A program made the position numbers and the translations under genes. A stretch of DNA of 64,000 nt, taken from contig NZ_KE386795.1 of NCBI RefSeq assembly GCF_000428745.1, forward strand, positions 270,692 to 334,691, given 5' to 3'. The notes under the pieces are model-generated. The model was not told the DNA's origin, ran no database searches, and saw only the letters and a program-made list of their open reading frames with translations. The stretch comes from Veillonella magna DSM 19857 (GTDB lineage: Bacteria > Bacillota > Negativicutes > Veillonellales > Veillonellaceae). The first letter of the stretch is position 1. Every line of letters starts with the position of its first letter. This document shows, piece after piece, positions 1 through 64,000 of the stretch.

Positions 1-177
1 GAAGTGATACGATGGGCAGGACGCAGTGATTCGGTAGTAGTAAAAGCACTTATCGGTCCCGGCTTGTGGCTTCAGTACATGACAACGCGGGAGCCTGAAG
101 CCGATCAAATCGAAGTGGCTATTCGCGCGTTAGAAGCTGTGCGCCCGTCCGAAGAAGATGCCTACGAATATATATAA
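1..177 (+). CDS. DUF1385 (YqhQ-like) membrane protein, C-terminal end
   Basis: This is the last 58 codons of a gene that starts before the window. The tail includes LIGPGLWLQYMTTREPEADQ and ends in an acidic stretch before TAA. The GPGLW-LQ-TTREP pattern is what I recall from the C-terminus of DUF1385/YqhQ proteins, a family of integral membrane proteins of unsettled function that is common directly upstream of prfA/prmC in Firmicutes. The stop lies 24 nt before prfA, so the two are probably co-transcribed. No membrane segment is visible in this fragment, so the call rests on the tail motif and on position. Confidence 0.7.
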   Translation, partial: EVIRWAGRSDSVVVKALIGPGLWLQYMTTREPEADQIEVAIRALEAVRPSEEDAYEYI

Positions 178-201
178 ATAACCGAAAGGGGTAACGCACC
201 G

Positions 202-1287
202 ATGATGTTGGTGGATAAATTACAAGTAATAGAAGATAAATATATGGATTTGGAACAGCGCATTAGCGATCCGGAAGTGATTGCACGTCAACAGGAGTGG
301 CAAAAGCTGACGCGCCAGCATGCGGGGCTGACGGAAACGGTAGAAACGTTCCGTGAGTACAAAAAGGTGCTGACCGGAATTGACGAAGCGCTGGAAGTGT
401 TGGAAGATAAAAGCATGGATGAAGAATTTCGAGAAATGGCGCAGGAAGAACTTAAAGAGTTAAAAGAACGACGCCAGGAATTGGAAGATAAGCTTCATAT
501 CTTATTATTGCCTAAAGACCCGAATGATGATAAAAATGTTATCGTGGAAATTCGTGGCGGTGCAGGCGGTGACGAAGCAGCATTGTTTGCCGGTGATTTA
601 TTCCGTATGTATACTAAATATGCGGAAGCGCAAGGCTGGCGCTGCGGAATTATTGATGCTAACGAACCTGAATTGGGCGGTTTTAAGGAAGTCGTATTCT
701 CTGTTGATGGTGACAGCGCATACTCAAAATTAAAATTTGAAAGTGGTGTTCATCGTGTGCAGCGTGTACCGGAAACTGAATCGTCCGGTCGTATCCATAC
801 ATCGACGGTAACCGTGGCGGTATTGCCGGAAGCGGAAGACGTAGACGTAGAAATTAATGATAAAGATTTACAAATCGATACCTATTGTGCCAGTGGTGCC
901 GGCGGTCAGCACGTTAACCGTACGGAATCGGCAGTGCGTATTACGCATAAGCCGACGGGGATTGTTGTTGCCTGTCAGGACGAAAGGTCTCAATTAAAAA
1001 ATAAGGATAAAGCCATGCGCGTATTGCGTGCAAAATTACAGGATAAGGCGGAACAGGAAGCAGCGGCCAGCGTAGCTGCTGACAGAAAGAGCCAGGTGGG
1101 TACCGGCGATCGCAGCGAACGTATCCGCACATATAATTATCCGCAGGGGCGCGTAACGGATCACCGAATCAACTTAACTTTATATAAGCTGGATGCCGTA
1201 TTGAATGGGGATTTGGAAGAACTCATTCAAGCGTTGATTACCGCTGACCAAGCGGCAAAAATGCAGGAGGCAGATGCGAATGAATAA
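202..1287 (+). CDS. prfA: Peptide chain release factor 1
   Basis: RF1 recognises UAA and UAG in the ribosomal A site and triggers peptidyl-tRNA hydrolysis. The 361-residue length is normal. An N-terminal helical domain is followed by the decoding domain with the P-E-T tripeptide at about residues 190-192 (within [14 protein letters not shown]) and the GGQ loop at 234-236 ([10 protein letters not shown]). The PxT tripeptide separates RF1 from RF2, which has SPF. An AGGGG Shine-Dalgarno precedes adjacent ATG codons at 202 and 205, and either could be used. The 3' end overlaps prmC, whose product methylates the GGQ glutamine, so enzyme and substrate are translationally coupled. Confidence 0.97.
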
Positions 1288-2155
1288 GGAGCTGTGGACC
1301 ATCGGTCGCTTGCTCCAGTGGACGGAGCAGTATTTTCGCAACAAGGGGATTGAAAGCAGTCGCCTTGATGGGGAAGTGCTGCTTTCTCATATATTGGGGC
1401 AGGAACGAATTTACTTGTATGTCAATTACGACAAGCCGATGACTAAGGAAGAGTTGGATGCGTTCCGTCCTTTGGTGATGAAACGGGCGGAAGGATTGAG
1501 CGTAGCAGCCATTATTGGCAAAAAGGAATTTATGGGTCTCATGTTTAATGTATCTGAAGATGTGCTTATACCGCGTCCCGATACGGAAACATTGGTGGAA
1601 GATATACTGTCTCTTCTCGATAAGGATACGGAATACCGTTTACTCGACGTATGTACCGGTCCGGGAACTATTTTGTATAGCTTGTTGCATTATCTGCCTA
1701 AATCTACAGGTATGGGACTTGATATTTCGAAAAAAGCACTTCAAGTCGCAGCTACCAATCGACAGCAGTTGGAGTTAGAAGAACGTGCCAAGCTTTGTGT
1801 ATCCGATATGTTCGGTGCACTGCGCGAATTAGGGGGCTATGAAGAAAGCTTTGATGTTATCACATCGAATCCGCCGTATATACCGACGGCAGAGATTGCC
1901 ACACTATCCGAGGAGGTTAAACGAGAACCGATGATAGCCTTAGATGGCGGAGAAACGGGACTTGATTTTTATGATATACTGGTAAAAGAGGCAGCGCCGT
2001 ACATCAAAAGCGGTGGTTGGCTAGCTGTTGAAATCGGTTGCGGTCAAGAAAATAAGGTAGCCGATATGGCAGCGGCAACCGGCTATTATAGTGACCCCGT
2101 ATATAACCGAGATATCGCCGGTATTATCAGGGAGTTACGGTGGCAGCGCCTGTAA
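1280..2155 (+). CDS. prmC: Release factor glutamine N5-methyltransferase
   Basis: This SAM-dependent enzyme methylates the GGQ glutamine of RF1 and RF2. Visible features are an N-terminal helical substrate-binding region, [15 protein letters not shown] at about 90-105, the SAM loop LLDVCTGPG and the catalytic NPPYIP. The SAM loop reads CTGPG rather than the usual GTGSG, a modest deviation. An earlier in-frame ATG at 1274 lies only 3 nt from the AGGAGG at 1265-1270, whereas ATG 1280 lies 9 nt away, so I choose 1280. The start falls inside the end of prfA (8-nt overlap), implying coupled translation. Confidence 0.93.
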
Positions 2156-2179
2156 TATGAATTAAAGAAGGTGAGAGAG

Positions 2180-3250
2180 TTGAAAACTCGAATATACACA
2201 GATCCGACGGCACAGGAATTGGCATCCTTAGGAGAGCAGCTCAGGCAAGGTGCCTTGGTAGCCATTCCTACGGAAACCGTATATGGATTAGGTGCTAACG
2301 GACTGGATGCCGAGGCAATGGCGCGCATTTATGAAGCAAAAGGACGACCTTCGGATAATCCGTTAATTCTTCATGTCCCCGACAGCGAAGCTGTACGACC
2401 CTTGGTGAAGAATATCCCGGCGATAGCGCAAACACTGATGGATACATTTTGGCCGGGACCGCTGACGATTACGATGCCAAAATCGGATATAGTACCGGAT
2501 AAGGCAACGGGGGGATTACCGAATGTTGCTTTGCGCTGTCCGGATCATACCTTGTGTAGAGAATTTTTGCGAGCTGCCGGTGTACCGGTGGCAGCACCGA
2601 GCGCTAACATATCCGGCCGTCCCAGTCCGACAACGGCTGAAGATGTGTACCATGATATGAATGGTAAAATTGAAGCAATTATCAATGCAGGTCCATGTAC
2701 TATCGGTGTAGAATCTACTGTTGTGGAATGCAATGAAGACGGAGTAACTATTTTGCGTCCCGGCGGTATTACGGAAGAAATGCTGGCTAAGGTTGTCGGT
2801 ACGGTTCGCTACGATGCGGCTTTGGTCGGTGCCAATACGATACCGAAAGCGCCGGGCATGAAGTACAAGCATTATGCACCGGATGCGGCGATGACTACGT
2901 ATGTGGGAAATGTCGATGCCGTTGTGCAGGCTATCGTAGATCAATTAAAAACTATAGCACCGTCAACGTCCGCAACCGATAAGACGAAGGTGGGCTTATT
3001 GATAAGCGAACAATGTTGGCAACGGATGAAGTCACAAGTAGCGACAATGGATCTTGCCGTAAAAGCAATAACTTACGACAGCAAGGAACCGGCGCAATCA
3101 CTGGCTAAGGAGTTATATAGCAGTTTATTACGATTCAATGAATGGAATGCTGATGTGATTATCGCGGAAGGTGTATCTCCGGCAGGCTTGGGAACAGCTG
3201 TTATGAATCGTATGGATAAAGCCAGTGCCCATCGGGTTATTCGTGTATAA
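2180..3250 (+). CDS. ywlC: L-threonylcarbamoyladenylate synthase (Sua5/YwlC type)
   Basis: The enzyme makes threonylcarbamoyl-AMP from threonine, bicarbonate and ATP, the first step of t6A37 modification of ANN-decoding tRNAs. The N-terminal YrdC domain shows IPTETVYGLG, the KGRPSDNPLI motif and SANISGRPSPT. A C-terminal Sua5 domain follows the linker PKAPGMKYKHYAP. At about 356 residues it is the long Sua5 form rather than the short TsaC form. A GTG at 2171 is in frame, but the AAAGAAGG just before it is better spaced (8 nt) for TTG 2180. It sits in the conserved Firmicute order prfA-prmC-ywlC-ywlE-rpiB. Confidence 0.93.
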   Translation: MKTRIYTDPTAQELASLGEQLRQGALVAIPTETVYGLGANGLDAEAMARIYEAKGRPSDNPLILHVPDSEAVRPLVKNIPAIAQTLMDTFWPGPLTITMPKSDIVPDKATGGLPNVALRCPDHTLCREFLRAAGVPVAAPSANISGRPSPTTAEDVYHDMNGKIEAIINAGPCTIGVESTVVECNEDGVTILRPGGITEEMLAKVVGTVRYDAALVGANTIPKAPGMKYKHYAPDAAMTTYVGNVDAVVQAIVDQLKTIAPSTSATDKTKVGLLISEQCWQRMKSQVATMDLAVKAITYDSKEPAQSLAKELYSSLLRFNEWNADVIIAEGVSPAGLGTAVMNRMDKASAHRVIRV

Positions 3251-3321
3251 CCGATGATTACTTACGAGAACATTACTTACGAGAACAGAAGTAACAATAC
3301 TAGCAAAAAGAGGTAAGAAGA

Positions 3322-3762
3322 ATGAACGTATTATTTGTATGTACCGGCAACACATGTCGGAGCCCTATGGCGGAAGGATTATTCAGAGCCATTAACGAAG
3401 CCAAACATGAAAATCATTTGGCATTGTCTGCCGGATTATTTACAGCGCCGGGTGCGGAACCGACACCGAATGCTGTTAAAGCAGTGGCAGCTGACGTGGA
3501 TATTTCCGAGCACAGATCGCGTGCGGTATCGCCTAAGTTTATCGATGCCGCAGATGTGGTCATTGGCATGACTACGGATCACAAAAATGTATTGCTTCGT
3601 CAATATCCGTTCGATAAGGATAAGATTTTTACACTGGGTGAATGGGCCGGTACCAATGAAGAGGTAGAGGATCCGTTTGGTCAGGATCAAAGTGTATATG
3701 ATGCGTGTGCTGCTCAAATCAAACAATTATTAGAAAAAGGATGGACTAAGTTAGAGAAATAA
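3322..3762 (+). CDS. ywlE: Low-molecular-weight phosphatase, probable protein-arginine phosphatase
   Basis: This is a 146-residue LMW-PTP fold protein with the nucleophilic P-loop C7-TGNTC-R13 at its N-terminus and the general-acid motif DPFG near residue 119. The third variable loop residue is threonine (Thr11). In Bacillus YwlE this threonine favours phospho-arginine over phospho-tyrosine, so an arginine-phosphatase role is inferred from that residue and from the ywlC-ywlE-rpiB gene order. AAAGAGG lies upstream of the ATG. No arginine kinase (McsB) is visible in this window, so the substrate assignment stays tentative. Confidence 0.88.
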   Translation: MNVLFVCTGNTCRSPMAEGLFRAINEAKHENHLALSAGLFTAPGAEPTPNAVKAVAADVDISEHRSRAVSPKFIDAADVVIGMTTDHKNVLLRQYPFDKDKIFTLGEWAGTNEEVEDPFGQDQSVYDACAAQIKQLLEKGWTKLEK

Positions 3763-3778
3763 CGGATAATAGGAATGA

Positions 3779-3825
3779 GGTACGATACATGGATTGTACC
3801 GAATAGGTAGAGCGAATCGATTCGC
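3779..3825. promoter_or_regulatory. Two small palindromes ahead of rpiB
   Basis: The 76-nt gap before rpiB contains a GGTAC/GTACC stem (3779-3783 with 3796-3800) and a perfect 14-bp palindrome GCGAATCGATTCGC at 3812-3825, just upstream of the rpiB ribosome-binding site. They could be an operator or a small RNA fold. No regulator or function can be named from the sequence. Confidence 0.4.
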
Positions 3826-3838
3826 ACGGGAGGTATAC

Positions 3839-4276
3839 ATGAAAATCGCATTAGGCGCCGATCATGGCGGGATTCATCTGAAAGAAACCATTAAGACTTT
3901 TTTAACGGAACAAGGTTTTGAAGTAACCGACTTTGGTACTCATTCCGAAGAATCCGTTGATTATCCGGATATTGCCGAACCGGTAGCAAAAGCAGTGGCA
4001 GCCGGTGAATATGACCGCGGTATTTTGATTTGCGGCACAGGTATCGGTATAGGCATTGCTGCCAATAAAGTAAAGGGAATACGTGCAGCATTATGTCATG
4101 ATTGCTTTTCGGCAAAGGCATCGCGTGAGCACAATGATGCTAATATTTTGACCATGGGTGAACGCGTTATAGGACCCGGCTTAGCCCTGAGTATTGTGGA
4201 TATTTGGGTACACACCGAATTTAGCGGTGGACGTCATGCAAGACGGGTAGCCAAAATTACTAATTTAGAGGTATAA
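3839..4276 (+). CDS. rpiB: Ribose-5-phosphate isomerase B
   Basis: RpiB interconverts ribulose-5-phosphate and ribose-5-phosphate in the pentose phosphate pathway. The 145-residue protein has the family N-terminus GADHGG, the DFG-YPD segment, and the active-site loop ICGTGIGIGIAANK carrying the catalytic cysteine, followed by the HDCFSAKASREHNDAN helix. The start at 3839 follows GGGAGG; an upstream GTG at 3794 in the same frame adds 15 residues that do not resemble the family. It lies between ywlE and glyA, as in other Firmicutes. Confidence 0.95.
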   Translation: MKIALGADHGGIHLKETIKTFLTEQGFEVTDFGTHSEESVDYPDIAEPVAKAVAAGEYDRGILICGTGIGIGIAANKVKGIRAALCHDCFSAKASREHNDANILTMGERVIGPGLALSIVDIWVHTEFSGGRHARRVAKITNLEV

Positions 4277-4330
4277 TAGGTAAAATATTCAAATTAGAAT
4301 ATAAGTAACAGGGTAAGTAGGAGGTTACGT

Positions 4331-5563
4331 ATGGAAACATTACAGAAGCGCGATCCTGAAATTGCAAAAATGATTGAGATGGAATTAGGTCGCCAACGCA
4401 ATAAGTTGGAAATGATTGCATCTGAAAACTTTGTATCCAAAGCGGTTATGGAAGCACAGGGTAGCGTACTGACGAACAAGTATGCGGAAGGGTATTCCGG
4501 TAAACGGTATTACGGTGGTTGTGAATATGTTGACATGGTAGAAACCTTAGCCATCGAACGCGCTAAAAAATTGTTTGGTGCCGATCATGTGAACGTGCAG
4601 CCTCATTCCGGTTCCCAGGCTAATTTTGGTGTGTACTTCGCGCTACTAAAACCGGGTGACACCATTATGGGTATGAACTTGTCCCACGGTGGTCACCTTA
4701 CACATGGATCGCCGGTTAATATTTCCGGTACGTATTTTAATATCGTTCCTTACGGTGTAGATGAAACGACACAGGAAATCGATTATGATGAAATGCGTCG
4801 TATTGCCTTGGAAACAAAACCTAAACTAATTATCGGTGGCGGCAGTGCCTATTCCCGCATTATCGATTTCAAGAAAATGGCCGATATCGCTCATGAAGTA
4901 GATGCTATTTTCATGGTTGACATGGCTCATTTTGCCGGCTTGGTAGCTGCCGGTCTTCATCCAAACCCGGTAGAATATGCAGATGTTGTTACTACAACTA
5001 CGCATAAAACATTGCGCGGACCGCGCGGTGGCATGATTATGTGTAAGGAAAAATATGCGAAAGCGATTGATAAAGCAATCTTCCCCGGAATTCAGGGCGG
5101 CCCGCTTATGCATGTTATTGCTGCTAAAGCCGTTGCTTTCGGTGAAGCATTGCAGCCGGAATTTAAAGTGTATGCACAGCAGATTATTACTAACGCTAAA
5201 GTATTGGCACAGGCATTGGCTGATTACGGCTTCACTATTGTATCCGGCGGTACCGATACGCATGTTATGCTCGTAGATGTGCGTAACACAGGCCTTACCG
5301 GTAAGGAAGCCGAACATCTTCTCGATGAAGTAGGCATTACCTGCAATAAGAATACGATTCCTTTCGATCCTGCCAGCCCGTTTGTTACCAGCGGTATTCG
5401 CTTGGGCACACCGGCATTGACCAGTCGTGGACTTAAGGAAGACGATATGAAAGAAATTGCCGCAATTATTGATTTGGTCTTGCATAATCCTGAAGATACG
5501 GCTAAACTGGAAGAAGCGCGCAAACGCGTAGCCGTGCTTTGTGAAACCTATCCGTTGTATTAA
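4331..5563 (+). CDS. glyA: Serine hydroxymethyltransferase
   Basis: This PLP enzyme converts serine and tetrahydrofolate to glycine and 5,10-methylene-THF, the main source of one-carbon units. The 410-residue length is typical. The PLP lysine is K226 in [29 protein letters not shown] and [14 protein letters not shown] are the expected N-terminal signatures. AGGAGG precedes the ATG. It is followed 60 nt later by upp, the standard Firmicute arrangement. Confidence 0.97.
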
Positions 5564-5587
5564 TCGGCGGGAGTGACGAGTGCATAA

Positions 5588-6250
<663 letters not shown>

Positions 6251-6275
6251 TATATAGTGTAAACTATTTATAGGG

Positions 6276-6316
6276 AAAGACCGTTTCTGGTGTTCAACAG
6301 AGACGGTCTTTTTAAT
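6276..6316 (+). terminator. Intrinsic terminator after upp
   Basis: AAAGACCGTTTCTG pairs with CAGAGACGGTCTTT (one G-T pair) around an 8-nt loop and is followed by TTTTTAATTTT. It separates the upp transcript from the cggR promoter. Confidence 0.88.
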
Positions 6317-6323
6317 TTTACGC

Positions 6324-6352
6324 TTTACAGCTTGCACATAATAAGATACAAT
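6324..6352 (+). promoter_or_regulatory. Sigma-A type promoter for cggR-gap operon
   Basis: TTTACA (6324-6329), a 17-nt spacer and TACAAT (6347-6352) match the housekeeping consensus. Transcription would start near 6359, placing the candidate CggR operator about 25 nt downstream of the start, the geometry known from Bacillus subtilis. Confidence 0.6.
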
Positions 6353-6381
6353 AGCCATGTAAGTTGTTTTTTTAATTTCGG

Positions 6382-6417
6382 TGGGACGCAAATTGCTCCT
6401 GTGGGACGAAAAGAGGT
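6382..6417 (+). promoter_or_regulatory. Candidate CggR operator (two 20-nt repeats)
   Basis: TGGGACG occurs at 6382-6388 and again at 6402-6408, exactly 20 nt (two helical turns) apart. The Bacillus CggR operator is two direct repeats of a CGGGAC-N6-TGTC unit with a 20-nt period. Here the GGGAC half is kept in both repeats and the first TGTC half reads TGCT, while the second is not recognisable. It lies between promoter and start codon, so bound CggR would act as a roadblock. Confidence 0.5.
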
Positions 6418-6422
6418 GTGGA

Positions 6423-7445
6423 ATGAAAGAGTTATCGGAAGTGTATCAACGCATAGCACCGGAGCTAATGCGTGTAGTGGAAGAACGATATGTACTTTTA
6501 AACCATATTTCTTATGCGCAACCTGTAGGTCGTCGTATGTTGGCGGGCCTTAGCAAGCTATCGGAGCGTGTAGTACGATCACATGTGGAAATCATGAAGG
6601 ACAATGGTTTGATTGATTTTACGCAGCAAGGAATGATGCTAACCGACGAAGGTAAAGAGTTGCTCCCCAAACTTACAGTATCATTGCAGGAAATGAATAA
6701 AATCGGCGAACTGGAAGAAGCGTTACGCGAGGCGCTATGTATCGACAGAGTCATTATTACCGGAACGACCGGTGAAGCAGCGACAGATCGAAAAGAGTTG
6801 GGCTTTCATGCGTCCAAGCTTTTGCAAGACGTAGTTACGCCGGGGGCTGTTATCGCCGTCAGTGGCGGCAGTACAATGGCTGCAGTGGCGGAGGCGTTAC
6901 CTGTAAAGCGTGTAAAACCGATTGTAATTCCCGCGCGTGGCGGTATCGGCGAACGTGTTGAGTATCAGGCGAATGTGATTGCATCCGTTATGGCAGATAA
7001 ACTTCAAGGTATTTATAAGATGCTTCACCTGCCGGATGGTTTGACAAAGGAGTCATTGGCCATTCTTACAACGATGGAGCCTCAAATTAAAGAGATTATG
7101 GAGTTGGCAGCTCGTACCGATGTATTGATGTTTGGTATAGGCGAAGCTATTCACATGGCCGAGCAGCGTCACATCAGTGATGCCCAACGTGAGGACCTAC
7201 GGAGAAAGCGCGCTGTTGGGGAAGCCTTGGGATATTATTGTGATATAGACGGGACCATCGTTTACGCTACAAATAATGTAGGTATCGACTTTGCCGACAT
7301 CGGACGTATTGCACATGTCATTGCCGTAGCCGGCGGCGCGGTAAAGGCACGAGCTATTATCGGTGTGATGCGTGCCTGCCACAGAGGTACGCTGATTATT
7401 GATGAAGCGGCAGCAGAAGCTATGATGGCTTTGTTGCGTCGATGA
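6423..7445 (+). CDS. cggR: Central glycolytic genes regulator (SorC/DeoR family)
   Basis: This 340-residue repressor of the gap operon has an N-terminal winged helix (about residues 20-75, including GRRMLAGLSKLSERVVRSHVE) and a SorC-type effector domain (ISGGSTMAAVAE-like segment VSGGSTMAAVAEAL, then GGIGERVEYQAN and FGIGEA). In Bacillus, fructose-1,6-bisphosphate binding to this domain releases DNA. In-frame GTG 6381 lies upstream but would place the operator inside the coding region; ATG 6423 with AGAGGTG before it is preferred. It is the first gene of a six-gene lower-glycolysis operon. Confidence 0.92.
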   Translation: MKELSEVYQRIAPELMRVVEERYVLLNHISYAQPVGRRMLAGLSKLSERVVRSHVEIMKDNGLIDFTQQGMMLTDEGKELLPKLTVSLQEMNKIGELEEALREALCIDRVIITGTTGEAATDRKELGFHASKLLQDVVTPGAVIAVSGGSTMAAVAEALPVKRVKPIVIPARGGIGERVEYQANVIASVMADKLQGIYKMLHLPDGLTKESLAILTTMEPQIKEIMELAARTDVLMFGIGEAIHMAEQRHISDAQREDLRRKRAVGEALGYYCDIDGTIVYATNNVGIDFADIGRIAHVIAVAGGAVKARAIIGVMRACHRGTLIIDEAAAEAMMALLRR

Positions 7446-7559
7446 GGAAAAGCCCGTAATCATCGTGGTTTTATTACGACGTAATGTTAATTACAGCTAT
7501 ATGATGTAAGATAGATTATTTTAGTGCTTGTGTGAAGGTAACAGTAGGAGGAAAAAAGC

Positions 7560-8567
7560 ATGGCAGTGAAAATTGGTATTAATGGATTTGGTCGTATCGG
7601 TAAGTGTGTAATGCGTGCAGCATTGCAAAATCCTGATGTAGAAGTAGTGGCAATCAATGACGTAGGCGATATTCAGGGCTCTGCGTTGATGCTGAAGCAT
7701 GACTCCGTTCACGGCATCTTGCCGAATGATATCCATGTAGAAGATGATCACTTGGTAATCGACGGCAAAAAAGTTACTGTTTTCCATGACCGCAATCCGA
7801 AAAACTTGGATTGGAACGGTGCCGGTGTAGAAATTGTTGTTGAATGTACCGGTAAATTCCGTACGGCCGAAGAAGCAGGCGCACACTTAGGTGGATCCGT
7901 AAAGAAAGTTATCATTTCCGCTCCGGCAAAGAACGAAGATATCACCATTGTTATGGGGGTAAATGAAAACATGTACGATCCGGCTAAGCACACGATTATT
8001 TCCAATGCAAGCTGTACGACAAACTGCTTGGCACCGTTTGCTAAAGTATTGCATGAAAAATTCGGTATTAAACGCGGATTGATGACGACTATTCATTCGT
8101 ACACTAATGACCAACGTATTCTCGACACACCGCATAAAGATTTGCGCCGTGCTCGTGCTGCGGCTTTATCCATTATTCCGACAACGACCGGTGCAGCTAA
8201 AGCGGTTGCGAAAGTATTGCCGGACTTGGAAGGCAAGTTGAACGGTTTCGCTTTGCGTGTACCGACACCAAACGTGTCTATCACCGATTTGGTTGCTGAA
8301 CTGGAAGTAACAGCAACGAAGGAAGAAATCAATGATGCTTTCCGCGAAGCAGCACAAGGTTCTTTGAAAGGCATCTTGGGCGTATCCGATTTACCGTTAG
8401 TATCCTGTGATTTCAACGGTGATCCGCGCAGCTCTATTGTTGACGCTGATTTGACGATGACAATGGATGGCAATATGGTTAAGGTTGTTTCCTGGTACGA
8501 TAACGAATGGGGCTACTCTATGCGCATGGTAGACTTAGCTGCGTACATCGGCAAGAAAGGTTTATAA
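7560..8567 (+). CDS. gap: Glyceraldehyde-3-phosphate dehydrogenase, type I
   Basis: This glycolytic enzyme converts glyceraldehyde-3-phosphate to 1,3-bisphosphoglycerate. The 335-residue protein has the Rossmann start INGFGRIGK, an AIND dinucleotide-binding segment, catalytic Cys152 in SNASCTTNCLAP, and the C-terminal YDNEWGYSMRM. The AGGAGG Shine-Dalgarno is strong. It follows cggR by 114 nt, and a hairpin terminator or attenuator follows the stop, as expected for a gene expressed more than its downstream neighbours. Confidence 0.97.
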   Translation: MAVKIGINGFGRIGKCVMRAALQNPDVEVVAINDVGDIQGSALMLKHDSVHGILPNDIHVEDDHLVIDGKKVTVFHDRNPKNLDWNGAGVEIVVECTGKFRTAEEAGAHLGGSVKKVIISAPAKNEDITIVMGVNENMYDPAKHTIISNASCTTNCLAPFAKVLHEKFGIKRGLMTTIHSYTNDQRILDTPHKDLRRARAAALSIIPTTTGAAKAVAKVLPDLEGKLNGFALRVPTPNVSITDLVAELEVTATKEEINDAFREAAQGSLKGILGVSDLPLVSCDFNGDPRSSIVDADLTMTMDGNMVKVVSWYDNEWGYSMRMVDLAAYIGKKGL

Positions 8568-8574
8568 TACGACG

Positions 8575-8601
8575 GGGGACTACTGGGTAGTCCCCTTATT
8601 T
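8575..8601 (+). terminator. Terminator/attenuator between gap and pgk
   Basis: GGGGACTAC pairs perfectly with GTAGTCCCC around a 3-nt loop and is followed by TTATTTT. Since pgk through eno follow on the same strand without an obvious new promoter, partial termination setting gap above pgk is likely. Confidence 0.8.
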
Positions 8602-8604
8602 TAT

Positions 8605-8648
8605 CTGTACATATTGGGAAGCAATTCTGTATATATTGGGAGGCACTC
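8605..8648 (+). repeat. Duplicated 22-nt segment including the pgk RBS
   Basis: Two consecutive 22-nt units (8605-8626 and 8627-8648) share CTGTAYATATTGGGARGC. The second supplies the GGGAGG for pgk and ends directly at its ATG. The first carries GGGAAG and precedes no start codon. Confidence 0.75.
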
Positions 8649-9824
8649 ATGAAAAAAACATTGGAATCTATTGATGTAACCGGTAAACGTGTGTTTGTAC
8701 GAGTTGATTTTAACGTGCCGTTGAAAGATGGTGTTATTACGGATGATACGCGTATTCGGGCTACCTTACCTACATTGCGCTATTTACTCGATCATAAAGC
8801 AAAAATTATTTTAGCATCCCACTTGGGTCGACCGAAGGGGGAACGTAAGCCTGAATTTTCCTTGCGTCCTTGTGCAGCGCGTCTATCCGAATTGTTAGGT
8901 GTGCCGGTGGCATTTGCCGATGATTGCATCGGTGATGCAGCAGAACGCGCGGTGGCTGCCTTGAAAGAAGGAGACATCGTTTTACTGGAAAATCTCCGCT
9001 ATCATAAAGAAGAGGAAAAGAATGTGCCGGAATTTGCCGAAGCTTTGGCAAAGTTAGCCGAAGTAGGTATTAACGATGCATTCGGTGTATCCCATCGTGC
9101 GCATGCTTCCGTAGAAGGCATTACTAAATTCTTGCCCATGGTAGCCGGCTATCTTCTGGAAAAAGAAATTAATTATATCGGTGGTGCCGTATCCAATCCG
9201 CAGCACCCCTTTGCAGCTATCATCGGCGGCGCTAAGGTAAGTGATAAAATTGAAGTTATTTCTAATTTATTACCTAAGGTAGATGTATTGATTATCGGTG
9301 GCGGTATGGCCAATACTTTTATCGCCGCTAAGGGATATCCGACGGGAACTTCTCTCGTAGAAGCCGATAAGATTGAATTGGCCGCCTCCTTGATTAAAGA
9401 AGCGAAGGCACAAGGAACTAATTTATTATTGCCGACAGACTTTGTTGTAGCCGATGCATTCTCAAATGATGCTCAGCATAAAGTTGTTCCGGCAGACGGT
9501 ATCGAAGATGGCTGGATGGCACTTGATATCGGGCCGGCATCGCGTAAAGCCTTTGCCGATGCATTAGCTCCGATGAAGCTTATTGTATGGAACGGACCTA
9601 TGGGCGTATTTGAAATGGACAATTTTGCGGAAGGCACCAATGCGGTGGCTAAAGCAGTTGCTGCTTCCACAGGAACGACTATCGTCGGTGGCGGTGATTC
9701 GGTAGCTGCCGTAGAAAAGACGGGAGTAGCCGACAAGATTTCTCATATTTCCACAGGTGGCGGTGCTTCCTTGGAATATCTGGAAGGCAAGGCATTGCCG
9801 GGCATCGAAGCATTGGCTGAATAA
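8649..9824 (+). CDS. pgk: Phosphoglycerate kinase
   Basis: PGK makes ATP from 1,3-bisphosphoglycerate. The 391-residue length is normal. The signature [14 protein letters not shown] at residues 15-28 binds substrate, SHLGRPKG follows, and [11 protein letters not shown] near residue 345 is the C-terminal nucleotide-site loop. It lies between gap and tpiA (18-nt gap), with its own duplicated ribosome-binding segment. Confidence 0.97.
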
Positions 9825-9842
9825 AATAGAGGAGGCATTTCT

Positions 9843-10595
9843 ATGAGGCGACAAATCATCGCAGGCAACTGGAAAATGCATACCACCAGAGCGGAGGCCA
9901 TCGTGCTTACGGAAGCGATTAAGCAAGCACTTGCTTCGTATGACGGGGAACGGGAGGTAGTCTTGTGCCCGCCGTTCACATCGCTTAGTGCCGTAGCAGA
10001 TTTAGTTGGTGATACTGCTATTGGGGTAGGCGCACAGAATATGCATTATGAATCGGCCGGTGCTTTTACCGGAGAAGTTTCGCCGCTTATGCTGACCGAC
10101 ATCGGCTGTGAATATGTAATTTTAGGACACTCCGAGCGCCGTCAATACTTCGGCGAAACCGATGTGCTGATCAATAAAAAATTGCAGGCAGCGTTTGCTA
10201 ATGCCATTACGCCGATTCTTTGTGTCGGTGAAAGTCTGGCACAGCGTGAAGCAGGTGAAACACTAAGCTTCATAAAGGCACAGCTTACGGCAGGACTGAC
10301 GCAGATAACGGCAGCCCAAGTGAGTGATATGGTTATTGCGTACGAGCCGATTTGGGCCATCGGTACAGGTAAGACTGCTACGGGGGCACAGGCCGAAGAG
10401 GTATGTAAGGCAATACGCCAAACCGTAGCAGAGCTTTATGATACAGCTACGGCAGAAGCGGTGCGCATCCAATACGGTGGCAGTGTGAAAGGCAGCAATG
10501 CAGCAGACATACTGAGTCAGCCGAATATAGACGGCGCACTGGTTGGCGGCGCATCGCTGAAATCTGAAGACTTTGTAGCCATTATCAACGGATAA
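9843..10595 (+). CDS. tpiA: Triosephosphate isomerase
   Basis: TIM interconverts dihydroxyacetone phosphate and glyceraldehyde-3-phosphate. The 250-residue barrel has all catalytic residues: K11 in GNWKMH, H96 in GHSERR and E168 in YEPIWAIGTGK. The phosphate-binding loops GGSVKGSN and GALVGGASL are present. GAGGAGG precedes the ATG, and gpmI begins 11 nt after the stop. Confidence 0.97.
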   Translation: MRRQIIAGNWKMHTTRAEAIVLTEAIKQALASYDGEREVVLCPPFTSLSAVADLVGDTAIGVGAQNMHYESAGAFTGEVSPLMLTDIGCEYVILGHSERRQYFGETDVLINKKLQAAFANAITPILCVGESLAQREAGETLSFIKAQLTAGLTQITAAQVSDMVIAYEPIWAIGTGKTATGAQAEEVCKAIRQTVAELYDTATAEAVRIQYGGSVKGSNAADILSQPNIDGALVGGASLKSEDFVAIING

Positions 10596-10606
10596 AGGAG
10601 GTTGCA

Positions 10607-12136
10607 ATGGCAAAATTAAAAGCGCCGGTTATGCTGGCAATTTTAGATGGTTTCGGTATGGGTAATACAGAGGATCCGACAAATGCGGTAGTGCAGGCAA
10701 AACCTGCGAATTTCATGAAATTATGGAATACATGTCCGCATACTACGCTGACAGCTTCGGGATTAGCTGTGGGCTTACCGGAAGGACAGATGGGGAACTC
10801 TGAAGTAGGTCATCTGAATTTAGGGGCAGGACGTATTGTATATCAAGAACTAACACGGATTACCAAGGATGTGGAAGACGGTCAATTCTTTACGCGGCCG
10901 GTTATTCGCGAACTGTATGCGAAGGCGCAGCATAGTCGCTTACAGCTTATTTCACTCTTATCCGATGGTGGTGTGCACAGTTCCTTAGAACATCTTAAGG
11001 CCGTTATTAAAGGTGCGAAGGATGCCGGTGTTCAAGAGGTATATGTACATGCATTACTCGATGGGCGCGATGTGGCACCGAAGAGCGCATTAGGGTATAT
11101 TGAAGAATTGGAAACCTATATGAAGGAATTGGGCCTTGGAAAAATTGCTACCGTAGGCGGGCGCTATTACGGTATGGATCGTGATAAACGATGGGACCGT
11201 ATTGAAAAAGCCTATGAAGCAATTGTAGATGGCCTCGGTGAAAAGGCATCTTCGGCAGTCGGAGCAGTACAGGCATCCTATGATGCAGGCGTAACGGATG
11301 AATTCGTTGTGCCTACCGTACTCGATACCGAAGGATGTATTCATGACGGTGATGCCGTTTTGGTATGTAATTTTCGTCCTGACCGTGTGCGGCAGATTAC
11401 ACGTGCTCTTTGCGATACATCCTTTGACGGCTTTGCACGGAAGAAAGGATATCTATCGTTGTACATCGCAACGATGACTGTATATGAAGAAGGCTTACCC
11501 GTACATGTGGTATATCCTAAAGAAGTGTTGGAAGACACGTTGGGTGCTGTATTGTCTGCAGGCGGTTACACACAGCTTCGCATCGCGGAAACAGAAAAAT
11601 ATGCGCATGTAACGTATTTCTTTAATGGCGGTGAAGAAACACCTTTTGAAGGTGAGGATCGAATATTAGTGCCGTCTCCAAAGGTGGCTACCTATGATTT
11701 GCAGCCGGAAATGAGTGCCTACGAAGTAACGGATCATGTGGTAAAAGCGATTACCGATGGTACATATGACATGATTATTCTGAATCTGGCCAATCCGGAT
11801 ATGGTAGGTCATACCGGCGTGTTCGAAGCAGCTGTAAAAGCAATTCAAGCGGTGGATGCATGCTTAGGAAACATCGTTGATGCTATCCGTAAGGTAAACG
11901 GTTATCTGCTTGTCACTGCCGATCACGGTAACTCGGAAATTATGGTGAACCATGAAACAGAAACACCACATACGGCGCATACTACTAATCCTGTACCTTT
12001 AGTACTGGTGGGACCGGAAGGTCATACACCGCAATTAGCGGAAGGAAAGTTATGCGACATTGCACCGACTATGTTGGCATTGGCAGGAATACCGCAGCCT
12101 ACAGCGATGACAGGAAAAAGTTTGCTGATTAAGTAA
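10607..12136 (+). CDS. gpmI: 2,3-bisphosphoglycerate-independent phosphoglycerate mutase
   Basis: This Mn-dependent enzyme interconverts 3- and 2-phosphoglycerate. The 509-residue protein shows the metal ligand D14 (LDGFG), the phospho-accepting serine S65 in MGNSEVGHLNLGAGR, the LLDGRDVAPKSA segment and the C-terminal TADHGNSE metal site. AGGAGG lies ahead of the ATG. It is the fifth gene of the operon; eno follows after 247 nt. Confidence 0.97.
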   Translation: MAKLKAPVMLAILDGFGMGNTEDPTNAVVQAKPANFMKLWNTCPHTTLTASGLAVGLPEGQMGNSEVGHLNLGAGRIVYQELTRITKDVEDGQFFTRPVIRELYAKAQHSRLQLISLLSDGGVHSSLEHLKAVIKGAKDAGVQEVYVHALLDGRDVAPKSALGYIEELETYMKELGLGKIATVGGRYYGMDRDKRWDRIEKAYEAIVDGLGEKASSAVGAVQASYDAGVTDEFVVPTVLDTEGCIHDGDAVLVCNFRPDRVRQITRALCDTSFDGFARKKGYLSLYIATMTVYEEGLPVHVVYPKEVLEDTLGAVLSAGGYTQLRIAETEKYAHVTYFFNGGEETPFEGEDRILVPSPKVATYDLQPEMSAYEVTDHVVKAITDGTYDMIILNLANPDMVGHTGVFEAAVKAIQAVDACLGNIVDAIRKVNGYLLVTADHGNSEIMVNHETETPHTAHTTNPVPLVLVGPEGHTPQLAEGKLCDIAPTMLALAGIPQPTAMTGKSLLIK

Positions 12137-13673
<1,537 letters not shown>

Positions 13674-13739
13674 TTTTCGATGTATCGCATAACTATAACT
13701 ACAATATTGTAACTAGTAATTGGTGTGTTGCGGCACTGG

Positions 13740-13783
13740 AGGCCTGCCGACATTGCCTTGCGGCATGCGGCGGGCCTTTATTG
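13740..13783 (+). terminator. Intrinsic terminator after eno
   Basis: AGGCCTGCCG pairs with CGGCGGGCCT (one wobble), enclosing a second short TGCC/GGCA stem, and is followed by TTTATT. A 12-bp palindrome TACAATATTGTA lies just upstream at about 13700. Confidence 0.82.
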
Positions 13784-13806
13784 TATTCCGTGGCAAGGGG
13801 GAAGAA

Positions 13807-15417
13807 ATGGGTACATGTGAGCATAAAGCATATAATTTTACATCCGTTCGAAAACCAATGTATGCGACTAACGGTATGGTATGTACATCGCAGCCGTTGG
13901 CAGCGCAAGCCGGCCTAGCAGTGTTGAGGGAAGGGGGAAATGCAGTTGATGCCGCTATAGCTACAGCGATAACATTAACTGTTACAGAGCCTAACAGCAA
14001 TGGTCTTGGCAGTGATGCCTTTGTGTTAGTATGGGCCGACGGTGCGCTACATGGTTTGAACGGTAGCGGTGCCTCGCCGCAGTCATTGTCATTATCTGCG
14101 GTAAAAGCCGGCGGCTACAGTGCCATGCCCGAACGCGGCTGGATCCCTGTTACAGTGCCCGGGGCACCGGGAGCCTGGGCAGAGTTACACCGTCGATTTG
14201 GACGCTTGCCGTTTGAACGACTTTTTTCCGATGCGATTCGATATGCTGAAGAAGGGTACGGAGTATCGCCGACCACAGCCAAAGAATGGCAAGAGGCGTT
14301 ACAACTGATGAAGCCCTTTGCCGGAAAGGCTCCCTTTGCTGGTTTCTTTGATACTTTCGGTTATGGTGGTAAAGGACCGAAGGCGGGAGACAGGGTATAT
14401 CTTCCGGGACATGCTAACGCATTGCGGCTTTTGGCGGAATCACATTGTGAATCCTTGTATCGCGGTGAATTGGCGAAGGCTATCGATGAATTTTCAAAAG
14501 CTACGGGAGGCTATATTACGAAGGAAGACTTGGCTACCTATCATCCGGAATGGCAAACGCCGATTTCATGTAAGTATCATGGCTATGACGTTTGGGAGAT
14601 GCCACCGAATACGCATGGCTTGGTAGCTCTTATGGCATTGGCTATTTTGGATGAAGTGCCGTGTAAGCAATTCGGTACGGCAGATACAGTGCATAAGCAA
14701 ATCGAAGCGCTTAAGCAAGCCTATATAAACGGGAAGGCTTTTATCACGGATCCTAATCATATGTCGGTGTCCGTGGAAGAATTATTATCGCCGGAGTATA
14801 TTCAACGATTGCGTAATACCATTAGTGACAGCGCCGTAAAACCGAAAGCAGTACGTCCCGATTCGGGAGGAACCGTATATTTAGCAACAGCAGACAGGGA
14901 AGGAATGATGGTTTCCTTTATCCAAAGTAATTATATGGGTTTCGGTTCCGGTATTGTTATCCCCGGTTACGGGATTGCTTTGAATGATCGAGGGGCTAAT
15001 TTTAGTTTGGATGAAACGCATGACAATTGCTTGGCCGGCGGCAAACGACCGTACCACACGATTATTCCCGGATTTCTGACAAAAGATTCTACTCCGGTAG
15101 GTCCCTTCGGTGTGATGGGAGCTTTCATGCAACCGCAAGGACATGTACAGGCGGTGATGAATATGATTGACTTTGCTATGAATGGGCAAGAAGCATTGGA
15201 TGCACCGCGTTGGCAATGGATTGATGGTTTACGCATTGAAGTGGAACCGGGATTTGGCGATGACGTAGTACGCCGTTTGAAGGAATTGGGACATATTGTA
15301 AAAGTGAATTCGGATCCGACTTCATTTGGTAGGGGCCAGATTATACGCTGTAAGGAGGACGGTGTCTTGGAAGGTGCCAGCGAAGCCAGAGCGGATGGAT
15401 TGGTAGCGGCATACTAG
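13807..15417 (+). CDS. Gamma-glutamyltranspeptidase-family protein, likely cytoplasmic
   Basis: This 536-residue Ntn-hydrolase-like protein belongs to the GGT superfamily. GGNAVDAAIATAITL and EPNSNGLGSDAF lie near the N-terminus, and the self-processing/catalytic threonine is probably T356 in SGGTVYLATAD. Downstream segments NYMGFGSGIVIPG and GGKRPYHTIIP fit the small subunit. There is no signal peptide, unlike secreted Ggt, which suggests the YwrD-like branch whose substrates are poorly known. The frame continues upstream to 13720 through the eno terminator, but ATG 13807 with AAGGGGGAAG is the sensible start. It stands alone between two terminators. Confidence 0.82.
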   Translation: MGTCEHKAYNFTSVRKPMYATNGMVCTSQPLAAQAGLAVLREGGNAVDAAIATAITLTVTEPNSNGLGSDAFVLVWADGALHGLNGSGASPQSLSLSAVKAGGYSAMPERGWIPVTVPGAPGAWAELHRRFGRLPFERLFSDAIRYAEEGYGVSPTTAKEWQEALQLMKPFAGKAPFAGFFDTFGYGGKGPKAGDRVYLPGHANALRLLAESHCESLYRGELAKAIDEFSKATGGYITKEDLATYHPEWQTPISCKYHGYDVWEMPPNTHGLVALMALAILDEVPCKQFGTADTVHKQIEALKQAYINGKAFITDPNHMSVSVEELLSPEYIQRLRNTISDSAVKPKAVRPDSGGTVYLATADREGMMVSFIQSNYMGFGSGIVIPGYGIALNDRGANFSLDETHDNCLAGGKRPYHTIIPGFLTKDSTPVGPFGVMGAFMQPQGHVQAVMNMIDFAMNGQEALDAPRWQWIDGLRIEVEPGFGDDVVRRLKELGHIVKVNSDPTSFGRGQIIRCKEDGVLEGASEARADGLVAAY

Positions 15418-15456
15418 GAGAGCATGGAATTAATAATTTCAGAATGAGGAATAGAC

Positions 15457-15492
15457 GACAGTCGATACTATAACGGTATCGGCTGTTTTTTT
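15457..15492 (+). terminator. Intrinsic terminator after the GGT-family gene
   Basis: GACAGTCGATAC pairs with GGTATCGGCTGT (wobbles) around a short loop and is followed by seven T residues. Confidence 0.82.
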
Positions 15493-15499
15493 ATATGTT

Positions 15500-15717
15500 A
15501 TTGAACAATATACTAAGTGATTAAGTAACATTGGACGTATGAATGCTACTGAACCTGTAAGTAACACTGGAGGTGTAAGTAATACTGGGAGTGTGAATTC
15601 TACTGTGCATGTAAGTAGCACTAAGAGAATACATACCACCGACTATATCAATGAAGACTCACTCAGTACGTAACACTGACAGACGCAATTGGTACGGAGC
15701 GTAGAATATTGAATGAC
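15500..15717 (+). repeat. Degenerate 18-nt tandem repeat array (copy 1), pilus leader
   Basis: About twelve consecutive 18-nt units can be laid out. The best are 15554-15571, 15572-15589, 15608-15625 and 15662-15679, with a core like GTAAGTAACACTGG. The period is constant and the units are degenerate, and they run straight into the GAGCGTAGAATATTGAA box. Related arrays with 17-19 nt spacing lie ahead of the three Rpn genes at about 57.8, 58.9 and 60.15 kb. There are no unique spacers, so this is not a CRISPR array. Confidence 0.75.
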
Positions 15718-15807
15718 TAAGAAGTTATATAGGAGATGTACTGCATTCCTTAGAATTATATAGTGTCACATCGAAACAAAGCGGTGCGAACAAGAAAGGA
15801 GGTACTT
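15697..15807 (+). promoter_or_regulatory. Shared leader box upstream of the pilus operon
   Basis: GAGCGTAGAATATTGAAT then GAAGTTATATAGGAGATGTACTGCATTCCTT matches, with substitutions, the leaders at 57852, 58982 and 60201. TAGAAT could be a -10 element. GTAC and CCTT in the leader can pair with the AAGG and GTAC that make up the pilB-like gene's Shine-Dalgarno. Function is inferred only from conservation at four sites. Confidence 0.55.
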
Positions 15808-16833
15808 ATGTTTCATGTTGATATTGAGCTTGACCGCATGATACGGTCAGCAAAGGAGAAAGGAGCCAGCGATTTACATTTTGAAGCATTGGAGGATGGC
15901 CTTGTCCTACGCTTACGCATTGACGGATTACTGGAGGAAGAAGGGCGAATTCCCTTGCCGGCGTCGGAGCAACTGATTAATCGGATTAAAGTGCTTAGCG
16001 GTTTGGACATCGGTGAACGACGGATACCGCAGGACGGACGATGGCGTTGGGAAGATAAGGACATGGTTGTGGTAATGCGCGTCTCGACTATGCCCTCTAT
16101 GTACGGTGAAACTGTGGTTTGCCGCATCATGGGCAATGAAGGTTATCGGCGGAGCTTAGCTGAACTCGACATGTCAGAGGTATTGTTGGAAAAAGTGAGA
16201 GATGTACTACACAGACCGTATGGTCTTTTAGTCGTAGCAGGACCTACCGGATCCGGTAAGACATCGACCTTGTATGCGATGCTGCGCGAATTGGATATTG
16301 CCCATCAGAATTTGGTGACATTGGAAAATCCGGTGGAATCTTCTATTGAAGGGGCGGTACAGGTACAAATTAATCCTAAAGCGGGTTTGACCTTTGCCAA
16401 TGGCTTGCGCGCTGTACTACGACAAGATCCAGACACCATCATGGTCGGTGAAATTCGGGACAACGAAACAGCCGCCTTAGCCATCCGAGCTGCCCTAACA
16501 GGGCATCGAGTAGTTTCTACTATTCACACGAATACGGCGCTGGGTGTGATAGACCGATTGGTAGATATGGGGGTTGATCGCTATTTAGTAGAAGCCACAC
16601 TGATAGGCGCTTTATCGCAGCGACTTGTGCGACGTAAATGTGGCGATGGCTACAAAGGGCGCATGGCCATCTTTGAAGGTTGGATTACGCCGAGAACACA
16701 TATGGATTGGACATCACCGGAACAGTATATGGTATGCACGCTGGCCGAAGCCGCCCGCCAAGCGGTGGAGGAAGGAGACACTACTTGGGATGAATTACAT
16801 CGAGTAGGAATTACGGAGATGACGACATGCTGA
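15808..16833 (+). CDS. PilB/GspE-type assembly ATPase, compact form
   Basis: This cytoplasmic hexameric ATPase drives pilus or pseudopilus assembly. The 341-residue protein lacks the long N-terminal MshEN domain and is close to ComGA in size. It has Walker A GPTGSGKT at 145-152, an Asp box near LENPVES, Walker B-like DPDTIMVGEIRD at 207-218 and a His box TGHRVVSTIHTN. The four-cysteine zinc insertion usual in GspE/PilB is reduced to RKCGDGYKGR with one cysteine. ATG 15808 after AAAGGAGGT is chosen over a GTG at 15763. It is the first gene of a twelve-gene operon and overlaps the next by 7 nt. Confidence 0.88.
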   Translation: MFHVDIELDRMIRSAKEKGASDLHFEALEDGLVLRLRIDGLLEEEGRIPLPASEQLINRIKVLSGLDIGERRIPQDGRWRWEDKDMVVVMRVSTMPSMYGETVVCRIMGNEGYRRSLAELDMSEVLLEKVRDVLHRPYGLLVVAGPTGSGKTSTLYAMLRELDIAHQNLVTLENPVESSIEGAVQVQINPKAGLTFANGLRAVLRQDPDTIMVGEIRDNETAALAIRAALTGHRVVSTIHTNTALGVIDRLVDMGVDRYLVEATLIGALSQRLVRRKCGDGYKGRMAIFEGWITPRTHMDWTSPEQYMVCTLAEAARQAVEEGDTTWDELHRVGITEMTTC

Positions 16834-17915
16834 CATCTGTGATTGATACAGCCATTATGCGAGGGGCAACAGATATACATATAGCATGCGGTAATCCTCC
16901 GTTTTTGCGACATGGTCGCCATCTTGCACCGATTTCGTCGGAAGAACTATGTACGCCGGAAGATATGCGATGGTTGCGTTCGCAATGTGAGGCTACGTCA
17001 CATACATTACTGCCTAATATATCGGATGATGTAGTTAACGATACTAGTTCTGCACTTAACGATAATGGTGGCTTTGTACTTAGTGATAATGGTTCGTACG
17101 ATGGTGCCTTCAGCTATGAAGGACTGCGTATTCGCGTTCATTTATTCTCGGCATCCGGTAAGTTGTGTGGCACGTTGCGACTTTTATATGATCGATGTGC
17201 CGTGCTCGGTGACAGTGACGAGGATCGACTGTTAATCCGATTGTCCGAACTGAGAGAAGGGCTGATTTTACTGACGGGACCTACGGGGTCGGGAAAGTCA
17301 TTTACTTTAGCGTCCTGCTTAGAGTATATCAATCGCACAAGGGAAACACATATCATTACTTTGGAGGATCCGGTGGAATACGTTTTTACCGGTAAGCGTG
17401 CATTAATTCATCAACGTCAGTTGGGACAAGATGTAGTATCCATGGCGGAAGGGGTAAGAGACGCACTACGGGAAGATCCGGATGTCCTCATGATTGGTGA
17501 ACTCCGTGACAGAAGCACATTGGAAGCCGCGCTGCATGCGGCAGAAACAGGACATTTAGTATTTGCTACCATGCATACACAGCGTGCCGTAATGGCCATC
17601 AATCGCATGATCTCCTTGTTTCCGGCGGCACAACAGGATGAGGTACGCAGTCAGCTGTCACAAGTATTGCGCGCCGTTATATGTCAGCGTCTCATCATTA
17701 CGGATACCGCATTTTATCCGCTGCGTGATATCTTACTGAATACCAAGGCGGTAGCAAACTTGATACGACAACGTAAAGAACCGCAAATTATTTCTATTCA
17801 GGAAACACAGCGTCCTATGCAAACAATGGAAATGGCAGCCGATAAATTGCGAAGGCAAGTGGGTTCGATTCCCGAATTAGAGGAGGTGATGGAATCCATC
17901 CATGAATTGGTATAG
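16827..17915 (+). CDS. pilT: PilT-like twitching ATPase
   Basis: This is a second secretion-superfamily ATPase of 362 residues, with Walker A GPTGSGKS, Asp box LEDPVEYVF, Walker B DPDVLMIGELRD and His box TGHLVFATMHTQ. The C-terminal LLNTKAVANLIRQRK corresponds to the AIRNLIRE motif needed for PilT-driven retraction, which argues for PilT rather than a second assembly motor. The N-terminal PAS-like half carries a serine/asparagine/glycine-rich insert (about residues 65-90, two DNG-containing repeats) unlike typical PilT. It overlaps both neighbours, so the ATPases and platform protein are made together. Confidence 0.85.
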   Translation: MLTSVIDTAIMRGATDIHIACGNPPFLRHGRHLAPISSEELCTPEDMRWLRSQCEATSHTLLPNISDDVVNDTSSALNDNGGFVLSDNGSYDGAFSYEGLRIRVHLFSASGKLCGTLRLLYDRCAVLGDSDEDRLLIRLSELREGLILLTGPTGSGKSFTLASCLEYINRTRETHIITLEDPVEYVFTGKRALIHQRQLGQDVVSMAEGVRDALREDPDVLMIGELRDRSTLEAALHAAETGHLVFATMHTQRAVMAINRMISLFPAAQQDEVRSQLSQVLRAVICQRLIITDTAFYPLRDILLNTKAVANLIRQRKEPQIISIQETQRPMQTMEMAADKLRRQVGSIPELEEVMESIHELV

Positions 17916-19080
17916 CTATAAAGCCTATGATCAAGAGCATCATATCTATGAAGAAGGTATGTGGGCAGACAGTGAAGACGAGGTACGTTTTAAACTGCGC
18001 CGTAAAGAATGGTATCTCATCGGCATTACCGAGATGCATTCCGTTGCGGCTGCCCATAGGCGTTGGCGGTATAAGGACTGTATTGAATTTTCGTATCGCA
18101 TGTCATTACTTATCGAGTCGGGGTTACCGATGAGCAGTATCATGAAATTTCTCATGAACAGCGGCGGCTCTATACCCTATGATATTCTCAATGAAGCCTT
18201 ACAACGGGGTAAACTCCTTTCGGAGGCACTGCGTGATACGGGTTTTCCCCTTATCGGTTGCACCTTGCTTCAAGCCGGTGAACTGTCGGGGACGATGGGA
18301 GAATCGTTTCGGATTATTCATCGCTATTACGAACAAGAAGCATCGTGGCGACACAAGCTGATGTCGGCCTTGGCATATCCTTTGTTTTTGGCAGTATTGA
18401 TGATTATCTTCACCGGTGTAGCCGTAGGTTTTATCTTACCGGCCTTTCGCAATGTGTTTGCTTCCATGCAAGTACACCTACCACTGCTGACGCGTATGCT
18501 GTTTGCTTTCGGTGATTGGTGGCGAGTGTATTGGTGGTGGGCACTGATGCTTGCGGCTGCGCTGGGAGGCTTGCTGACTATGGCTTACCGTAAGCCGATG
18601 ATGAAACTGCGTCTACATCAATGGTGGTGGCAACATATTGTTTGCTATGAACGATGTCACGCTTTTTATTTAGCCCGTTTATGTCGTGTATGGTCGATGC
18701 TGCTCGACAGTGGGCTATCCATTACCGATGTAATGGCGCTGACAGCCAATTTATGGAATAACCGATATGCGACTGCCTGCCAACAGCAAGCGATACAGGC
18801 CATACAAAGCGGTCGCGGCATCAGTACATCTCTTAAAGAGTCCGGCCTTGGCAGTCCCTTGCTTTGGGAGATGATAGCAATCGGTGAAGAAACGGGAGAA
18901 ATGGTAGCCATGATGTCTCATTGTGCTACCTATTACCAACGCATCGTAACACAAGTAACGGCCTCGTTGGAACGTTTGATGGAACCGTTGATGGTAACCT
19001 GCATGGGGATTGGTGTAGCCATATTGGTTATCGCGGTTATGCTTCCCATGTTTCAGGCTGTTACGATGATTCATCAATGA
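17902..19080 (+). CDS. pilC: PilC/GspF inner-membrane platform protein
   Basis: This polytopic platform protein couples the ATPases to pilin polymerisation. The 392 residues contain two GspF repeats (about 57-180 and 255-380), with transmembrane segments near 157-180, 211-229 and 366-384. SLLIESGLP and ALRDTGFPLIGCTLLQAGELSG are typical of the first repeat, and WSMLLDSGLSITDVM with IAIGEETGEM of the second. The start overlaps the pilT end by 14 nt. Confidence 0.88.
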   Translation: MNWYSYKAYDQEHHIYEEGMWADSEDEVRFKLRRKEWYLIGITEMHSVAAAHRRWRYKDCIEFSYRMSLLIESGLPMSSIMKFLMNSGGSIPYDILNEALQRGKLLSEALRDTGFPLIGCTLLQAGELSGTMGESFRIIHRYYEQEASWRHKLMSALAYPLFLAVLMIIFTGVAVGFILPAFRNVFASMQVHLPLLTRMLFAFGDWWRVYWWWALMLAAALGGLLTMAYRKPMMKLRLHQWWWQHIVCYERCHAFYLARLCRVWSMLLDSGLSITDVMALTANLWNNRYATACQQQAIQAIQSGRGISTSLKESGLGSPLLWEMIAIGEETGEMVAMMSHCATYYQRIVTQVTASLERLMEPLMVTCMGIGVAILVIAVMLPMFQAVTMIHQ

Positions 19081-19129
19081 TACGCAGATTATATTTATTT
19101 TGTAATATATAGAAAGAAGGGTGCTTCAC

Positions 19130-19597
19130 ATGCACATGAGTAACACATGGAAAACATACACTAACACATTACAATCCTCGTATAAAGAATATATACATCG
19201 ATTATGCAATCGTTGGCAGCGTCGATGCACACTACGTGCAGCACATCGTCATTCGGGGGGCTTTACATTGGTTGAACTCATGGTAGTTGTCGCTGTTATT
19301 GCCATCTTGGCCGCTATGGCGATGCCCCAGTTTTTATCGGCTGCCGATAAAGCGCGGGATGCAAAGATACAAGCAGATACACAGACAATTGCCAATGCGG
19401 CGCAGCTGTATATGGTTGATAAAGCCACTACGGATGTACCGACAGTGAACGAGTTATATCAATCCGGCTATTTGTCAGAGAATGTAAAGACACCGAAAGG
19501 CGGCGAGTACACAATCACCTTGGAAGCGAATGGCAGCGGCAGTGGCAAGCATGTAGCCGTAACGGCCTCCGATGCAACGGATAGTAAGGAAGAATAA
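19130..19597 (+). CDS. Major type IV prepilin / GspG-like pseudopilin, long leader
   Basis: The class III signal GG|FTLVELMVVVAVIAILAAMA identifies a type IV pilin-like protein, with cleavage expected between Gly and Phe and the conserved Glu5. The mature part is short (about 110 residues) with a DKARDAKIQADTQTIANAAQ helix, resembling GspG or ComGC. The leader before cleavage is about 44 residues, basic and rich in His and Arg, far longer than the usual 5-25. A GTG at 19121 would add three more residues; AGAAGGG is best spaced for ATG 19130. It is probably the main fibre subunit, since it directly follows pilC. Confidence 0.85.
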   Translation: MHMSNTWKTYTNTLQSSYKEYIHRLCNRWQRRCTLRAAHRHSGGFTLVELMVVVAVIAILAAMAMPQFLSAADKARDAKIQADTQTIANAAQLYMVDKATTDVPTVNELYQSGYLSENVKTPKGGEYTITLEANGSGSGKHVAVTASDATDSKEE

Positions 19598-19629
19598 TTT
19601 TTGGCAATGGATAACATAGGAGAAGACAT

Positions 19630-20250
19630 ATGAGATTACTACTACAAGGCTACGACATCATTCTCATAGGTACGGCTATGGCTGGCGCACTCGGTTGCCT
19701 CTATCTCTTGCGTGCTTGGCGTTGCGTAGCGAGTGTTACCACCTATCATCGTATTGCTACCGCATTGGGTGGAAGCCTGTACGGCATAGTCTGCATAGCT
19801 TTACACGGTCATGCCGTATCGCCGATGATTACCGTAAGTACCATACTGTTCGGTTTAACATTACTATACGGTGCTGCCATTGATAAGCGCTACTACATCC
19901 TGCCGGATGAAGGAGCTTTGTGTATCGGTATAGTTGGTTTGCTTCGATGCTATTGGTATGATACTGCGTATCTCGACGTGGGAATTGTACTGGTCATTGT
20001 CGGTAGTGTAGGATATATGCTTCGCCGTCTCAGCCGAGGCGGTATGGGAGAAGGGGATATTAAATGGGTGTTGGCGATTTCCGTTTGGCTTACGCCGCTG
20101 GAATTGGCGTATACAATGATACTCGCATGCACGGCCGGTCTGGTATGGGGTCTGCATAACAGACGGCGCTATATTCCTTTCGGCCCATTTCTATGTACGG
20201 CCACATGGTGTGTATATTGTTTTCAAAGTGTAGTGAAAGCGTATCGGTAA
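19630..20250 (+). CDS. Prepilin leader peptidase, peptidase domain only
   Basis: This aspartic membrane protease of family A24 removes prepilin leaders. Both catalytic aspartates are visible: D85 in GAAIDKRYYILPDE and D143 in GMGEGDIKW. There are about six hydrophobic segments. The 206-residue protein lacks the N-terminal methyltransferase domain with paired CxxC motifs found in PilD, so N-methylation of the mature pilin would need another enzyme or not occur. Its stop shares one base with the next start (TAATG). Confidence 0.88.
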   Translation: MRLLLQGYDIILIGTAMAGALGCLYLLRAWRCVASVTTYHRIATALGGSLYGIVCIALHGHAVSPMITVSTILFGLTLLYGAAIDKRYYILPDEGALCIGIVGLLRCYWYDTAYLDVGIVLVIVGSVGYMLRRLSRGGMGEGDIKWVLAISVWLTPLELAYTMILACTAGLVWGLHNRRRYIPFGPFLCTATWCVYCFQSVVKAYR

Positions 20251-20732
20251 TGAAATTAAAAAAACAAGGATCAAGACAAGAGGGAGGATTGCTGATTGAA
20301 CTTATGATGTATGTAGCACTGCTAGGTATTTTCTTCGCTGTAGCTGTTCTTACCATGCAATCTACAATGAATGAAGACAGGGTCTTTGACACGACAACAA
20401 GGCAGCTCTATTATGCGATGCGACGTATGCAGATTATGACGCAGCGCGGTAGTACTACCGGTGGTGGCAGAGTGAACAGAATGGATATGGATGAACATGG
20501 CTATTCATATAATCCCTTTAAGAAACTGTGGGGTGAAGAAGAAAAGCGATTACCGCCGACAATCAAAATTACATTAGATGGTCCGAGCCACCCGAATCTA
20601 AATGTAGATGCCATGTTCGGACAGCGGACACTATATCGAATGTATATTAAGGATACCGTGTTAAAGCGAACGCGCACCTATATATTTTCACAGCAAACAC
20701 CACGCATTCGTTGGGAGGACAGCACACGATGA
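20250..20732 (+). CDS. Minor pseudopilin (GspH/ComGD-like)
   Basis: The 160-residue protein has a short basic leader ending in EGG, then LLIELMMYVALLGIFFAVAVL with glutamate at position 5 of the mature protein. A C-terminal soluble domain has no further recognised motif. The frame extends upstream, but ATG 20250 overlapping the peptidase stop is the natural start. It probably primes or caps the fibre. Its stop overlaps the next gene's start (ATGA). Confidence 0.75.
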   Translation: MKLKKQGSRQEGGLLIELMMYVALLGIFFAVAVLTMQSTMNEDRVFDTTTRQLYYAMRRMQIMTQRGSTTGGGRVNRMDMDEHGYSYNPFKKLWGEEEKRLPPTIKITLDGPSHPNLNVDAMFGQRTLYRMYIKDTVLKRTRTYIFSQQTPRIRWEDSTR

Positions 20733-21151
20733 ACGATAGGCAACAACGCATTCTTAGGCGCAATGGATTTATGTATGCCGATGCTATGCTTACTACGGTA
20801 ATTGCCGTGGTAGCAGTATTGGGATTGACGATGATGATTACGACGGCTTTGGGGCGTATGCATGAGGCGACAATTCGTGACACGATACTGCAATATACTA
20901 TAGCCGCTATGGAACAAGGCAAAGCGGATTACCGTAAGCAAGGCACAGCCACACTGCCTAATCATGATACTCATAGGGAGGAAGGCTATCGGACGGAGCC
21001 GACCATTACACCTGATGAAATCAAGGGCGAGACAGTCAAGCGATTGACGGTACGCGGTTATTATCAAGATGAATTATATTGTACGTTGACAACGATTCTC
21101 TGGGATGAAAGGACGATGACACCTCATGCCACTGCTGCCACATCACTATGA
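20729..21151 (+). CDS. Minor pseudopilin with Asp at position 5
   Basis: This 140-residue protein starts with a basic leader ending RRNG, then FMYADAMLTTVIAVVAVLGL. If cleavage is after that glycine, mature position 5 is aspartate instead of the near-invariant glutamate. GspK-type tip pseudopilins also lack Glu5, so a tip role is possible but unproven. GGGAGG lies before ATG 20729. The gene overlaps its neighbours on both sides (4 and 26 nt). Confidence 0.68.
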   Translation: MNDRQQRILRRNGFMYADAMLTTVIAVVAVLGLTMMITTALGRMHEATIRDTILQYTIAAMEQGKADYRKQGTATLPNHDTHREEGYRTEPTITPDEIKGETVKRLTVRGYYQDELYCTLTTILWDERTMTPHATAATSL

Positions 21152-21767
21152 AAGAACAATCCGATGGCTTCGGGAACATCTCCTCGGTTGTGAAGAAAGG
21201 AGACAACGAATAGTTCGGCAAAAGAAAGAAGCAGGGTACATGCTGGCGGAGCTGTTAATTGCCATGATGATTATTTTATCGGTGATGAGTGTCGTGATGT
21301 CAACGATGGCTTCGTCGGTACTCTGGGCACAGCGCTTAGAAAATACTTGTGAAATAATGTTTGACGGACGTTTGTGCCGATTGTTAATAAGTAATTACCT
21401 TCAACGTAGTGATAAGAAAATGTACCTCATTCAGCATCATGCCGTATCCAATGGTCAAGACGGGTTTTATTTTGTACGAGGAAATGTGAAGAGAGAACTA
21501 TCAACAGGACAGCTGCAAGTAGTTGGACTGGAAGATTTACCGCCATATAAAAATCCTGTTATGTTCCGACCATTGAGCACTAATAATGTGTATGATGGTT
21601 CGTATTTTGAAAAAAATCGCAATGGTACATACAGCATGCATTGGCGTGAAACGGCAGCTACGATTCCAAGACTGCGCGGAAGACAACAAATTATCTACCG
21701 TGCGCAGACCACACTGTTTCCGGCATATGATTATTTTACTATGGCAGACAGCTATCAAAAGGAGTAA
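21126..21767 (+). CDS. Minor pseudopilin (PilW/GspJ-like)
   Basis: This 213-residue protein has a long basic N-terminal leader of about 37 residues ending KKEAG, then YMLAELLIAMMIILSVMSVVM with Glu5. The mature domain is larger than in its neighbours. The start overlaps the preceding gene by 26 nt and lacks a strong Shine-Dalgarno; a good AAAGGAG at about 21196 lies inside the frame but is followed by no standard start codon, so the N-terminus is uncertain. Confidence 0.7.
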   Translation: MPLLPHHYERTIRWLREHLLGCEERRQRIVRQKKEAGYMLAELLIAMMIILSVMSVVMSTMASSVLWAQRLENTCEIMFDGRLCRLLISNYLQRSDKKMYLIQHHAVSNGQDGFYFVRGNVKRELSTGQLQVVGLEDLPPYKNPVMFRPLSTNNVYDGSYFEKNRNGTYSMHWRETAATIPRLRGRQQIIYRAQTTLFPAYDYFTMADSYQKE

Positions 21768-21771
21768 TCCC

Positions 21772-22287
21772 ATGAGTGAGGCAAGAAAAAGTCAATGGCA
21801 GTGTCGCCCGGTGCCCTCATTACTGCGGAAAATGTATGTCGGACGATCACTTACATATAAAAAACGCAACGGATTTTTTTCTTACATAATGCTGCTCATT
21901 ACGGCGGCCTGTTTCCTATTTTGGAGTGGAATCATGGCAGAGGTACAGCATTGCGTTACGAGTGTAGTAGAAGAACAGCAAATGACGGATATGGATTATA
22001 AGGCAGAAGGCTGGGGCGTTGTGATTACTAAGCAATATTTACATCATTCACCACATATTGTGTTGCGTCGGCAGCGGACGTATTTATCAACAGAACAAGA
22101 AAAAGTAACCTATTATATTACGCCGGCGGATAATACGAGTGAAGGTACAACGGGAGAAACCCAAATTACCGTATATTATGAGAACAAGGTTCTTGGCATG
22201 AGTGTTACCTATGTAGTTGAAATGGAGGAAACCGTGCGGGGTGGGATACGCATGGCACGGATTACACATGCAGCACTTGCGTTCTAG
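21772..22287 (+). CDS. Hypothetical single-pass protein of the pilus operon
   Basis: I do not recognise this 171-residue protein. It has a basic N-terminus, one membrane segment (about FFSYIMLLITAACFLFWSG, residues 40-58), and an extracytoplasmic region with a beta-rich pattern. ATG 21772 follows AAAAGGAG; the open frame reaches further upstream over the previous gene but that part looks like shadow. Its place between minor pilins and the pilM-like gene suggests a pilus-assembly accessory, perhaps PilX/GspK-like by position only. Confidence 0.6.
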   Translation: MSEARKSQWQCRPVPSLLRKMYVGRSLTYKKRNGFFSYIMLLITAACFLFWSGIMAEVQHCVTSVVEEQQMTDMDYKAEGWGVVITKQYLHHSPHIVLRRQRTYLSTEQEKVTYYITPADNTSEGTTGETQITVYYENKVLGMSVTYVVEMEETVRGGIRMARITHAALAF

Positions 22288-22321
22288 CCATATAAGAGAT
22301 AACCGGATATAGGAGTAGGGT

Positions 22322-23203
22322 ATGAAAGAGAAAAATGTGATCGGCATTGCTTCGGATACAACAATGCTGCTTGGATTAAACGGATATATAAAAGAAGATT
22401 GTCTTATCATTGACGATGTAATGTGCGCATCGCGTAAGCATACGATCGAAGAGGATTGTGAAGCCTTTGTGCATCGATTCTCTTTGGAAGGCGAACGAAT
22501 GGCGGTAGCTGCCGTCAGTGCTTACCGTTGCGGCGGTATGGAAATACCTAGACTATCGCGCCAAGAAGCGAAAGATATGCTTCATTGGCAATTAGAAGAT
22601 ACCTTAGAATGGGACAAAGACACGTACTATAGTGACTTTATGTTAAGGGCGTACGAGGAAGCCGGAGAAAAGGCGGGGACGGATTATTTATATTGGGTAG
22701 TGCTACCGAAAGTGCATGTAGATGCGTTGGCGACCGGCTATTTTCGCGGTGGCGGAGATGTGCGGATCATTGATTATTGGCCGTCTCCGTTAAGTCGCGT
22801 ATTTGAGGAAACGGGAGCGAAGGCTCTCATGTGGCCGGAAGGTGAAGGGTGGCGCTTGACAGTGTGGAGGCAGGATGTTTGTTATGTATCCCTGTATAGT
22901 GGGGCTGATGAAGCCTCGTTACGGCAGGCGCTGCAGGAAGCAGAGCAAGCTATCTTTTTAGTGGGCCTGTCCGGCATTGACGGCATATATGCATATACCG
23001 AAGCGGTCCCTTACGACGGGATGAGCATCGAAGCGTCGGAACAGGTTTTTCCCGAGACCTTATACAACGAATATGGCATGCTGTCGCACGCTTCCTATCA
23101 ATGCACCAACCGTGCCGTTACCTATGAAGAGAAAGGATCTATGTTATGGGATATGGCGTTGGGACTGGTACGGAGGGGATTGGGAATGAAGACATATGAT
23201 TAA
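22322..23203 (+). CDS. PilM-like cytoplasmic assembly protein (divergent)
   Basis: This is a 293-residue protein without membrane segments. The N-terminus VIGIASDTTMLLGLNG and the pattern EIPRLSRQEAKDMLHWQLEDTLEW resemble PilM/GspL actin-like proteins, in which a similar segment precedes the second subdomain. Sequence support is weak; position directly before PilN- and PilO-like genes is the stronger argument. It would form the cytoplasmic ring contacting PilN. Its end overlaps the next start by 8 nt. Confidence 0.62.
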   Translation: MKEKNVIGIASDTTMLLGLNGYIKEDCLIIDDVMCASRKHTIEEDCEAFVHRFSLEGERMAVAAVSAYRCGGMEIPRLSRQEAKDMLHWQLEDTLEWDKDTYYSDFMLRAYEEAGEKAGTDYLYWVVLPKVHVDALATGYFRGGGDVRIIDYWPSPLSRVFEETGAKALMWPEGEGWRLTVWRQDVCYVSLYSGADEASLRQALQEAEQAIFLVGLSGIDGIYAYTEAVPYDGMSIEASEQVFPETLYNEYGMLSHASYQCTNRAVTYEEKGSMLWDMALGLVRRGLGMKTYD

Positions 23204-23732
23204 TTTTTTATCCCCTACTATGCGCTTTCACAGCTGGTGCCGTCGACATAGAGAGTGGTTGCGTATTGGATTGGTAATCGTAGCTTTGCTTTTTCCCGCT
23301 ACAATCCTTACTGCAGCATACGAAGGCGTGACATGGGTTCGCTATCGCATGATGTGGAAGGCAGAGCAGCAACAGCCCTTGCCAAATCATACGGCACTTG
23401 TGCGTTACCGGCAATGGGTAGAAGCGCATAGTTCCAGAACATCCAAACGGAATGACGAAGCCACTTTGTTGCATAGCATCGACTGCGCACAAGGTGCGGT
23501 GATGTTGACGGCTGTTACCTTTTCGGAAACGGGCTTTGTTATTGAAGGACGAGCACCTAATCCGGAGGCAGCCATAGCGTATGGTGAGCATCTGAAAGGT
23601 ACGTTGAAAGGAGTTGTCATTCATGCCAAACAAGATGATGCGAGAACACATGGAGCGACTTCGTTTCGTGTGGAAGGAAAGTATACAGTACCTGCCGATG
23701 TCAAAAAGGACAGCCACCGTACTTCTGATTAG
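23196..23732 (+). CDS. PilN-like inner-membrane protein
   Basis: This 178-residue bitopic protein starts MINFLSPTMR (PilN proteins typically open with a short N-terminal peptide that binds PilM). It has one membrane segment at about 23-45 and a periplasmic domain of PilN type (VMLTAVTFSETGFVIEGRAPNPEAAIAY), the usual fold found in fimbrial assembly PilN. The last 110 nt overlap the next gene in another frame. Confidence 0.66.
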   Translation: MINFLSPTMRFHSWCRRHREWLRIGLVIVALLFPATILTAAYEGVTWVRYRMMWKAEQQQPLPNHTALVRYRQWVEAHSSRTSKRNDEATLLHSIDCAQGAVMLTAVTFSETGFVIEGRAPNPEAAIAYGEHLKGTLKGVVIHAKQDDARTHGATSFRVEGKYTVPADVKKDSHRTSD

Positions 23733-24144
23733 TTACGTACTAGGGATGGTTGCGGCAACGGCAGTGGCTGCCTATTGCCATCATGATATCCGACTGATGA
23801 CGGCGTATAGCGAGGAGCGAAATTTACAGCGTCAAGCAGAAGAGGCAGTGATTCATAGTCGTCGGTATCAATTTGTACAGCACATACAAAGGGTTTCCCG
23901 TGATTCCCTCAAAAATGACATTATAGAGCGTATCGGTAGTCGTGCACTTACAGTAGTCGGTATAGAGGAGGTAGGTACATCCGGATTACAATGGGAAATC
24001 ACCGGATCCTTGCAAGACTATCTGACACTGGCAGCTGATATTGGTGAGGCGTATCCTACCGTGCGAGTACAACCATTACAAATAGCGAAAAAAGAAGGAC
24101 TGTTACATATACGGTTTCGTACGGAGAATACAGCGAGTACATAA
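23623..24144 (+). CDS. PilO-like inner-membrane protein
   Basis: This 173-residue protein has a membrane segment at about residues 29-50, a coiled-coil-prone stretch (EERNLQRQAEEAVIHSRR) and a small C-terminal domain. The architecture and position fit PilO. ATG 23623 lies 9 nt after AAGGAG (23608-23613), giving a 110-nt overlap with the PilN-like gene. A shorter start at 23698 would remove the overlap but has no ribosome-binding site. It ends the operon before a strong terminator. Confidence 0.62.
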   Translation: MPNKMMREHMERLRFVWKESIQYLPMSKRTATVLLISYVLGMVAATAVAAYCHHDIRLMTAYSEERNLQRQAEEAVIHSRRYQFVQHIQRVSRDSLKNDIIERIGSRALTVVGIEEVGTSGLQWEITGSLQDYLTLAADIGEAYPTVRVQPLQIAKKEGLLHIRFRTENTAST

Positions 24145-24150
24145 TTAAGG

Positions 24151-24177
24151 AAAGACGGCCTTAGGGCCGTCTTTTTC
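24151..24177 (+). terminator. Intrinsic terminator ending the pilus operon
   Basis: AAAGACGGCC and GGCCGTCTTT form a perfect stem with a TTAG loop, followed by TTCATTT. Confidence 0.92.
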
Positions 24178-24273
24178 ATTTGAATACAGCCGTTTTCATT
24201 TCCTTTTTAAGAGCGATGTAGTAGAATAGAATACAAATATAAAAACTAGTAAAGGATAGAACGGCAGGTTAGT

Positions 24274-24972
24274 ATGAAACGAAATATAGTTCTTATCGGC
24301 TCCATGGGGAGCGGTAAAAGCCATTTGGGGCGAAATTTAGCGGAGGCTCGCGGATGGCAGTTTGTCGATACCGATCGTGTTCTGGAACAGCGTTATCAGT
24401 TACCTATTGCGGATATATTTAACAAATTGGGAGAACGCGCTTTCAGAACAGCCGAATTAGAGGTGTTAAAACGGGTTTGTATGTATCATGAAGCGGTCAT
24501 TTCCGTAGGCGGTAATTTTCCTATTGAAATGAAGACGCTTCGTTTTTTGCAAAAGTATTCGTATATTGTTGGCATCAGAGCAGCGGAGTATCGTATTGTA
24601 CGCCGGGTAAATCGAAAAATAGGGAAACGTCCTACTATGGATTACAATGATGTACAAGGCTTCGTGGCATCGATGATGCGATGTTGGCGACCGGTATATA
24701 AAAAATGTGATTTTGTCTTGGATACCACACACGGTCATACAATGAGCTTGGTGGATGAAGTAGAAGAGCAGCTAACAAAAGAGGCGGTTGCTTTTAAAGC
24801 ACGTAAGCAACCTAAATTGCAACTAAAGCAACCTCAATCGCAGCGAAAGCAACCTAAAGCGCCATTAAAAGGAGGGCATGCATATGAAACGAATAGCCGT
24901 ATTAACCAGCGGCGGCGATGCGCCGGGGATGAACGCAGCCGTACGAGCCGTCGTTCGCAAAGGAATATATGA
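24274..24972 (+). CDS. aroK: Shikimate kinase with repetitive C-terminal tail
   Basis: AroK phosphorylates shikimate in chorismate synthesis. Visible motifs are Walker A GSMGSGKS at 9-16, FVDTDRVLE with the metal/shikimate aspartates, an arginine in ERAFRTAE, ISVGGNFP in place of GGG, and KRPTM in the lid. The kinase domain ends near residue 170. It is followed by three 7-residue KQP repeats and then about 30 residues that overlap pfkA in another frame by 89 nt. The tail is unlikely to be catalytic. In Proteobacteria aroK follows pilMNOPQ, so its place after pilMNO-like genes is an intriguing echo. Confidence 0.85.
   Translation: MKRNIVLIGSMGSGKSHLGRNLAEARGWQFVDTDRVLEQRYQLPIADIFNKLGERAFRTAELEVLKRVCMYHEAVISVGGNFPIEMKTLRFLQKYSYIVGIRAAEYRIVRRVNRKIGKRPTMDYNDVQGFVASMMRCWRPVYKKCDFVLDTTHGHTMSLVDEVEEQLTKEAVAFKARKQPKLQLKQPQSQRKQPKAPLKGGHAYETNSRINQRRRCAGDERSRTSRRSQRNI
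24805..24867 (+). repeat. Three 21-nt repeats in the aroK tail
   Basis: Three in-frame 21-nt units (24805, 24826, 24847) begin AAGCAACCT and encode KQPKLQL, KQPQSQR and KQPKAPL. The last abuts the AAGGAGGG used by pfkA. Confidence 0.85.
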
Positions 24973-25843
24973 AGGATTGGATGTAGTCGGTATTCATCGC
25001 GGCTATGAGGGCTTATTAAATGAAGAACTGCGTCCGTTGTTACGGCGTGACGTAGGCGGTATTGTCAATCGCGGCGGTACGCTCCTTAAAACAGCGCGCT
25101 GCCCCGAATTTATGGATAAGGTATACCAGAAAAAAGCAGCCGAAGTACTGAAAAAATATGACATAGATGCTCTTGTGGTTATCGGCGGTGACGGTTCCAT
25201 GGCAGGTGCGCAGGCATTGGCCGAGTTGGGTGTTGTGACCATGACAATCCCCGGCACTATTGATAATGATATGTGCGGTACAGAATATACCATTGGCTTT
25301 GATACGGCACTGAATACGGTGGTGGAAGCGGTCAGTAAAATCAGAGACACCACAACGGCTCATGATCGTGTAGCCATCGTGGAGGTTATGGGGCGTCATG
25401 CGGGACATATTGCCGTAGGCTCCGGTCTTGCTTGCGGTGCCGAAATTGTCTTGATTCCGGAAAAGCCGGTGCCTTTGGAATCTGTTTGTCGTCATTTAGA
25501 TGAAACACATCGTGCAGGCAAAACCAATAGCATTATCATCGTGGCTGAAGGAGCGTACCACAGCTATGATGTATGTAATTTTATTAAAGAACACATGCAT
25601 ATATCTCCCAGTGTTACCGTCTTGGGATATTTACAGCGCGGTGGCATGCCTTCGGCAAAGGATGCCATGATGGCAGCCCTTATGAGCGAAGCAGCCATTG
25701 ATGGATTACTGGCAGGTAAACGTAATTGTTTGACTGCATCCGTTAATGATCACGTTGTGCTGTTGCCCTATGAAGAAGCCAAATCAATTACCTACCCGGT
25801 ATCCGATGCGTGGTATGATTTGATTTCCGTATTGGGACGGTAG
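24884..25843 (+). CDS. pfkA: ATP-dependent 6-phosphofructokinase
   Basis: This enzyme phosphorylates fructose-6-phosphate and commits it to glycolysis. The 319-residue, bacterial-size protein shows the ATP loop TSGGDAPGMNAAVRA, GGDGS near residue 100, the catalytic PGTIDND and the MGRHAGHIAV substrate motif. The residue after GGDGS fits ATP rather than PPi use. ATG 24878 lies 1 nt from GGAGGG, ATG 24884 lies 7 nt away, so the latter is chosen. It is separated from the lower-glycolysis operon by about 11 kb. Confidence 0.94.
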   Translation: MKRIAVLTSGGDAPGMNAAVRAVVRKGIYEGLDVVGIHRGYEGLLNEELRPLLRRDVGGIVNRGGTLLKTARCPEFMDKVYQKKAAEVLKKYDIDALVVIGGDGSMAGAQALAELGVVTMTIPGTIDNDMCGTEYTIGFDTALNTVVEAVSKIRDTTTAHDRVAIVEVMGRHAGHIAVGSGLACGAEIVLIPEKPVPLESVCRHLDETHRAGKTNSIIIVAEGAYHSYDVCNFIKEHMHISPSVTVLGYLQRGGMPSAKDAMMAALMSEAAIDGLLAGKRNCLTASVNDHVVLLPYEEAKSITYPVSDAWYDLISVLGR

Positions 25844-25965
25844 ATAAACATAAGGTTCACTTTTATTTCATTAATAAAGCGTATCATGTATACACTGCAA
25901 ATGTAGCGCGTTGTGCGTACAGTGTACGACATAGTAGAAGTTAGTTGAGGAAAGGGCGTTAGAGC

Positions 25966-27057
25966 ATGTGGAACAACCGTATATGGAAAAGCCGTAAGCT
26001 ATGGGTCATTATTGTACTCATCCTTTGCATAGCCGGCGGTGGTTATTTATATGCAAAGAACAAGGATGCAACGGCAAAACCGGCGTATACGACGGGAAAG
26101 GTAGAGCGAGGTACTATTGCATCGGTTATCAGTGCAACCGGTACCATTAATCCTGTTAAATACGTTGATGTATCCACCAATGTAGCCGGCAAATTGGAGT
26201 CGGTATTGGTGAAGGAAAATCAGAAGGTCACCGAAGGAGAAGTCATTGCAACCATTGATGATCGTCAGCTGCAAGCCGTTGCCGATGATGCCAAAGCGGC
26301 ATTGGATAATGCGGCGGCTGATTTGGAACGGTACCGAACCTTGGTAGGGCAAGGGGCCGTATCGCAGCAATCCTACGATAATGCATTGGTAAAATACCAA
26401 CAGGCACAAGCGGCGTATAACCGAGCACAGGCCAATTTGAGCGATACCACCATTACCGCACCGATGAGCGGTACGATTATCGGGACACCGTTAAAAGCAG
26501 GGCAAACGATTAGTACCGGTATTTCTACGCAGATGATTATTGCCACCATTGCGGATTTATCGGATTTGGAAATCTATTTGACCGTCGATGAAACCGATAT
26601 CGGCAATATTAAAAAAGGCGCTCGCGTAGACTTTACGGTCGATGCGCATCCGGGGCAGACTTATACCGGTTATGTACGAGATATTGCACTGGGTACAAAA
26701 GGGAATATGGGGACTACCAGCACTAGCGTTGTTTACTACACGGTGCGTGTAACGATACCGACGGAATATGCAGCGGACTTTTTCCCGACTATGACGGCGC
26801 GTGCTACTATCTATGGCGATGAACGCACTAATGTATTGACGGTGCCTTTGGCAGCTGTTCGTACCGATAAAGTCGGTGAATATGTATATGTTATTCGCGA
26901 TGGGCAGCCGGTACGTACCAGTGTAACGACGGGAATCACCGGTGATACCTCCATTGAAATTGTCAAAGGCTTAAACGAAGGCGATGAAATTGTTGTCAGC
27001 GGCGATGTAACGTCGGCAACTAAGAAGGCTTCCTCCGGCGGCGCGCCGCATATGTAG
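25966..27057 (+). CDS. MacA/HlyD-type periplasmic adaptor
   Basis: This membrane-fusion protein links an ABC exporter to an outer-membrane channel. The 363 residues contain an N-terminal anchor (about 12-29), lipoyl halves (SVLVKENQKVTEGEVIATID and DTTITAPMSGTII), an alpha-hairpin of about 55 residues between them, and beta-barrel and membrane-proximal domains. The short hairpin resembles Firmicute YknX/MacA relatives. It forms an operon with the ATPase and permease that follow. No TolC-like gene is in the window. A TACACTG/CAGTGTA inverted repeat lies in the 122-nt upstream gap. Confidence 0.88.
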   Translation: MWNNRIWKSRKLWVIIVLILCIAGGGYLYAKNKDATAKPAYTTGKVERGTIASVISATGTINPVKYVDVSTNVAGKLESVLVKENQKVTEGEVIATIDDRQLQAVADDAKAALDNAAADLERYRTLVGQGAVSQQSYDNALVKYQQAQAAYNRAQANLSDTTITAPMSGTIIGTPLKAGQTISTGISTQMIIATIADLSDLEIYLTVDETDIGNIKKGARVDFTVDAHPGQTYTGYVRDIALGTKGNMGTTSTSVVYYTVRVTIPTEYAADFFPTMTARATIYGDERTNVLTVPLAAVRTDKVGEYVYVIRDGQPVRTSVTTGITGDTSIEIVKGLNEGDEIVVSGDVTSATKKASSGGAPHM

Positions 27058-27066
27058 GAGGTGCCT

Positions 27067-27792
27067 ATGAAAAAAGAGGTTATCGTAATTAAGGATATCA
27101 AGAAAACGTACGTTAACGGTAAATTGCAAGTTCCCGTACTGCACGGTATCAATCTTACGATTTATGAAGGCGAATTTACATCTATCATGGGCCCGTCCGG
27201 ATCCGGCAAGTCTACCTTTATGAATATTTTAGGTTGTCTGGATCGGCCTACCTCCGGATCGTATCGGTTGGACGGTGAGGAAGTAGCGGATTTGTCCGAT
27301 GATGAATTGGCCTATGTGCGCAATAAGCGTATCGGCTTTGTTTTTCAAAGCTTTAATTTGCTGCCGAAGTTGACGGCGCAGGAAAATGTGGCTTTACCGA
27401 TGATTTATGCCGGTGTCTCTAAGGCGGAACGCAACGCCAGAGCAGCGGAGCTTCTTACCTCGTTGGGATTAGGCGAACGTTTGGATCACCTTCCGTCGGA
27501 ACTTTCCGGCGGCCAGCGTCAGCGCGTGGCCATTGCTAGGGCATTAGCCAATAACCCGTCCATCATCATGGCCGACGAACCTACGGGGAATCTTGATTCT
27601 AAATCAAGTGTTGATGTAATGAATATTTTTACGCGGCTCTATGAAGAAGGGCGTACGATCATTCTTGTTACACACGAGCCGGATATTGCAACCTACGCCA
27701 GTCGTAATGTAGTATTACGTGACGGTCTTATCGAAGAAGACAAACCCAATCCTCATATGGCAGGCTTGAAAGGAGGCACAGCTCATGTATAA
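27067..27792 (+). CDS. MacB-type ABC exporter ATPase
   Basis: This 241-residue nucleotide-binding protein of the LolD/MacB family has Walker A GPSGSGKST, Q-loop VFQSFNLLPKL, signature LSGGQRQRVAIARAL, Walker B IIMADEPTGNLD and the switch histidine VTHEP. GTG 27061 is in frame, but TAGGAG is properly spaced for ATG 27067. It overlaps the permease by 8 nt. Likely substrates are a peptide, antibiotic or lipoprotein; the sequence does not say which. Confidence 0.92.
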   Translation: MKKEVIVIKDIKKTYVNGKLQVPVLHGINLTIYEGEFTSIMGPSGSGKSTFMNILGCLDRPTSGSYRLDGEEVADLSDDELAYVRNKRIGFVFQSFNLLPKLTAQENVALPMIYAGVSKAERNARAAELLTSLGLGERLDHLPSELSGGQRQRVAIARALANNPSIIMADEPTGNLDSKSSVDVMNIFTRLYEEGRTIILVTHEPDIATYASRNVVLRDGLIEEDKPNPHMAGLKGGTAHV

Positions 27793-28999
27793 AGAAGGTT
27801 TTATTATGGCATGGGCTTCCCTCATTGCGAATAAGATGCGTTCCCTTCTTACCATGTTGGGAATTATCATCGGTGTAGCTGCCGTAATTGCTTTGGTATC
27901 CATCGGTTTTGGTGTACGGCAACAAATCCAGGACTCCATTTCCAGCTTGGGCAGTAATTTGTTGATGGTATATCCGGGGGCACCTCGAACACCGGGGGTA
28001 CGACCGACCGCAGCATCGCAAAAGACGTTGAAGGTCAAGGATTATGAAACCTTGAAGAAGCTAAACGATGTGGATATGATATCCCCGGTAGCGGGCAGCT
28101 CTTCCTATGTTATTGTGTATACCAATAAAAACTGGACGACAACGGTAAACGGTATTAACAGCGACTTCCAGTATATTAATAACTGGACGATGAAGTCCGG
28201 CCGTTTCATTACGGATGCACAGGTAGAACGACGCGAACGCGTTGCCGTCATCGGTAGCACGGTAGCCAAAAATTTGTTTGGCGATGAAAATCCGGTAGGC
28301 AAGGACATTCGCATCAAGAACGATCCCTTTAAAGTAGTAGGGGTGCTTGATACAAAGGGGTCCGGCAGCTTTGGTAATGACCAAGACGATATCGTCTTTA
28401 TCCCGTATACGACGGCAATGGAACGTGTGCGCGGTGTAGATTATCTGAGCATGATTTACATTAAAGCCAAGGACGGCGCCGATTTGAATCGAGTACAGTC
28501 AGACATTGAAAATATTATGCGCGTCCGTCACAAAATAAAAAATCCCGAATTGGATGATTTCAATGTGCGCAACATGGCAACCATCATGGAAACGGTCAAT
28601 GAAACTACCGGTACGATGACATTATTTTTGGGAGCAGTAGCGGCCATTTCCTTGTTGGTTGGCGGTATTGGCATTATGAATATTATGCTTGTGTCGGTAA
28701 CGGAACGAACTCGTGAAATCGGGGTTCGCAAAGCCTTGGGAGCGACCTATCGCGTCATCGTTATGCAGTTCCTCATCGAGGCAGTAGTTATCAGCCTTAT
28801 CGGTGGGGCCATCGGTGTCGTCTTCGGTATCGGTGCATCTAAGCTTATCAGTGCGGCTACGTCTATGAAGACGGTTATTTCCATGGGGCCTATCCTTTTA
28901 TCCTTCGGATTCTCTATGGCCATCGGATTAATCTTCGGAATTTATCCTGCTCGTAAGGCAGCGAAGCTCAATCCAATCGATGCGTTGCACTACGAATAA
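27785..28999 (+). CDS. MacB-type ABC exporter permease
   Basis: This 404-residue permease has one N-terminal membrane segment (LLTMLGIIIGVAAVIALVSI), a large extracytoplasmic MacB_PCD domain and three C-terminal segments. The FtsX-domain hallmark GIMNIMLVSVTERTREIGVR is followed by KALGAT, and the C-terminal PARKAAKLNPIDALHYE is typical. A mechanotransmission pump made with the two preceding genes is expected. Confidence 0.92.
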   Translation: MYKEGFIMAWASLIANKMRSLLTMLGIIIGVAAVIALVSIGFGVRQQIQDSISSLGSNLLMVYPGAPRTPGVRPTAASQKTLKVKDYETLKKLNDVDMISPVAGSSSYVIVYTNKNWTTTVNGINSDFQYINNWTMKSGRFITDAQVERRERVAVIGSTVAKNLFGDENPVGKDIRIKNDPFKVVGVLDTKGSGSFGNDQDDIVFIPYTTAMERVRGVDYLSMIYIKAKDGADLNRVQSDIENIMRVRHKIKNPELDDFNVRNMATIMETVNETTGTMTLFLGAVAAISLLVGGIGIMNIMLVSVTERTREIGVRKALGATYRVIVMQFLIEAVVISLIGGAIGVVFGIGASKLISAATSMKTVISMGPILLSFGFSMAIGLIFGIYPARKAAKLNPIDALHYE

Positions 29000-29005
29000 A
29001 AAGAA

Positions 29006-29100
29006 GATAGCAGAAATCCTGCTATCGTTATATAATTGAGTGGGAACACTTGATTAGGTATAGAGTCGGCGATGCCTGTTGAGGTATCGTCGATTTTTTT
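29006..29100 (+). terminator. Two hairpins ending the exporter operon
   Basis: GATAGCAG/CTGCTATC (29006-29026) is followed by a weak U-run. A second hairpin, CGGCGATGCC with GGTATCGTCG (29067-29092), is followed by seven T residues and is the better terminator. Confidence 0.75.
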
Positions 29101-29116
29101 GTAGAGGAGATAATGT

Positions 29117-30112
29117 ATGTTAATTTCATGGAACAGTACACAGGCGTGTAATCTAACATGTCAGCATTGCTATCGCGATGCATCACCGCAAGCATTAAAA
29201 GAAGAATTGACGACGGCGGAAGCCAAACGATTAATTGAACAAATTGCCAAAGCCGGTTTTAAAATTATGATATTCAGCGGCGGTGAACCGTTAATGCGTC
29301 AAGATATGCCGGAGCTTATTGCGTATGCCGCAAGCCAAGGACTTCGTCCGGTATTGGGTACTAACGGCACACTTCTGACGGAGGATATGGTATATACGCT
29401 CAAGGAAGCAGGTGCTATGCGCGTCGGCATCAGTCTGGACAGCCTTGATGAAAAGGAACACAATCGATTCCGCGGTCATCCCGATGCATGGGCTATGACA
29501 ATGGCAGGCATAGAAAATTGTCGGCGCGGTGGCTTGGGCTTTCAGATTCATACGACAGTAACGCGGCGCAACAAGGATGAACTACTTACGATTACGGATT
29601 GGTGTGTTGCGCATGGGGCAAAGGGGCATCATGTATTTTTCTTGGTGCCTACCGGTCGCGGTAAAGATATCGAAAATACAACATTGCGTACCGATGAGTA
29701 CGAAGAGGTGTTGACCAGTCTGATGCGTAAACAAAAAGAAGTGCCCTTGGAAATTAAACCAACCTGTGCACCGCAGTTTATGCGCATCGCTCGGGAAGAG
29801 GGCATTCCTTTGCGCTATCGTCGCGGTTGTTTGGCCGGTATCAGTTACTGTATTATCAGTCCCACCGGGAATGTACAAGCTTGCCCGTACTTACCGGTAG
29901 TATCGGGTAATGTTCGGGAACGCCGGTTTGACGAAATTTGGTTTGATGAAGCCATCTTTGAAAATTTCAGACATAAAAAGCCTCGCGGGTCCTGCGGTGT
30001 TTGTAAATACTATACAGTTTGCGGCGGTTGTCGTGCGCGGGCGTACTACTATAACGATGGCGATTATATGGCTGAGGAACCGTGGTGTAAGTTCAGTCAC
30101 TATAAAGAATGA
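29117..30112 (+). CDS. Radical SAM/SPASM protein, NirJ2-like
   Basis: This 331-residue protein opens LISWNSTQACNLTCQHCYRD, with the CxxxCxxC cluster that binds the SAM-cleaving 4Fe-4S, and GGEPL nearby. The C-terminal SPASM-type cysteines are CGVCKYYTVCGGCRAR plus an upstream cysteine pair. The ISWN-T-CNL-C-HCYRDA opening is characteristic of NirJ2/AhbD-like proteins that modify heme precursors. Other SPASM roles, such as peptide maturation, are possible, and no heme gene or precursor peptide is adjacent. Confidence 0.72.
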   Translation: MLISWNSTQACNLTCQHCYRDASPQALKEELTTAEAKRLIEQIAKAGFKIMIFSGGEPLMRQDMPELIAYAASQGLRPVLGTNGTLLTEDMVYTLKEAGAMRVGISLDSLDEKEHNRFRGHPDAWAMTMAGIENCRRGGLGFQIHTTVTRRNKDELLTITDWCVAHGAKGHHVFFLVPTGRGKDIENTTLRTDEYEEVLTSLMRKQKEVPLEIKPTCAPQFMRIAREEGIPLRYRRGCLAGISYCIISPTGNVQACPYLPVVSGNVRERRFDEIWFDEAIFENFRHKKPRGSCGVCKYYTVCGGCRARAYYYNDGDYMAEEPWCKFSHYKE

Positions 30113-30136
30113 CCGGGTGTACGGAAAGGAAGATAG

Positions 30137-30586
30137 ATGAAAAAAGCAGAAATCAGAACACTGGTTGATCATTTTGATCATGTACGAGCTCAAAATACCT
30201 ATGAATGGGCAAAGGATATACGCGTTACCGGCGGCGATCCGGGACATATAGAAATGACATTTACTACGGATATACGCCGTCACGCCAATTTGCGCGGTGA
30301 TTTACACGGTGCCGTTTGTGCCGGCTTTTCCGACAGCGTGATGGGTACGGCCTGTTTTACCCTGGGTAAGTCCGTTGTTACGTTGGAACTGAAGGGCAAC
30401 TTTATGAAAGCCGTTAAACCGGGCAGTGTACTGCGCGGTGTGGGACGCGTAGAGCATAACGGCAAGCGCACTATGGTTACCACCGGTCGCATCTACGATG
30501 AAGTAGGCGATTTGGTGTATATGGCATCGGGCACGTTCTATGTCATCGATACCTATGAATTACCGGAATTACCGTGGCGTTTATAA
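30137..30586 (+). CDS. PaaI-family hotdog thioesterase
   Basis: This 149-residue single hotdog-domain protein has NLRGDLHGAVCAGFSDSVMG, the segment that holds the helix and catalytic Asp/Asn region in PaaI-like acyl-CoA thioesterases, followed by KPGSVLRGVGRVEHNGKR. It probably hydrolyses an aryl- or acyl-CoA. AAAGGAAG precedes the ATG. It is close-spaced with the radical SAM gene (24 nt) and the Nudix gene (27 nt). Confidence 0.82.
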   Translation: MKKAEIRTLVDHFDHVRAQNTYEWAKDIRVTGGDPGHIEMTFTTDIRRHANLRGDLHGAVCAGFSDSVMGTACFTLGKSVVTLELKGNFMKAVKPGSVLRGVGRVEHNGKRTMVTTGRIYDEVGDLVYMASGTFYVIDTYELPELPWRL

Positions 30587-30613
30587 TCGGATAGTATCTT
30601 GGGAGGTAAAGTT

Positions 30614-31147
30614 ATGGCGATAAAAGAAGAAATAAAAAAATCATCGGAACTGCGTTTTGATGGACGATTGATACAAGTAACCTTCGACGTAGCCGAAGTA
30701 AACGGTAAGGATGCATGGCGCGAGGTTGTGCATCATCCCGGTGCCAGTGCGGTAATTGCTATTGATGATAAAGGACGTATTGTTATGGAACGACAATATC
30801 GCTATGCACTGGGACGTACGCTATTGGAAATTCCCGCCGGTAAATTAGACGGCGATGAAGATCCGCTTGTTTGTGCGCAGCGCGAATTGGCTGAAGAAAC
30901 GGGATACCATGCCGAGGAATGGCATTCCTTAGGCACTATTGCTACCAGTCCGGGATTTTGTAATGAAATGATTCACTTATATATTGCTAAAGGTCTTACT
31001 AAAGGTCAGACGCATTGGGATCCCGACGAATATGTAGAACTGGAATATTACACGTTGACGGACCTTATGGATGCCATTCGTCAGGAAGAAATTAAGGACA
31101 GTAAAACCTTGGCGGCCATTGCCTTGGCATTACCGTATCTTTCATAA
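30614..31147 (+). CDS. Nudix hydrolase, ADP-ribose pyrophosphatase type
   Basis: The 177-residue protein has the Nudix box in GKLDGDEDPLVCAQRELAEE followed by TGY, preceded by TLLEIPAGK, the pattern of ADP-ribose pyrophosphatases (NudF type). A TTG at 30599 is in frame, but GGGAGG is correctly spaced for ATG 30614. It probably cleaves ADP-ribose to AMP and ribose-5-phosphate, fitting the phosphopentomutase gene that follows. Confidence 0.88.
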   Translation: MAIKEEIKKSSELRFDGRLIQVTFDVAEVNGKDAWREVVHHPGASAVIAIDDKGRIVMERQYRYALGRTLLEIPAGKLDGDEDPLVCAQRELAEETGYHAEEWHSLGTIATSPGFCNEMIHLYIAKGLTKGQTHWDPDEYVELEYYTLTDLMDAIRQEEIKDSKTLAAIALALPYLS

Positions 31148-31204
31148 GTAGTATCCGTACAAAACAGAGCAGTAAGAAATACGGGAACAAGGAGGTAGAT
31201 GAGG

Positions 31205-32374
31205 ATGTTTAAACGAGTCATTGTACTTGTTATGGATAGTGTCGGTATCGGCCATGCGCCGGATGCCGCTGCTTTCGGTGATGAAGGGGCAAATACCATA
31301 GGTCATATTGCGGAAGCGGCCGGACCGATTCGCTGTCCTAACTTACGGCGTTTGGGGTTGGGACAATTGGTTACAACGGGAAGCGATGATGAGGCAGCGG
31401 TGACAGGTATATACGGTGCTTTGACGGAAACGAGCACCGGCAAAGATACAACCAGCGGTCATTGGGAATTAATGGGACATCCCGTTACGGTACCGTTTCC
31501 AACATTTTATGAAGGATTCCCTAAGGAATTGATGGACCTGTTTACAGAGCGTACCGGCTATGGCTATTTGGGAAACGAAGTGGCATCGGGAACAGAAATT
31601 ATCGAACGCCTCGGTGCAGAGCACATGCGTACCGGTAAGCCCATCGTATATACATCGGCGGATTCGGTATTTCAAATTGCTGCCCATGAAGATGTCATTC
31701 CGTTGAAAGAATTATATCGTATATGCCAAATTACCCGTGATGAAGTATGCGTCGGTGACTATGCGGTAGGACGCATTATCGCCAGACCTTTTGTCGGTGA
31801 GTTGGGCTCCTTAGTGCGTACATCGAATCGCCATGATTACAGCCGCATGCCGGAAAAAACATTGTATTTGGAAACCTTGCAGGCTGCCGGTAAACAAACT
31901 ATCGGCGTCGGGAAAATCGGAGATATTTATGCACATGTAGGTCTTAGTGCTTCCTATCCCAGCAAGAGCAACTCGCACGGCATGAACATAGCGGCCCGAC
32001 TTTTGGGCGGAGATTTTGCGGAAGGCCTTATGATGGTCAACCTGGTTGAATTTGATAGTCTCTATGGTCATCGTCGTAATCCGGCCGGGTACAAACGGGA
32101 GATAGAAGACTTTGATTACCAGTTGGGCGGATTTATAGAATTATTGACAGATGAGGATTTATTATTAATTACTGCCGACCACGGTAATGATCCGACGTGG
32201 AAAGGCACCGATCACACCCGTGAACAAGTACCTCTTCTCGGTTACTATAGAGGTCTTACGGAAGCAAAGCCTATCGGCGTACGCAAGAGCTATGCCGATT
32301 TGGGACAGACCGTACTGGATAACTTCGGCTGTGTCGGTGAGTACGGTACATCGTTCTTATCGCTTATAAAATAA
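31205..32374 (+). CDS. deoB: Phosphopentomutase
   Basis: This alkaline-phosphatase-superfamily enzyme interconverts (deoxy)ribose-1- and -5-phosphate in nucleoside catabolism. The 389-residue length is standard. VIVLVMDSVGIGHAPDA carries the first metal aspartate, STGKDTTSGHWE the catalytic threonine, and TADHGNDPTWKGTDHTRE the second metal site. ATG 31199 lies only about 3 nt from GGAGG, so ATG 31205 is preferred. Confidence 0.95.
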   Translation: MFKRVIVLVMDSVGIGHAPDAAAFGDEGANTIGHIAEAAGPIRCPNLRRLGLGQLVTTGSDDEAAVTGIYGALTETSTGKDTTSGHWELMGHPVTVPFPTFYEGFPKELMDLFTERTGYGYLGNEVASGTEIIERLGAEHMRTGKPIVYTSADSVFQIAAHEDVIPLKELYRICQITRDEVCVGDYAVGRIIARPFVGELGSLVRTSNRHDYSRMPEKTLYLETLQAAGKQTIGVGKIGDIYAHVGLSASYPSKSNSHGMNIAARLLGGDFAEGLMMVNLVEFDSLYGHRRNPAGYKREIEDFDYQLGGFIELLTDEDLLLITADHGNDPTWKGTDHTREQVPLLGYYRGLTEAKPIGVRKSYADLGQTVLDNFGCVGEYGTSFLSLIK

Positions 32375-32418
32375 GATAAACAGATATAAAACAGTGTGAA
32401 CATATGAGGAGGATTACT

Positions 32419-32982
32419 ATGAGCAAACAAATTTTATTTGTGTCCGGTCACACTCACATGAAAGACTCGTTGGCCAATAAAACAATTTTAGATGACATGA
32501 AAGCAATGTATCCGCAAGCTATGTTTGATTATTTGACAGAAAGCTATCCGGATTTTGCGTTCGATGTGGCGAAGGAACAAGCTAAACTCGAAGCGGCGGA
32601 TGTCATTGTCATCGAATATCCTATGTTTTGGTTTAATGCGCCTTCCATTGTGCAGCGTTGGTTTGAAGAAGTATTTCTCCATGGCTTCGCTTATGGCACC
32701 GGCGGAGATAAATTACAGGGGAAGACAATGATTGTTTCTCTTACATCCGGCGCACCGGAGGACGTGTATACGGCTGATGCGGTAGGAACACCGGGCATTG
32801 AAAGCTACCTGTTGCCTATGAAAGCAACCGCTGCCTACACAGGAATGAAGTGGGGTGGCTTTGTTTACAGCGGTGGTATGATGAGCATCGGCGTTGATGA
32901 AGAAACCAAACAAGCATTGACGGATAAAGCTAAGGATCACGCCAAACGATTACAAGCGCTCATCGCATCGGTACTCGGTTAA
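32419..32982 (+). CDS. NAD(P)H-dependent FMN quinone reductase (flavodoxin-like)
   Basis: This 187-residue flavodoxin-fold oxidoreductase of the KefG/MdaB/YwrO group has an N-terminal phosphate-binding loop SGHTHMKDSLANK, and PMFWFNAPSIVQRWFEEVF, the hallmark segment that forms the FMN site and dimer interface. It is likely to reduce quinones or protect against electrophiles. ATG 32419 after GAGGAGG is chosen over ATG 32404. An MFS gene begins 11 nt after the stop, so the two may act together in detoxification. Confidence 0.85.
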   Translation: MSKQILFVSGHTHMKDSLANKTILDDMKAMYPQAMFDYLTESYPDFAFDVAKEQAKLEAADVIVIEYPMFWFNAPSIVQRWFEEVFLHGFAYGTGGDKLQGKTMIVSLTSGAPEDVYTADAVGTPGIESYLLPMKATAAYTGMKWGGFVYSGGMMSIGVDEETKQALTDKAKDHAKRLQALIASVLG

Positions 32983-32993
32983 GGTGTATTCCT

Positions 32994-34190
32994 ATGAGTA
33001 TGCACATTAATCGGGCACAAACAGAGAACGTACCTTTGATGACGACCGGCACGGCTGTATTGTTTGCAGCTGCTGCCGGTCTTGCTATCGGCAATCTTTA
33101 TTGGGCGCAACCATTGCTTGCCATGATAGCCGATGATTTTGGTGTGCCGGTGTCAAGCGGTGGTTTTCTGGTGACGGCGACCCAAATAGGCTATGCCTTA
33201 GGAATTTTCTTTTTTGTTCCCTTAGGTGATGCTGTGTCGCGTCGGACATTGGTAGGAATAACAATGGGTGTTACATCAATTGCATTACTGCTTTGTGCCT
33301 GGTCACCCGGGTTTAGTATGTTAGCCATGGCGTTAGGACTCTTAGGGTTGGTGACCGTGGCAGGACAAATTCTGTTGCCCATGGCCGGAGATTTGGCAGC
33401 TGCCGATGATCGCGGGCGTATTGTCGGTATCGTTACGTCCGGCATTACCGGAGGAATACTGTTCGCTCGTTTCATCAGCGGATTCGTAGCAGATGGGATT
33501 GGTTGGCCCGGACTTTATATAGGTGCGGCAGTTATAAATGCCATCGTTACCGTAATTATGATGCGGGTGTTACCTCATGAAAAACGAAGAGCGTCACTCG
33601 GTTATCCACGATTACTATGGGACGTGTTCGGTGCAGTAAAACGCAATCCCAAATCGTTGCAACTACTTACCTATACAGGACTGGGCTTTGGCATTTCTTT
33701 CAATATATTTTGGACGGTGCTCACCTATGTATTGGCAGAGGCTCCGTACCATTACAGTCCGTTCCAAATCGGTTTGGTCAGTCTTACCTCATTGGTAGGT
33801 GCCATAGCCGGTATCGGGATTGGTCGATTGCAAGACAAGGGATATGGTCATACCGCGCTGGGGGTAAGCTTTGCTCTCAGCGCCGCCATATTGGCTTTGG
33901 CTGCCTATGTCCATAATTCCATCATAGCTATACTTATTGTTGCCGCCGTATTTGCATTAGCTATACAAGGCATTTGTGTACTTGTACAGTCTGAGCTATT
34001 TGCGCTTTCCGGTACGGAGCGAAGTCGGTTGAACACGGCTTTGGTAGTGAGCAATTTTATGTTTGCCGCCGGTGGGAGCCTGCTTTCTACATGGCTGTGG
34101 AATCATGGCGGTTGGCCTATGGCCGTAGGCGGAGCTTCCTCGGCATCCTTTGTCGGTTTGGTACTATGGTGGCTTTGGCATAAAAAATAA
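32994..34190 (+). CDS. MFS transporter
   Basis: This 398-residue major facilitator has about twelve hydrophobic segments. The loop 2-3 motif appears as VPLGDAVSRRTLVG, and the segment GFLVTATQIGYALGIFFFVP is typical of the DHA1-like drug efflux branch. Its substrate cannot be read from sequence. It is co-oriented and closely spaced with the quinone reductase. Confidence 0.85.
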   Translation: MSMHINRAQTENVPLMTTGTAVLFAAAAGLAIGNLYWAQPLLAMIADDFGVPVSSGGFLVTATQIGYALGIFFFVPLGDAVSRRTLVGITMGVTSIALLLCAWSPGFSMLAMALGLLGLVTVAGQILLPMAGDLAAADDRGRIVGIVTSGITGGILFARFISGFVADGIGWPGLYIGAAVINAIVTVIMMRVLPHEKRRASLGYPRLLWDVFGAVKRNPKSLQLLTYTGLGFGISFNIFWTVLTYVLAEAPYHYSPFQIGLVSLTSLVGAIAGIGIGRLQDKGYGHTALGVSFALSAAILALAAYVHNSIIAILIVAAVFALAIQGICVLVQSELFALSGTERSRLNTALVVSNFMFAAGGSLLSTWLWNHGGWPMAVGGASSASFVGLVLWWLWHKK

Positions 34191-34258
34191 AAATTTTTTT
34201 CAAAATAAAAAGGGTATTCAGTCTTTCATATAGAAATATATAAACATAAGGAATAACG

Positions 34259-34275
34259 AACTCCCCTTTGGAGTT
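34259..34275 (+). promoter_or_regulatory. Small hairpin in the hpf leader
   Basis: AACTCC and GGAGTT form a 6-bp stem around CCTTT about 20 nt before the hpf start, just upstream of its AAAGGATG ribosome-binding site. It may affect mRNA stability or translation. Confidence 0.4.
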
Positions 34276-34295
34276 TGAAGAAAGGATGTATAACT

Positions 34296-34826
34296 ATGAA
34301 AGTGACAGTTAGAGGTAAAAACATTGAAGTGACGGCTGCGCTGCGCGAGTATTTGGAAAAACGTTGCGAAAAATTGTCTCGCTATTTCGATGCACCTTTT
34401 GAAGTGAAGGCTGTATTATCCGTAGAAAAAGAAAAGCGCGTTGTTGAGTTGACCTGTTTTGTAGAAGGGTTGCCTCTGCGCGGGGTTGAAAGCAATACTG
34501 ACATGTATGCAGCGATTGACCTGGTAGTAGACAAGATTGTCCGTCAGATTCATAAATATAAAACACGCTTGGCACGACGCTTTAAGAAAGCAAATGCATT
34601 CCGTCCGGATGCGTACGTACCGCCGGTTGCTGTTGAAGAAGAAGAAATCTCTGTTGTACGTCGTAAACATTTCCGCGTACAGCCGATGGATGTAGAAGAA
34701 GCAATTATGCAGATGAACCTTGTTGGTCATGACTTCTTTATGTTCTTCAATGCAGAAACAGAAACAATGAACGTCGTATATCGTCGTAAAAACGGCGACT
34801 ATGGTTTGATTGAACCTGATTTATAA
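34296..34826 (+). CDS. hpf: Ribosome hibernation promoting factor, long form
   Basis: The 176-residue protein has an N-terminal S30AE/YfiA domain (KVTVRGKNIEVTAALREYLE) that binds the mRNA/tRNA channel of the 30S subunit, a basic linker, and the C-terminal domain (AIMQMNLVGHDFFMFFNAET) that dimerises ribosomes into 100S particles. The long form is normal in Firmicutes. A TTG at 34275 is in frame, but ATG 34296 fits the family start. Confidence 0.94.
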   Translation: MKVTVRGKNIEVTAALREYLEKRCEKLSRYFDAPFEVKAVLSVEKEKRVVELTCFVEGLPLRGVESNTDMYAAIDLVVDKIVRQIHKYKTRLARRFKKANAFRPDAYVPPVAVEEEEISVVRRKHFRVQPMDVEEAIMQMNLVGHDFFMFFNAETETMNVVYRRKNGDYGLIEPDL

Positions 34827-34920
34827 TACATAACAAGCAGATGTACCCTGTTGTTGATAAAAGGCTGACAACATAATTACATCAAAATAAATAACATAAC
34901 CGTATAATTCAATATAAAGA

Positions 34921-34995
34921 AAAGAGGACGACTCGTGCCTTGGCAGTTAGATTTAGTAAATGGCGTGCCTGCGACATTGAGTGGTCCTCTTTTTT
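34921..34995 (+). repeat. Hairpin-family element E1 (diverged), hpf-leuS
   Basis: An outer stem AAAGAGGAC/GTCCTCTTT continues as ACTC/GAGT. The inner stem is GGCA-GTTA with TGGC-g-TGCC, and an 11-nt loop GATTTAGTAAA caps it. Layout, bulge position and flanks match E6 at 60000 closely, including GCAGT and TGCCT, but the loop has drifted. A run of T follows, so it also looks like the hpf transcription terminator. Confidence 0.75.
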
Positions 34996-34997
34996 GT

Positions 34998-35026
34998 TTG
35001 ACGCATGTCTTTCCTTAGAATATAAT
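34998..35026 (+). promoter_or_regulatory. Strong sigma-A type promoter for leuS
   Basis: TTGACG at 34998-35003, a 17-nt spacer and a perfect TATAAT at 35021-35026 predict transcription from about 35033, giving a 60-nt leader. That is too short for a T-box leader. Confidence 0.8.
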
Positions 35027-35095
35027 TAGGGGTAAGGTTTATTTGGTTTACTACAGACCGTATGAGGTTACAAATAGAGTTGAGGAGGCTGTTGC

Positions 35096-37561
35096 ATGAA
35101 GGACAGATATGTAGCACAGGATATTGAAAAGAAATGGCAAGCCTATTGGCTGGAAAACGGAGTATTCAAAACAGAGTATGATGAATCTAAGGAAAAGTAC
35201 TACGTTTTGGAAATGTTCCCGTACCCATCCGGTAACCTTCATATGGGACATGTGCGTAACTACTCCATCGGTGACGTGGTAGCGCGTTTTAAGAAAATGA
35301 AGGGCTTTAATGTGTTGCATCCGATGGGATGGGACGCATTTGGTATGCCGGCAGAAAATGCAGCGATCAAGCATGGTATTGCACCAAAAACATGGACGCT
35401 TGATAATATCGAAAATATGAAACGGCAGCAGCAAGCATTGGGGCTTTCCTATGATTGGGATCGCGAAGTAGCTACCTGCAAGGAAGATTACTATCGCTGG
35501 ACGCAGTGGTTGTTCCAACAGTTCTACAAAAAAGGCTTGGCCTATAAAAAGGAAGCCAAGGTTAACTGGTGCGAACATTGCCATACAGTATTGGCTAACG
35601 AACAGGTTATTGACGGACTTTGCTGGCGCTGCGACAACAAGGTAGAAAAGAAAGACTTAAAGCAGTGGTTCCTTAAAATTACGGACTATGCCGATCGCTT
35701 GTTAGCTGATTTGGATACCCTTGAACATTGGCCGGATCGCGTTAAGACGATGCAGCGTAACTGGATCGGTCGCAGCGAAGGGGCGCAGTTTGCTTTTGAA
35801 ATTCCGGCTATCAATAAATCCGTTGAAGTGTACACAACGCGTGTAGATACGATCTTCGGCGTAAGTTATATCGTATTGGCACCGGAGCATCCGTACGTAC
35901 AGGAATTGATTGCGAATGCTGACAATAAAGACGAGTTGGATGCATTTATTTATCGCATTCGCAATTTGAATGAAATCGATCGCACATCGACGGATGTAGA
36001 AAAGGAAGGCCTTTTCACCGGCGCCTATGCAAAACATCCGATTACAGGTAAGGATGTGCCGATTTGGATTGCCAACTATGTATTGGTAGATTATGGTACC
36101 GGCGCCGTTATGGGTGTACCGGCACATGACGAACGCGATTATAAATTCGCGAAGAAATATGATTTGCCTATTAACTGGGTAGTACAAAATGAAGCGCAGG
36201 ATCTTGACTTTGCGGCACAAACGGATGCGTACCATGAAGACGGCATTTTGGTAAACTCCGGTGATTTCACCGGTATGACATCTGCCGATGCACGGGAAGC
36301 ATTGTGCAAATATTTTGAAGAAAAAGGAATTGGTGCTAAGAAAATTAACTACCGTCTTCGCGATTGGTTGATTTCCCGTCAGCGTTATTGGGGCGTGCCG
36401 ATTCCGATTGTATACTGCGATCACTGCGGAGAACAGTTAGTACCGGAAGAAGAGCTTCCTGTTCGTTTGCCGGAAGATGTTGTGTTTGACGGTGGTGCCA
36501 TTTCTCCGTTAGCCACATCGGAACATTTTGTACATGCCAAATGTCCTAAGTGCGGTGGTGAAGCTCGTCGCGAAATCGACACGATGGATACGTTTATTGA
36601 TTCGTCCTGGTATTTCTTACGCTACACCGATGCGCGCAATGATAAGGAAGCCTTCAACAAGAAGATTGCCGATTATTGGATGAATGTAGATCAGTACATC
36701 GGCGGCATTGAACATGCGATTTTGCACTTGCTCTATTCCCGCTTCTTCGTAAAGGTATTACATGATCTTGGCCTTGTAAGTGTGAACGAACCGTTCAAGG
36801 GGTTGTTAACACAGGGGATGGTTCTTAAAGAAGGCAGCAAGATGTCTAAGTCTAAGGGCAATGTAGTATCGCCGGAAGAAATTATTAACAAATACGGCGC
36901 CGATACAGCACGCCTGTTTATTTTGTTCGCTGCACCGGTTGATCGTGATTTGGATTGGAGTGATCAAGGGGTAGAAGGTTCGTACCGTTTCTTGGGACGT
37001 GTATGGCGCATCGTCGATCAGTATACATCGATGGCACATACTCACGATGGAAAACTTACAAAGGACGAAACAGCGTTACGTCGCGAACTTCATCGTGCGA
37101 TTAAAAAAGTAACGGAAGACTTGGACGGACGCTTTAATTTCAATACAGCGATCAGTACCATTATGGAATTGGTAAATGCTATGTACCAGTACAAAGATGG
37201 TCATGATGCCGTACAAGGTGACTTGGCGGAAGAGTTGGTACAGAAACTGTTACTTTTACTGGCTCCGTTCACACCGCACATTACGGAAGAGTTGTGGCAT
37301 GAATGTGGTTACGAAGGCAGTGTTCATCAGCAAGCTTGGCCGACGTATGAAGAAAAGGCGTTGGCTGTGGACGAAGTTGAAATTGCCGTACAGGTTAACG
37401 GTAAGGTACGCGATAAGTTGACGGTAGCTGTCAACATGGATAAGGCAGCTTTGGAAGAACAGGCAAAAGCATTGCCGCGCGTACAAGAATTTATCGACGG
37501 CAAGAACGTAGTGAAGGTTATCGTTGTACCGAATAAGATTGTTAATATCGTAGTGAAATAA
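35096..37561 (+). CDS. leuS: Leucyl-tRNA synthetase
   Basis: This class I synthetase charges tRNA-Leu. The 821-residue length is normal. The HIGH motif is HMGH at residues 49-52 ([15 protein letters not shown]). The CP1 editing domain occupies about 220-410 with [15 protein letters not shown], the Zn-like cysteine pairs (CDHCGEQ and CPKCGG) follow, KMSKS lies at 582-586, and the C-terminal anticodon and tRNA-binding domains complete the protein. GAGGAGG precedes the ATG. Confidence 0.97.
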
Positions 37562-37579
37562 TCTGCGAGGAGTGATTGT

Positions 37580-38059
37580 ATGCCTAAACGTGAAGATTAT
37601 ATCAGCTGGGATGAATATTTTATGGGCGTGGCCAGCTTGGCAGCGAAACGTTCAAAGGATCCGAACACACAGGTAGGTGCGTGTATTGTAAGCAATGATA
37701 ATAAAATTTTATCTATCGGTTACAATGGTATGCCCTTAGGCTGTAATGATGATGAATTTTCGTGGGACCGTGATGTGACGGCAGATAATAAGTATTTCTA
37801 CATTGTTCACAGCGAGTTGAATGCAATTTTGAATTATCGCGGCGGTTCCTTGGAAGGCAGCAAGATATATGTAACTCTCTTTCCTTGTAATGAATGTGCT
37901 AAGGCCATTATTCAAAGCGGGATTAAGGAAGTCATCTACTGGCAGGATATTTATAAGGATACGCGCGAAGTTATTGCTTCAAAGCGCATGCTCCGCACGG
38001 CCGGTGTACAGTTGACGGAATACATTCCGTCCGGTCGCATCGTAGAGTTGCAAATGTAA
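37580..38059 (+). CDS. Deoxycytidylate (dCMP) deaminase
   Basis: This zinc deaminase converts dCMP to dUMP for thymidylate synthesis. The 159-residue protein has the zinc/catalytic motifs HSELNA (HxE) and PCNECAK (PCxxC). SKDPNTQVGACIV and GYNGMPLGCND are typical of the dCMP deaminase/ComEB group rather than tRNA or riboflavin deaminases. It follows leuS by 18 nt and ends before a long hairpin. Confidence 0.88.
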   Translation: MPKREDYISWDEYFMGVASLAAKRSKDPNTQVGACIVSNDNKILSIGYNGMPLGCNDDEFSWDRDVTADNKYFYIVHSELNAILNYRGGSLEGSKIYVTLFPCNECAKAIIQSGIKEVIYWQDIYKDTREVIASKRMLRTAGVQLTEYIPSGRIVELQM

Positions 38060-38120
38060 TAGCAACTATAAATGAAAAACTGTCAGTGAAAAACTGTAAA
38101 TAAAAAAACTATAATTGAAA

Positions 38121-38192
38121 GATCCCACCGAGGTGTGGATGGAGAATTCAGTGTATGATTTCTTCATCGAGTTACCATCGGTGGGATTTTTT
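38121..38192 (+). terminator. Long hairpin terminator after dCMP deaminase
   Basis: GATCCCACCGA pairs with TCGGTGGGAT. A second inner helix, GATGGAGAA with TTCTTCATC, caps a loop TTCAGTGTATGAT, and six T residues follow. The two-tier architecture resembles the E-family hairpins but the loop does not match, so I keep it separate. Confidence 0.8.
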
Positions 38193-38275
38193 AGTGGAAT
38201 AATGCTATTGTTAATTAATGGAGCAGGACCAAGTACGCGATGCACTATTAGCTTTATTGTACTGTAAACTCTATG

Positions 38276-38304
38276 TTGTCTTTTGGTAGATTCACATATA
38301 TAAT
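38276..38304 (+). promoter_or_regulatory. Promoter of the DUF4143 ATPase gene
   Basis: TTGTCT (38276-38281), a 17-nt spacer and TATAAT (38299-38304). The predicted start near 38311 falls inside the first of three 33-bp repeats. Confidence 0.68.
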
Positions 38305-38308
38305 GATT

Positions 38309-38406
38309 GTGTGATAGCTCAACACGTAATTATTTATAAAAGTGTGATAAAGTAACACATAACAATATATAAAAGTGTGATAAATTTCACGAAATTATAT
38401 ATAAAA
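38309..38406 (+). repeat. Three 33-bp tandem repeats with TGTGA palindromes
   Basis: Units start at 38309, 38342 and 38375 with GTGTGATA and end in TATAAAA; a partial fourth (ATGTGA) touches the ribosome-binding site. Each carries an imperfect palindrome, for example TGTGATAAAGTAACACA and TGTGATAAATTTCACG. Their location from the transcription start to the RBS suggests an operator array, possibly autoregulatory. Confidence 0.7.
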
Positions 38407-38422
38407 ATGTGAGGAGGCAGAG

Positions 38423-39760
38423 ATGGAGCGATTTATTTTAAAAAAGTTATTGGCTTGGAAAGAGTCTCCCTACCGCAAGCCGTTAATTTTAAAAGGAGTA
38501 CGGCAAGTTGGCAAAACATGGATATTAAAAGAGTTTGGCCGACGCTACTATGAAAATACAGCGTACTTCAACTTTGATGAAAACGAAGAATATAAACAAT
38601 TCTTTGAAACTACTAAAGATGTGGAACGTATCCTTCAAAACTTGGTTATGGCTAGCGGACAACAAATCGTGCCTGAAAAAACGTTAATCATTTTTGATGA
38701 AGTACAGGACTGCCCTAAAGTGATTAATGCAATGAAATATTTTTGTGAGAATGCACCACAATACCATGTTGCCTGCGCCGGATCGCTTCTGGGCATCGCA
38801 TTGGCAAAGCCATCGTCGTTTCCTGTGGGAAAAGTCAATTTTATGCAAATTGATCCAATGACATTTTCAGAATTTCTGCTTGCTAACGGTGACGGCAATT
38901 TAGTGGACTATATGAATGCATTACATAGTATTGAGCCTATCCCTGATGCTTTTTTTAATCCGCTGTATGAAAAATTGAAGATGTATTATGTAACCGGCGG
39001 CATGCCGGAGTCAGTATTGATGTGGACAGAGGCACGAGATATTTCTGCCATGCAACATGTGCTATCAGATATTATAGGTGCCTATGAACGAGATTTTGCT
39101 AAACATCCCAATACTAGGGAATTTCCTAAAATTTCTATGATTTGGCAATCCATTCCTTCACAGCTGGCAAGAGAAAATAAAAAATTTATTTATAAAGTAG
39201 TTAAAGAAGGTGCTAGAGCACGTGAATATGAGGATGCATTACAATGGCTCGTAGATGCTCGGTTAGTACATAAGGTATATCGCAGTACGGCTCCAAAACT
39301 TCCCATGTCAGCGTATGACGATATATCGGCATTTAAAATTTATTTGGTTGATGTGGGACTGCTTCGACGCTTGGCACAACTGGCACCAACTGCATTCGGG
39401 GATGGCAATCGATTATTTACCGAGTTTAAAGGAGCGTTAACGGAAAATTTTGTACTGCAATCCCTAACGACACATTTTGAAGTTGAACCACGCTATTGGT
39501 CACAAACAAATCCGTCATACGAAGTAGATTTTCTGGTACAACGGGAGAACGATATTATTCCTATAGAAGTGAAAGCCGAAACAAATACAACCAGTCGAAG
39601 TCTGAAAAAATTTAAAGAACTATTTTCAGATATGATTAAACTTCGCGTGCGATTTTCGTTAGATAATCTTAAACTGGATGACGATGTGTTAAATATTCCG
39701 TTGTTTATGATTGATCAAACGGATAGATTGATAGAGATGGCACTTAATAAGATTTCGTAG
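38423..39760 (+). CDS. AAA ATPase with DUF4143 domain
   Basis: This 445-residue ATP-binding protein has Walker A GVRQVGKT at 25-32, Walker B-like LIIFDEVQDCP, and a DUF4143 C-terminal region containing DFLVQRENDIIPIEVKAE, which resembles the D-(E)xK core of PD-(D/E)XK enzymes. The family is widespread, patchily distributed and of unsettled function. It is monocistronic, with its own promoter, repeats and terminator, and looks like an accessory gene set between housekeeping loci. Confidence 0.85.
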   Translation: MERFILKKLLAWKESPYRKPLILKGVRQVGKTWILKEFGRRYYENTAYFNFDENEEYKQFFETTKDVERILQNLVMASGQQIVPEKTLIIFDEVQDCPKVINAMKYFCENAPQYHVACAGSLLGIALAKPSSFPVGKVNFMQIDPMTFSEFLLANGDGNLVDYMNALHSIEPIPDAFFNPLYEKLKMYYVTGGMPESVLMWTEARDISAMQHVLSDIIGAYERDFAKHPNTREFPKISMIWQSIPSQLARENKKFIYKVVKEGARAREYEDALQWLVDARLVHKVYRSTAPKLPMSAYDDISAFKIYLVDVGLLRRLAQLAPTAFGDGNRLFTEFKGALTENFVLQSLTTHFEVEPRYWSQTNPSYEVDFLVQRENDIIPIEVKAETNTTSRSLKKFKELFSDMIKLRVRFSLDNLKLDDDVLNIPLFMIDQTDRLIEMALNKIS

Positions 39761-39768
39761 ATACCAAG

Positions 39769-39802
39769 ATAGAGGGTGGCTTTGGCTGCCCTCTATTTTT
39801 TA
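39769..39802 (+). terminator. Intrinsic terminator after the DUF4143 gene
   Basis: ATAGAGGG and CCCTCTAT pair, with an inner GGC/GGC-flanked loop, and are followed by a T run. Confidence 0.85.
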
Positions 39803-39821
39803 CATGTGATTAGTTCAGCTG

Positions 39822-39830
39822 TGATATAAT
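39822..39830 (+). promoter_or_regulatory. Extended -10 promoter of the sulfatase-fold gene
   Basis: TGATATAAT is an extended -10 (TGn plus TATAAT). No good -35 hexamer is seen at 17 nt. It lies 50 nt before the start codon. Confidence 0.5.
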
Positions 39831-39879
39831 AGCACTGTATATTTTCACTGCTAAATAGATAATGAAATAAGGAGTCATC

Positions 39880-42000
39880 ATGTTTTCACATTTTTTTATG
39901 GGTATCCAACAAGATATCAAGCTGGCGATTCTGGCACCAATTATATGTGCTGTTTTTAGATATGTCTTTATCAAAGTGTATCGACCGAAGAAGTCTCTTC
40001 CCAATGATAGCAAACGTCTACGGGAATGTTACCGATACGGATTTTGGTGGGGCATGGATTTTAATGCGTATGTGTTTTTAATTTCTATGCTCCTCGTAAG
40101 TATACCGGCAGCTTTCTTGGAGACGTACTATGCATGGAGCGATACGGTTCGCATTATATTAAACACTATATATATGCTAGTACTGTATACGGCATTTATG
40201 GGGAAGATGATTTTTTATTATCACTTCCATGATATATACAATCCATTGGTTCGCTTGGGAAAAAATGCAGACAAAATGAACTTTGTGGACATTTTCTTTA
40301 ATCAGAACCACGGTGCTTGGATTTTGTTGGGATACATTCCCTATACAGTGCTTTGCGTAATGGCAACGAAGGGCTTATTGGCCTTGCCTAGTATAAGTTA
40401 TCCTGCTATAGATAATGCTATGTTACGCTATGCGTTTAACACGAGTATCTTTATCGGTGCGGTAGTGCTGTTTTATTTCTTCCGATTTGGTGGTACGTTG
40501 AATCACCGCAATAAACCGGAATGGGATGAAGTCCCATCTTTGGTAAAAGAAGATATGTTTTTGGCGAAGGCAACAGTAGATGATTTAGTGGCTTTGGAAA
40601 TGGTATGGAAACGTCCTATACAAGATGTATTGGCGCATACGGATGAGGAATCATGGGACATTTTAAAGAAGGGACACCTGGTACCTACTAGTAGTAATAC
40701 AGTTAAACGCAATTTAGAAACAGAGGCTAGAGAAGTAACGTCTAAAGAAACAGAGGCCAGAACAACAGAAATAGCTCCGTCTGACACATTGTGTACTAAG
40801 GATAATCCGCTGGATTATTTTAAAAGGCAAGCAAAGGGGCCTCGTATTGAGGCTCCGTCGCGAGTCTTTATGGTTGTCGGTGAAAGCTATACGCAATCCA
40901 TGTGGGACGATCCCTTTGCCGTATTACATTTAGGTGACCGCGGTAAAAAGTTCCGCAGTCAACAAGGGGCATTTACGGTGAATCATTTACTGCCGGCCGG
41001 TATGGTGTCGCAACCGTCTATCACCAGTATGTTGGCAGGTATTTTTGATGCTAACCTTGAAATCAATGAAAAGAATGAGTTTTGGACATATACTATCGCT
41101 ACTTCGTTGCCGTATCAATTAAAAAAACTGGGATATAAGACAGTGCTATGGTATGGTGGTAGCCTGTCATGGGCCAGCCTCGGCGCATTTGCCAAAGCTA
41201 TCGGCTTTGATGAAGCTTATGGTGGTCCGGATATTTGTGAAAAAGGGGCACCGGCTACATGGCTTGGCGTATATGATCATATTTTTCTTGAAGCCGTAAC
41301 CAAGCGTATTGAGCAAGAAAAGGATGAAAAGGTATTTCACTTTGTATATACTACCTCGAATCACGGACCTTATACGATTCCGATTAAAGAATACGGTTGG
41401 GATCCGGAAAAAATTATGCCGGATGCTCCGGAATGGTTGCGTCGCAACAAGACAGCTATGGCAGATATGGGGACATACTGGTATACAGAAAAGGCGATGT
41501 TTGATTTTATTGAACATATGCAAGAGCGCTATGAAGATGCACTTATCATTGCCACCGGTGATCACTCACGGCGTGTGTATCAATATGATGGCAGTTTAAT
41601 GGAACGAACAGAGGAAACACTACGTGAAAAATATATGGCTGCTTTCGCTATGTACCATCGAGATTTCACGGCAGATATGTTTGCAGGCAATACCATTGGC
41701 GGACATATGAATATATTGCCAACGATCATTGAAGCCATTGCTCCTAAGGAGTTTACCTACTATGCATTGATGCCATCATTCTTTGAACCTATTGATTCGG
41801 TTGTCACTCCGTATCATTGGTTGACTAAGGACCGTATCGGGTATTATGCCGACGGAATCAGCCAGGCCCTTACTGATACGGGAACAGGTACGATACAAAA
41901 GGAAGAGCTGTTCGGTAACAGACGAGATGCGTATGTGGAAGTGACGGGGTATGCAGTGCGGCATCCTGAAAATTTGATACCTACCGTTTCGTCATATTAA
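39880..42000 (+). CDS. LTA-synthase/MdoB-like sulfatase-fold membrane transferase
   Basis: The 706-residue protein has about five N-terminal membrane segments (to about residue 205), a charged linker, then an alkaline-phosphatase-superfamily domain. MVVGESYTQSMW carries the first metal ligand, QPSITSMLAG the likely nucleophilic Ser/Thr, TSNHGPYTIP and ATGDHSRR further metal-binding residues, and a conserved GGHMN follows. Relatives transfer phosphoglycerol or phosphoethanolamine to envelope glycans. With an outer membrane and no teichoic acid genes here, modification of LPS or periplasmic glucan is more likely than LTA synthesis. It precedes the LPS-core cluster. Confidence 0.78.
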   Translation: MFSHFFMGIQQDIKLAILAPIICAVFRYVFIKVYRPKKSLPNDSKRLRECYRYGFWWGMDFNAYVFLISMLLVSIPAAFLETYYAWSDTVRIILNTIYMLVLYTAFMGKMIFYYHFHDIYNPLVRLGKNADKMNFVDIFFNQNHGAWILLGYIPYTVLCVMATKGLLALPSISYPAIDNAMLRYAFNTSIFIGAVVLFYFFRFGGTLNHRNKPEWDEVPSLVKEDMFLAKATVDDLVALEMVWKRPIQDVLAHTDEESWDILKKGHLVPTSSNTVKRNLETEAREVTSKETEARTTEIAPSDTLCTKDNPLDYFKRQAKGPRIEAPSRVFMVVGESYTQSMWDDPFAVLHLGDRGKKFRSQQGAFTVNHLLPAGMVSQPSITSMLAGIFDANLEINEKNEFWTYTIATSLPYQLKKLGYKTVLWYGGSLSWASLGAFAKAIGFDEAYGGPDICEKGAPATWLGVYDHIFLEAVTKRIEQEKDEKVFHFVYTTSNHGPYTIPIKEYGWDPEKIMPDAPEWLRRNKTAMADMGTYWYTEKAMFDFIEHMQERYEDALIIATGDHSRRVYQYDGSLMERTEETLREKYMAAFAMYHRDFTADMFAGNTIGGHMNILPTIIEAIAPKEFTYYALMPSFFEPIDSVVTPYHWLTKDRIGYYADGISQALTDTGTGTIQKEELFGNRRDAYVEVTGYAVRHPENLIPTVSSY

Positions 42001-42182
42001 CTGTTACCTTTAAGTTGCGTATGACGTATAACTCATAACTAAAAAATTTACAGGGTTAGTCGTTTTAGGTAGACAAACCAATGGTCAGCCTATTCATAAA
42101 ATGAATAATAACTAAGATGTGAAGACACAAAGATGTTTCCTAGTATATTATAGAATAAATTGATGAATGACCTTGTACGTAT

Positions 42183-42216
42183 AGGAGACTTCTTAGTAGA
42201 AGTCTCCTTTTATTTT
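42183..42216 (+). terminator. Hairpin directly ahead of the first GT2 gene
   Basis: AGGAGACTTCT and AGAAGTCTCCT form a perfect 11-bp stem with a TAGT loop, then TTTATTTT. It sits only about 15 nt before the GT2 start. It shares the core GACTTCT/AGAAGTC with the hairpin at 47693 in the same position before the second GT2, so it may attenuate transcription of the cluster rather than simply end the upstream gene. Confidence 0.8.
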
Positions 42217-42231
42217 GAAGGATGTGTTACC

Positions 42232-42981
42232 TTGGATAATGTGACAGTCGTTATCTTAACGTATAATGAAGAAAAGCTAATCGAAAAGGCCATACAAAGT
42301 GCATTGCAATGTACGTCTCATGTTCTTGTTGTTGACTCGGGTAGTACCGATCAAACTACAACTATAGCAAAAGAACTGGGAGCTACTGTTGTGTATCGCA
42401 AATGGGATGATGATTTTAGTGCGCAACGAAATTTTGCGTTACAGCATGTGACAACACAATGGGTGCTGTACTTAGATGCAGATGAGTTTATTAACCAAGA
42501 ACTAGCTGAGGAGATTCGACGAGTCACTTCTCAGGAACAACCTTTTTATTCGTATGAAATAGTGCGCCGTGCATTTGCTTTTGGAAAACGATTCAAGCAT
42601 GGCTCTATGCGTCCGGATAAAGTGCAACGGTTATTCCCGCGCGATGCCGTAACATGGATAAATAAGGTTCATGAACGTCCGGAAACAAATTTAGCCGTTA
42701 AAACATTAAAAGGCTATGCTGATCACTATACATATACAAGCTGGGAACAATATTGGAATAAATTTAATCACTATACAAGCATTTGGGCCGAGGATGCATA
42801 TAAGAGAGGGAAGAAGGGGTCTTATCTATCTGCGTTTGGGCATGCTACATATGGTTTTATAAAAATTACTTTTTTAGACAAAGGAATATTGGATGGCTGG
42901 TTAGGCTTAGTGATGTGTTGCAACCATTTTATGTATACTTTGATGAAGTATGTGAAGCTTGTTGGTTTAGATAAAAGGTAA
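42232..42981 (+). CDS. GT2 glycosyltransferase, WaaE/KdtX-like (copy 1)
   Basis: The 249-residue GT-A enzyme acts on LPS inner core. VVILTYNEE opens the nucleotide-binding half, VVDSGSTDQT follows, and LDADEF carries the DxD. RFKHGSMRPDKVQRLFPR and the C-terminal FLDKGILDGWLGLVMC match WaaE-like beta-glucosyltransferases. The start is taken as TTG 42232, because the second copy begins at the equivalent ATG (DNVTVV) and GAAGGATG lies before it; an ATG at 42163 would read through the terminator hairpin. Confidence 0.86.
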   Translation: MDNVTVVILTYNEEKLIEKAIQSALQCTSHVLVVDSGSTDQTTTIAKELGATVVYRKWDDDFSAQRNFALQHVTTQWVLYLDADEFINQELAEEIRRVTSQEQPFYSYEIVRRAFAFGKRFKHGSMRPDKVQRLFPRDAVTWINKVHERPETNLAVKTLKGYADHYTYTSWEQYWNKFNHYTSIWAEDAYKRGKKGSYLSAFGHATYGFIKITFLDKGILDGWLGLVMCCNHFMYTLMKYVKLVGLDKR

Positions 42982-42987
42982 AATATA

Positions 42988-43881
42988 ATGGACGATATAA
43001 TATCAATAGTATTAGCGTGTGACAATAATTATGCCTCCCATGCATTGGTGGTGGCATCTTCGATAATAGATTATACGCAATCAAAAGTTTGGTTTCATAT
43101 ACTTTGTGATTCAATAGATGGGATAACTCAAGATAGAATGCGTGCTTCTATTAAGAGAAAAAATGTTGATGTCTCTTTTTATGACACTGATTCTAGTGTG
43201 ATGTCTGATATATATAATCAGTGATCATATAAGTAAGGCCGCTTATCTACGCTTGATGATAGGCGATATATTACCCAATGATATTAATAAAGTAATTTAC
43301 TTAGATGTAGATTTAGTCGTATGTAAAGATATAAAAGAATTATGGCAAGTAGATATGCATGATCATGTGCTGGCTGCGGTTCCAGACTATGGGATATTAT
43401 CCTCAAAAAAATCATTAGCAGAAAAGCATAAAAGCTTTGGCTGGAAACGAGATAATGGATATTTTAATTCTGGTGTATTAGTAATTAATCTTGTTAAATG
43501 GAGAGAACAAGGTTATGGGGCTAACGTGCTGAACGCTTCTCAAACACATAATTTTAGACATCATGATCAGGATGCCTTGAACATGGTTGTAGATGGAAAT
43601 TGGGAACCATTAGATTTGTCATGGAATGTGATTCCTCCTGTGTATGAACTAAAACCAGCTATTCTGATGTGTACACAATTAAGAAAAAATGCTATTAAAG
43701 CTAACAAAAATATTGGTATCCTCCATTGGGCAGGAAGAAAAAAACTTGGCAGTATCAATTATATGAGCCCTTTAACGGTGAGTACTATAAATATACAAAA
43801 AATGTCGCTGACCATACATCATTTCCTTTTAGAAAAAAGATAGTACTACAGTTTAGAAAATTTATTCTGGGGAGAGCGTGA
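42988..43881 (+). pseudogene. GT8 glycosyltransferase with two frameshifts (copy 1)
   Basis: Compared with the intact copy at 48510, this gene has one extra base near 43220 (the frame stops at 43222-43224 after DIYNQ) and lacks one base at about 43743, where an A7 run replaces the eight A needed to stay in frame. Between them the GT8 core is preserved (LDVDLVVCKDI, VPDYGILSS, GYFNSGVLVI, HHDQDALN). With both shifts corrected, the reading frame ends at 43881. GT8 enzymes add glucose or galactose to LPS core. The A7 site could be slippery and phase-variable, but the first shift is not in a repeat. Confidence 0.85.
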
Positions 43882-43888
43882 ATTTGGT

Positions 43889-44863
43889 ATGAAGTATAAG
43901 AATATTCTTATAGAAGCTATTATGAATTTAGGAGATCTTGTGGCGCTAACAGCTATAGTTCCTTTAATAAAAAAATATAATCCTGAGGCAAAAGTAACAT
44001 TTCTTGTTAAAGCGGGATTTGATGATTTATTAAATAAGGTACCTAGTTTAGATGGTTATATAGTATATGTTTACAAGAGTGGTGGCGGTGCACAAGGAAT
44101 TTGGTATTTGGCAAAACAACTTAGGACGAGAAAGTTTGACTGCTTTATATCCTATGACCCTCGTTTTAGGACGGAGTTGGCTACTTTTATAGCCAATATA
44201 CCCTATAGATTTACAGTAGGTTCTGTTTTTGGATGGAACACGAAAACCTATCTATTTACCAAAAGAGTTAGATTTGATGACTATGATATTGATTTACATA
44301 CAACAAGTGCTACTTTTGTTGAAGCAACACGAAGGATACTTGGGATAGACAAGGTTCATGAACACTATACTCCATGTGTGAAAGATATTAGACCATGTTT
44401 AAATTGTCTATTAGGGGGGGACGTTCGATATATAACTTTATCGGTAGCGACAAAGTCAGAAAAGAGGTCCTGGCCTGCAATTAACTGGAGTGAACTTATT
44501 AATCGACTTTCTGAAATCACTGATAAATATATCATTTTGATTGGAACAAAAGAAGATTCCACCTTGTCATCGAAAATTATAGAAAATGTTAACGATAGTT
44601 CGAAAATAATTGATTTATGTGGGAAGACCTCTTTGGATGAATTAATTAATTTGCTGTCACATTCTGAACTTTCAATAAATATTGATAATGGAGTAGGACA
44701 TTTGGCAGCAGCTTTGAAGCGCCCTACGATTACTTTATTTCCAACTGCGGATCCTAAACGCTTTATTCCAGTAGGTCCCTTATCTATTGCAGTTCAATCA
44801 AAAAGAGAGATTAACGTGTCAGATGTTCTTAGAAAGGTTTTAAGTCTCAAAATACCTAATTAA
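43889..44863 (+). CDS. GT9 heptosyltransferase-family protein (copy 1)
   Basis: This 324-residue GT-B enzyme related to WaaC/WaaF/WaaQ has IMNLGDLVALTAIVPLIKK at the N-terminus (acceptor loop) and DLCGKTSLDELINLLSHSEL followed by NIDNGVGHLAAAL, the ADP-heptose binding signature. It would add heptose or a related sugar to the core. It is about 60-65 percent identical by eye to the copy at 49416. Confidence 0.88.
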   Translation: MKYKNILIEAIMNLGDLVALTAIVPLIKKYNPEAKVTFLVKAGFDDLLNKVPSLDGYIVYVYKSGGGAQGIWYLAKQLRTRKFDCFISYDPRFRTELATFIANIPYRFTVGSVFGWNTKTYLFTKRVRFDDYDIDLHTTSATFVEATRRILGIDKVHEHYTPCVKDIRPCLNCLLGGDVRYITLSVATKSEKRSWPAINWSELINRLSEITDKYIILIGTKEDSTLSSKIIENVNDSSKIIDLCGKTSLDELINLLSHSELSINIDNGVGHLAAALKRPTITLFPTADPKRFIPVGPLSIAVQSKREINVSDVLRKVLSLKIPN

Positions 44864-44891
44864 AGTATAATGAGGGATAGGAAGGACTAGT

Positions 44892-46115
44892 ATGAACCTA
44901 TTTATATTAAGTAGCTTTGCTACACTACTGATTACAAAAGATAGCTATAACTACATTCCCTTTGTTTTTTCTCTTGTAGTTCTAGCTAAGTTGTTACTCG
45001 AAAAAAAGAAAATAAATTTAGGAACCGATGGATGTGTAAATACGTGGTTCAAGTATTCAGTAGGAGTATTGAGTGCTTGTTTTATAATTCATTTAGTTTA
45101 TACGTTAGTAATGGATGAAAATATTAAACAATTGGATAATCCTTCTCGGATACTCATGTTCATGCCTTTAGCATTTTATGCGTGGAATAAAAAATCTACT
45201 TTATCTTTGCTGAGAGGAGCAACATGGGGAGCTATTATTGGTGGATGTATTGCATCGTATGGGGCATATGTTTTAGGTTCTTCACGAGGGTTCCCAAGGG
45301 GGTATATGGTAATACAAGCCGGTGATATGGCAATGTCCTTAGGTTTATTTGCATTGATAGGCTTTTGGTATGCATATAGAAAAAATATAAAGAGCAAGTA
45401 TATATTCTTATTAGGATATTTCTGTGGTATTTGGGGAAGTTTATTGTCCGGATCTAGAGGTGGCTGGATAATTTTGGTTCCTGCATTAATGATAATATTC
45501 GTAGCTTACCGCCAAATGGTTACTAAGTCCCTATTAACCGTAGTTATTATTGGAACGGTGGGGCTGGTCTTTATTAATGGAATAACATCACAACATAGTG
45601 CTATAGCAAGATATCAACAGATGGAGAAACAGGTTCAATCTTATGAGCATGAAAATAATTCTAAGACGTCTGTCGGAATACGATTTAATATGTGGAAAGC
45701 GGCCGCTTTGGCGATTAAAGAAAGGCCTTTAGTTGGTTGGGGGTATTCAGGTGCTCAGTCTAAAAAAGCCAAACAAGCCGAGGAGGGAATACTGGAAAAG
45801 GAAGCTGTAAAGTATAATCATGTACATAACCAGTATTTAAATGATTGGTTAGAAAGAGGCATACTTGGACTAGTAACCGGATTAGGCATATTTCTTGTAC
45901 CGTTATGTTATTTTTGCCAAATTGTAAAAGAGAAATCTACTGAAAATTCATTATATGCAGTTGCTTTAATCGGAGTTGTTCATGTGCTTGCTACCTTTTC
46001 TTATGGATTAACCCAAGGATTTCTTGAGCATAACTCAGGAAGCGTGTTTTATTTTTTTGTACTAATGTTATTATTGGGGATTACAAGAAGTGTATACTCT
46101 AGTGATGAAAGATAA
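44892..46115 (+). CDS. waaL: O-antigen ligase (WaaL/Wzy_C family)
   Basis: This 407-residue integral membrane protein has about eleven hydrophobic segments, a large periplasmic loop with SGSRGGWIILVPAL before it, and HVHNQYLNDWLERGILG, the catalytic His-containing motif of the Wzy_C domain. It would join O-antigen or a surface glycan to lipid A-core. It lies inside the duplicated cassette, once only, immediately before the IS element. Confidence 0.86.
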   Translation: MNLFILSSFATLLITKDSYNYIPFVFSLVVLAKLLLEKKKINLGTDGCVNTWFKYSVGVLSACFIIHLVYTLVMDENIKQLDNPSRILMFMPLAFYAWNKKSTLSLLRGATWGAIIGGCIASYGAYVLGSSRGFPRGYMVIQAGDMAMSLGLFALIGFWYAYRKNIKSKYIFLLGYFCGIWGSLLSGSRGGWIILVPALMIIFVAYRQMVTKSLLTVVIIGTVGLVFINGITSQHSAIARYQQMEKQVQSYEHENNSKTSVGIRFNMWKAAALAIKERPLVGWGYSGAQSKKAKQAEEGILEKEAVKYNHVHNQYLNDWLERGILGLVTGLGIFLVPLCYFCQIVKEKSTENSLYAVALIGVVHVLATFSYGLTQGFLEHNSGSVFYFFVLMLLLGITRSVYSSDER

Positions 46116-46173
46116 ATGAGCGATAATAATGTTTTAAATGATTATGGGGGAATAGTTTATGAAAAATATTGAT

Positions 46174-47540
46174 GGGAGTGTAAAATAGTTTGTGTAAACA
46201 GTTTAATATACTAGGCTCAATTATTCCCCTCATAATTGAGAAAACACATAGCAAGGATGGTACTCATGACAAAACGTAAAGAAACTATACTAACTCCCGG
46301 TGAAAAAATCGCTCAGCAAATTCTTGATAATTACGATCTAAAAAATACCCAGGATGTACAAGATGCTTTAAAGCAGGTGTTTGGCCCTATTTTTGAAGCT
46401 ATACTAAAAGGTGAAATGCAAAATCATCTCGGTTATGAAAAGAATGGGCATACAGGAGAGTCTACAAATACTCGCAATGGATATTCAAAGAAAACATTGA
46501 AAACATCACTGGGAGAAGTCCCTATCTCTGTTCCAAGAGACCGTCAGGGGCAATTTGAGCCTCAAATAGTAAAGAAGTATCAGCGTAATGTATCCGCGAT
46601 TGAAGGCAAAGTGCTGGCCATGTATGCGCGAGGGATGAGCCAGCGTGACATTGCTGCTACCATTGAAGATATGTATGGATTCCAGCTCTCGCATGAACAA
46701 ATTTCGAATATTACCGACTGCGTTATGGAAGAAGTAGACCGCTGGCGTACGCGACCATTAAAGCCGTTCTATCCGTTTTCCTTCGTAGACTGCATCTATG
46801 TATCTATGCGGACAGAACGTGGCGTTCACCAGGTCGCTGTTTATGTGATGCTTGCTTACGACACCAATGGATACAAAGATGTATTAGGTCTTTGGATTAA
46901 CGAAACGGAAAGCAAGCATGTATGGAGGCAGATTTTTTATGAGCTCAAAGCCCGCGGTATTGAGGAGTTAGGTATTCTCTCGATTGACGGCGTATCCGGA
47001 CTGGAAGAAGGTGCCAAGGCTATTTTCCCGAACATCACCATGCAACGTTGCATCGTCCATCTCATACGAAACTCAATTCGTTATATTCCGCGGAAAGAAT
47101 GGAGTTCTTTTACTAAGCAATTGAAAAGCATGTATGGTGCTGCAAATGTGGAAGAAGCACGACGTGCGTTCGAAAAGTTAAAAAAGACTGGCAGGAGTAT
47201 CCAGGTGCTATCGCTGTTTGGGAAAACAACTTTCAACACGTGGAACAGCTCTTTCACTATGGTAGTGCAGTACGAAAAGCAATGTACACGACCAACGCCA
47301 TCGAAAGCGTAAATGCCAGTTTTCGCAAAGTCACGAAGAAAGGTTCCTTCCCTAACGAGGATGCCATTTTTAAAATTTTCTATCTTCGTATTCAGGAACT
47401 CTATAAGAAATGGACTTCACATCGTCTGGCGAACTGGGCAATGATCCGTAACCAGCTGCTTATTGATGAGCGGCTGGGACCTTTGATGGAAAAGTATGAC
47501 AAAGATTTTTAAGAGTTTATACAAAATATTTGATATGCCC
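46174..47540 (+). mobile_element. IS256-family insertion sequence, copy 1
   Basis: The 1367-bp element is bounded by imperfect inverted repeats of about 26 bp: the left end reads GGGAGTGTAAAATAGTTTG, and the right end, reversed, GGGCATATCAAATATTTTG, both leading into TGTRTAAAC. The ends were fixed by comparison with copy 2 at 60417. No 8-bp target duplication is obvious (left flank ATATTGAT, right flank TACTATAC), so the flanks may have been rearranged. It separates waaL from the second GT cassette. Confidence 0.85.
46266..47512 (+). pseudogene. IS256-family transposase, split by a -1 shift
   Basis: The N-terminal frame (46266-47312) and C-terminal frame (overlapping, to 47512) together make one MULE-type DDE transposase of about 414 residues: KGEMQNHLGYEKNGH zinc/DNA-binding region, aspartate in FVDCIYVSM, aspartate in ILSIDGVSGLEEG, and glutamate in TTNAIESVN. 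The shift lies at about 47180-47187, where TTA AAA AAG replaces a longer A run. A AAA AAG is a classic slippery heptamer, and a -1 slip restores DWQEYPG, so low-level expression by frameshifting is possible; loss of one A is the simpler reading. Confidence 0.82.
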
Positions 47541-47610
47541 TACTATACTTCATTACAGGTATGTAGGATTTCTCATTTTGATTTGTACTATTTATATACT
47601 AGCTCCAATG

Positions 47611-47640
47611 TTGGGGAGATGGTATATGGTATGGTATAAT
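47611..47640 (+). promoter_or_regulatory. Candidate promoter of the second GT cassette
   Basis: TTGGGG, an 18-nt spacer and TGGTATAAT (extended -10). Transcription would start near 47647 and pass through the hairpin at 47693. The -35 is poor. Confidence 0.45.
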
Positions 47641-47692
47641 TGCTATATTAGAAGGAGCATATTTTTATTATTACATTAAGACAATATTATAG

Positions 47693-47724
47693 AAAAAGAC
47701 TTCTTCGTTGAAGAAGTCTTTTTT
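47693..47724 (+). terminator. Hairpin directly ahead of the second GT2 gene
   Basis: AAAAAGACTTCTTC and GAAGAAGTCTTTTT pair perfectly over 14 bp around GTT. It lies about 28 nt before the GT2 start and downstream of the candidate promoter, mirroring the hairpin at 42183. Confidence 0.82.
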
Positions 47725-47751
47725 ATTCTACTGGGAGGAGTAATAATCAGC

Positions 47752-48510
47752 ATGGACAATGTAACTGTTGTTGTCTTGACTAAAAATGAAGAGCGTAATA
47801 TACGTGAAGTAGTGAATAATGCTAAGGAATGCACTGAGTATGTTTTAGTTGTTGATTCAGGAAGTAATGATAATACGGTAGCTATCGCTGAATCATGTGG
47901 AGCTAAAGTTGTGTATAGACAATGGGATAATGATTTTGCTGCACAGAGAAATTTTGCTATAAATATGGTAAAAACTGATTGGATATTATATTTAGATGCA
48001 GATGAACGATTAAGTGCTAGTACCATACAAGAAATCAAAAAGGTTACTGCTCATAATGCTATTCCTTATGCATATGAAATTAAAAGAGAAGGATATGCCT
48101 TTGGTCAACGGTTTAAACATGGAAGTATGCGTCCCGATTATGTACAACGATTATTCCCTACAAAATCAGTAGAATGGGTTGGTAAGGTACATGAGCATCC
48201 AGAGACAGGGTTATCAATAAGACGTCTTAAAGGACATCTAAGACATTACACATATGAATCGTGGGAACAGTATTGGAATAAATTTAATTCATATACTACA
48301 ATTTGGGCAAATGATGCATATAATAGAGGGAGAAAAGTTTCTTACCCATCTGCATTTGGGCATGCGGTATTTGGCTTTCTAAAAATTACGTTTTTTGATA
48401 AAGGTATTTTAGATGGCTGGCTAGGCATGGTTATGTGCTTGAATCATTTTATGTATACTTTGATAAAATATATTAAGTTGGCCGATTTGTATAAGGAACA
48501 TGAGAGATAA
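47752..48510 (+). CDS. GT2 glycosyltransferase, WaaE/KdtX-like (copy 2)
   Basis: This 252-residue paralogue of the enzyme at 42232 has VVVLTKNEE, VVDSGSNDNT, LDADER with DxD, RFKHGSMRPDYVQRLFP and KGILDGWLGMVMC. ATG 47752 has GGGAGGAG upstream. It probably transfers glucose or another hexose to the inner core. The stop overlaps the GT8 start by one base (TAATG). Confidence 0.88.
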   Translation: MDNVTVVVLTKNEERNIREVVNNAKECTEYVLVVDSGSNDNTVAIAESCGAKVVYRQWDNDFAAQRNFAINMVKTDWILYLDADERLSASTIQEIKKVTAHNAIPYAYEIKREGYAFGQRFKHGSMRPDYVQRLFPTKSVEWVGKVHEHPETGLSIRRLKGHLRHYTYESWEQYWNKFNSYTTIWANDAYNRGRKVSYPSAFGHAVFGFLKITFFDKGILDGWLGMVMCLNHFMYTLIKYIKLADLYKEHER

Positions 48511-49406
48511 TGGAAAGAATTTCAGTAACTATGGCATGTGATTTGAATTATGCTCAACATACTATAGTAGTAGCAAAATCAATTTTAGAGCATACTAGCT
48601 CACCGGTAGATTTCTATATCTTAGGGGACAAGCTACCTCAAGAGCTAAAGCAGAGTATGGCTGATGCTATTGAGTCTTCTATTTCGCATGTCGTATTTTA
48701 TGATATGGATAAATTTTTATCGGATGATATGTACACAAGTGATCATATTAGTAAGGCAGCTTATTTTAGGCTAGCGATAGGTAATATAATACCTCCTACG
48801 GTTAAAAAAATTATATATCTGGATGTGGATTTAGTAGTGTGTAAGGATATATCTATTTTGTGGAGTGTTGATTTGAAGGGAAAAGTAATTGGTGCTGTGC
48901 CGGATTATGGGATTTTATCTTCAAGAAAATCGTTAAAAGAAAAAGAAAAAAGCTTTGGATGGAAGCCTAGTCAAGGATATTTTAATTCGGGTGTATTGGT
49001 CATTGATCTAAATAAATGGAGAAAAGGGGATTACGGAAATTTGGTGTTAACTGCAGCAAAGGAAAAATCATTTAGGCATCACGATCAGGATGCGTTAAAT
49101 GCTGTTTTAGGAAATAGTTGGGAAGCTTTGGATATATCATGGAATGTAATACCGCCTGTGTATATGATGAAATTTTCGATTCTATTTTCTAAGGAATTAA
49201 GGAAAAATGCATTAAGAGCAGTTAAAGATATCGCTATACTTCATTGGGCAGGCAGAAGAAAGCCATGGCAGTATAAACCTTATAAACCATTTAATGGAAT
49301 ATACTATAAATACGAAATGAACAGAGATAATGGCAAACCTGAATATCCTTGTAGAAAAAAAATAGCATTTAAGTTTAGGAGTTTCTTATTACATATTATG
49401 TGCTAG
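48510..49406 (+). CDS. GT8 glycosyltransferase (copy 2, intact)
   Basis: This 298-residue GT-A enzyme of the LPS galactosyl/glucosyltransferase family (WaaJ/WaaO-like) has YLDVDLVVCKDI with the DxD, QGYFNSGVLVIDLNKW, HHDQDALNAV and the C-terminal ILHWAGRRKPW, all typical. It serves as the reference showing that the copy at 42988 is broken, and is coupled to the GT2 gene by overlap. Confidence 0.9.
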   Translation: MERISVTMACDLNYAQHTIVVAKSILEHTSSPVDFYILGDKLPQELKQSMADAIESSISHVVFYDMDKFLSDDMYTSDHISKAAYFRLAIGNIIPPTVKKIIYLDVDLVVCKDISILWSVDLKGKVIGAVPDYGILSSRKSLKEKEKSFGWKPSQGYFNSGVLVIDLNKWRKGDYGNLVLTAAKEKSFRHHDQDALNAVLGNSWEALDISWNVIPPVYMMKFSILFSKELRKNALRAVKDIAILHWAGRRKPWQYKPYKPFNGIYYKYEMNRDNGKPEYPCRKKIAFKFRSFLLHIMC

Positions 49407-49415
49407 AGGTATATT

Positions 49416-50387
49416 ATGGGTAGATATCAAAATATATTAATAGAAGCTATTATGAATTTAGGCGATTTAGTGGCGCTTACAGCTGTTATCCCATTAATTA
49501 AAAAGAAAAATCCGACGTGTGAGGTCAGATTTTTAGTTAAACCAGGTTTTGATGATTTATTAGATAATGTTCCTGGATTAGATGGGTATATAGTATATGG
49601 CTATAAGAGTGGTGGAGGAATTGGTGGGGTCTGGAAGTTGTCTCAACTACTGAAATCATACCAATTTGATTGTTTTATATCATATGACTCCAGAAAGAGA
49701 ACAGAAATTGCAGCCTTTTTGGCAAGAATTCCTAATCGATTTACAGTAGGCTCTGTTTTTGGATGGAATACCAGGACCCATCTTTTCACTAAAAGAAGTG
49801 ATTTTACAGATTACAATTTAGATACTCATAGAACAGCAGAGGCATTTTTGGAAGCTACAAAAAGGATGTTGGATATATCTCTAAATATAAATAATAAGAC
49901 ATATATTCCGTTAGTTCGCTCCAAAAGAAAATCAGCTTTAATAGATTTTGAAAAATATATTGTCATTTCTATTGCAACAAAGTCAATTGAACGTTCTTGG
50001 GCTACTGCCAATTGGATTAAACTAATGAATTATTTATTACAACATAGTAACACTAATATTATCATTGTAGGAGTGCAAGACGATTTTGAACAAGCGAATG
50101 AAGTAGTACAATCGCTAGTAAGTAAAGAAAGAGTTAAAAATCTTTGTGGTAAAACTTCACTTGGAGAACTAATAGAAGTTCTTTCTCATTCAGATATATG
50201 TGTTAACATTGATAATGGAATAGGTCATTTAGCAGCAGCACTGCAAAGAGGTACTGTAACGCTGTTCCCAACAGCCAATCCACAGAGGTTTCTGCCAGTC
50301 GGTCCCGCCTCTCTCGCTGTATCAAAAGAAAAACAGGGAAATATAGATGTTGAATCTGTATGTAATGCTATTATAAAATCACTTTAA
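49416..50387 (+). CDS. GT9 heptosyltransferase-family protein (copy 2)
   Basis: The 323-residue GT-B protein has IMNLGDLVALTAVIPLIKKK, KSIERSWATANWIKLMNY and LCGKTSLGELIEVLSHSD followed by NIDNGIGHLAAAL, the nucleotide-sugar site. Divergence from the copy at 43889 is spread along the gene, indicating an old duplication rather than a recent one. Confidence 0.88.
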   Translation: MGRYQNILIEAIMNLGDLVALTAVIPLIKKKNPTCEVRFLVKPGFDDLLDNVPGLDGYIVYGYKSGGGIGGVWKLSQLLKSYQFDCFISYDSRKRTEIAAFLARIPNRFTVGSVFGWNTRTHLFTKRSDFTDYNLDTHRTAEAFLEATKRMLDISLNINNKTYIPLVRSKRKSALIDFEKYIVISIATKSIERSWATANWIKLMNYLLQHSNTNIIIVGVQDDFEQANEVVQSLVSKERVKNLCGKTSLGELIEVLSHSDICVNIDNGIGHLAAALQRGTVTLFPTANPQRFLPVGPASLAVSKEKQGNIDVESVCNAIIKSL

Positions 50388-50447
50388 TCTTCAGGCATGG
50401 TCTATTATGGATATAGTGATGATAATTAAAAAAGGTGGTATTAGCAT

Positions 50448-51209
50448 ATGTATAATCATTACGTAGTTAATTTAGAGACATCAATTGATCGAAGAGAGCA
50501 TATAACTAAAATATTTGAAAATACATGTATAACTCCTCGATTTTTCAAGGCTATAGATGGTAAGTTTATAACAGATGATGATAGACGTGTTGATGATGAT
50601 GGCTTATTGAGGTTAGGCGAAAAAGGATGTGCATTAACTCATTTGAAAATACTAGAAAATTTCTTAAATGGGTGTGAAGAGTATATTATTATTTTTGAAG
50701 ATGATATAGAGCTTGATTCAAGGTTTGACACATATCTACCAATTTTAGTAGATTTTGTAAAAAAACATAAAAAAGCTTGTTCTTTGGCGCTGTATAATGG
50801 AAACAATCCTCATAAGATGCATAGCGTAGTTGATCAGCATCTGAGTATTCGTAGAAGTTTAGGCTTTTCAGGTACGTATGCATATATTATTAACAAGGAA
50901 GCTGCTAAAAATATTTTGTGGGCTCAACGGCCACTACATTTTGAAATAGATAGCTGGTATACATATATGAAATTGGGATTAATTAGACTCTATGATATTA
51001 ATGTAAATCTTGTGACACCGGAGGCTCCCAATTTAGCATCTACTGTAGATATTAGAGGAACACGTACAGGTCAAGTAGCAGAAGACTTAGGTAGAATAAA
51101 GGATAGGAATATAAAAAAAATAGTTAATAAATTTACGTTTGAACAAAAGGTCCTATTTTATAGGCAGCGAATTAATAAATGGTTTTGGGAATTAATGTGG
51201 TGTAAATGA
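50448..51209 (+). CDS. GT25 LPS glycosyltransferase
   Basis: The 253-residue protein begins YVVNLETSIDRREHI, the GT25 signature, with LRLGEKGCALTHLKILENF and IIFEDDIELD (metal/nucleotide aspartates) and FSGTYAYIINKEAAKNIL. Relatives such as LgtB/LpsA add galactose to outer core, often terminating the chain. Only this single copy exists in the locus. AAAAAGGTGG precedes the ATG. Confidence 0.88.
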   Translation: MYNHYVVNLETSIDRREHITKIFENTCITPRFFKAIDGKFITDDDRRVDDDGLLRLGEKGCALTHLKILENFLNGCEEYIIIFEDDIELDSRFDTYLPILVDFVKKHKKACSLALYNGNNPHKMHSVVDQHLSIRRSLGFSGTYAYIINKEAAKNILWAQRPLHFEIDSWYTYMKLGLIRLYDINVNLVTPEAPNLASTVDIRGTRTGQVAEDLGRIKDRNIKKIVNKFTFEQKVLFYRQRINKWFWELMWCK

Positions 51210-51245
51210 TTAATTAACTTAATTTATTGTATGCAGGAAATATAT

Positions 51246-53042
51246 ATGAACCGGGTATTAAAATATAAAAATGGTAGCAAAATAATTTTATGGTTTCTTG
51301 TTGGGGTGATTTTTTTTCTAAGCATCAATCTATTTTTTTGGAGAGACTACCAAAGTATTAATGCGACTACAATGGCAGTTGTTAGTTCGTTATTGTTTTC
51401 GATGACACTATCCATCTGGAATTATGAGTCTCGGATTTTTTTTATTCTATTAGTAGGCATGCTATTTTTTGGAGGATTACCTCTTATTAATCTCTTAACA
51501 GGCTATGCTGTAACGCCGGGAGTGATAATCAATAACTTAGGAATAGGTCTGATACTAGTCGCAGTATTTCTTATGCTTTTGTATTTATTTCAGAATAGAA
51601 GAGGTGGAGTCGCCTCAATAATGACATTTTCTACTGTCCTCCTAGGGGGGGCATTAATATTTATAGTTCTTCCGTTTTGGTTATATTTTATCGTAAGCCA
51701 TGAAGCTTTGAGGGCAGATATTGTATTAACGGTATATCAGACGAATTATCATGAAGCGTTATCATATATTGCTGGTCAGTCCAAACTTTATCTTATAATA
51801 GCAGTGATTGTTGTGTTGTTGTTTGTATATGGATATATAAAATTTCTACAACTTACAAAGAGTATAGACCATACTGAAAAAAGCAAAAAATTAAACTATT
51901 TGGTGGTCGGATTCATTATTATGGGGATATTTTATGGATATAAATATTTTGTTTACTATGAAGTAAATACGGTTATAAATAGAGTGGCAGAGGCGGTGCA
52001 TTCGTATGAAGCATTTAGGGATAATCGCGAGATTAGACTACAACGTTTAGCACAACTTAAAGGATTATATCAGGACGAGTCTAAAAAAGGTGTATATGTA
52101 TTAGTTATAGGTGAGTCCCAAGCCCGTGACCACATGGGAATATACGGTTATTCACGACAGACAACACCGTGGTTGACTGGGCTTAAAGAAAAAAATGAAA
52201 CGTTGCTATTTAGAAATGCATATTCCAATCATGTGCATACGGTTCCTTCACTGACATATGCACTTAGTGAAAAAAATCAGTATAATATAGTGTCTCTTGC
52301 TGAGGCTAACTCAATCATTGATATGGCTAATGCGGCCAATATGGATACATATTGGATTAGTAATCAAGAACGATATAGTGTTTTCGATACACCAGTTGCA
52401 GAGATTGCATCTATGGCTAAGCATCAAATTTGGATTAATGATAATATAGGAAATACGGCAGAAACAAGATTCCATGATGGAATGTTAGTTGAAAAATTAC
52501 CTAATGAAAAAGAAGTAAAGAATGCACTAATCGTGGTTCACGTTATGGGATCACATGCAACATATAGGGACCGATATCCCAGCGGTTTTACTAGGTTCTC
52601 TGATGGAGATAAGTTAGTTGATAATTATGATAATGCTATTTTCTATGGAGATGATGTTTTAGGAAAAATTTATAATAAGATGAAGAATAATCCTAATTTT
52701 ATGGGATTTATCTTTTTCTCTGATCATGGGGAAGAACCTCAAGGAAATCTTGCGCATGAAAGTAGCAAGTTTACTTTTAATATGGCTAGAATTCCGTTAA
52801 TAATGAATTTCTCAGATACCTTCATACGTAATAATCCAGAAACATTTAATAGATTACGCCTCCATGAAGATTATTTTTGGACAAATGATTTATTGTACAA
52901 TATGATGATTTCCATTCTGGGAATAGAGGGTGCACCGATAGTAGAGCCACAGCTTGATTTATCTAATGATACATATGATAGAACTAAAAACAATTTAACA
53001 ACGTTACATGGAGAGAAGAGGATAGTTGATGATAATGAATAG
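51246..53042 (+). CDS. Phosphoethanolamine transferase, EptA-like
   Basis: The 598-residue inner-membrane enzyme has about five N-terminal membrane segments to residue 240 and then a sulfatase-fold domain: LVIGESQARDHMGIYGY (metal ligand), TVPSLTYALS (nucleophile region, Thr), VVHVMGSHATY, and FFSDHGEEP (metal aspartate and histidine). EptA-type enzymes add phosphoethanolamine to lipid A or core sugars, which often confers polymyxin resistance. An in-frame ATG at 51231 exists, but CAGGAA is placed for ATG 51246. The accessory ATPase gene begins 15 nt after its stop. Confidence 0.85.
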   Translation: MNRVLKYKNGSKIILWFLVGVIFFLSINLFFWRDYQSINATTMAVVSSLLFSMTLSIWNYESRIFFILLVGMLFFGGLPLINLLTGYAVTPGVIINNLGIGLILVAVFLMLLYLFQNRRGGVASIMTFSTVLLGGALIFIVLPFWLYFIVSHEALRADIVLTVYQTNYHEALSYIAGQSKLYLIIAVIVVLLFVYGYIKFLQLTKSIDHTEKSKKLNYLVVGFIIMGIFYGYKYFVYYEVNTVINRVAEAVHSYEAFRDNREIRLQRLAQLKGLYQDESKKGVYVLVIGESQARDHMGIYGYSRQTTPWLTGLKEKNETLLFRNAYSNHVHTVPSLTYALSEKNQYNIVSLAEANSIIDMANAANMDTYWISNQERYSVFDTPVAEIASMAKHQIWINDNIGNTAETRFHDGMLVEKLPNEKEVKNALIVVHVMGSHATYRDRYPSGFTRFSDGDKLVDNYDNAIFYGDDVLGKIYNKMKNNPNFMGFIFFSDHGEEPQGNLAHESSKFTFNMARIPLIMNFSDTFIRNNPETFNRLRLHEDYFWTNDLLYNMMISILGIEGAPIVEPQLDLSNDTYDRTKNNLTTLHGEKRIVDDNE

Positions 53043-53057
53043 GAGAATACCATAAGT

Positions 53058-54657
53058 GTGAACATTCAAGATACTAAGGAAAACAGACTCAGCAGACCTA
53101 AAGTTTATCTGAAAAGCATTGCGTTTAATGATGATACTCAACTAGAACTTGAACCGGGAAATATTATTGTGTTTACAGGAGCTAATAATAGCGGTAAAAG
53201 TCAAGTACTGAAAGATGTAGAAATCAATTTAGATCCTTCTGACCAAAGGCGCGGAATTGTTGCGAAAAATATTATTTTTGATTATTATGGAAAAATTAAT
53301 GATAGCACTTTTCTTAAAGAAAATTTTATTCAATCTGGAAATGGTGGTTATCAATTATTGGGAGTAGGAAGTAGCTTTGAAGAGAATACTTTACAGGGAT
53401 ACTGGGAAAATCATACCACTGTATAGTGGTTTAGATAAGCTATTTGTCAAACGTCTTAATACAGAAGCGCGTATGTTTTCATCAAATGCCTTAAATAGAA
53501 GTGATTTGCATGAAAAACATCCTATTTATAAGTTGAATAAAAGTGAACAGCTAGTAGATAAAATTTCAAATTTATTTCATCAGGCTTTTGGTGTTGATTT
53601 AGTTCTTAACAGTAATGAGATGAAAACAATCCTTTTACATATTGGGCAAGCTCCTGATAAGAAATCTTATACTATGGACATAAAGGATGAGTATTATAGT
53701 CAGGTTGATAGATTACCAAAACTAGAAGAGCAAGGGGATGGTATGCGTAGTTTTGCAAGTATTCTACTTGATATATTTACCTCCGAATATTCCATTACTC
53801 TTATCGATGAGCCGGAAGCTTTTTTACATCCACCACAAGCAAGAATTATTGGAAAAATGTTAGCACAAAATAATCCTGAGAATCGGCAACTGCTCATATC
53901 AACACATAGTGAGGATTTTCTTCAGGGGTTAGTTGACGCAGATAATAAAAATGTAATAGTTATTAGAATAGATCGTGAAAAAGATATTAATAGGATGAGA
54001 ATCCTGGAAAGTAACAAAATCAAAGAATTATGGGGTAATCCTATTATGCGTTATTCAAATATTTTGAGCGGTCTCTTCCATGAGAAGGTTGTTGTTTGTG
54101 AAAGTGATTATGATTGCTTATTTTATCAGGCATTAATCGATGCAATGTATGAAAATAGAGGAGAAATTTCTCCTGATATATTCTTTACGCATTGTGGAGG
54201 TAAGTCACGTGTTAAAGATATTGTTAGTGCCTTAAGAGCAGTAGGAGTTCCAGTAGTTGCAATTTGTGATTTTGACTTGCTTAATTCTAGTTCAACTTTT
54301 AAACCTCTGGTTAAAGCGTTTGGTTTAGATTGGGAGACTGAGTTAGCCAAGGATATGAAAGTTGTTTATGATACTGTAAACTCTCAAAGTAATGTGGGGT
54401 GGGATATACTTAAAAATATAGGAAAACATGGGTTACCAAGAGAAGCATTAAGAGCATACGAAAACGTGGAAGCAACTTGTAAATCTAATGGATTGTTTAT
54501 TGTGCCAGTAGGGGAAATGGAAGATTTTGATAAAACACTGGTACAGGAAAAGAAGGAATGGGTTTACAAGGCTTTAGAAGTGTATAACTTAGCCTCAGAA
54601 GAAAAACTTGAGGGTGCCCGTCAATTCGTACAATCAATCATTGATTATAAATTATAA
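53058..54657 (+). pseudogene. OLD-type AAA ATPase/TOPRIM nuclease with one frameshift
   Basis: Two overlapping frames make one protein. The first (GTG 53058 to 53426) holds the ATPase N-terminus with Walker A FTGANNSGKS. The second (to 54657) continues without a start and holds SITLIDEPEAFLHPPQAR (Walker B), LISTHSEDFLQGL (switch), then a TOPRIM-like part with VVCESDYDCLFY and ICDFDLL. A single-base shift near 53405-53420 joins them. Related OLD nucleases (for example GajA) act in phage defence with a second protein. A sequencing error or recent mutation would explain the shift. Base composition is AT-rich. Confidence 0.75.
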
Positions 54658-54735
54658 ATGAAAATATGATAAAATTAACTATATACCTTCATTTATAGTT
54701 TTAGTTTGCATTTTTATAGTAAAGGGGAGACAGTT

Positions 54736-55578
54736 ATGTATATCTTATACATGCCAAAGGGACAATCAGAAAAAAAAGACTTTTTGATTACAGAGGCAAT
54801 AAAAGTTTACATGCAAAATACTTGGTATAGATGTGGAATTATTTGCGCACCTGGATATAGAGGAACTACGGAAGAGACAATCAGAGAGTTTATGCACAAT
54901 TTATCCAAACTTTTCAAACCAGGCGGCAAGCAATCTAAAGTAATAAAGTTTAAATCTGATTCCTCAAAAGAAGATATTAACAACTTGTACAATGAGATTG
55001 GATTTGATCCCTCTTTAGTCGAGCAAATTAGACGAAATCCTTGTTTGCGTGATACTATTAAAATAGGTATATTAAGAGGAATGGGGAAAATTTCAGCTGA
55101 CAACAAAAGCGATATAATTGATGAATTATATAGCAGAGCCATATGTAGTATTAACAATTTAGAGGAAATACTCATTGTACAAAATGATAATAATAGAGAC
55201 CATAGGAAAATGATGATTTTTTTTGAAATTAAAGAAGATATGGATTTTGCAAGCCATGGGCCATTATATTATGAGAATATTGAGCAAATATTAAATTCTA
55301 TTAAACCAAAAGCTATTTTAATTGGTTCTAGTAATCAGAATTTAAATACATATTATGGTGGTAAGAATGGTACTGCAGATAAAGGAGAGGCTGATGTACT
55401 TTTATTTGATGACATAAATGTTTATAATGCAATACTTAAGGAAAAAGATGGATATTGTAAAAGGTTAATGGACGACGGAATCTTAGCAAAATCAGAAAAA
55501 TTAAAAGATGGTGATACAGAATATCTAATAAGAATTTTAAAAAATATATTACGGCAAAATTTAGGGAAAAAGTCTTAA
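54736..55578 (+). CDS. Possible PLD-like nuclease partner of the OLD ATPase
   Basis: I do not firmly recognise this 280-residue soluble protein. It contains DHRKMMIFFEI (HxK at 156-158) and ILIGSSNQN (GSSN at 197-200), then KGEADVLLFDD, which together resemble one half-site of phospholipase-D-superfamily nucleases, though the 40-residue spacing from HxK to GSSN is longer than usual. Such proteins act as dimers. ATG 54736 follows AAGGGGAG. It lies 78 nt after the OLD-like gene on the same strand, with similar AT content, suggesting a two-gene unit. The HKD reading is an inference from motifs. Confidence 0.5.
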   Translation: MYILYMPKGQSEKKDFLITEAIKVYMQNTWYRCGIICAPGYRGTTEETIREFMHNLSKLFKPGGKQSKVIKFKSDSSKEDINNLYNEIGFDPSLVEQIRRNPCLRDTIKIGILRGMGKISADNKSDIIDELYSRAICSINNLEEILIVQNDNNRDHRKMMIFFEIKEDMDFASHGPLYYENIEQILNSIKPKAILIGSSNQNLNTYYGGKNGTADKGEADVLLFDDINVYNAILKEKDGYCKRLMDDGILAKSEKLKDGDTEYLIRILKNILRQNLGKKS

Positions 55579-55606
55579 GATTGATTTATCACGGCGTGAG
55601 ATAGAT

Positions 55607-55852
55607 TCATCTCGTAAGTCGATAGACTTTCCCAGATGCTTTTTGTATATGCGTTCTCACCTTACAGGTTAAACGGCGCACCATTAGTGGCAAGTTGATA
55701 GCACCAGCTTTCAGAATGTTGAAAGAATCTTTCATAGATGTGTTATAAATTAGTGTAGTCCATGGTGGTACCTCGTGTGTTGGTTTTTGATTAGGAACTT
55801 TAACTATAACACGACGGTATCCACTGTGGATTTTTATGTGTTCAATTTCATT
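55607..55852 (-). pseudogene. Possible transposase C-terminal remnant
   Basis: On the minus strand an open frame of about 81 codons without a start runs to a stop at 55607-55609. It encodes a basic stretch including YNTSMKDSFNILKAGAINLP and then RRLTCKVRTHIQKASGKVYR, which has the feel of the C-terminus of IS4/IS1380-type transposases. I see no inverted repeats. The assignment is weak, but it is the only feature in this 320-nt gap. Confidence 0.3.
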
Positions 55853-55902
55853 TTACAATTAACTATAAAAATATTATTTATCACTATAGGAGATTACATC
55901 AT

Positions 55903-56436
55903 ATGCCATGGAAAATTATAGCAGTTATTTATCTTTTAGAAACTATGCAAGTGATAATATTCGGAAAGAATGATCTATTTGAATTCGGAGCATACAAGAA
56001 TAGAAGGAAGATAATGATAGCTATAAAGGAGAAAGATAGACTGACCTTATTAAGGTGTATTCCAATACTTGTGTTTTCAATTCTGTTATTAACTATGGTG
56101 ATGGTAGCCGTCAAAGATAGTATTATAGCTGTAGTTTCTCCTTACACCTATATGAGTGTTTTTAAAGCTTTGATTGTATTAGGCATTATTTTTGAAAGTG
56201 TCTATTTATATTGGGGAACTAAGAATGGATTTACTATAGGAAATACTCGGTTTTATATTATATTCAGTAAAATTTTTATTTTTGTGATAATCACTATAGT
56301 TGGAATGTACGTTGATAAAGGAGCCTTAGAAGTGTTGAAGCAATCGTATAAATTAGTTGATACTTCGCTAAATATGACTAAGTTTGATGATGCAACGAAA
56401 ATTGCTGCAGATATATTTAACAAAGATGCTTTATAA
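55903..56436 (+). CDS. Hypothetical membrane protein
   Basis: This 177-residue protein of unknown function has hydrophobic segments at about 3-20, 51-69, 84-101 and 121-138, then a C-terminal amphipathic stretch rich in Asp and Lys. TAGGAG is correctly spaced before the ATG. It is AT-rich like its surroundings and is followed by a terminator-like hairpin. No conserved motif is recognised. A membrane effector for the neighbouring ATPase/PLD pair is conceivable, but the intervening remnant argues against one operon. Confidence 0.55.
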   Translation: MPWKIIAVIYLLETMQVIIFGKNDLFEFGAYKNRRKIMIAIKEKDRLTLLRCIPILVFSILLLTMVMVAVKDSIIAVVSPYTYMSVFKALIVLGIIFESVYLYWGTKNGFTIGNTRFYIIFSKIFIFVIITIVGMYVDKGALEVLKQSYKLVDTSLNMTKFDDATKIAADIFNKDAL

Positions 56437-56480
56437 CTACTAGATCTCCTAATAACAATACAAAATTGAATACTCCATTT

Positions 56481-56535
56481 AAGCCGCCAAGACAGAGATT
56501 ATCTATATCCTCTCCGCCTTGGCGGTTTATTTTTT
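56481..56535 (+). terminator. CCGCCAAG-type hairpin terminator
   Basis: CCGCCAAG and CTTGGCGG pair, with an inner GAGA/TCTC-like extension, followed by TTTATTTTTT. A close relative lies at 58751-58794, so this is also a small repeat family. Confidence 0.78.
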
Positions 56536-56638
56536 ATCGTATGTTAGAAAGGATATCTTTACTGCACAGAGAGTAACTGTACTGAGAATTTTAGCATCGT
56601 GATACTATGGATTACAGACGCGGCACCGTAGTACAAAT

Positions 56639-56833
56639 CAAGCAAGGAAAATCAATACTCATGTACTTGGCCGATTTCACACAGTATCTGAAGCAACGCT
56701 TAAACGAGCAACAGATTGGTGTAATACGTTACCTAGAAAAATTCTCGGTTACCGTATACCGCAAGAGGCATTCCTTGACTAAATTAAAAAGCTAACGGAT
56801 GTAGCTAGTGTTCAATTCCATATTGCAATTTAG
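56639..56833 (+). pseudogene. IS30-family transposase 3' remnant
   Basis: One frame reads TLKRATDWCNTLPRKILGYR, then IPQEAFLD, a stop, and IKKLTDVASVQFHIAI before TAG. The NTLPRKILGYRIP segment corresponds to the NNRPRKxLGYxTP box near the end of IS30-family transposases, with a stop where a residue should be. No 5' part or inverted repeats are nearby. A 62-codon frame in another phase at 56607-56795 is probably only the shadow of this relic. Confidence 0.6.
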
Positions 56834-56872
56834 GAAATTTTAAAAAATTTTTTGAATTTTGGTTTACAAAAT

Positions 56873-56940
56873 CGCCTCTCGAGGGATTGTATATAGTAGA
56901 GGGGTACATGATTTCCCCAATTATGGAGGCGATATACAAT
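56873..56940 (+). promoter_or_regulatory. Interleaved complementary segments over a start codon
   Basis: CGCCTC (56873-56878) is complementary to GAGGCG (56926-56931), and ATTGTATAT (56886-56894) to ATATACAAT (56932-56940), which includes the first two bases of the ATG. The order 1-2-3-4 with 1:3 and 2:4 pairing gives either two exclusive hairpins or a pseudoknot that would cover Shine-Dalgarno and start codon. It may also serve as a DNA operator. Confidence 0.5.
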
Positions 56941-57487
56941 GAATTATCTAAAAGAGGTTAATGCATTTCATGTGTGGAGTATGTTACATCCGGAGGTGTC
57001 GATGTCGGCAAGAATCTTATGGTATGTGCTCATACATTTTAACAATATAGGTTTTTGGCAGAAAACGTTTACGCTTTCAATGGACATATTGGCCTCTGCT
57101 ACCGGTTTATCAAGAGCTAAGTTAACAGAAGCACACGTCGCTTTACAAAAAGCCGGTCGCATTCGTTACATGCTGTGCGATGACAAGAAGTCTGCGATAT
57201 ACGAAATTATTCCGATGGCAGGTGAAGGAATACAACGAACATCGGAAGAGAAGTTATGTGATAAAGTACAAAATAAGTTGCTGGATAAGTCACTAAATGA
57301 CTCATGTGATATACCAAAAGCTAAGCAGCGAGATGAGCAACAAGCTGGGCGGGAAATAAGTAATAAGATGGGGAAAAGTGAGCAACAAGCTGGGCTGAAA
57401 AGTGAGTCACAAGATGAGCGGCAAAGTGAATCACGAGATGGGCGCATACATAGACAAGACAAGACATATCTAAAGAAACCACAGTAA
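56939..57487 (+). CDS. Winged-helix replication-type protein with repetitive tail
   Basis: The first 90 residues (HVWSMLHPEVSMSARILWYV, then MDILASATGLSRAKLTEAHV) resemble the N-terminal winged helix of phage or plasmid replisome organisers and DnaD-like proteins: helix, SAxxLWYxL, then a recognition helix. From about residue 115 the protein becomes a hydrophilic tail with repeated EQQAG and ES/QDE units built on short DNA repeats (GAGCAACAAGCTGGGC at 57326 and 57381). It probably derives from a mobile element. Expression may be controlled by the complementary leader segments. Confidence 0.55.
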   Translation: MNYLKEVNAFHVWSMLHPEVSMSARILWYVLIHFNNIGFWQKTFTLSMDILASATGLSRAKLTEAHVALQKAGRIRYMLCDDKKSAIYEIIPMAGEGIQRTSEEKLCDKVQNKLLDKSLNDSCDIPKAKQRDEQQAGREISNKMGKSEQQAGLKSESQDERQSESRDGRIHRQDKTYLKKPQ

Positions 57488-57531
57488 AGAAAGGTGAAGT
57501 TGCGAAAGGCAAAATGAAGAAAGAACCGAGG

Positions 57532-57650
57532 CGTTGTTTCCCACCGCCTTCGGTTGCGGTGGTGTGAGTCGGCTGTGAAGAAAGGATTCGCTGTATTGTT
57601 GGACAGGGGATAGTAACTGCTGTGGAGGATAATCGATTCATGCAGAGGGA
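57532..57650 (+). repeat. Duplicated CACCGCC block, copy 1
   Basis: This 119-nt block (TTGTTTCCCACCGCCTTCGG onwards, containing GTGAGTCGGCTGTGAAGAAA and GGACAGGGGATAGTAAC) recurs at 58812-58930 with about 80-85 percent identity by eye. Here CCACCGC and GCGGTGG form a stem that is broken in copy 2. It starts the long upstream region of an Rpn gene. Its function is unknown. Confidence 0.65.
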
Positions 57651-57778
57651 GACAAGAGAGCATGAACCATAGCCTCTACAGAAGAAGGAGCGTAAGCCCT
57701 ACTTTGCTTCACTGTACTCGGAATTCTAAAGGATTTGGGTGTGGTATAGGGGCATTGTTTGTAATAATCAACACAAAA

Positions 57779-57870
57779 AGCACGTAGTAGCACTGGAAGC
57801 ACGTTGTAGTACCGGGAGTGCGTAATACTACTGAGAACATATATTAGCACTGAGCGTAGAATAATGAACA
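57779..57870 (+). repeat. 18-19 nt tandem repeat array, copy 2 (Rpn1 leader)
   Basis: There are four to five units of 18-19 nt (AGCACGTAGTAGCACTGG and relatives), ending in GAGCGTAGAATAATGAA at 57852. It has the same design as the pilus leader at 15500. The 130 nt between the CACCGCC block and this array show nothing recognisable. Confidence 0.65.
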
Positions 57871-57891
57871 GCTGAGAAGTTAGACAGGAAA

Positions 57892-57926
57892 GCCGTACTC
57901 CTTCCTCGTATTATTACGGCAAGGAG
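57892..57926 (+). promoter_or_regulatory. SD-sequestering leader of Rpn1
   Basis: GCCGTA (57892-57897) pairs with TACGGC (57915-57920), and CTCCTT (57898-57903) pairs with AAGGAG (57921-57926), the Shine-Dalgarno. The arms interleave, so they form either a pseudoknot or a two-state switch. The identical sequence lies at 59022-59056. In the third copy (about 60251) CCTCCT pairs with AGGAGG instead, so masking is kept despite sequence change. Confidence 0.55.
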
Positions 57927-57933
57927 GGATTTT

Positions 57934-58203
57934 ATGATTACCAAACAACTTTCTTTTAAAGCGGATAGCATTCTATCTGATACGATAGACACAACATCGA
58001 ATACAACAACTATACCCGCAGATGAAGCTACCAACACTAATACCCATTTTTCTTACGCGTCACCTACTGGATCGTTATTAGTCCACGAAGATGTAATCGA
58101 TTACGAAACGCAATTAGCCTTGCGCGAGAAATGGAAGAACCTAACCATTACGGATAATTTTCTTTTTGAAAAAGTGATGCGCAACAAACGGGTTTACGCA
58201 TAG
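57934..58203 (+). pseudogene. Rpn-family nuclease, N-terminal fragment (Rpn1)
   Basis: The 89 codons open MITKQLSFKADSILSDTID, then a low-complexity Thr/Asn/Ala linker, then KWKNLTITDNFLFEKVMRNK, the conserved start of Rpn (RpnA-E, PD-(D/E)XK transposase-like) proteins. The frame stops where the family would continue into the nuclease core. The core is absent and two hairpin elements lie in its place. The remainder of the C-terminus appears at 58364-58732. Confidence 0.78.
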
Positions 58204-58205
58204 AA

Positions 58206-58268
58206 AGTAGACTATCAGTAACGAAAGCTCGGTCTATCGAAGAGCATTTCTTATACTGATAGTCTACT
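58206..58268 (+). repeat. Hairpin-family element E2 (forward)
   Basis: Outer perfect stem of 15 bp: AGTAGACTATCAGTA with TACTGATAGTCTACT. Inner stem GAAA-GCTC with GAGC-a-TTTC (one bulged A), loop GGTCTATCGAA. A pyrimidine tract CTCTTTTCTC follows. Confidence 0.88.
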
Positions 58269-58294
58269 CTCTTTTCTCTCCCTCCAGGGGAAAG

Positions 58295-58363
58295 AAGCGA
58301 TGCCCATATATCGCAAGAGTGTCATTCGCAAGACCTGACCTCTGAGATATATGGACATCGCTT
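58295..58363 (-). repeat. Hairpin-family element E3 (reverse)
   Basis: Outer stem of 17 bp with one mismatch: AAGCGATGCCCATATAT with ATATATGGACATCGCTT. Inner AGAG-t-GTCA with TGAC-CTCT, loop TTCGCAAGACC, the reverse complement of the forward loop type. The bulge lies on the opposite arm, as expected for the reverse orientation. E2 and E3 are separated by a small CTTTTCTCTCCC/GGGGAAAGAAG hairpin. Confidence 0.88.
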
Positions 58364-58732
58364 GTAAAAAATCTGTTTTATCTTTTACAATATATACATA
58401 CCCATGTAGTTCATGGTGACTTTGTAAAAGAAATTGATGAAGAATTAACTAATATAAAATTCAGTGAAACACAGGAGGTGGCCTATATGACCTACGAAAT
58501 GGAATTACTGGTGCGACATAATGATGGCATTCGTGAAGGAATCGCCATCGGACGTAAAGAAGGATTGAATCAAGGGCTAAAACAGGGGCAAGCCGTGGGC
58601 AGAAAATTTCAAGCACAAAAAATGGCCTTATCCATGCTAGAGGACAAGGCATCCATACCGTTGATTAGTAAGTATACCGGCTTAAACGAACAAGAAATTC
58701 TCAACCTCGCCAAAGAGCATAATCTGTTATAA
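58364..58732 (+). pseudogene. Rpn-family C-terminal fragment (Rpn1)
   Basis: The frame reads HGDFVKEIDEELTNIKFSE, then a helical region MTYEMELLVRHNDGIREGIA, IGRKEGLNQGLKQGQAVGRK repeats, and the C-terminal MALSMLEDKASIPLISKYTG/LNEQEILNLA helix pair. This matches the region after the nuclease core in Rpn proteins. A GTG at 58478 (after CAGGAGG) could start an 84-residue product, so the piece might still be translated as a small protein. Confidence 0.72.
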
Positions 58733-58750
58733 GCTAAAGAACTACCTTAT

Positions 58751-58794
58751 ACCGCCAAGATAGAGAGTAAGTATATTTTCTCTGTCTTGGCGGT
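58751..58794 (+). terminator. CCGCCAAG-type hairpin terminator, second copy
   Basis: ACCGCCAAGA pairs with TCTTGGCGGT with an inner AGAGA/TCTCT helix, followed by TTATTG. It is homologous to the hairpin at 56481. Confidence 0.75.
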
Positions 58795-58811
58795 TTATTG
58801 TACAGATAAAG

Positions 58812-58930
58812 CATTGTTTCCCACCGCCTTCGGTTAAGTTGGTGTGAGTCGGCTGTGAAGAAAGTAGTCATTGCATTGATGGACAGGCGATAGTAACGGC
58901 TGTGGTATATAATCGGTTAAGGAAGAGGGA
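58812..58930 (+). repeat. Duplicated CACCGCC block, copy 2
   Basis: Second copy of the block at 57532 at the same place relative to an Rpn gene. The right arm of the first hairpin has changed (AAGTTGG), so that stem is not conserved. Confidence 0.65.
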
Positions 58931-59000
58931 TTGTATTAACACTGAGAGCATGTATTAACACCGGGAGCATATATTAGCACTGAGCATAGAATAATGAACA
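58931..59000 (+). repeat. 17-19 nt tandem repeat array, copy 3 (Rpn2 leader)
   Basis: Three units of 17-19 nt (GTATTAACACTGAGAGCAT, GTATTAACACCGGGAGCAT, ATATTAGCACTGAGCAT) run into AGAATAATGAA at 58988. Confidence 0.65.
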
Positions 59001-59021
59001 GTCAAGAAGTTGGATAGGAAA

Positions 59022-59188
59022 GCCGTACTCCTTCCTCGTATTATTACGGCAAGGAGGGATTTTATGATTACCAAACAATTTACCAGGAAGGCTAATGGTA
59101 TTGCGTCTAATACAATAGACACAAATGCAGATGCAAGATACAATAATAACAAAGGAAGTGTATTGAATGAACACGGCGAAATATAAAT
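59022..59188 (+). promoter_or_regulatory. SD-masking leader and short upstream frame of Rpn2
   Basis: The leader 59022-59056 is identical to that of Rpn1. It is followed by ATG 59064, whose frame (MITKQFTRKANGIASNTIDT and on) stops after 41 codons at 59188, overlapping the actual Rpn2 start at 59167. This is the decayed original N-terminus, or by chance an upstream open reading frame. Confidence 0.5.
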
Positions 59189-59484
59189 TGCCAACTACAA
59201 AAGATTGGCATTATAGTAGGGAGTTAGATGTATCACGATTTTTAGTACATGATAAAACAAAGCTATACAATGCTTCGCAGTATCATATGCCAAAGTGGCA
59301 GGATGCAACGATTACTGAAAACTTTTTGTTCGAAAAAGTCATGCATAACAAACGAATTTGTAAGCGGCTCATCGAAAAAATTTTAGGCATTACCATTCAG
59401 TCTATCGAGTTTCCTGAAGCAGAAAAATCCATAACTATTCGTCGTGACAGTAAAAGCGTTCGTCTGGATGTATACGTAATATAA
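59167..59484 (+). pseudogene. Rpn-family nuclease, N-terminal fragment (Rpn2)
   Basis: The 105 codons include KWQDATITENFLFEKVMHNK, then CKRLIEKILGITIQSIEFPE and SVRLDVYVI, ending exactly where Rpn proteins place their first catalytic strand (LDVYV followed by a QxK-containing region). ATG 59167 follows AAAGGAAG. The catalytic core is missing and is replaced by hairpins E4 and E5. The C-terminal half resumes at about 59650. Confidence 0.8.
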
Positions 59485-59487
59485 AGT

Positions 59488-59557
59488 AGAGTCCTGTATA
59501 TAGGCATCACAAGTCAGGTCTAGCGAATGACGTTGTTCAACCTATATACAGGACTCT
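59488..59557 (+). repeat. Hairpin-family element E4 (forward)
   Basis: Outer perfect 17-bp stem AGAGTCCTGTATATAGG with CCTATATACAGGACTCT. Inner CAA-GTCA with TGAC-g-TTG (bulged G), loop GGTCTAGCGAA. CTTCTCC follows. Confidence 0.9.
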
Positions 59558-59579
59558 CTTCTCCCCGGTACTGGGAAAG

Positions 59580-59646
59580 AGGGATTCATAGATGCCGTAG
59601 ATGTGTCATTCGTAAGACCTGACCAGCGAGACATCTATGAATCCCT
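59580..59646 (-). repeat. Hairpin-family element E5 (reverse)
   Basis: Outer perfect 15-bp stem AGGGATTCATAGATG with CATCTATGAATCCCT. Inner TG-t-GTCA with TGAC-CA, loop TTCGTAAGACC. It is paired with E4 across a CTTCTCCCC/GGGAAAGAGG linker hairpin. Confidence 0.9.
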
Positions 59647-59649
59647 CGG

Positions 59650-59988
59650 AACGTTTTTTATTTCTTACAATACATTAACGGTCATGCACCACAAGGAAAG
59701 TTTGTCAATGAAATTGATACCGAAGTGGGCAAAGTAAAAGAAAGCAAAGAAATGGAGAAATCATATATGACATACGCAATGGAAATCGAAAGACACAGAC
59801 GAGAAGCGAAAAATATCGGAATCGCCATTGGACGCGAAGAGGGATTAGCTGCCGGTCGTAAAGAAAATTCACAAAAAATTGCCTTATCCATGCTTGAGGA
59901 CAAAGCATCCATAGCTTTGATTAGTAAATACACCGGCTTAACCGAACAAGAGCTCCATGCTCTCGCCAAAGAACATCATTTACTGTAA
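59650..59988 (+). pseudogene. Rpn-family C-terminal fragment (Rpn2)
   Basis: The frame reads YINGHAPQGKFVNEIDTEVG, KVKESKEMEKSYMTYAMEIE, IGIAIGREEGLAAGRKENSQ and ALSMLEDKASIALISKYTGL before TAA. The resumption point (FLQYINGH) is the same as in Rpn1, so both genes lost the same central segment. Last residues KEHHLL match KEHNLL of Rpn1. Confidence 0.75.
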
Positions 59989-59999
59989 CCCACATAACC

Positions 60000-60068
60000 A
60001 AGAGGGCAACTCATGTCTTAGCAGTCAAGTCTTACGAATGACATGCCTACGACATGAGTTGTCCTCTT
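60000..60068 (+). repeat. Hairpin-family element E6 (forward)
   Basis: Outer 18-bp stem AAGAGGGCAACTCATGTC with GACATGAGTTGTCCTCTT (one G-T pair). Inner GCA-GTCA with TGAC-a-TGC (bulged A), loop AGTCTTACGAA. TTTCCTTCTTC follows. Confidence 0.9.
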
Positions 60069-60096
60069 TTCCTTCTTCTTCTTTTATATATTCCTC

Positions 60097-60132
60097 CGCA
60101 AGACCTGACCTCTGAGCTATATGCGCATAGAC
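60097..60132 (-). repeat. Half hairpin element E7 (reverse)
   Basis: CGCAAGACCTGACCTCTGAG then CTATATGCGCATAGAC equals the right half of an E3-type element; the left half is missing. With E6 it preserves the forward-linker-reverse order of the other pairs. Confidence 0.7.
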
Positions 60133-60145
60133 TTTAATAACTACC

Positions 60146-60220
60146 CTGAAAGCATTAACTCTTGCTGAAAGAATTAACACTCACTGAAAGCATTAACACT
60201 GAGCGTAGAATAATGAATAG
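60146..60220 (+). repeat. 19-nt tandem repeat array, copy 4 (Rpn3 leader)
   Basis: Three 19-nt units CTGAAAGCATTAACTCTTG, CTGAAAGAATTAACACTCA, CTGAAAGCATTAACACTGA run into GCGTAGAATAATGAATAG. A masked ribosome-binding site follows (CCTCCT at 60251 with AGGAGG at 60272). Confidence 0.68.
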
Positions 60221-60283
60221 TTCAAAAATTAAATAGGACAACAATACTTCCTCCTCGTGTTTTTAATAGTAAGGAGGGATTTT

Positions 60284-60416
60284 ATGATTACCAAACGACT
60301 TTCTTTTAAAGCGGATAGCATTCTATCTGATACGATAGACATAACATCGAATACAACAACTACACCCGCAGATGAAGCAACCAACATCGATACTCATTTT
60401 TCTTACACACGCTCTG
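60284..60416 (+). pseudogene. Rpn-family N-terminal fragment cut by IS256 (Rpn3)
   Basis: MITKRLSFKADSILSDTIDI and the Thr/Ala linker match Rpn1 almost exactly (also at DNA level), up to THFSYTR, where IS256 copy 2 begins at 60417. Nothing of the rest of the gene is found after the element. Confidence 0.78.
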
Positions 60417-61389
60417 GGGAGTGTAAAATAGTTTGTGTAAACAGGTTAATATACTAGGCTCAATTATTCCCCTCATAATTGAGAAAACACATAGCAAGGA
60501 TGGTACTCATGACAAAACGTAAAGAAACTATACTAACTCCCGGTGAAAAATCGCTCAGCAAATTCTTGATAATTACGATCTAAAAAATACCCAGGATGTA
60601 CAAGATGCTTTAAAACAGGTGTTTGGCCCTATTTTTGAAGCTATACTAAAAGGTGAAATGCAAAACAAAGTGCTGGCCATGTATGCGCGCGGGATGAGCC
60701 AGCGTGACATTGCTGCAACCATTGAGAAGATATGTATGGATTCCAGCTCTCTCATGAACAAATTTCGAATATTACCGACTGCGTTATGGAAGAAGTAGAC
60801 CGCTGGCGTACGCGACCATTAAAGCCGTTTTATCCGTTTTCCTTCGTAGACTGCATCTATGTATCTATGCGGACAGAACGTGGCGTTCACCAGGTCGCTG
60901 TTTATGTGATGCTTGCTTACGACACCAATGGATATAAAGATGTATTAGGTCTTTGGATTAACGAAACGGAAAGCAAGCATGTATGGCGCTGTAAATGTGG
61001 AAGAAGCACGACGTGCGTTCGAAAAGTAAAAAAAGACTGGCAGGAGTATCCTGGTGCCATCGCTGTTTGGGAAAACAACTTTCAACACGTGGAACAGCTC
61101 TTCCACTATGGCAGTGCAGTACGAAAGGCAATGTACACGACCAACGCCATTGAAAGCGTAAATGCCAGTTTCCGCAAAGTCACGAAGAAAGGTTCCTTCC
61201 CTAACGAGGATGCTATTTTTAAAATTTTCTATCTTCGTATTCAGGAACTCTATAAGAAATGGACTTCACATCGTCTGGCAAACTGGGCAATGATCCGTAA
61301 CCAGCTGCTTATTGATGAACGGCTGGGACCTTTGATGGAAAAGTATGACAAAGATTTTTAAGAGTTTACACAAAATATTTGACATGCCC
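60417..61389 (+). mobile_element. IS256-family element, copy 2 (internally deleted)
   Basis: The element is 973 bp with the same termini as copy 1 (GGGAGTGTAAAATAG left, ATGCCC right) but lacks about 394 bp in two internal deletions. One lies between copies of AGCATGTATGG, which occurs twice in copy 1 about 210 bp apart; the other joins GCAAAA to CAAAGTGC over a 4-nt match. No clear 8-bp target duplication. Confidence 0.85.
60509..61361 (+). pseudogene. Defective IS256 transposase (copy 2)
   Basis: The reading frame is broken by loss of one A near 60549, by a two-base change near 60725 and by the two deletions. The segment with the second catalytic aspartate (SIDGVSGLEEG in copy 1) is gone, so it cannot be an active transposase. 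The C-terminal half is open from 60732 to 61361. Confidence 0.85.
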
Positions 61390-61425
61390 TATATAAACAG
61401 TCGTTTGTAAACGCGTGGAAAATTC

Positions 61426-61454
61426 TTGTTATCTCTATGCAAAAAGAGTATAAT
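61426..61454 (+). promoter_or_regulatory. Promoter of the adhesin gene
   Basis: TTGTTA (61426-61431), a 17-nt spacer and TATAAT (61449-61454). Start is expected near 61461, giving an unusually long leader of about 210 nt in which no protein gene is seen; a short GCGC/GCGC hairpin lies at about 61640. Confidence 0.7.
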
Positions 61455-61673
61455 CACGGTAGGAAATAGGGAAAATTTTTAGGCTTTGGGATTGAAATTT
61501 TGAAATTAATGGGTCGTGTATGCAAGAAAACGACAATAGAGTGATGTAATTTGATAAATGTGTGTGGAAATTAGCAAGATGTATGAGAGAAGAGGGTCCT
61601 TTACGGAAAAGTTTTTGTTTGATCACCGGTATTGTGAGCGCGAAGTGCGCATGTTTGAAAAAGGGGTCATCCT

Positions 61674-64000
61674 ATGAATAAGATATTTAAAGTTGTTTGG
61701 AGTAAAACGAAAAATTGTTATGTGGTTACGTCGGAGCTGGCGAAGAATCATACGAAGAACAACCAAACGAAAGCTGAGACGTCTGCAATAAGGCGTTTTT
61801 TTAGTGCTGCTTTTATTAGTAAACGCTGGAATACAATGACAGTCCGAGCGGTCGTGGCAGTGTTAGCATTAACCGGACTTACCGGTATTACCTTTAATGT
61901 GAGTGCAGCGGATACAGATGCTAACGCGAATCCAACAAGCGAACATTTTGTGTCGGTTAACTTTCAGCCGACTACGGTGTATAGCGGCGTGGCTTTTAAT
62001 GGCGATTATAAAACCTTTGCCACCAATGTGTATACGGCCTATGTAAATAAAATAGTGCAGTACGAAACAGCGATTGCGCAGAATGTGTACAATGGGACAA
62101 CTACCGATGCGGCTACGCTGGCTACTTACGCTACGGATTTGCAGAAGTATGAAACGGACTTGCTGAACTTAGGCTATAATCAGACGCAGATTAATGTCCT
62201 TAAAGTAAATAACATTAAAGGTATTACTCGTACATATGATAATGGTAAGTTAATTTTAACTGTTGATGCCAATGCGATGAAAACAGCCTACGCAGATGCG
62301 AATACGGCAACCGGCGCAGTAACATCGGCGCAGTCAAGTGATACGGATCAGACGGCGATAGATGATGCAACAAGCACTATGTTGGGGAGCAGCAACTATG
62401 ATAATAATCAGGCGATAGGCAAGCAGAGTATTGCTATTGGTTTTGATGCGTTGGCGGATGGAAGTTCTCCCAATGCGGTTGCGCTGGGAGCGAACACACA
62501 GATTACCAGTTCTGACTCTGCCGTTGCCCTAGGGGCGAATAATGCTATCCAAAAATCAAAAGGAGCTCTGGCGATGGGGAATAATGTCACCATATCCAAC
62601 TCTTCCGGTGCTATTGTTTTTGGTGATCGTGTAGCGGGAGGCGATGGTAAACTGTGGGCAGCTGTTACCGACAATGCAAAGGAATCGGTTGCCATCGGCT
62701 TAAATGCCTATACAAGTAATGCACCATATGCGGTAGCCATTGGTTCGAATGCTCGAGCTTATAATACGGGTACCAAAAGTGATGGGCAAGAGTCAGTTGC
62801 AATCGGTTATAATGCGAGAACAAGAAATATGTCCTATTCTATAGCTCTTGGTTCCAACGCACAGGCAGAAGATACGAGTAATACCTCTGCTTACGGTAAT
62901 AGTATCGCTATAGGTAGGCAGGCAACAGCAAATACTTCAAACTACTCGATTGCTATTGGTAGTGATCCAACACACCAACAGGGAGCTAATGCAACTGGCT
63001 CTACAAACTCAATTGCTATCGGTCATAAAGCTAAAGTAACTAATGCTACAGATTCTATTGCATTCGGAAGAGAGGCAAATGCAAATGGTAAAACAGGAGC
63101 TTTGGCAATAGGATCAGCTACAACAGCAAATTCGGATTACTCCATTAGTATGGGGTATAACACAAAGAATAATGGTACTTCTTCGATTGCGATTGGTAAT
63201 AATGTACAGTTTGCTAATACTAGTAACGAAAGTATCGTTATCGGTAATAACATAAAATTAGAAGGTGGGGGTAAAACATCTACCAGTTCTATTTTGATAG
63301 GTGGAACTGCTTCGGATGGCTCGCGACCATCTATTACAAAAGTTAATGGTGGTGATATGAACTATTCCGTAGTCATCGGTGCCGGCGCAAGAGTATCTGA
63401 TGCGCTACTGGGAACAGATGCAAAATATTGGATAAAAGGCATTGCTGATGAGACCGTTTTTCCTACTATGCAATCTGTTACTAATGATGATGACGGTATT
63501 ATCGGTGGTAAAGGCGAAGGTACCGCCGTAGGTAACTCTACTTGGGCTTCCGGACAAGCAGCGGCTTTTGGTAATAATGCCTATGCTTTGGGTCGTTCTT
63601 CGATTGCCATCGGTAATGACGACAATGCCGCTTATTATGACTCTCGATATAACGTATCAACCTATGATGCAGAGCATTACTATAATAGCTTGTATAAGCA
63701 GATGTTACTGCAAAAGTCTAATCCGTATGATGTAAATAGCTCTGTTAATGGGTATATATTAGATAAGAATGGTAATCTCATTCGAGCTAACGATAGTATG
63801 GGGCGTATACGATATTCTCCGACTATGGCAGTGGGACAAGGATCTATGGCTATTGGTTCTCGTTCCATGGCCTATGCGGATAATGCAACAGCCATCGGTG
63901 CATTAACATTCGCTATCGGGAAGGGTTCCACTGCCTTAGGTACCCTTACTCGTGCCGAAGGGGCTGCCTCTATGGCAATGGGGAATAACTCCTACGTATT
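61674..64000 (+). CDS. Trimeric autotransporter adhesin (YadA/Hia-like), N-terminal part
   Basis: Open from ATG 61674 to the window edge (775 codons, no stop). Residues 1-24 (MNKIFKVVWSKTKNCYVVTS) are an ESPR extended signal region, followed by a basic stretch and the hydrophobic signal core VVAVLALTGLTGITFNVSA with cleavage near residue 79. From about residue 240 on there are many SIAIG/AVALG/ALAMG head repeats spaced 14-30 residues apart, the left-handed beta-roll of YadA-type heads. The stalk and the C-terminal membrane anchor must lie beyond the window. It mediates surface adhesion in a cell with an outer membrane. AAAGGGG precedes the ATG. Confidence 0.93.
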   Translation, partial: MNKIFKVVWSKTKNCYVVTSELAKNHTKNNQTKAETSAIRRFFSAAFISKRWNTMTVRAVVAVLALTGLTGITFNVSAADTDANANPTSEHFVSVNFQPTTVYSGVAFNGDYKTFATNVYTAYVNKIVQYETAIAQNVYNGTTTDAATLATYATDLQKYETDLLNLGYNQTQINVLKVNNIKGITRTYDNGKLILTVDANAMKTAYADANTATGAVTSAQSSDTDQTAIDDATSTMLGSSNYDNNQAIGKQSIAIGFDALADGSSPNAVALGANTQITSSDSAVALGANNAIQKSKGALAMGNNVTISNSSGAIVFGDRVAGGDGKLWAAVTDNAKESVAIGLNAYTSNAPYAVAIGSNARAYNTGTKSDGQESVAIGYNARTRNMSYSIALGSNAQAEDTSNTSAYGNSIAIGRQATANTSNYSIAIGSDPTHQQGANATGSTNSIAIGHKAKVTNATDSIAFGREANANGKTGALAIGSATTANSDYSISMGYNTKNNGTSSIAIGNNVQFANTSNESIVIGNNIKLEGGGKTSTSSILIGGTASDGSRPSITKVNGGDMNYSVVIGAGARVSDALLGTDAKYWIKGIADETVFPTMQSVTNDDDGIIGGKGEGTAVGNSTWASGQAAAFGNNAYALGRSSIAIGNDDNAAYYDSRYNVSTYDAEHYYNSLYKQMLLQKSNPYDVNSSVNGYILDKNGNLIRANDSMGRIRYSPTMAVGQGSMAIGSRSMAYADNATAIGALTFAIGKGSTALGTLTRAEGAASMAMGNNSYV

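Follow-up and report, generated by a model that had tools for sequence, protein, structure and literature searches.

In Bacillus subtilis, competence is activated by ComK, whose targets are its own gene and the late com genes. The ComK boxes, which function with sigma-A, differ from the operators of Veillonella magna described here, and no sequence relation is claimed between ComK and the multi-HTH regulator discussed below. In Listeria monocytogenes, comG, comEABC and coiA are driven by sigma-H (PMC4754846), and competence genes of Lactobacillus sakei are also reported to be activated by this sigma factor (PMC3364868). The proposed V. magna system resembles that of Listeria in sigma factor class, promoter type and targets (a pilus/pseudopilus operon and comEA), whereas the part of the Listeria report consulted describes neither an operator array nor a multi-HTH regulator, and does not include mobile nuclease genes. 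In Sporomusa, a Negativicute, SigH promoters mapped by transcription start sites consist of AGGA, a 17–18-nt spacer and GAAT (PMC12456013). In V. parvula, deletion of a pilB-pilT-pilC-pilin-peptidase locus abolished transformation (PMC5397411); regulation was not the topic of that study, and a word search of its text for promoter, sigma factor and comEA gave no hits. The CRISPR-repeat-binding protein Cbp1 of Sulfolobales (PMC10883916) provides a parallel at the protein level, since its tandem HTH domains, derived from duplication, are aligned along a repeated DNA site; however, Cbp1 is archaeal, has three HTH domains and binds CRISPR arrays. Finally, Rpn (YhgA-like) nucleases form the RpnL/RpnS toxin-antitoxin pairs (PMC5350276, PMC10327210). 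Competence is not mentioned in PMC10327210, and no competence-type promoter has been reported for Rpn in the literature searched.

The DNA analyzed here (the window) is a 64-kb stretch of the V. magna DSM 19857 genome. In a preliminary description, four of its leaders, one preceding a pilus operon and three preceding Rpn genes, were reported to share a degenerate tandem repeat, a conserved box and a GAAGTT...AGGA stretch. We propose, with a probability of roughly 0.68, that this leader is a competence-regulon promoter, composed of an operator array and a SigH-type core, which would most likely be read by a multi-HTH protein and would have been captured by Rpn genes. The competence theme, the reading of AGGA as a SigH-type -35 and the membership of comEA were absent from the preliminary description.

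The pilus operon (forward strand) begins with pilB, encoding a T2SSE traffic ATPase (15808–16833; PF00437, E 5.5e-96), followed by genes for a PilT-like ATPase, PilC, a prepilin and a prepilin peptidase (16827–20250; PF00437, PF00482, PF07963 and PF01478). It corresponds to the experimentally proven competence locus of V. parvula. Upstream, on the same strand, the 18-nt register and the autocorrelation at period 18 define a distal operator array of six tandem 18-nt units resembling AACACTGGAGGTGTAAGT (15527–15634). A degenerate gap separates this array from two proximal units (CACTGACAG... and GGTACGGAGCG, starting at 15672 and 15691), which were recognized by alignment with the Rpn leaders and lead into the box (15672–15701). 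The four sites described previously stand, but the repeat does not run directly into the box at pilB. The box itself (TAGAATATTGAA with one mismatch; 15702–15713) occupies the position of a last, diverged operator unit, as judged by the register in sister species. It is followed by AGGA (15731–15734), the proposed SigH-type -35, in register with the pilB and comEA promoters of the family, and, 18 nt further, by GAATTA (15753–15758), the proposed -10, assigned by its position and by the spacing known from Sporomusa (17–18 nt; PMC12456013).

The three Rpn leaders, also on the forward strand, have a simpler layout, in which 19-nt operator-like repeats detected by periodicity (57789–57856, 58938–58986 and 60146–60205) are followed by segments containing the box, AGGA, an 18-nt spacer and a hexamer at the -10 position. 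In leader 1 this segment (57857–57913; defined by alignment) contains AGGA at 57886–57889 and GTATTA at 57908–57913; in leader 2 (58987–59043) these motifs are found at 59016–59019 and 59038–59043, and in leader 3 (60206–60262) AGGA (60235–60238) is followed by GTGTTT (60257–60262). Across the Rpn leaders, GTATTA, GTGTTT or GTACTT lies 18 nt from AGGA, where pilB has GAATTA. The -10 is therefore considered imperfect, with GTAT, GTGT or GTAC in place of GAAT at the expected position.

The leaders previously assigned to three Rpn genes were recovered as such, but the genes behind them are broken remnants, whose nuclease core, as judged from the translations, has been lost or has given way to palindromic DNA. 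Comparison with an intact 342-aa copy showed that fragment 1 (57934–58203, forward strand; 89 aa) represents only the N-terminal part. Fragment 2 (59167–59484, forward strand; 105 aa) is likewise N-terminal, and RpnS-like C-terminal frames persist behind both (58487–58732 and 59767–59988, respectively). The third reading frame (60284–60457, forward strand; 57 aa) lacks a nuclease domain, and a Mutator-type transposase gene is located downstream of it (60732). The intact copy (C1:199893-200732) matches TIGR01784 with 113.9 bits (curated cut-off 52.1) as well as PF12784, and contains an internal ATG before its C-terminal domain, features which link it to the RpnL/RpnS systems. A short leader frame (MITKQF...GVY) lies ahead of it, and the overlap between the TGA stop codon of this frame and the Rpn ATG suggests translational coupling. 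In several copies (58204–58400, 59485–59640 and others) two imperfect palindromes with GTCAGGTC/GACCTGAC stand in place of the core; these begin at an identical codon in different copies and resemble either a small palindromic element or the scar of a recurrent deletion.

Alignment of the pilB leader with the three Rpn leaders revealed a column-by-column match of the last part of the repeats, the box, GAAGTT and AGGA. Circularity was avoided by training a matrix on eight Rpn leaders only, with the pilB site left out; this site (15668) scored 33.2 bits, compared with -4.1 bits for the best score in 30 randomized (Markov) 64-kb windows. The repeat period is 19 in the three Rpn leaders (autocorrelation 0.58–0.64) and 18 in the pilB leader (0.43), values equaled in 0/300 shuffles in either case. 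The common element claimed earlier was thus confirmed, and we regard it as virtually certain. As a stand-alone motif, the 12-nt box is found in the window at chance frequency (12 matches with up to two mismatches, 13.0 expected); the significance is carried by the whole element of approx. 64 nt. Two other tandem repeats of the window (24801–24862 and 38309–38412; 21 nt ×3 and 33 nt ×3, respectively) are unrelated to the leader.

Analysis of the 2.2-Mb genome revealed eight perfect boxes, all within Rpn-type leaders. A model of the leader (R1) detected ten strong sites, comprising pilB and nine Rpn-type leaders, two of which extend to contig ends. The next R1 site is weak, yet it lies exactly 5′ of a gene encoding SLBB and helix-hairpin-helix domains, i.e. 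comEA, the DNA-uptake receptor gene. The comEA element has the layout CACTGAGCGTG-N8-CACCAGTAGAA-AAGTTATATAGGAG, and each of the six perfect ARAAGTTANAYAGGA matches belongs to the Rpn/pilB/comEA set. Two near matches (AGGA-box) outside this set, C1:206565 and C25:4743, were judged to be due to chance. R1 and a second model, R2 (built from the pilB elements and V. magna comEA), gave no further matches in this genome, in which comEC, dprA and comF were not located individually; when 39 related genomes were scanned with R1, only weak, probably chance matches were found outside V. magna.

Conservation was examined in six sister species, including V. seminalis, V. ratti, V. intestinalis and V. sp. 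KGMB01456. All six carry a compact element upstream of pilB, CACTGTCAGTG-N8-TACCATTGGTG-TGATTTAGCAGGAGTTA, of the same layout as that of V. magna comEA, in which two 11-bp inverted repeats 19 bp apart are followed by AGGA. R2 recovered comEA in every sister species, and the element therefore precedes DNA-uptake genes (the pilB operon and comEA) in V. magna and all six relatives. The model also recovered a multi-site array 5′ of a gene for a 247-aa protein; this array or similar sites precede that gene, referred to here as the multi-HTH gene, in 6/6 sister species. A further copy was found in V. sp. KGMB01456 (C5:107184), approx. 200 nt before a Gp49-like toxin/HTH antitoxin-like pair. This phylogenetic footprint, with the common layout at pilB and comEA and the related sites at the multi-HTH gene, lends good support to the earlier suggestion of a common regulator-binding array giving coordinated control, and very probably defines a competence regulon.

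The core promoter could be followed across the family. The motif AGG[AG]NTT-N13..15-GAA[ATC] (mostly N14) was found upstream of pilB in 23 of 28 Veillonellaceae genomes (0.48 expected) and upstream of comEA in 19 of 28 (0.31 expected); since these genomes are related, the counts do not represent 28 independent events. The motif was found in none of the control sequences (0/312 window tiles and 0/27 upstream regions of the regulator gene). In short form it reads AGGA-N17/18-GAAT, the family counts allowing for a relaxed -10 (GAAW), and it matches the SigH promoters mapped in Sporomusa. The pilB promoter of V. magna (AGGA-N18-GAATTA) conforms to this SigH type; the -10 of V. magna comEA is GAAC, not GAAT. 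SigH is encoded in V. magna (C1:141798; TIGR02859, 302.8 bits, cut-off 294.8) and exceeds the curated cut-off in 26/28 genomes of the family. A SigH-type core is likely at pilB and comEA; at the Rpn leaders, the balance tips only slightly towards such a core. The C/T-rich stretch of these leaders, formerly read as masking the ribosome-binding site, probably separates the -35 from the -10 as a spacer, which would leave it untranscribed from the proposed promoter.

The candidate regulator is a single-copy protein consisting of five HTH repeats (V. magna gene C3:52822-53574), with internal similarity scores of up to 77, compared with 22 in shuffles. Its gene is present once per genome in 28/28 Veillonellaceae and in 0/272 other genomes of the class (E 1e-15). 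The best NCBIfam match, NF040595 (Cbp1), is below the cut-off (56.2 versus 140 bits), and the protein is not a member of that family; 14 regulators, once aligned, proved too divergent to be used in a contig scan. The regulator gene and its presumed targets share operator words, namely GCACCAATGGTATGAGTC with comEA in V. seminalis, ACACTCCTACCAGT with pilB in g2 and CTATTGGTCAC with comEA in g4. These words vary by genus, with a core like ACCA[AG]T being kept, and this covariation is the main argument that the sites would be read by the multi-HTH protein or, failing that, by a single common factor. No operator resembling that of the regulator gene was found in the g4 pilB promoter, and the V. 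magna regulator gene has no clear array, nor any significant upstream word in common with pilB or comEA. The sites of the sister species lie just 5′ of the -35 of a sigma-A-like regulator promoter (TTGCTC-N17-TATAAT), a position which fits activation better than repression. We lean towards the multi-HTH protein as the binder of the operators and, with similar reserve, towards its being an activator. The gene is divergent from one resembling a site-2-protease-like membrane peptidase (as read by eye), and the array could serve both.

It is also conceivable, although unlikely, that the competence operators are bound by a different transcription factor and that the multi-HTH gene is merely another target. 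Sites 5′ of a gene mark a target and not necessarily the binder, and the missing array in V. magna is in line with this; the joint change of operator words at regulator and target across genera, and a protein that consists of HTH repeats only, and would fit a repeated site, argue for the multi-HTH protein itself. Regulator genes, moreover, often bear the site of their own regulon because they are autoregulated. An explanation of similarly low probability concerns the Rpn leaders alone, which could be a by-product of paralogues copying their upstream DNA after a single ancestral capture from pilB, without any co-regulation at present. The nine leaders are indeed alike also 3′ of the start, many Rpn copies are broken and their -10 has drifted; however, the array, AGGA and spacing have been kept while the genes decay, the Rpn copies of contig C28 lack the leader and stand instead behind a sigma-A-like TTGCAA-N17-TACAAT, and a different TA-like pair, in V. 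sp. KGMB01456, has the element too. Since this pair also carries it, accessory genes may have captured the competence switch more than once.

Two further explanations have still lower probabilities. Transcription could begin in or before the box, with a hairpin masking the ribosome-binding site, which the preliminary description called masked. CTCCTT is able to pair with AAGGAG in the Rpn leaders, and TAGAAT resembles a sigma-A -10, but this hexamer was not found at comEA or in the sister-species elements. The predicted folding of the four leaders is not significantly better than that of shuffles (z = -1.6, -1.7, +0.3 and -0.6), the pairing C/T stretch sits between the proposed -35 and -10, and an Rfam search of the window at gathering scores found no RNA leader or riboswitch; such a leader is thus improbable. 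Least probable of all is the mobile promoter cassette, or insertion element, placed before pilB and the Rpn genes. Despite the mobility of Rpn genes and the nearby transposase, pilB and comEA have retained their elements at the same position across the genus by vertical descent, and insertion before pilB is disfavored because the position of its element is unchanged in all sister species. Moreover, no copy of the leader was found in phage, plasmid and viral-contig collections. All that survives of the cassette idea is that the Rpn family carries its promoter along.

Under the competence-promoter reading, a SigH-type core (AGGA, 17–18 nt, GAAT) preceded by tandem 18–20-bp operator units would control the pilB pilus operon, comEA and the Rpn nuclease/antitoxin family of V. 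magna. The HTH repeats of the regulator would lie along the operator array, where it would more likely activate than repress. Autoregulation is suggested for the sister species, because related sites precede the regulator's own gene. In the V. magna lineage, the only one of the seven species examined to have Rpn genes (TIGR01784), the array would have multiplied at pilB and the promoter would have been taken over by Rpn, whose expression would therefore be tied to DNA import; whether Rpn genes are in fact expressed in competence appears evenly balanced. A more tentative possibility is that Veillonellaceae have a competence master regulator of their own, a five-to-six-HTH protein acting with sigma-H on tandem 18–20-bp operators, and that its promoter has repeatedly been captured by selfish or defensive nuclease/TA genes (Rpn, and Gp49/HTH in a sister species), which would then be produced at the very moment of foreign DNA entry.

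A competence switch in Veillonella or other diderm Firmicutes appears to be undescribed in the literature searched. The present analysis puts forward a specific sigma factor, an operator, a candidate regulator and a set of targets, all testable in a transformable species, and points to a physiological context in which Rpn nucleases may act, namely expression alongside DNA uptake.

What the first reader, a model, noticed from the sequence alone, without database searches (positions are those of the whole stretch)
58206..60132. Family of hairpins with conserved 11-nt loop, conserved bulge and covarying stems
Seen: six complete elements (34921, 58206, 58295, 59488, 59580, 60000) and one half (60097). 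The outer stems of 15-18 bp have unrelated sequences but stay complementary. Inside, a 4-bp stem varies with compensation (GTCA/TGAC, GCTC/GAGC), then a single bulged base, then a 2-4 bp helix that also covaries (GAAA/TTTC, CAA/TTG, GCA/TGC, AGAG/CTCT). The loop is nearly fixed: GGTCTATCGAA, GGTCTAGCGAA, AGTCTTACGAA and their reverse complements. Fixed loop plus compensated stems is the signature of a selected RNA or single-stranded DNA structure. I know no described element with this consensus, but could not search.
Basis: partly seen in the sequence, partly recalled or inferred. Interest (0 to 1): 0.85.

Follow-up and report, generated by a model that had tools for sequence, protein, structure and literature searches.

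The report
Repeated terminator hairpins with conserved loop
About 80 copies of a small DNA/RNA hairpin with a near-fixed tip and ever-different, almost perfectly matched stems sit just after genes in this one bacterium, probably ending their transcripts, and they suggest that such stems can be re-copied in one step rather than changed base by base.

Summary
The six elements and one half are members of a repeat with about 80 full copies in this 2.2 Mb genome. None was found in six congeneric genomes; one structural relative lies in another genus of the family. No Rfam match. Anatomy: near-perfect 17-19 bp outer stem of variable sequence, internal loop, 4 bp, usually a one-base 3' bulge, 4 bp, then an 11-nt tip (NGTCTNNCGAA), itself foldable as GG + 2 bp + TNNC tetraloop + A. 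Copies sit mostly 0-40 nt after a stop codon, on that gene's strand, followed by T-rich DNA: the position of intrinsic terminators. G-T pairs are rare, and elements with near-identical heads carry different but complementary distal stems. That does not look like base-by-base compensation. A second family with a different head, in a sister genus, shows both arms replaced together at an orthologous site, with the old 3' arm left as an orphan. This fits template-switch copying of one arm from the other. I read the family as a lineage-specific, REP-like terminator repeat whose head spread between gene ends and whose arms are rewritten. No RAYT transposase was found in this genome; the spreading agent and the loop's partner are unknown.

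The parts
34921..34992 (+). Decayed copy, about 95 nt after the stop of an S30AE (hibernation factor) gene and before leuS
   Evidence: R1 39.4 bits; loop GATTTAGTAAA; neighbours
58202..58272 (+). Full hairpin (inner stem GCTC/GAGC), first of an inverted pair inside an rpn remnant
   Evidence: R1 70.1 bits
58294..58364 (-). Full hairpin, type II, second of the pair; stem subfamily AAGCGATG found at several other loci
   Evidence: R1 84.5 bits
59488..59557 (+). Full hairpin, type I (TATAGG...CCTATA head), first of the second pair
   Evidence: R1 64.7 bits; fold -34.7 kcal/mol
59578..59648 (-). Full hairpin, type II, second of the second pair
   Evidence: R1 82.9 bits
59999..60069 (+). Full hairpin at the terminator position of an rpn C-terminal remnant
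   Evidence: R1 79.2 bits; rpn end and headless paralogues
60091..60132 (-). Half element: 5' arm and core only, ending ...GCGGAGGAA, then the leader TATATAAAAG of the 60000 hairpin read on the minus strand
   Evidence: pattern match C1:330782-330800; sequence; other half elements
59167..59484 (+). N-terminal remnant of an Rpn-type PD-(D/E)XK gene; about 341 bp of the gene is replaced by the hairpin pair
   Evidence: blastn against the intact paralogue C1:200-201k; intact paralogue is PF12784
59665..59989 (+). C-terminal remnant of the same rpn gene

Best explanation
The elements are a lineage-specific, REP-like repeat of hairpins that act as, or sit in, the intrinsic terminators of the genes before them. 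The head (loop, inner stem, internal loop) is the repeated, sequence-constrained module and has spread between gene ends. The outer arms are locus-variable and are kept perfectly complementary because one arm is re-copied from the other by template switching or fold-back synthesis during replication, often after recombination between heads left half-elements. Shown: copy number, lineage restriction, anatomy, co-orientation behind stop codons, T-rich 3' flank, loop constraint, and concerted replacement of both arms at an orthologous site in a sister genus for an analogous head family. Inferred: terminator activity in the cell, template switching as the copying step, and the same arm process in this genome. 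Unknown: what spreads the head and what, if anything, binds the loop.
For: 82 model hits in the own genome, reduced to 76 distinct elements; 0 in 6 congeners. 34 elements only behind a co-oriented gene against 5 only behind an anti-oriented one, 7 between convergent genes (p=2.4e-6 without correction for related copies), distances mostly 2-40 nt; T 48% and A 16% after the 3' arm. 57 of 76 distinct elements have at least 15/16 Watson-Crick outer pairs, with 26 G-T in 1216 cells. Heads 79-88% identical while distal arms are 45-51% identical and 92-100% complementary. Loop entropy is concentrated at positions 1, 6 and 7. Sister-genus locus A: arms AAAGCCCCTATCTC (G015, G017 and the more distant G022, G041) against GAAAGAACAGGTCCC (five species), same flanks, old 3' arm orphaned downstream in G020/G021; locus E similar. 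Precedent for the process: PMC8794818.
Against: 36 of 82 copies had no recognised stop codon within 80 nt (pairs inside broken rpn genes, tandem clusters, contig ends, short fetched flanks). No strain of the same species was available, so no empty site was seen for this head; congeners are only about 75% identical. Arm replacement was seen in another head family, not in this one. Arms are not fully random: the outermost bases share a terminator-like AAAG. A recombining donor hairpin could also replace both arms. No transcript data.
Confidence: 0.6

Rival explanations
1. A regulatory RNA (or ssDNA) motif kept by host selection: a protein or RNA binds the GTCTNNCGAA tip at the 3' ends of about 60 transcripts. 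The head was copied around because it is useful, and the stem only presents it.
For: Loop sequence kept while inner-stem sequence changes; strict co-orientation; the tip can fold as GG/2 bp/TNNC/A, and a relative in another genus has the same tip with an extra A-T pair.
Against: Absent from congeners at the same genes (pyrD, dapA, a molybdopterin-type gene, ptsI-like). Decayed loops exist. No functional theme was apparent in the few neighbouring genes looked at, which was not a systematic survey.
Confidence: 0.3
2. Classical REP/BIME elements moved by a REP-associated tyrosine transposase (RAYT, Y1 HUH).
For: Extragenic hairpins, tens of copies, bulge, inverted pairs, gene-3' positions.
Against: No Y1_Tnp match in this genome although controls ring. 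Sister-genus copy number does not follow Y1_Tnp (G019: 7 heads, 0 Y1; G040: 0 heads, 12 Y1). The stem is variable and the loop conserved, the reverse of the usual REP layout (own knowledge).
Confidence: 0.08
3. An old functional RNA whose stems drifted by ordinary stepwise compensatory mutation.
For: Very strong covariation.
Against: Scarce G-T pairs, near-perfect stems despite full sequence turnover, lineage restriction, both arms replaced at an orthologous site.
Confidence: 0.1
4. The head is a mobile insertion (or site-specific recombination site) that enters the loop of existing terminators; the distal stem is the recipient's own terminator.
For: Distal 10-12 bp look like ordinary terminator stems; rpn 3' ends exist with and without the head; several half-elements end at the same point of the core.
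Against: At dapA the five congeners share one stem and this genome has another. Rpn ends could equally be head deletions. Half-element junctions in the sister genus fall at other points. Total stem length is nearly constant.
Confidence: 0.2
5. The PD-(D/E)XK Rpn proteins encoded beside the window hairpins move them.
For: Both rpn (PF12784) and hairpins are in this genome and absent from six congeners; hairpin pairs lie inside rpn remnants.
Against: Most copies are not near rpn (limited to fetched flanks). Genus g2 has 3-7 PF12784 genes per genome and no such hairpins. The sister-genus family exists without PF12784.
Confidence: 0.04

Closest known systems
REP elements / BIMEs / REPINs
   Same: Extragenic, palindromic, tens of copies, at gene 3' ends, sometimes in inverted pairs
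   Different: No Y1 transposase match in the genome; loop conserved and stem variable; about 70 nt; T-rich tail and terminator position
Intrinsic (Rho-independent) terminators, including repeated stem-loop families reported by Petrillo et al. 2006 (PMC1590033)
   Same: GC-rich stem with A-rich 5' and T-rich 3' sides, just after stop codons, co-oriented
   Different: Much longer composite hairpin with a repeated sequence-specific head
Template-switch mutations that create and maintain RNA hairpins (PMC8794818)
   Same: Perfect stems and multi-base compensatory changes made in one event
   Different: Here seen at gene-end hairpins that share a repeated head; the cited work studied other RNA genes (rRNA, microRNA)
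Second head family in sister genus g4 (GCCTCCAWAGNRANCTAAGTCG), found here
   Same: Conserved head on near-perfect locus-specific 12-21 bp arms, at gene 3' ends
   Different: Different head; 1-10 copies per genome in 9 of 14 species

Membership tests
REP/BIME (RAYT-mobilised) | Short extragenic palindrome in many copies | tested here: met
   About 80 copies, 3 of 82 inside an ORF of at least 100 aa
REP/BIME (RAYT-mobilised) | Y1 (RAYT) transposase in the genome | tested here: not met
   PF01797 no match in G000, controls positive
REP/BIME (RAYT-mobilised) | Conserved stem with a conserved tetranucleotide tag such as GTAG/CGTC at one end | tested here: not met
   Outer stem and flanks vary between copies; no common tag seen by eye in the listing
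Intrinsic terminator | Stem-loop followed by a T-rich tract | tested here: met
   T 48% against A 16% in the 10 nt after the 3' arm
Intrinsic terminator | Just downstream of and co-oriented with a gene | tested here: met
   34 co-oriented only against 5 anti only; 36 copies had no stop codon within 80 nt
Intrinsic terminator | Terminates transcription | not testable with these tools
   No RNA data
Any Rfam 15 family | Score at or above the gathering cut-off | tested here: not met
Template-switch hairpin rewriting | Both arms change together while flanks and head stay | tested here: met
   Sister-genus locus A; not tested for the window's own head, no close relative held
Template-switch hairpin rewriting | Event polarised on a species tree | tested here: inconclusive
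   Outgroup sharing (G022, G041) only; no tree built, recombination between species not excluded

The most novel reading that the evidence does not exclude
A new class of self-spreading terminator hairpins in this bacterial family: lineage-specific heads act as mobile, structurally recognised modules, and each new copy gets a custom perfect stem by fold-back copying. Evolution by one-step stem rewriting would then be routine at gene ends, and several head families would have arisen independently.
Probability: 0.2. Interest if true: 0.85.

Novelty: new variant of a known kind. Interest (0 to 1): 0.6.

Why it matters
Covariation is the standard proof of selected RNA structure. This family is a clear case where strong covariation probably arises by copying one arm from the other, so covariation tests could be misled by such repeats. 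It also gives a natural system, with orthologous sites in related species, for testing template-switch hairpin evolution in bacteria, and a repeat at terminators with no transposase of the expected (Y1) kind.

Tried and rejected
Rfam at gathering and relaxed thresholds: only chance hits. The exact core in the genome collection gave one record (a Gemmatimonadetes MAG, no matching stem); 47 viral contigs hold the 19-mer but without the stem, most of them one recurring sequence. A protein search to name the organism found nothing and a phage search did not help, so the taxon is not established; Negativicutes, probably Veillonellaceae, is an inference. Plasmids: no match. Y1 transposase: absent here and uncorrelated in the sister genus. 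Rpn as mobiliser: no correlation across the family. An automatic stem-length scan overran into A/T tracts and was replaced by fixed 16-pair counts. The automatic terminator scan (loops of 3-8 nt) cannot score these long-loop hairpins.

Full report
OBSERVATION. The hairpins are real. Folding and inverted-repeat search give the stems at the stated places. The pattern GTCAGGTCTWNCGAATGAC with up to 3 mismatches has 72 matches in the whole genome and 0 for the reversed control. A covariance model built from 16 gap-free type II copies finds all six window elements and 82 distinct places in the genome, at 33 to 89 bits. On that alignment 24 of 26 pairs change on both sides; the covariation score is 0.829 against 0.247 +/- 0.023 for shuffles and at most 0.214 for slid partners. 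Caveat: these copies were picked by loop and then kept if at least 12 of 18 outer pairs formed. The 84-row alignment (28 pairs, 766 two-sided changes, score 0.868) is fitted to the model and includes three wrong-strand rows.

ANATOMY. Total 64-72 nt: outer stem 17-19 bp; internal loop (two main kinds, YATC/TCAA and CTC/TNCG); 4 bp; one 3' bulge (absent in a minor subtype); 4 bp; 11-nt tip NGTCTNNCGAA. Over 70 distinct loops, GTCT and CGAA are almost invariant (0-5 exceptions per position) and positions 1, 6 and 7 vary in 13, 24 and 39 copies. Recency alone would spread changes evenly, so the loop is sequence-constrained. The tip can fold as GG, 2 bp (T-A, C-G), TNNC tetraloop, A. The one strong relative outside this genome (G008, 56 bits) has the same layout with a third pair: GG-TAC-TATC-GTA-A. 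It stands 22 nt after the stop of a 630-aa ORF on the same strand, on an unrelated perfect 17-bp stem.

DISTRIBUTION AND POSITION. None of six congeners and no other genome among 61 of the order has a match at E<=1e-4 except G008 (stricter filters, which gave three further weak matches: one more in G008 and one each in G020 and G021). In this genome 34 copies lie only behind a co-oriented gene, 5 only behind an anti-oriented one, 7 between convergent genes, and 36 have no stop codon within 80 nt. The 3' flank is T-rich. At four gene ends examined in congeners other hairpins stand instead; dapA shares one 17-bp terminator in the five congeners shown, with a different head.

HOW THE STEMS CHANGE. 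Within subfamilies the 45-50 nt heads are 79-88% identical while the distal 11 bp differ strongly (45-51% identity; 37-47% for the inner 7 bp against 27-36% random) yet stay 92-100% complementary. G-T pairs are rare. Base-by-base compensation should leave G-T intermediates. In sister genus g4 I found a second family with another head. Its orthologous gene ends in 12 species were compared. At locus A, G015, G017 and the more distant G022 and G041 share stem AAAGCCCCTATCTC (with one substitution in G041); five other species carry GAAAGAACAGGTCCC at the same place with the same gene-side flank, and G020/G021 retain the old 3' arm as an orphan downstream. At locus E, G021 has a new stem and the old 3' half survives downstream. 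So both arms were replaced together. The simplest process is duplication of a 3' half followed by re-copying of the other arm, i.e. template switching, described for other RNA hairpins in PMC8794818. Half-elements are also common in the window's own genome, including the half at 60091-60132. Import of a whole hairpin by recombination is not excluded.

FUNCTION. Terminator role: inferred from position, orientation and T-tract; untested. Spread of the head: inferred from copy number and lineage restriction. No Y1 transposase match exists in this genome. Rpn nucleases, whose remnants hold the window's two hairpin pairs (intact paralogue PF12784), do not co-occur with hairpins across the family. 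Whether the loop is kept by a host partner or by the spreading machinery cannot be told from sequence.

NOVELTY. It resembles REP elements and intrinsic terminators but fails the RAYT and conserved-stem features of the former, and carries a repeated head the latter lack. Hence a new variant of a known kind. The paper searches did not find a description, but the library is partial.

Noticed in passing
window 57934-58735 and 59074-59989: Two degenerate rpn (PD-(D/E)XK) genes whose central part is replaced by a pair of opposed hairpins; in the second about 341 bp of the gene is replaced, and similar hairpin-bearing copies lie at C1:545k and C28. One intact 342-aa copy is at C1:199.9-200.9k.
   Followed up: partly
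window 60732-61361: Fragment of a Mutator-family transposase (PF00872, profile positions 127-212 and one more stretch).
   Followed up: no
window 58932-58984 and 60146-60200: Short 19-bp tandem repeats (CTGAAAGCATTAACACT-like) upstream of the rpn remnants; similar tracts stand before other rpn copies.
   Followed up: no
window 57334-57444: Imperfect 24-bp tandem repeat, about 5 copies, inside the 182-aa ORF 56939-57487 with no Pfam match.
   Followed up: no
L015, L001, L012, L016 (C8:28.6-29.1k, C1:199k, C6:109k, C17:16k): Tandem or chimeric elements: 5' arm of one copy joined at the core to a following copy or to another 3' arm. In this genome several independent-looking junctions fall just after ...CGAATGA; cause unknown.
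   Followed up: partly
L222-L233 (sister-genus locus J): Same stem with different apical hairpins in related species (G011/G017 against G020), so heads as well as arms can be exchanged in place.
   Followed up: partly
G007, G010, G012, G014, G016, G018 (genus g2): 3-7 PDDEXK_2 (PF12784) genes per genome, while the other genera searched in the family lack them apart from the window's genome; possible horizontal source of its rpn genes.
   Followed up: no
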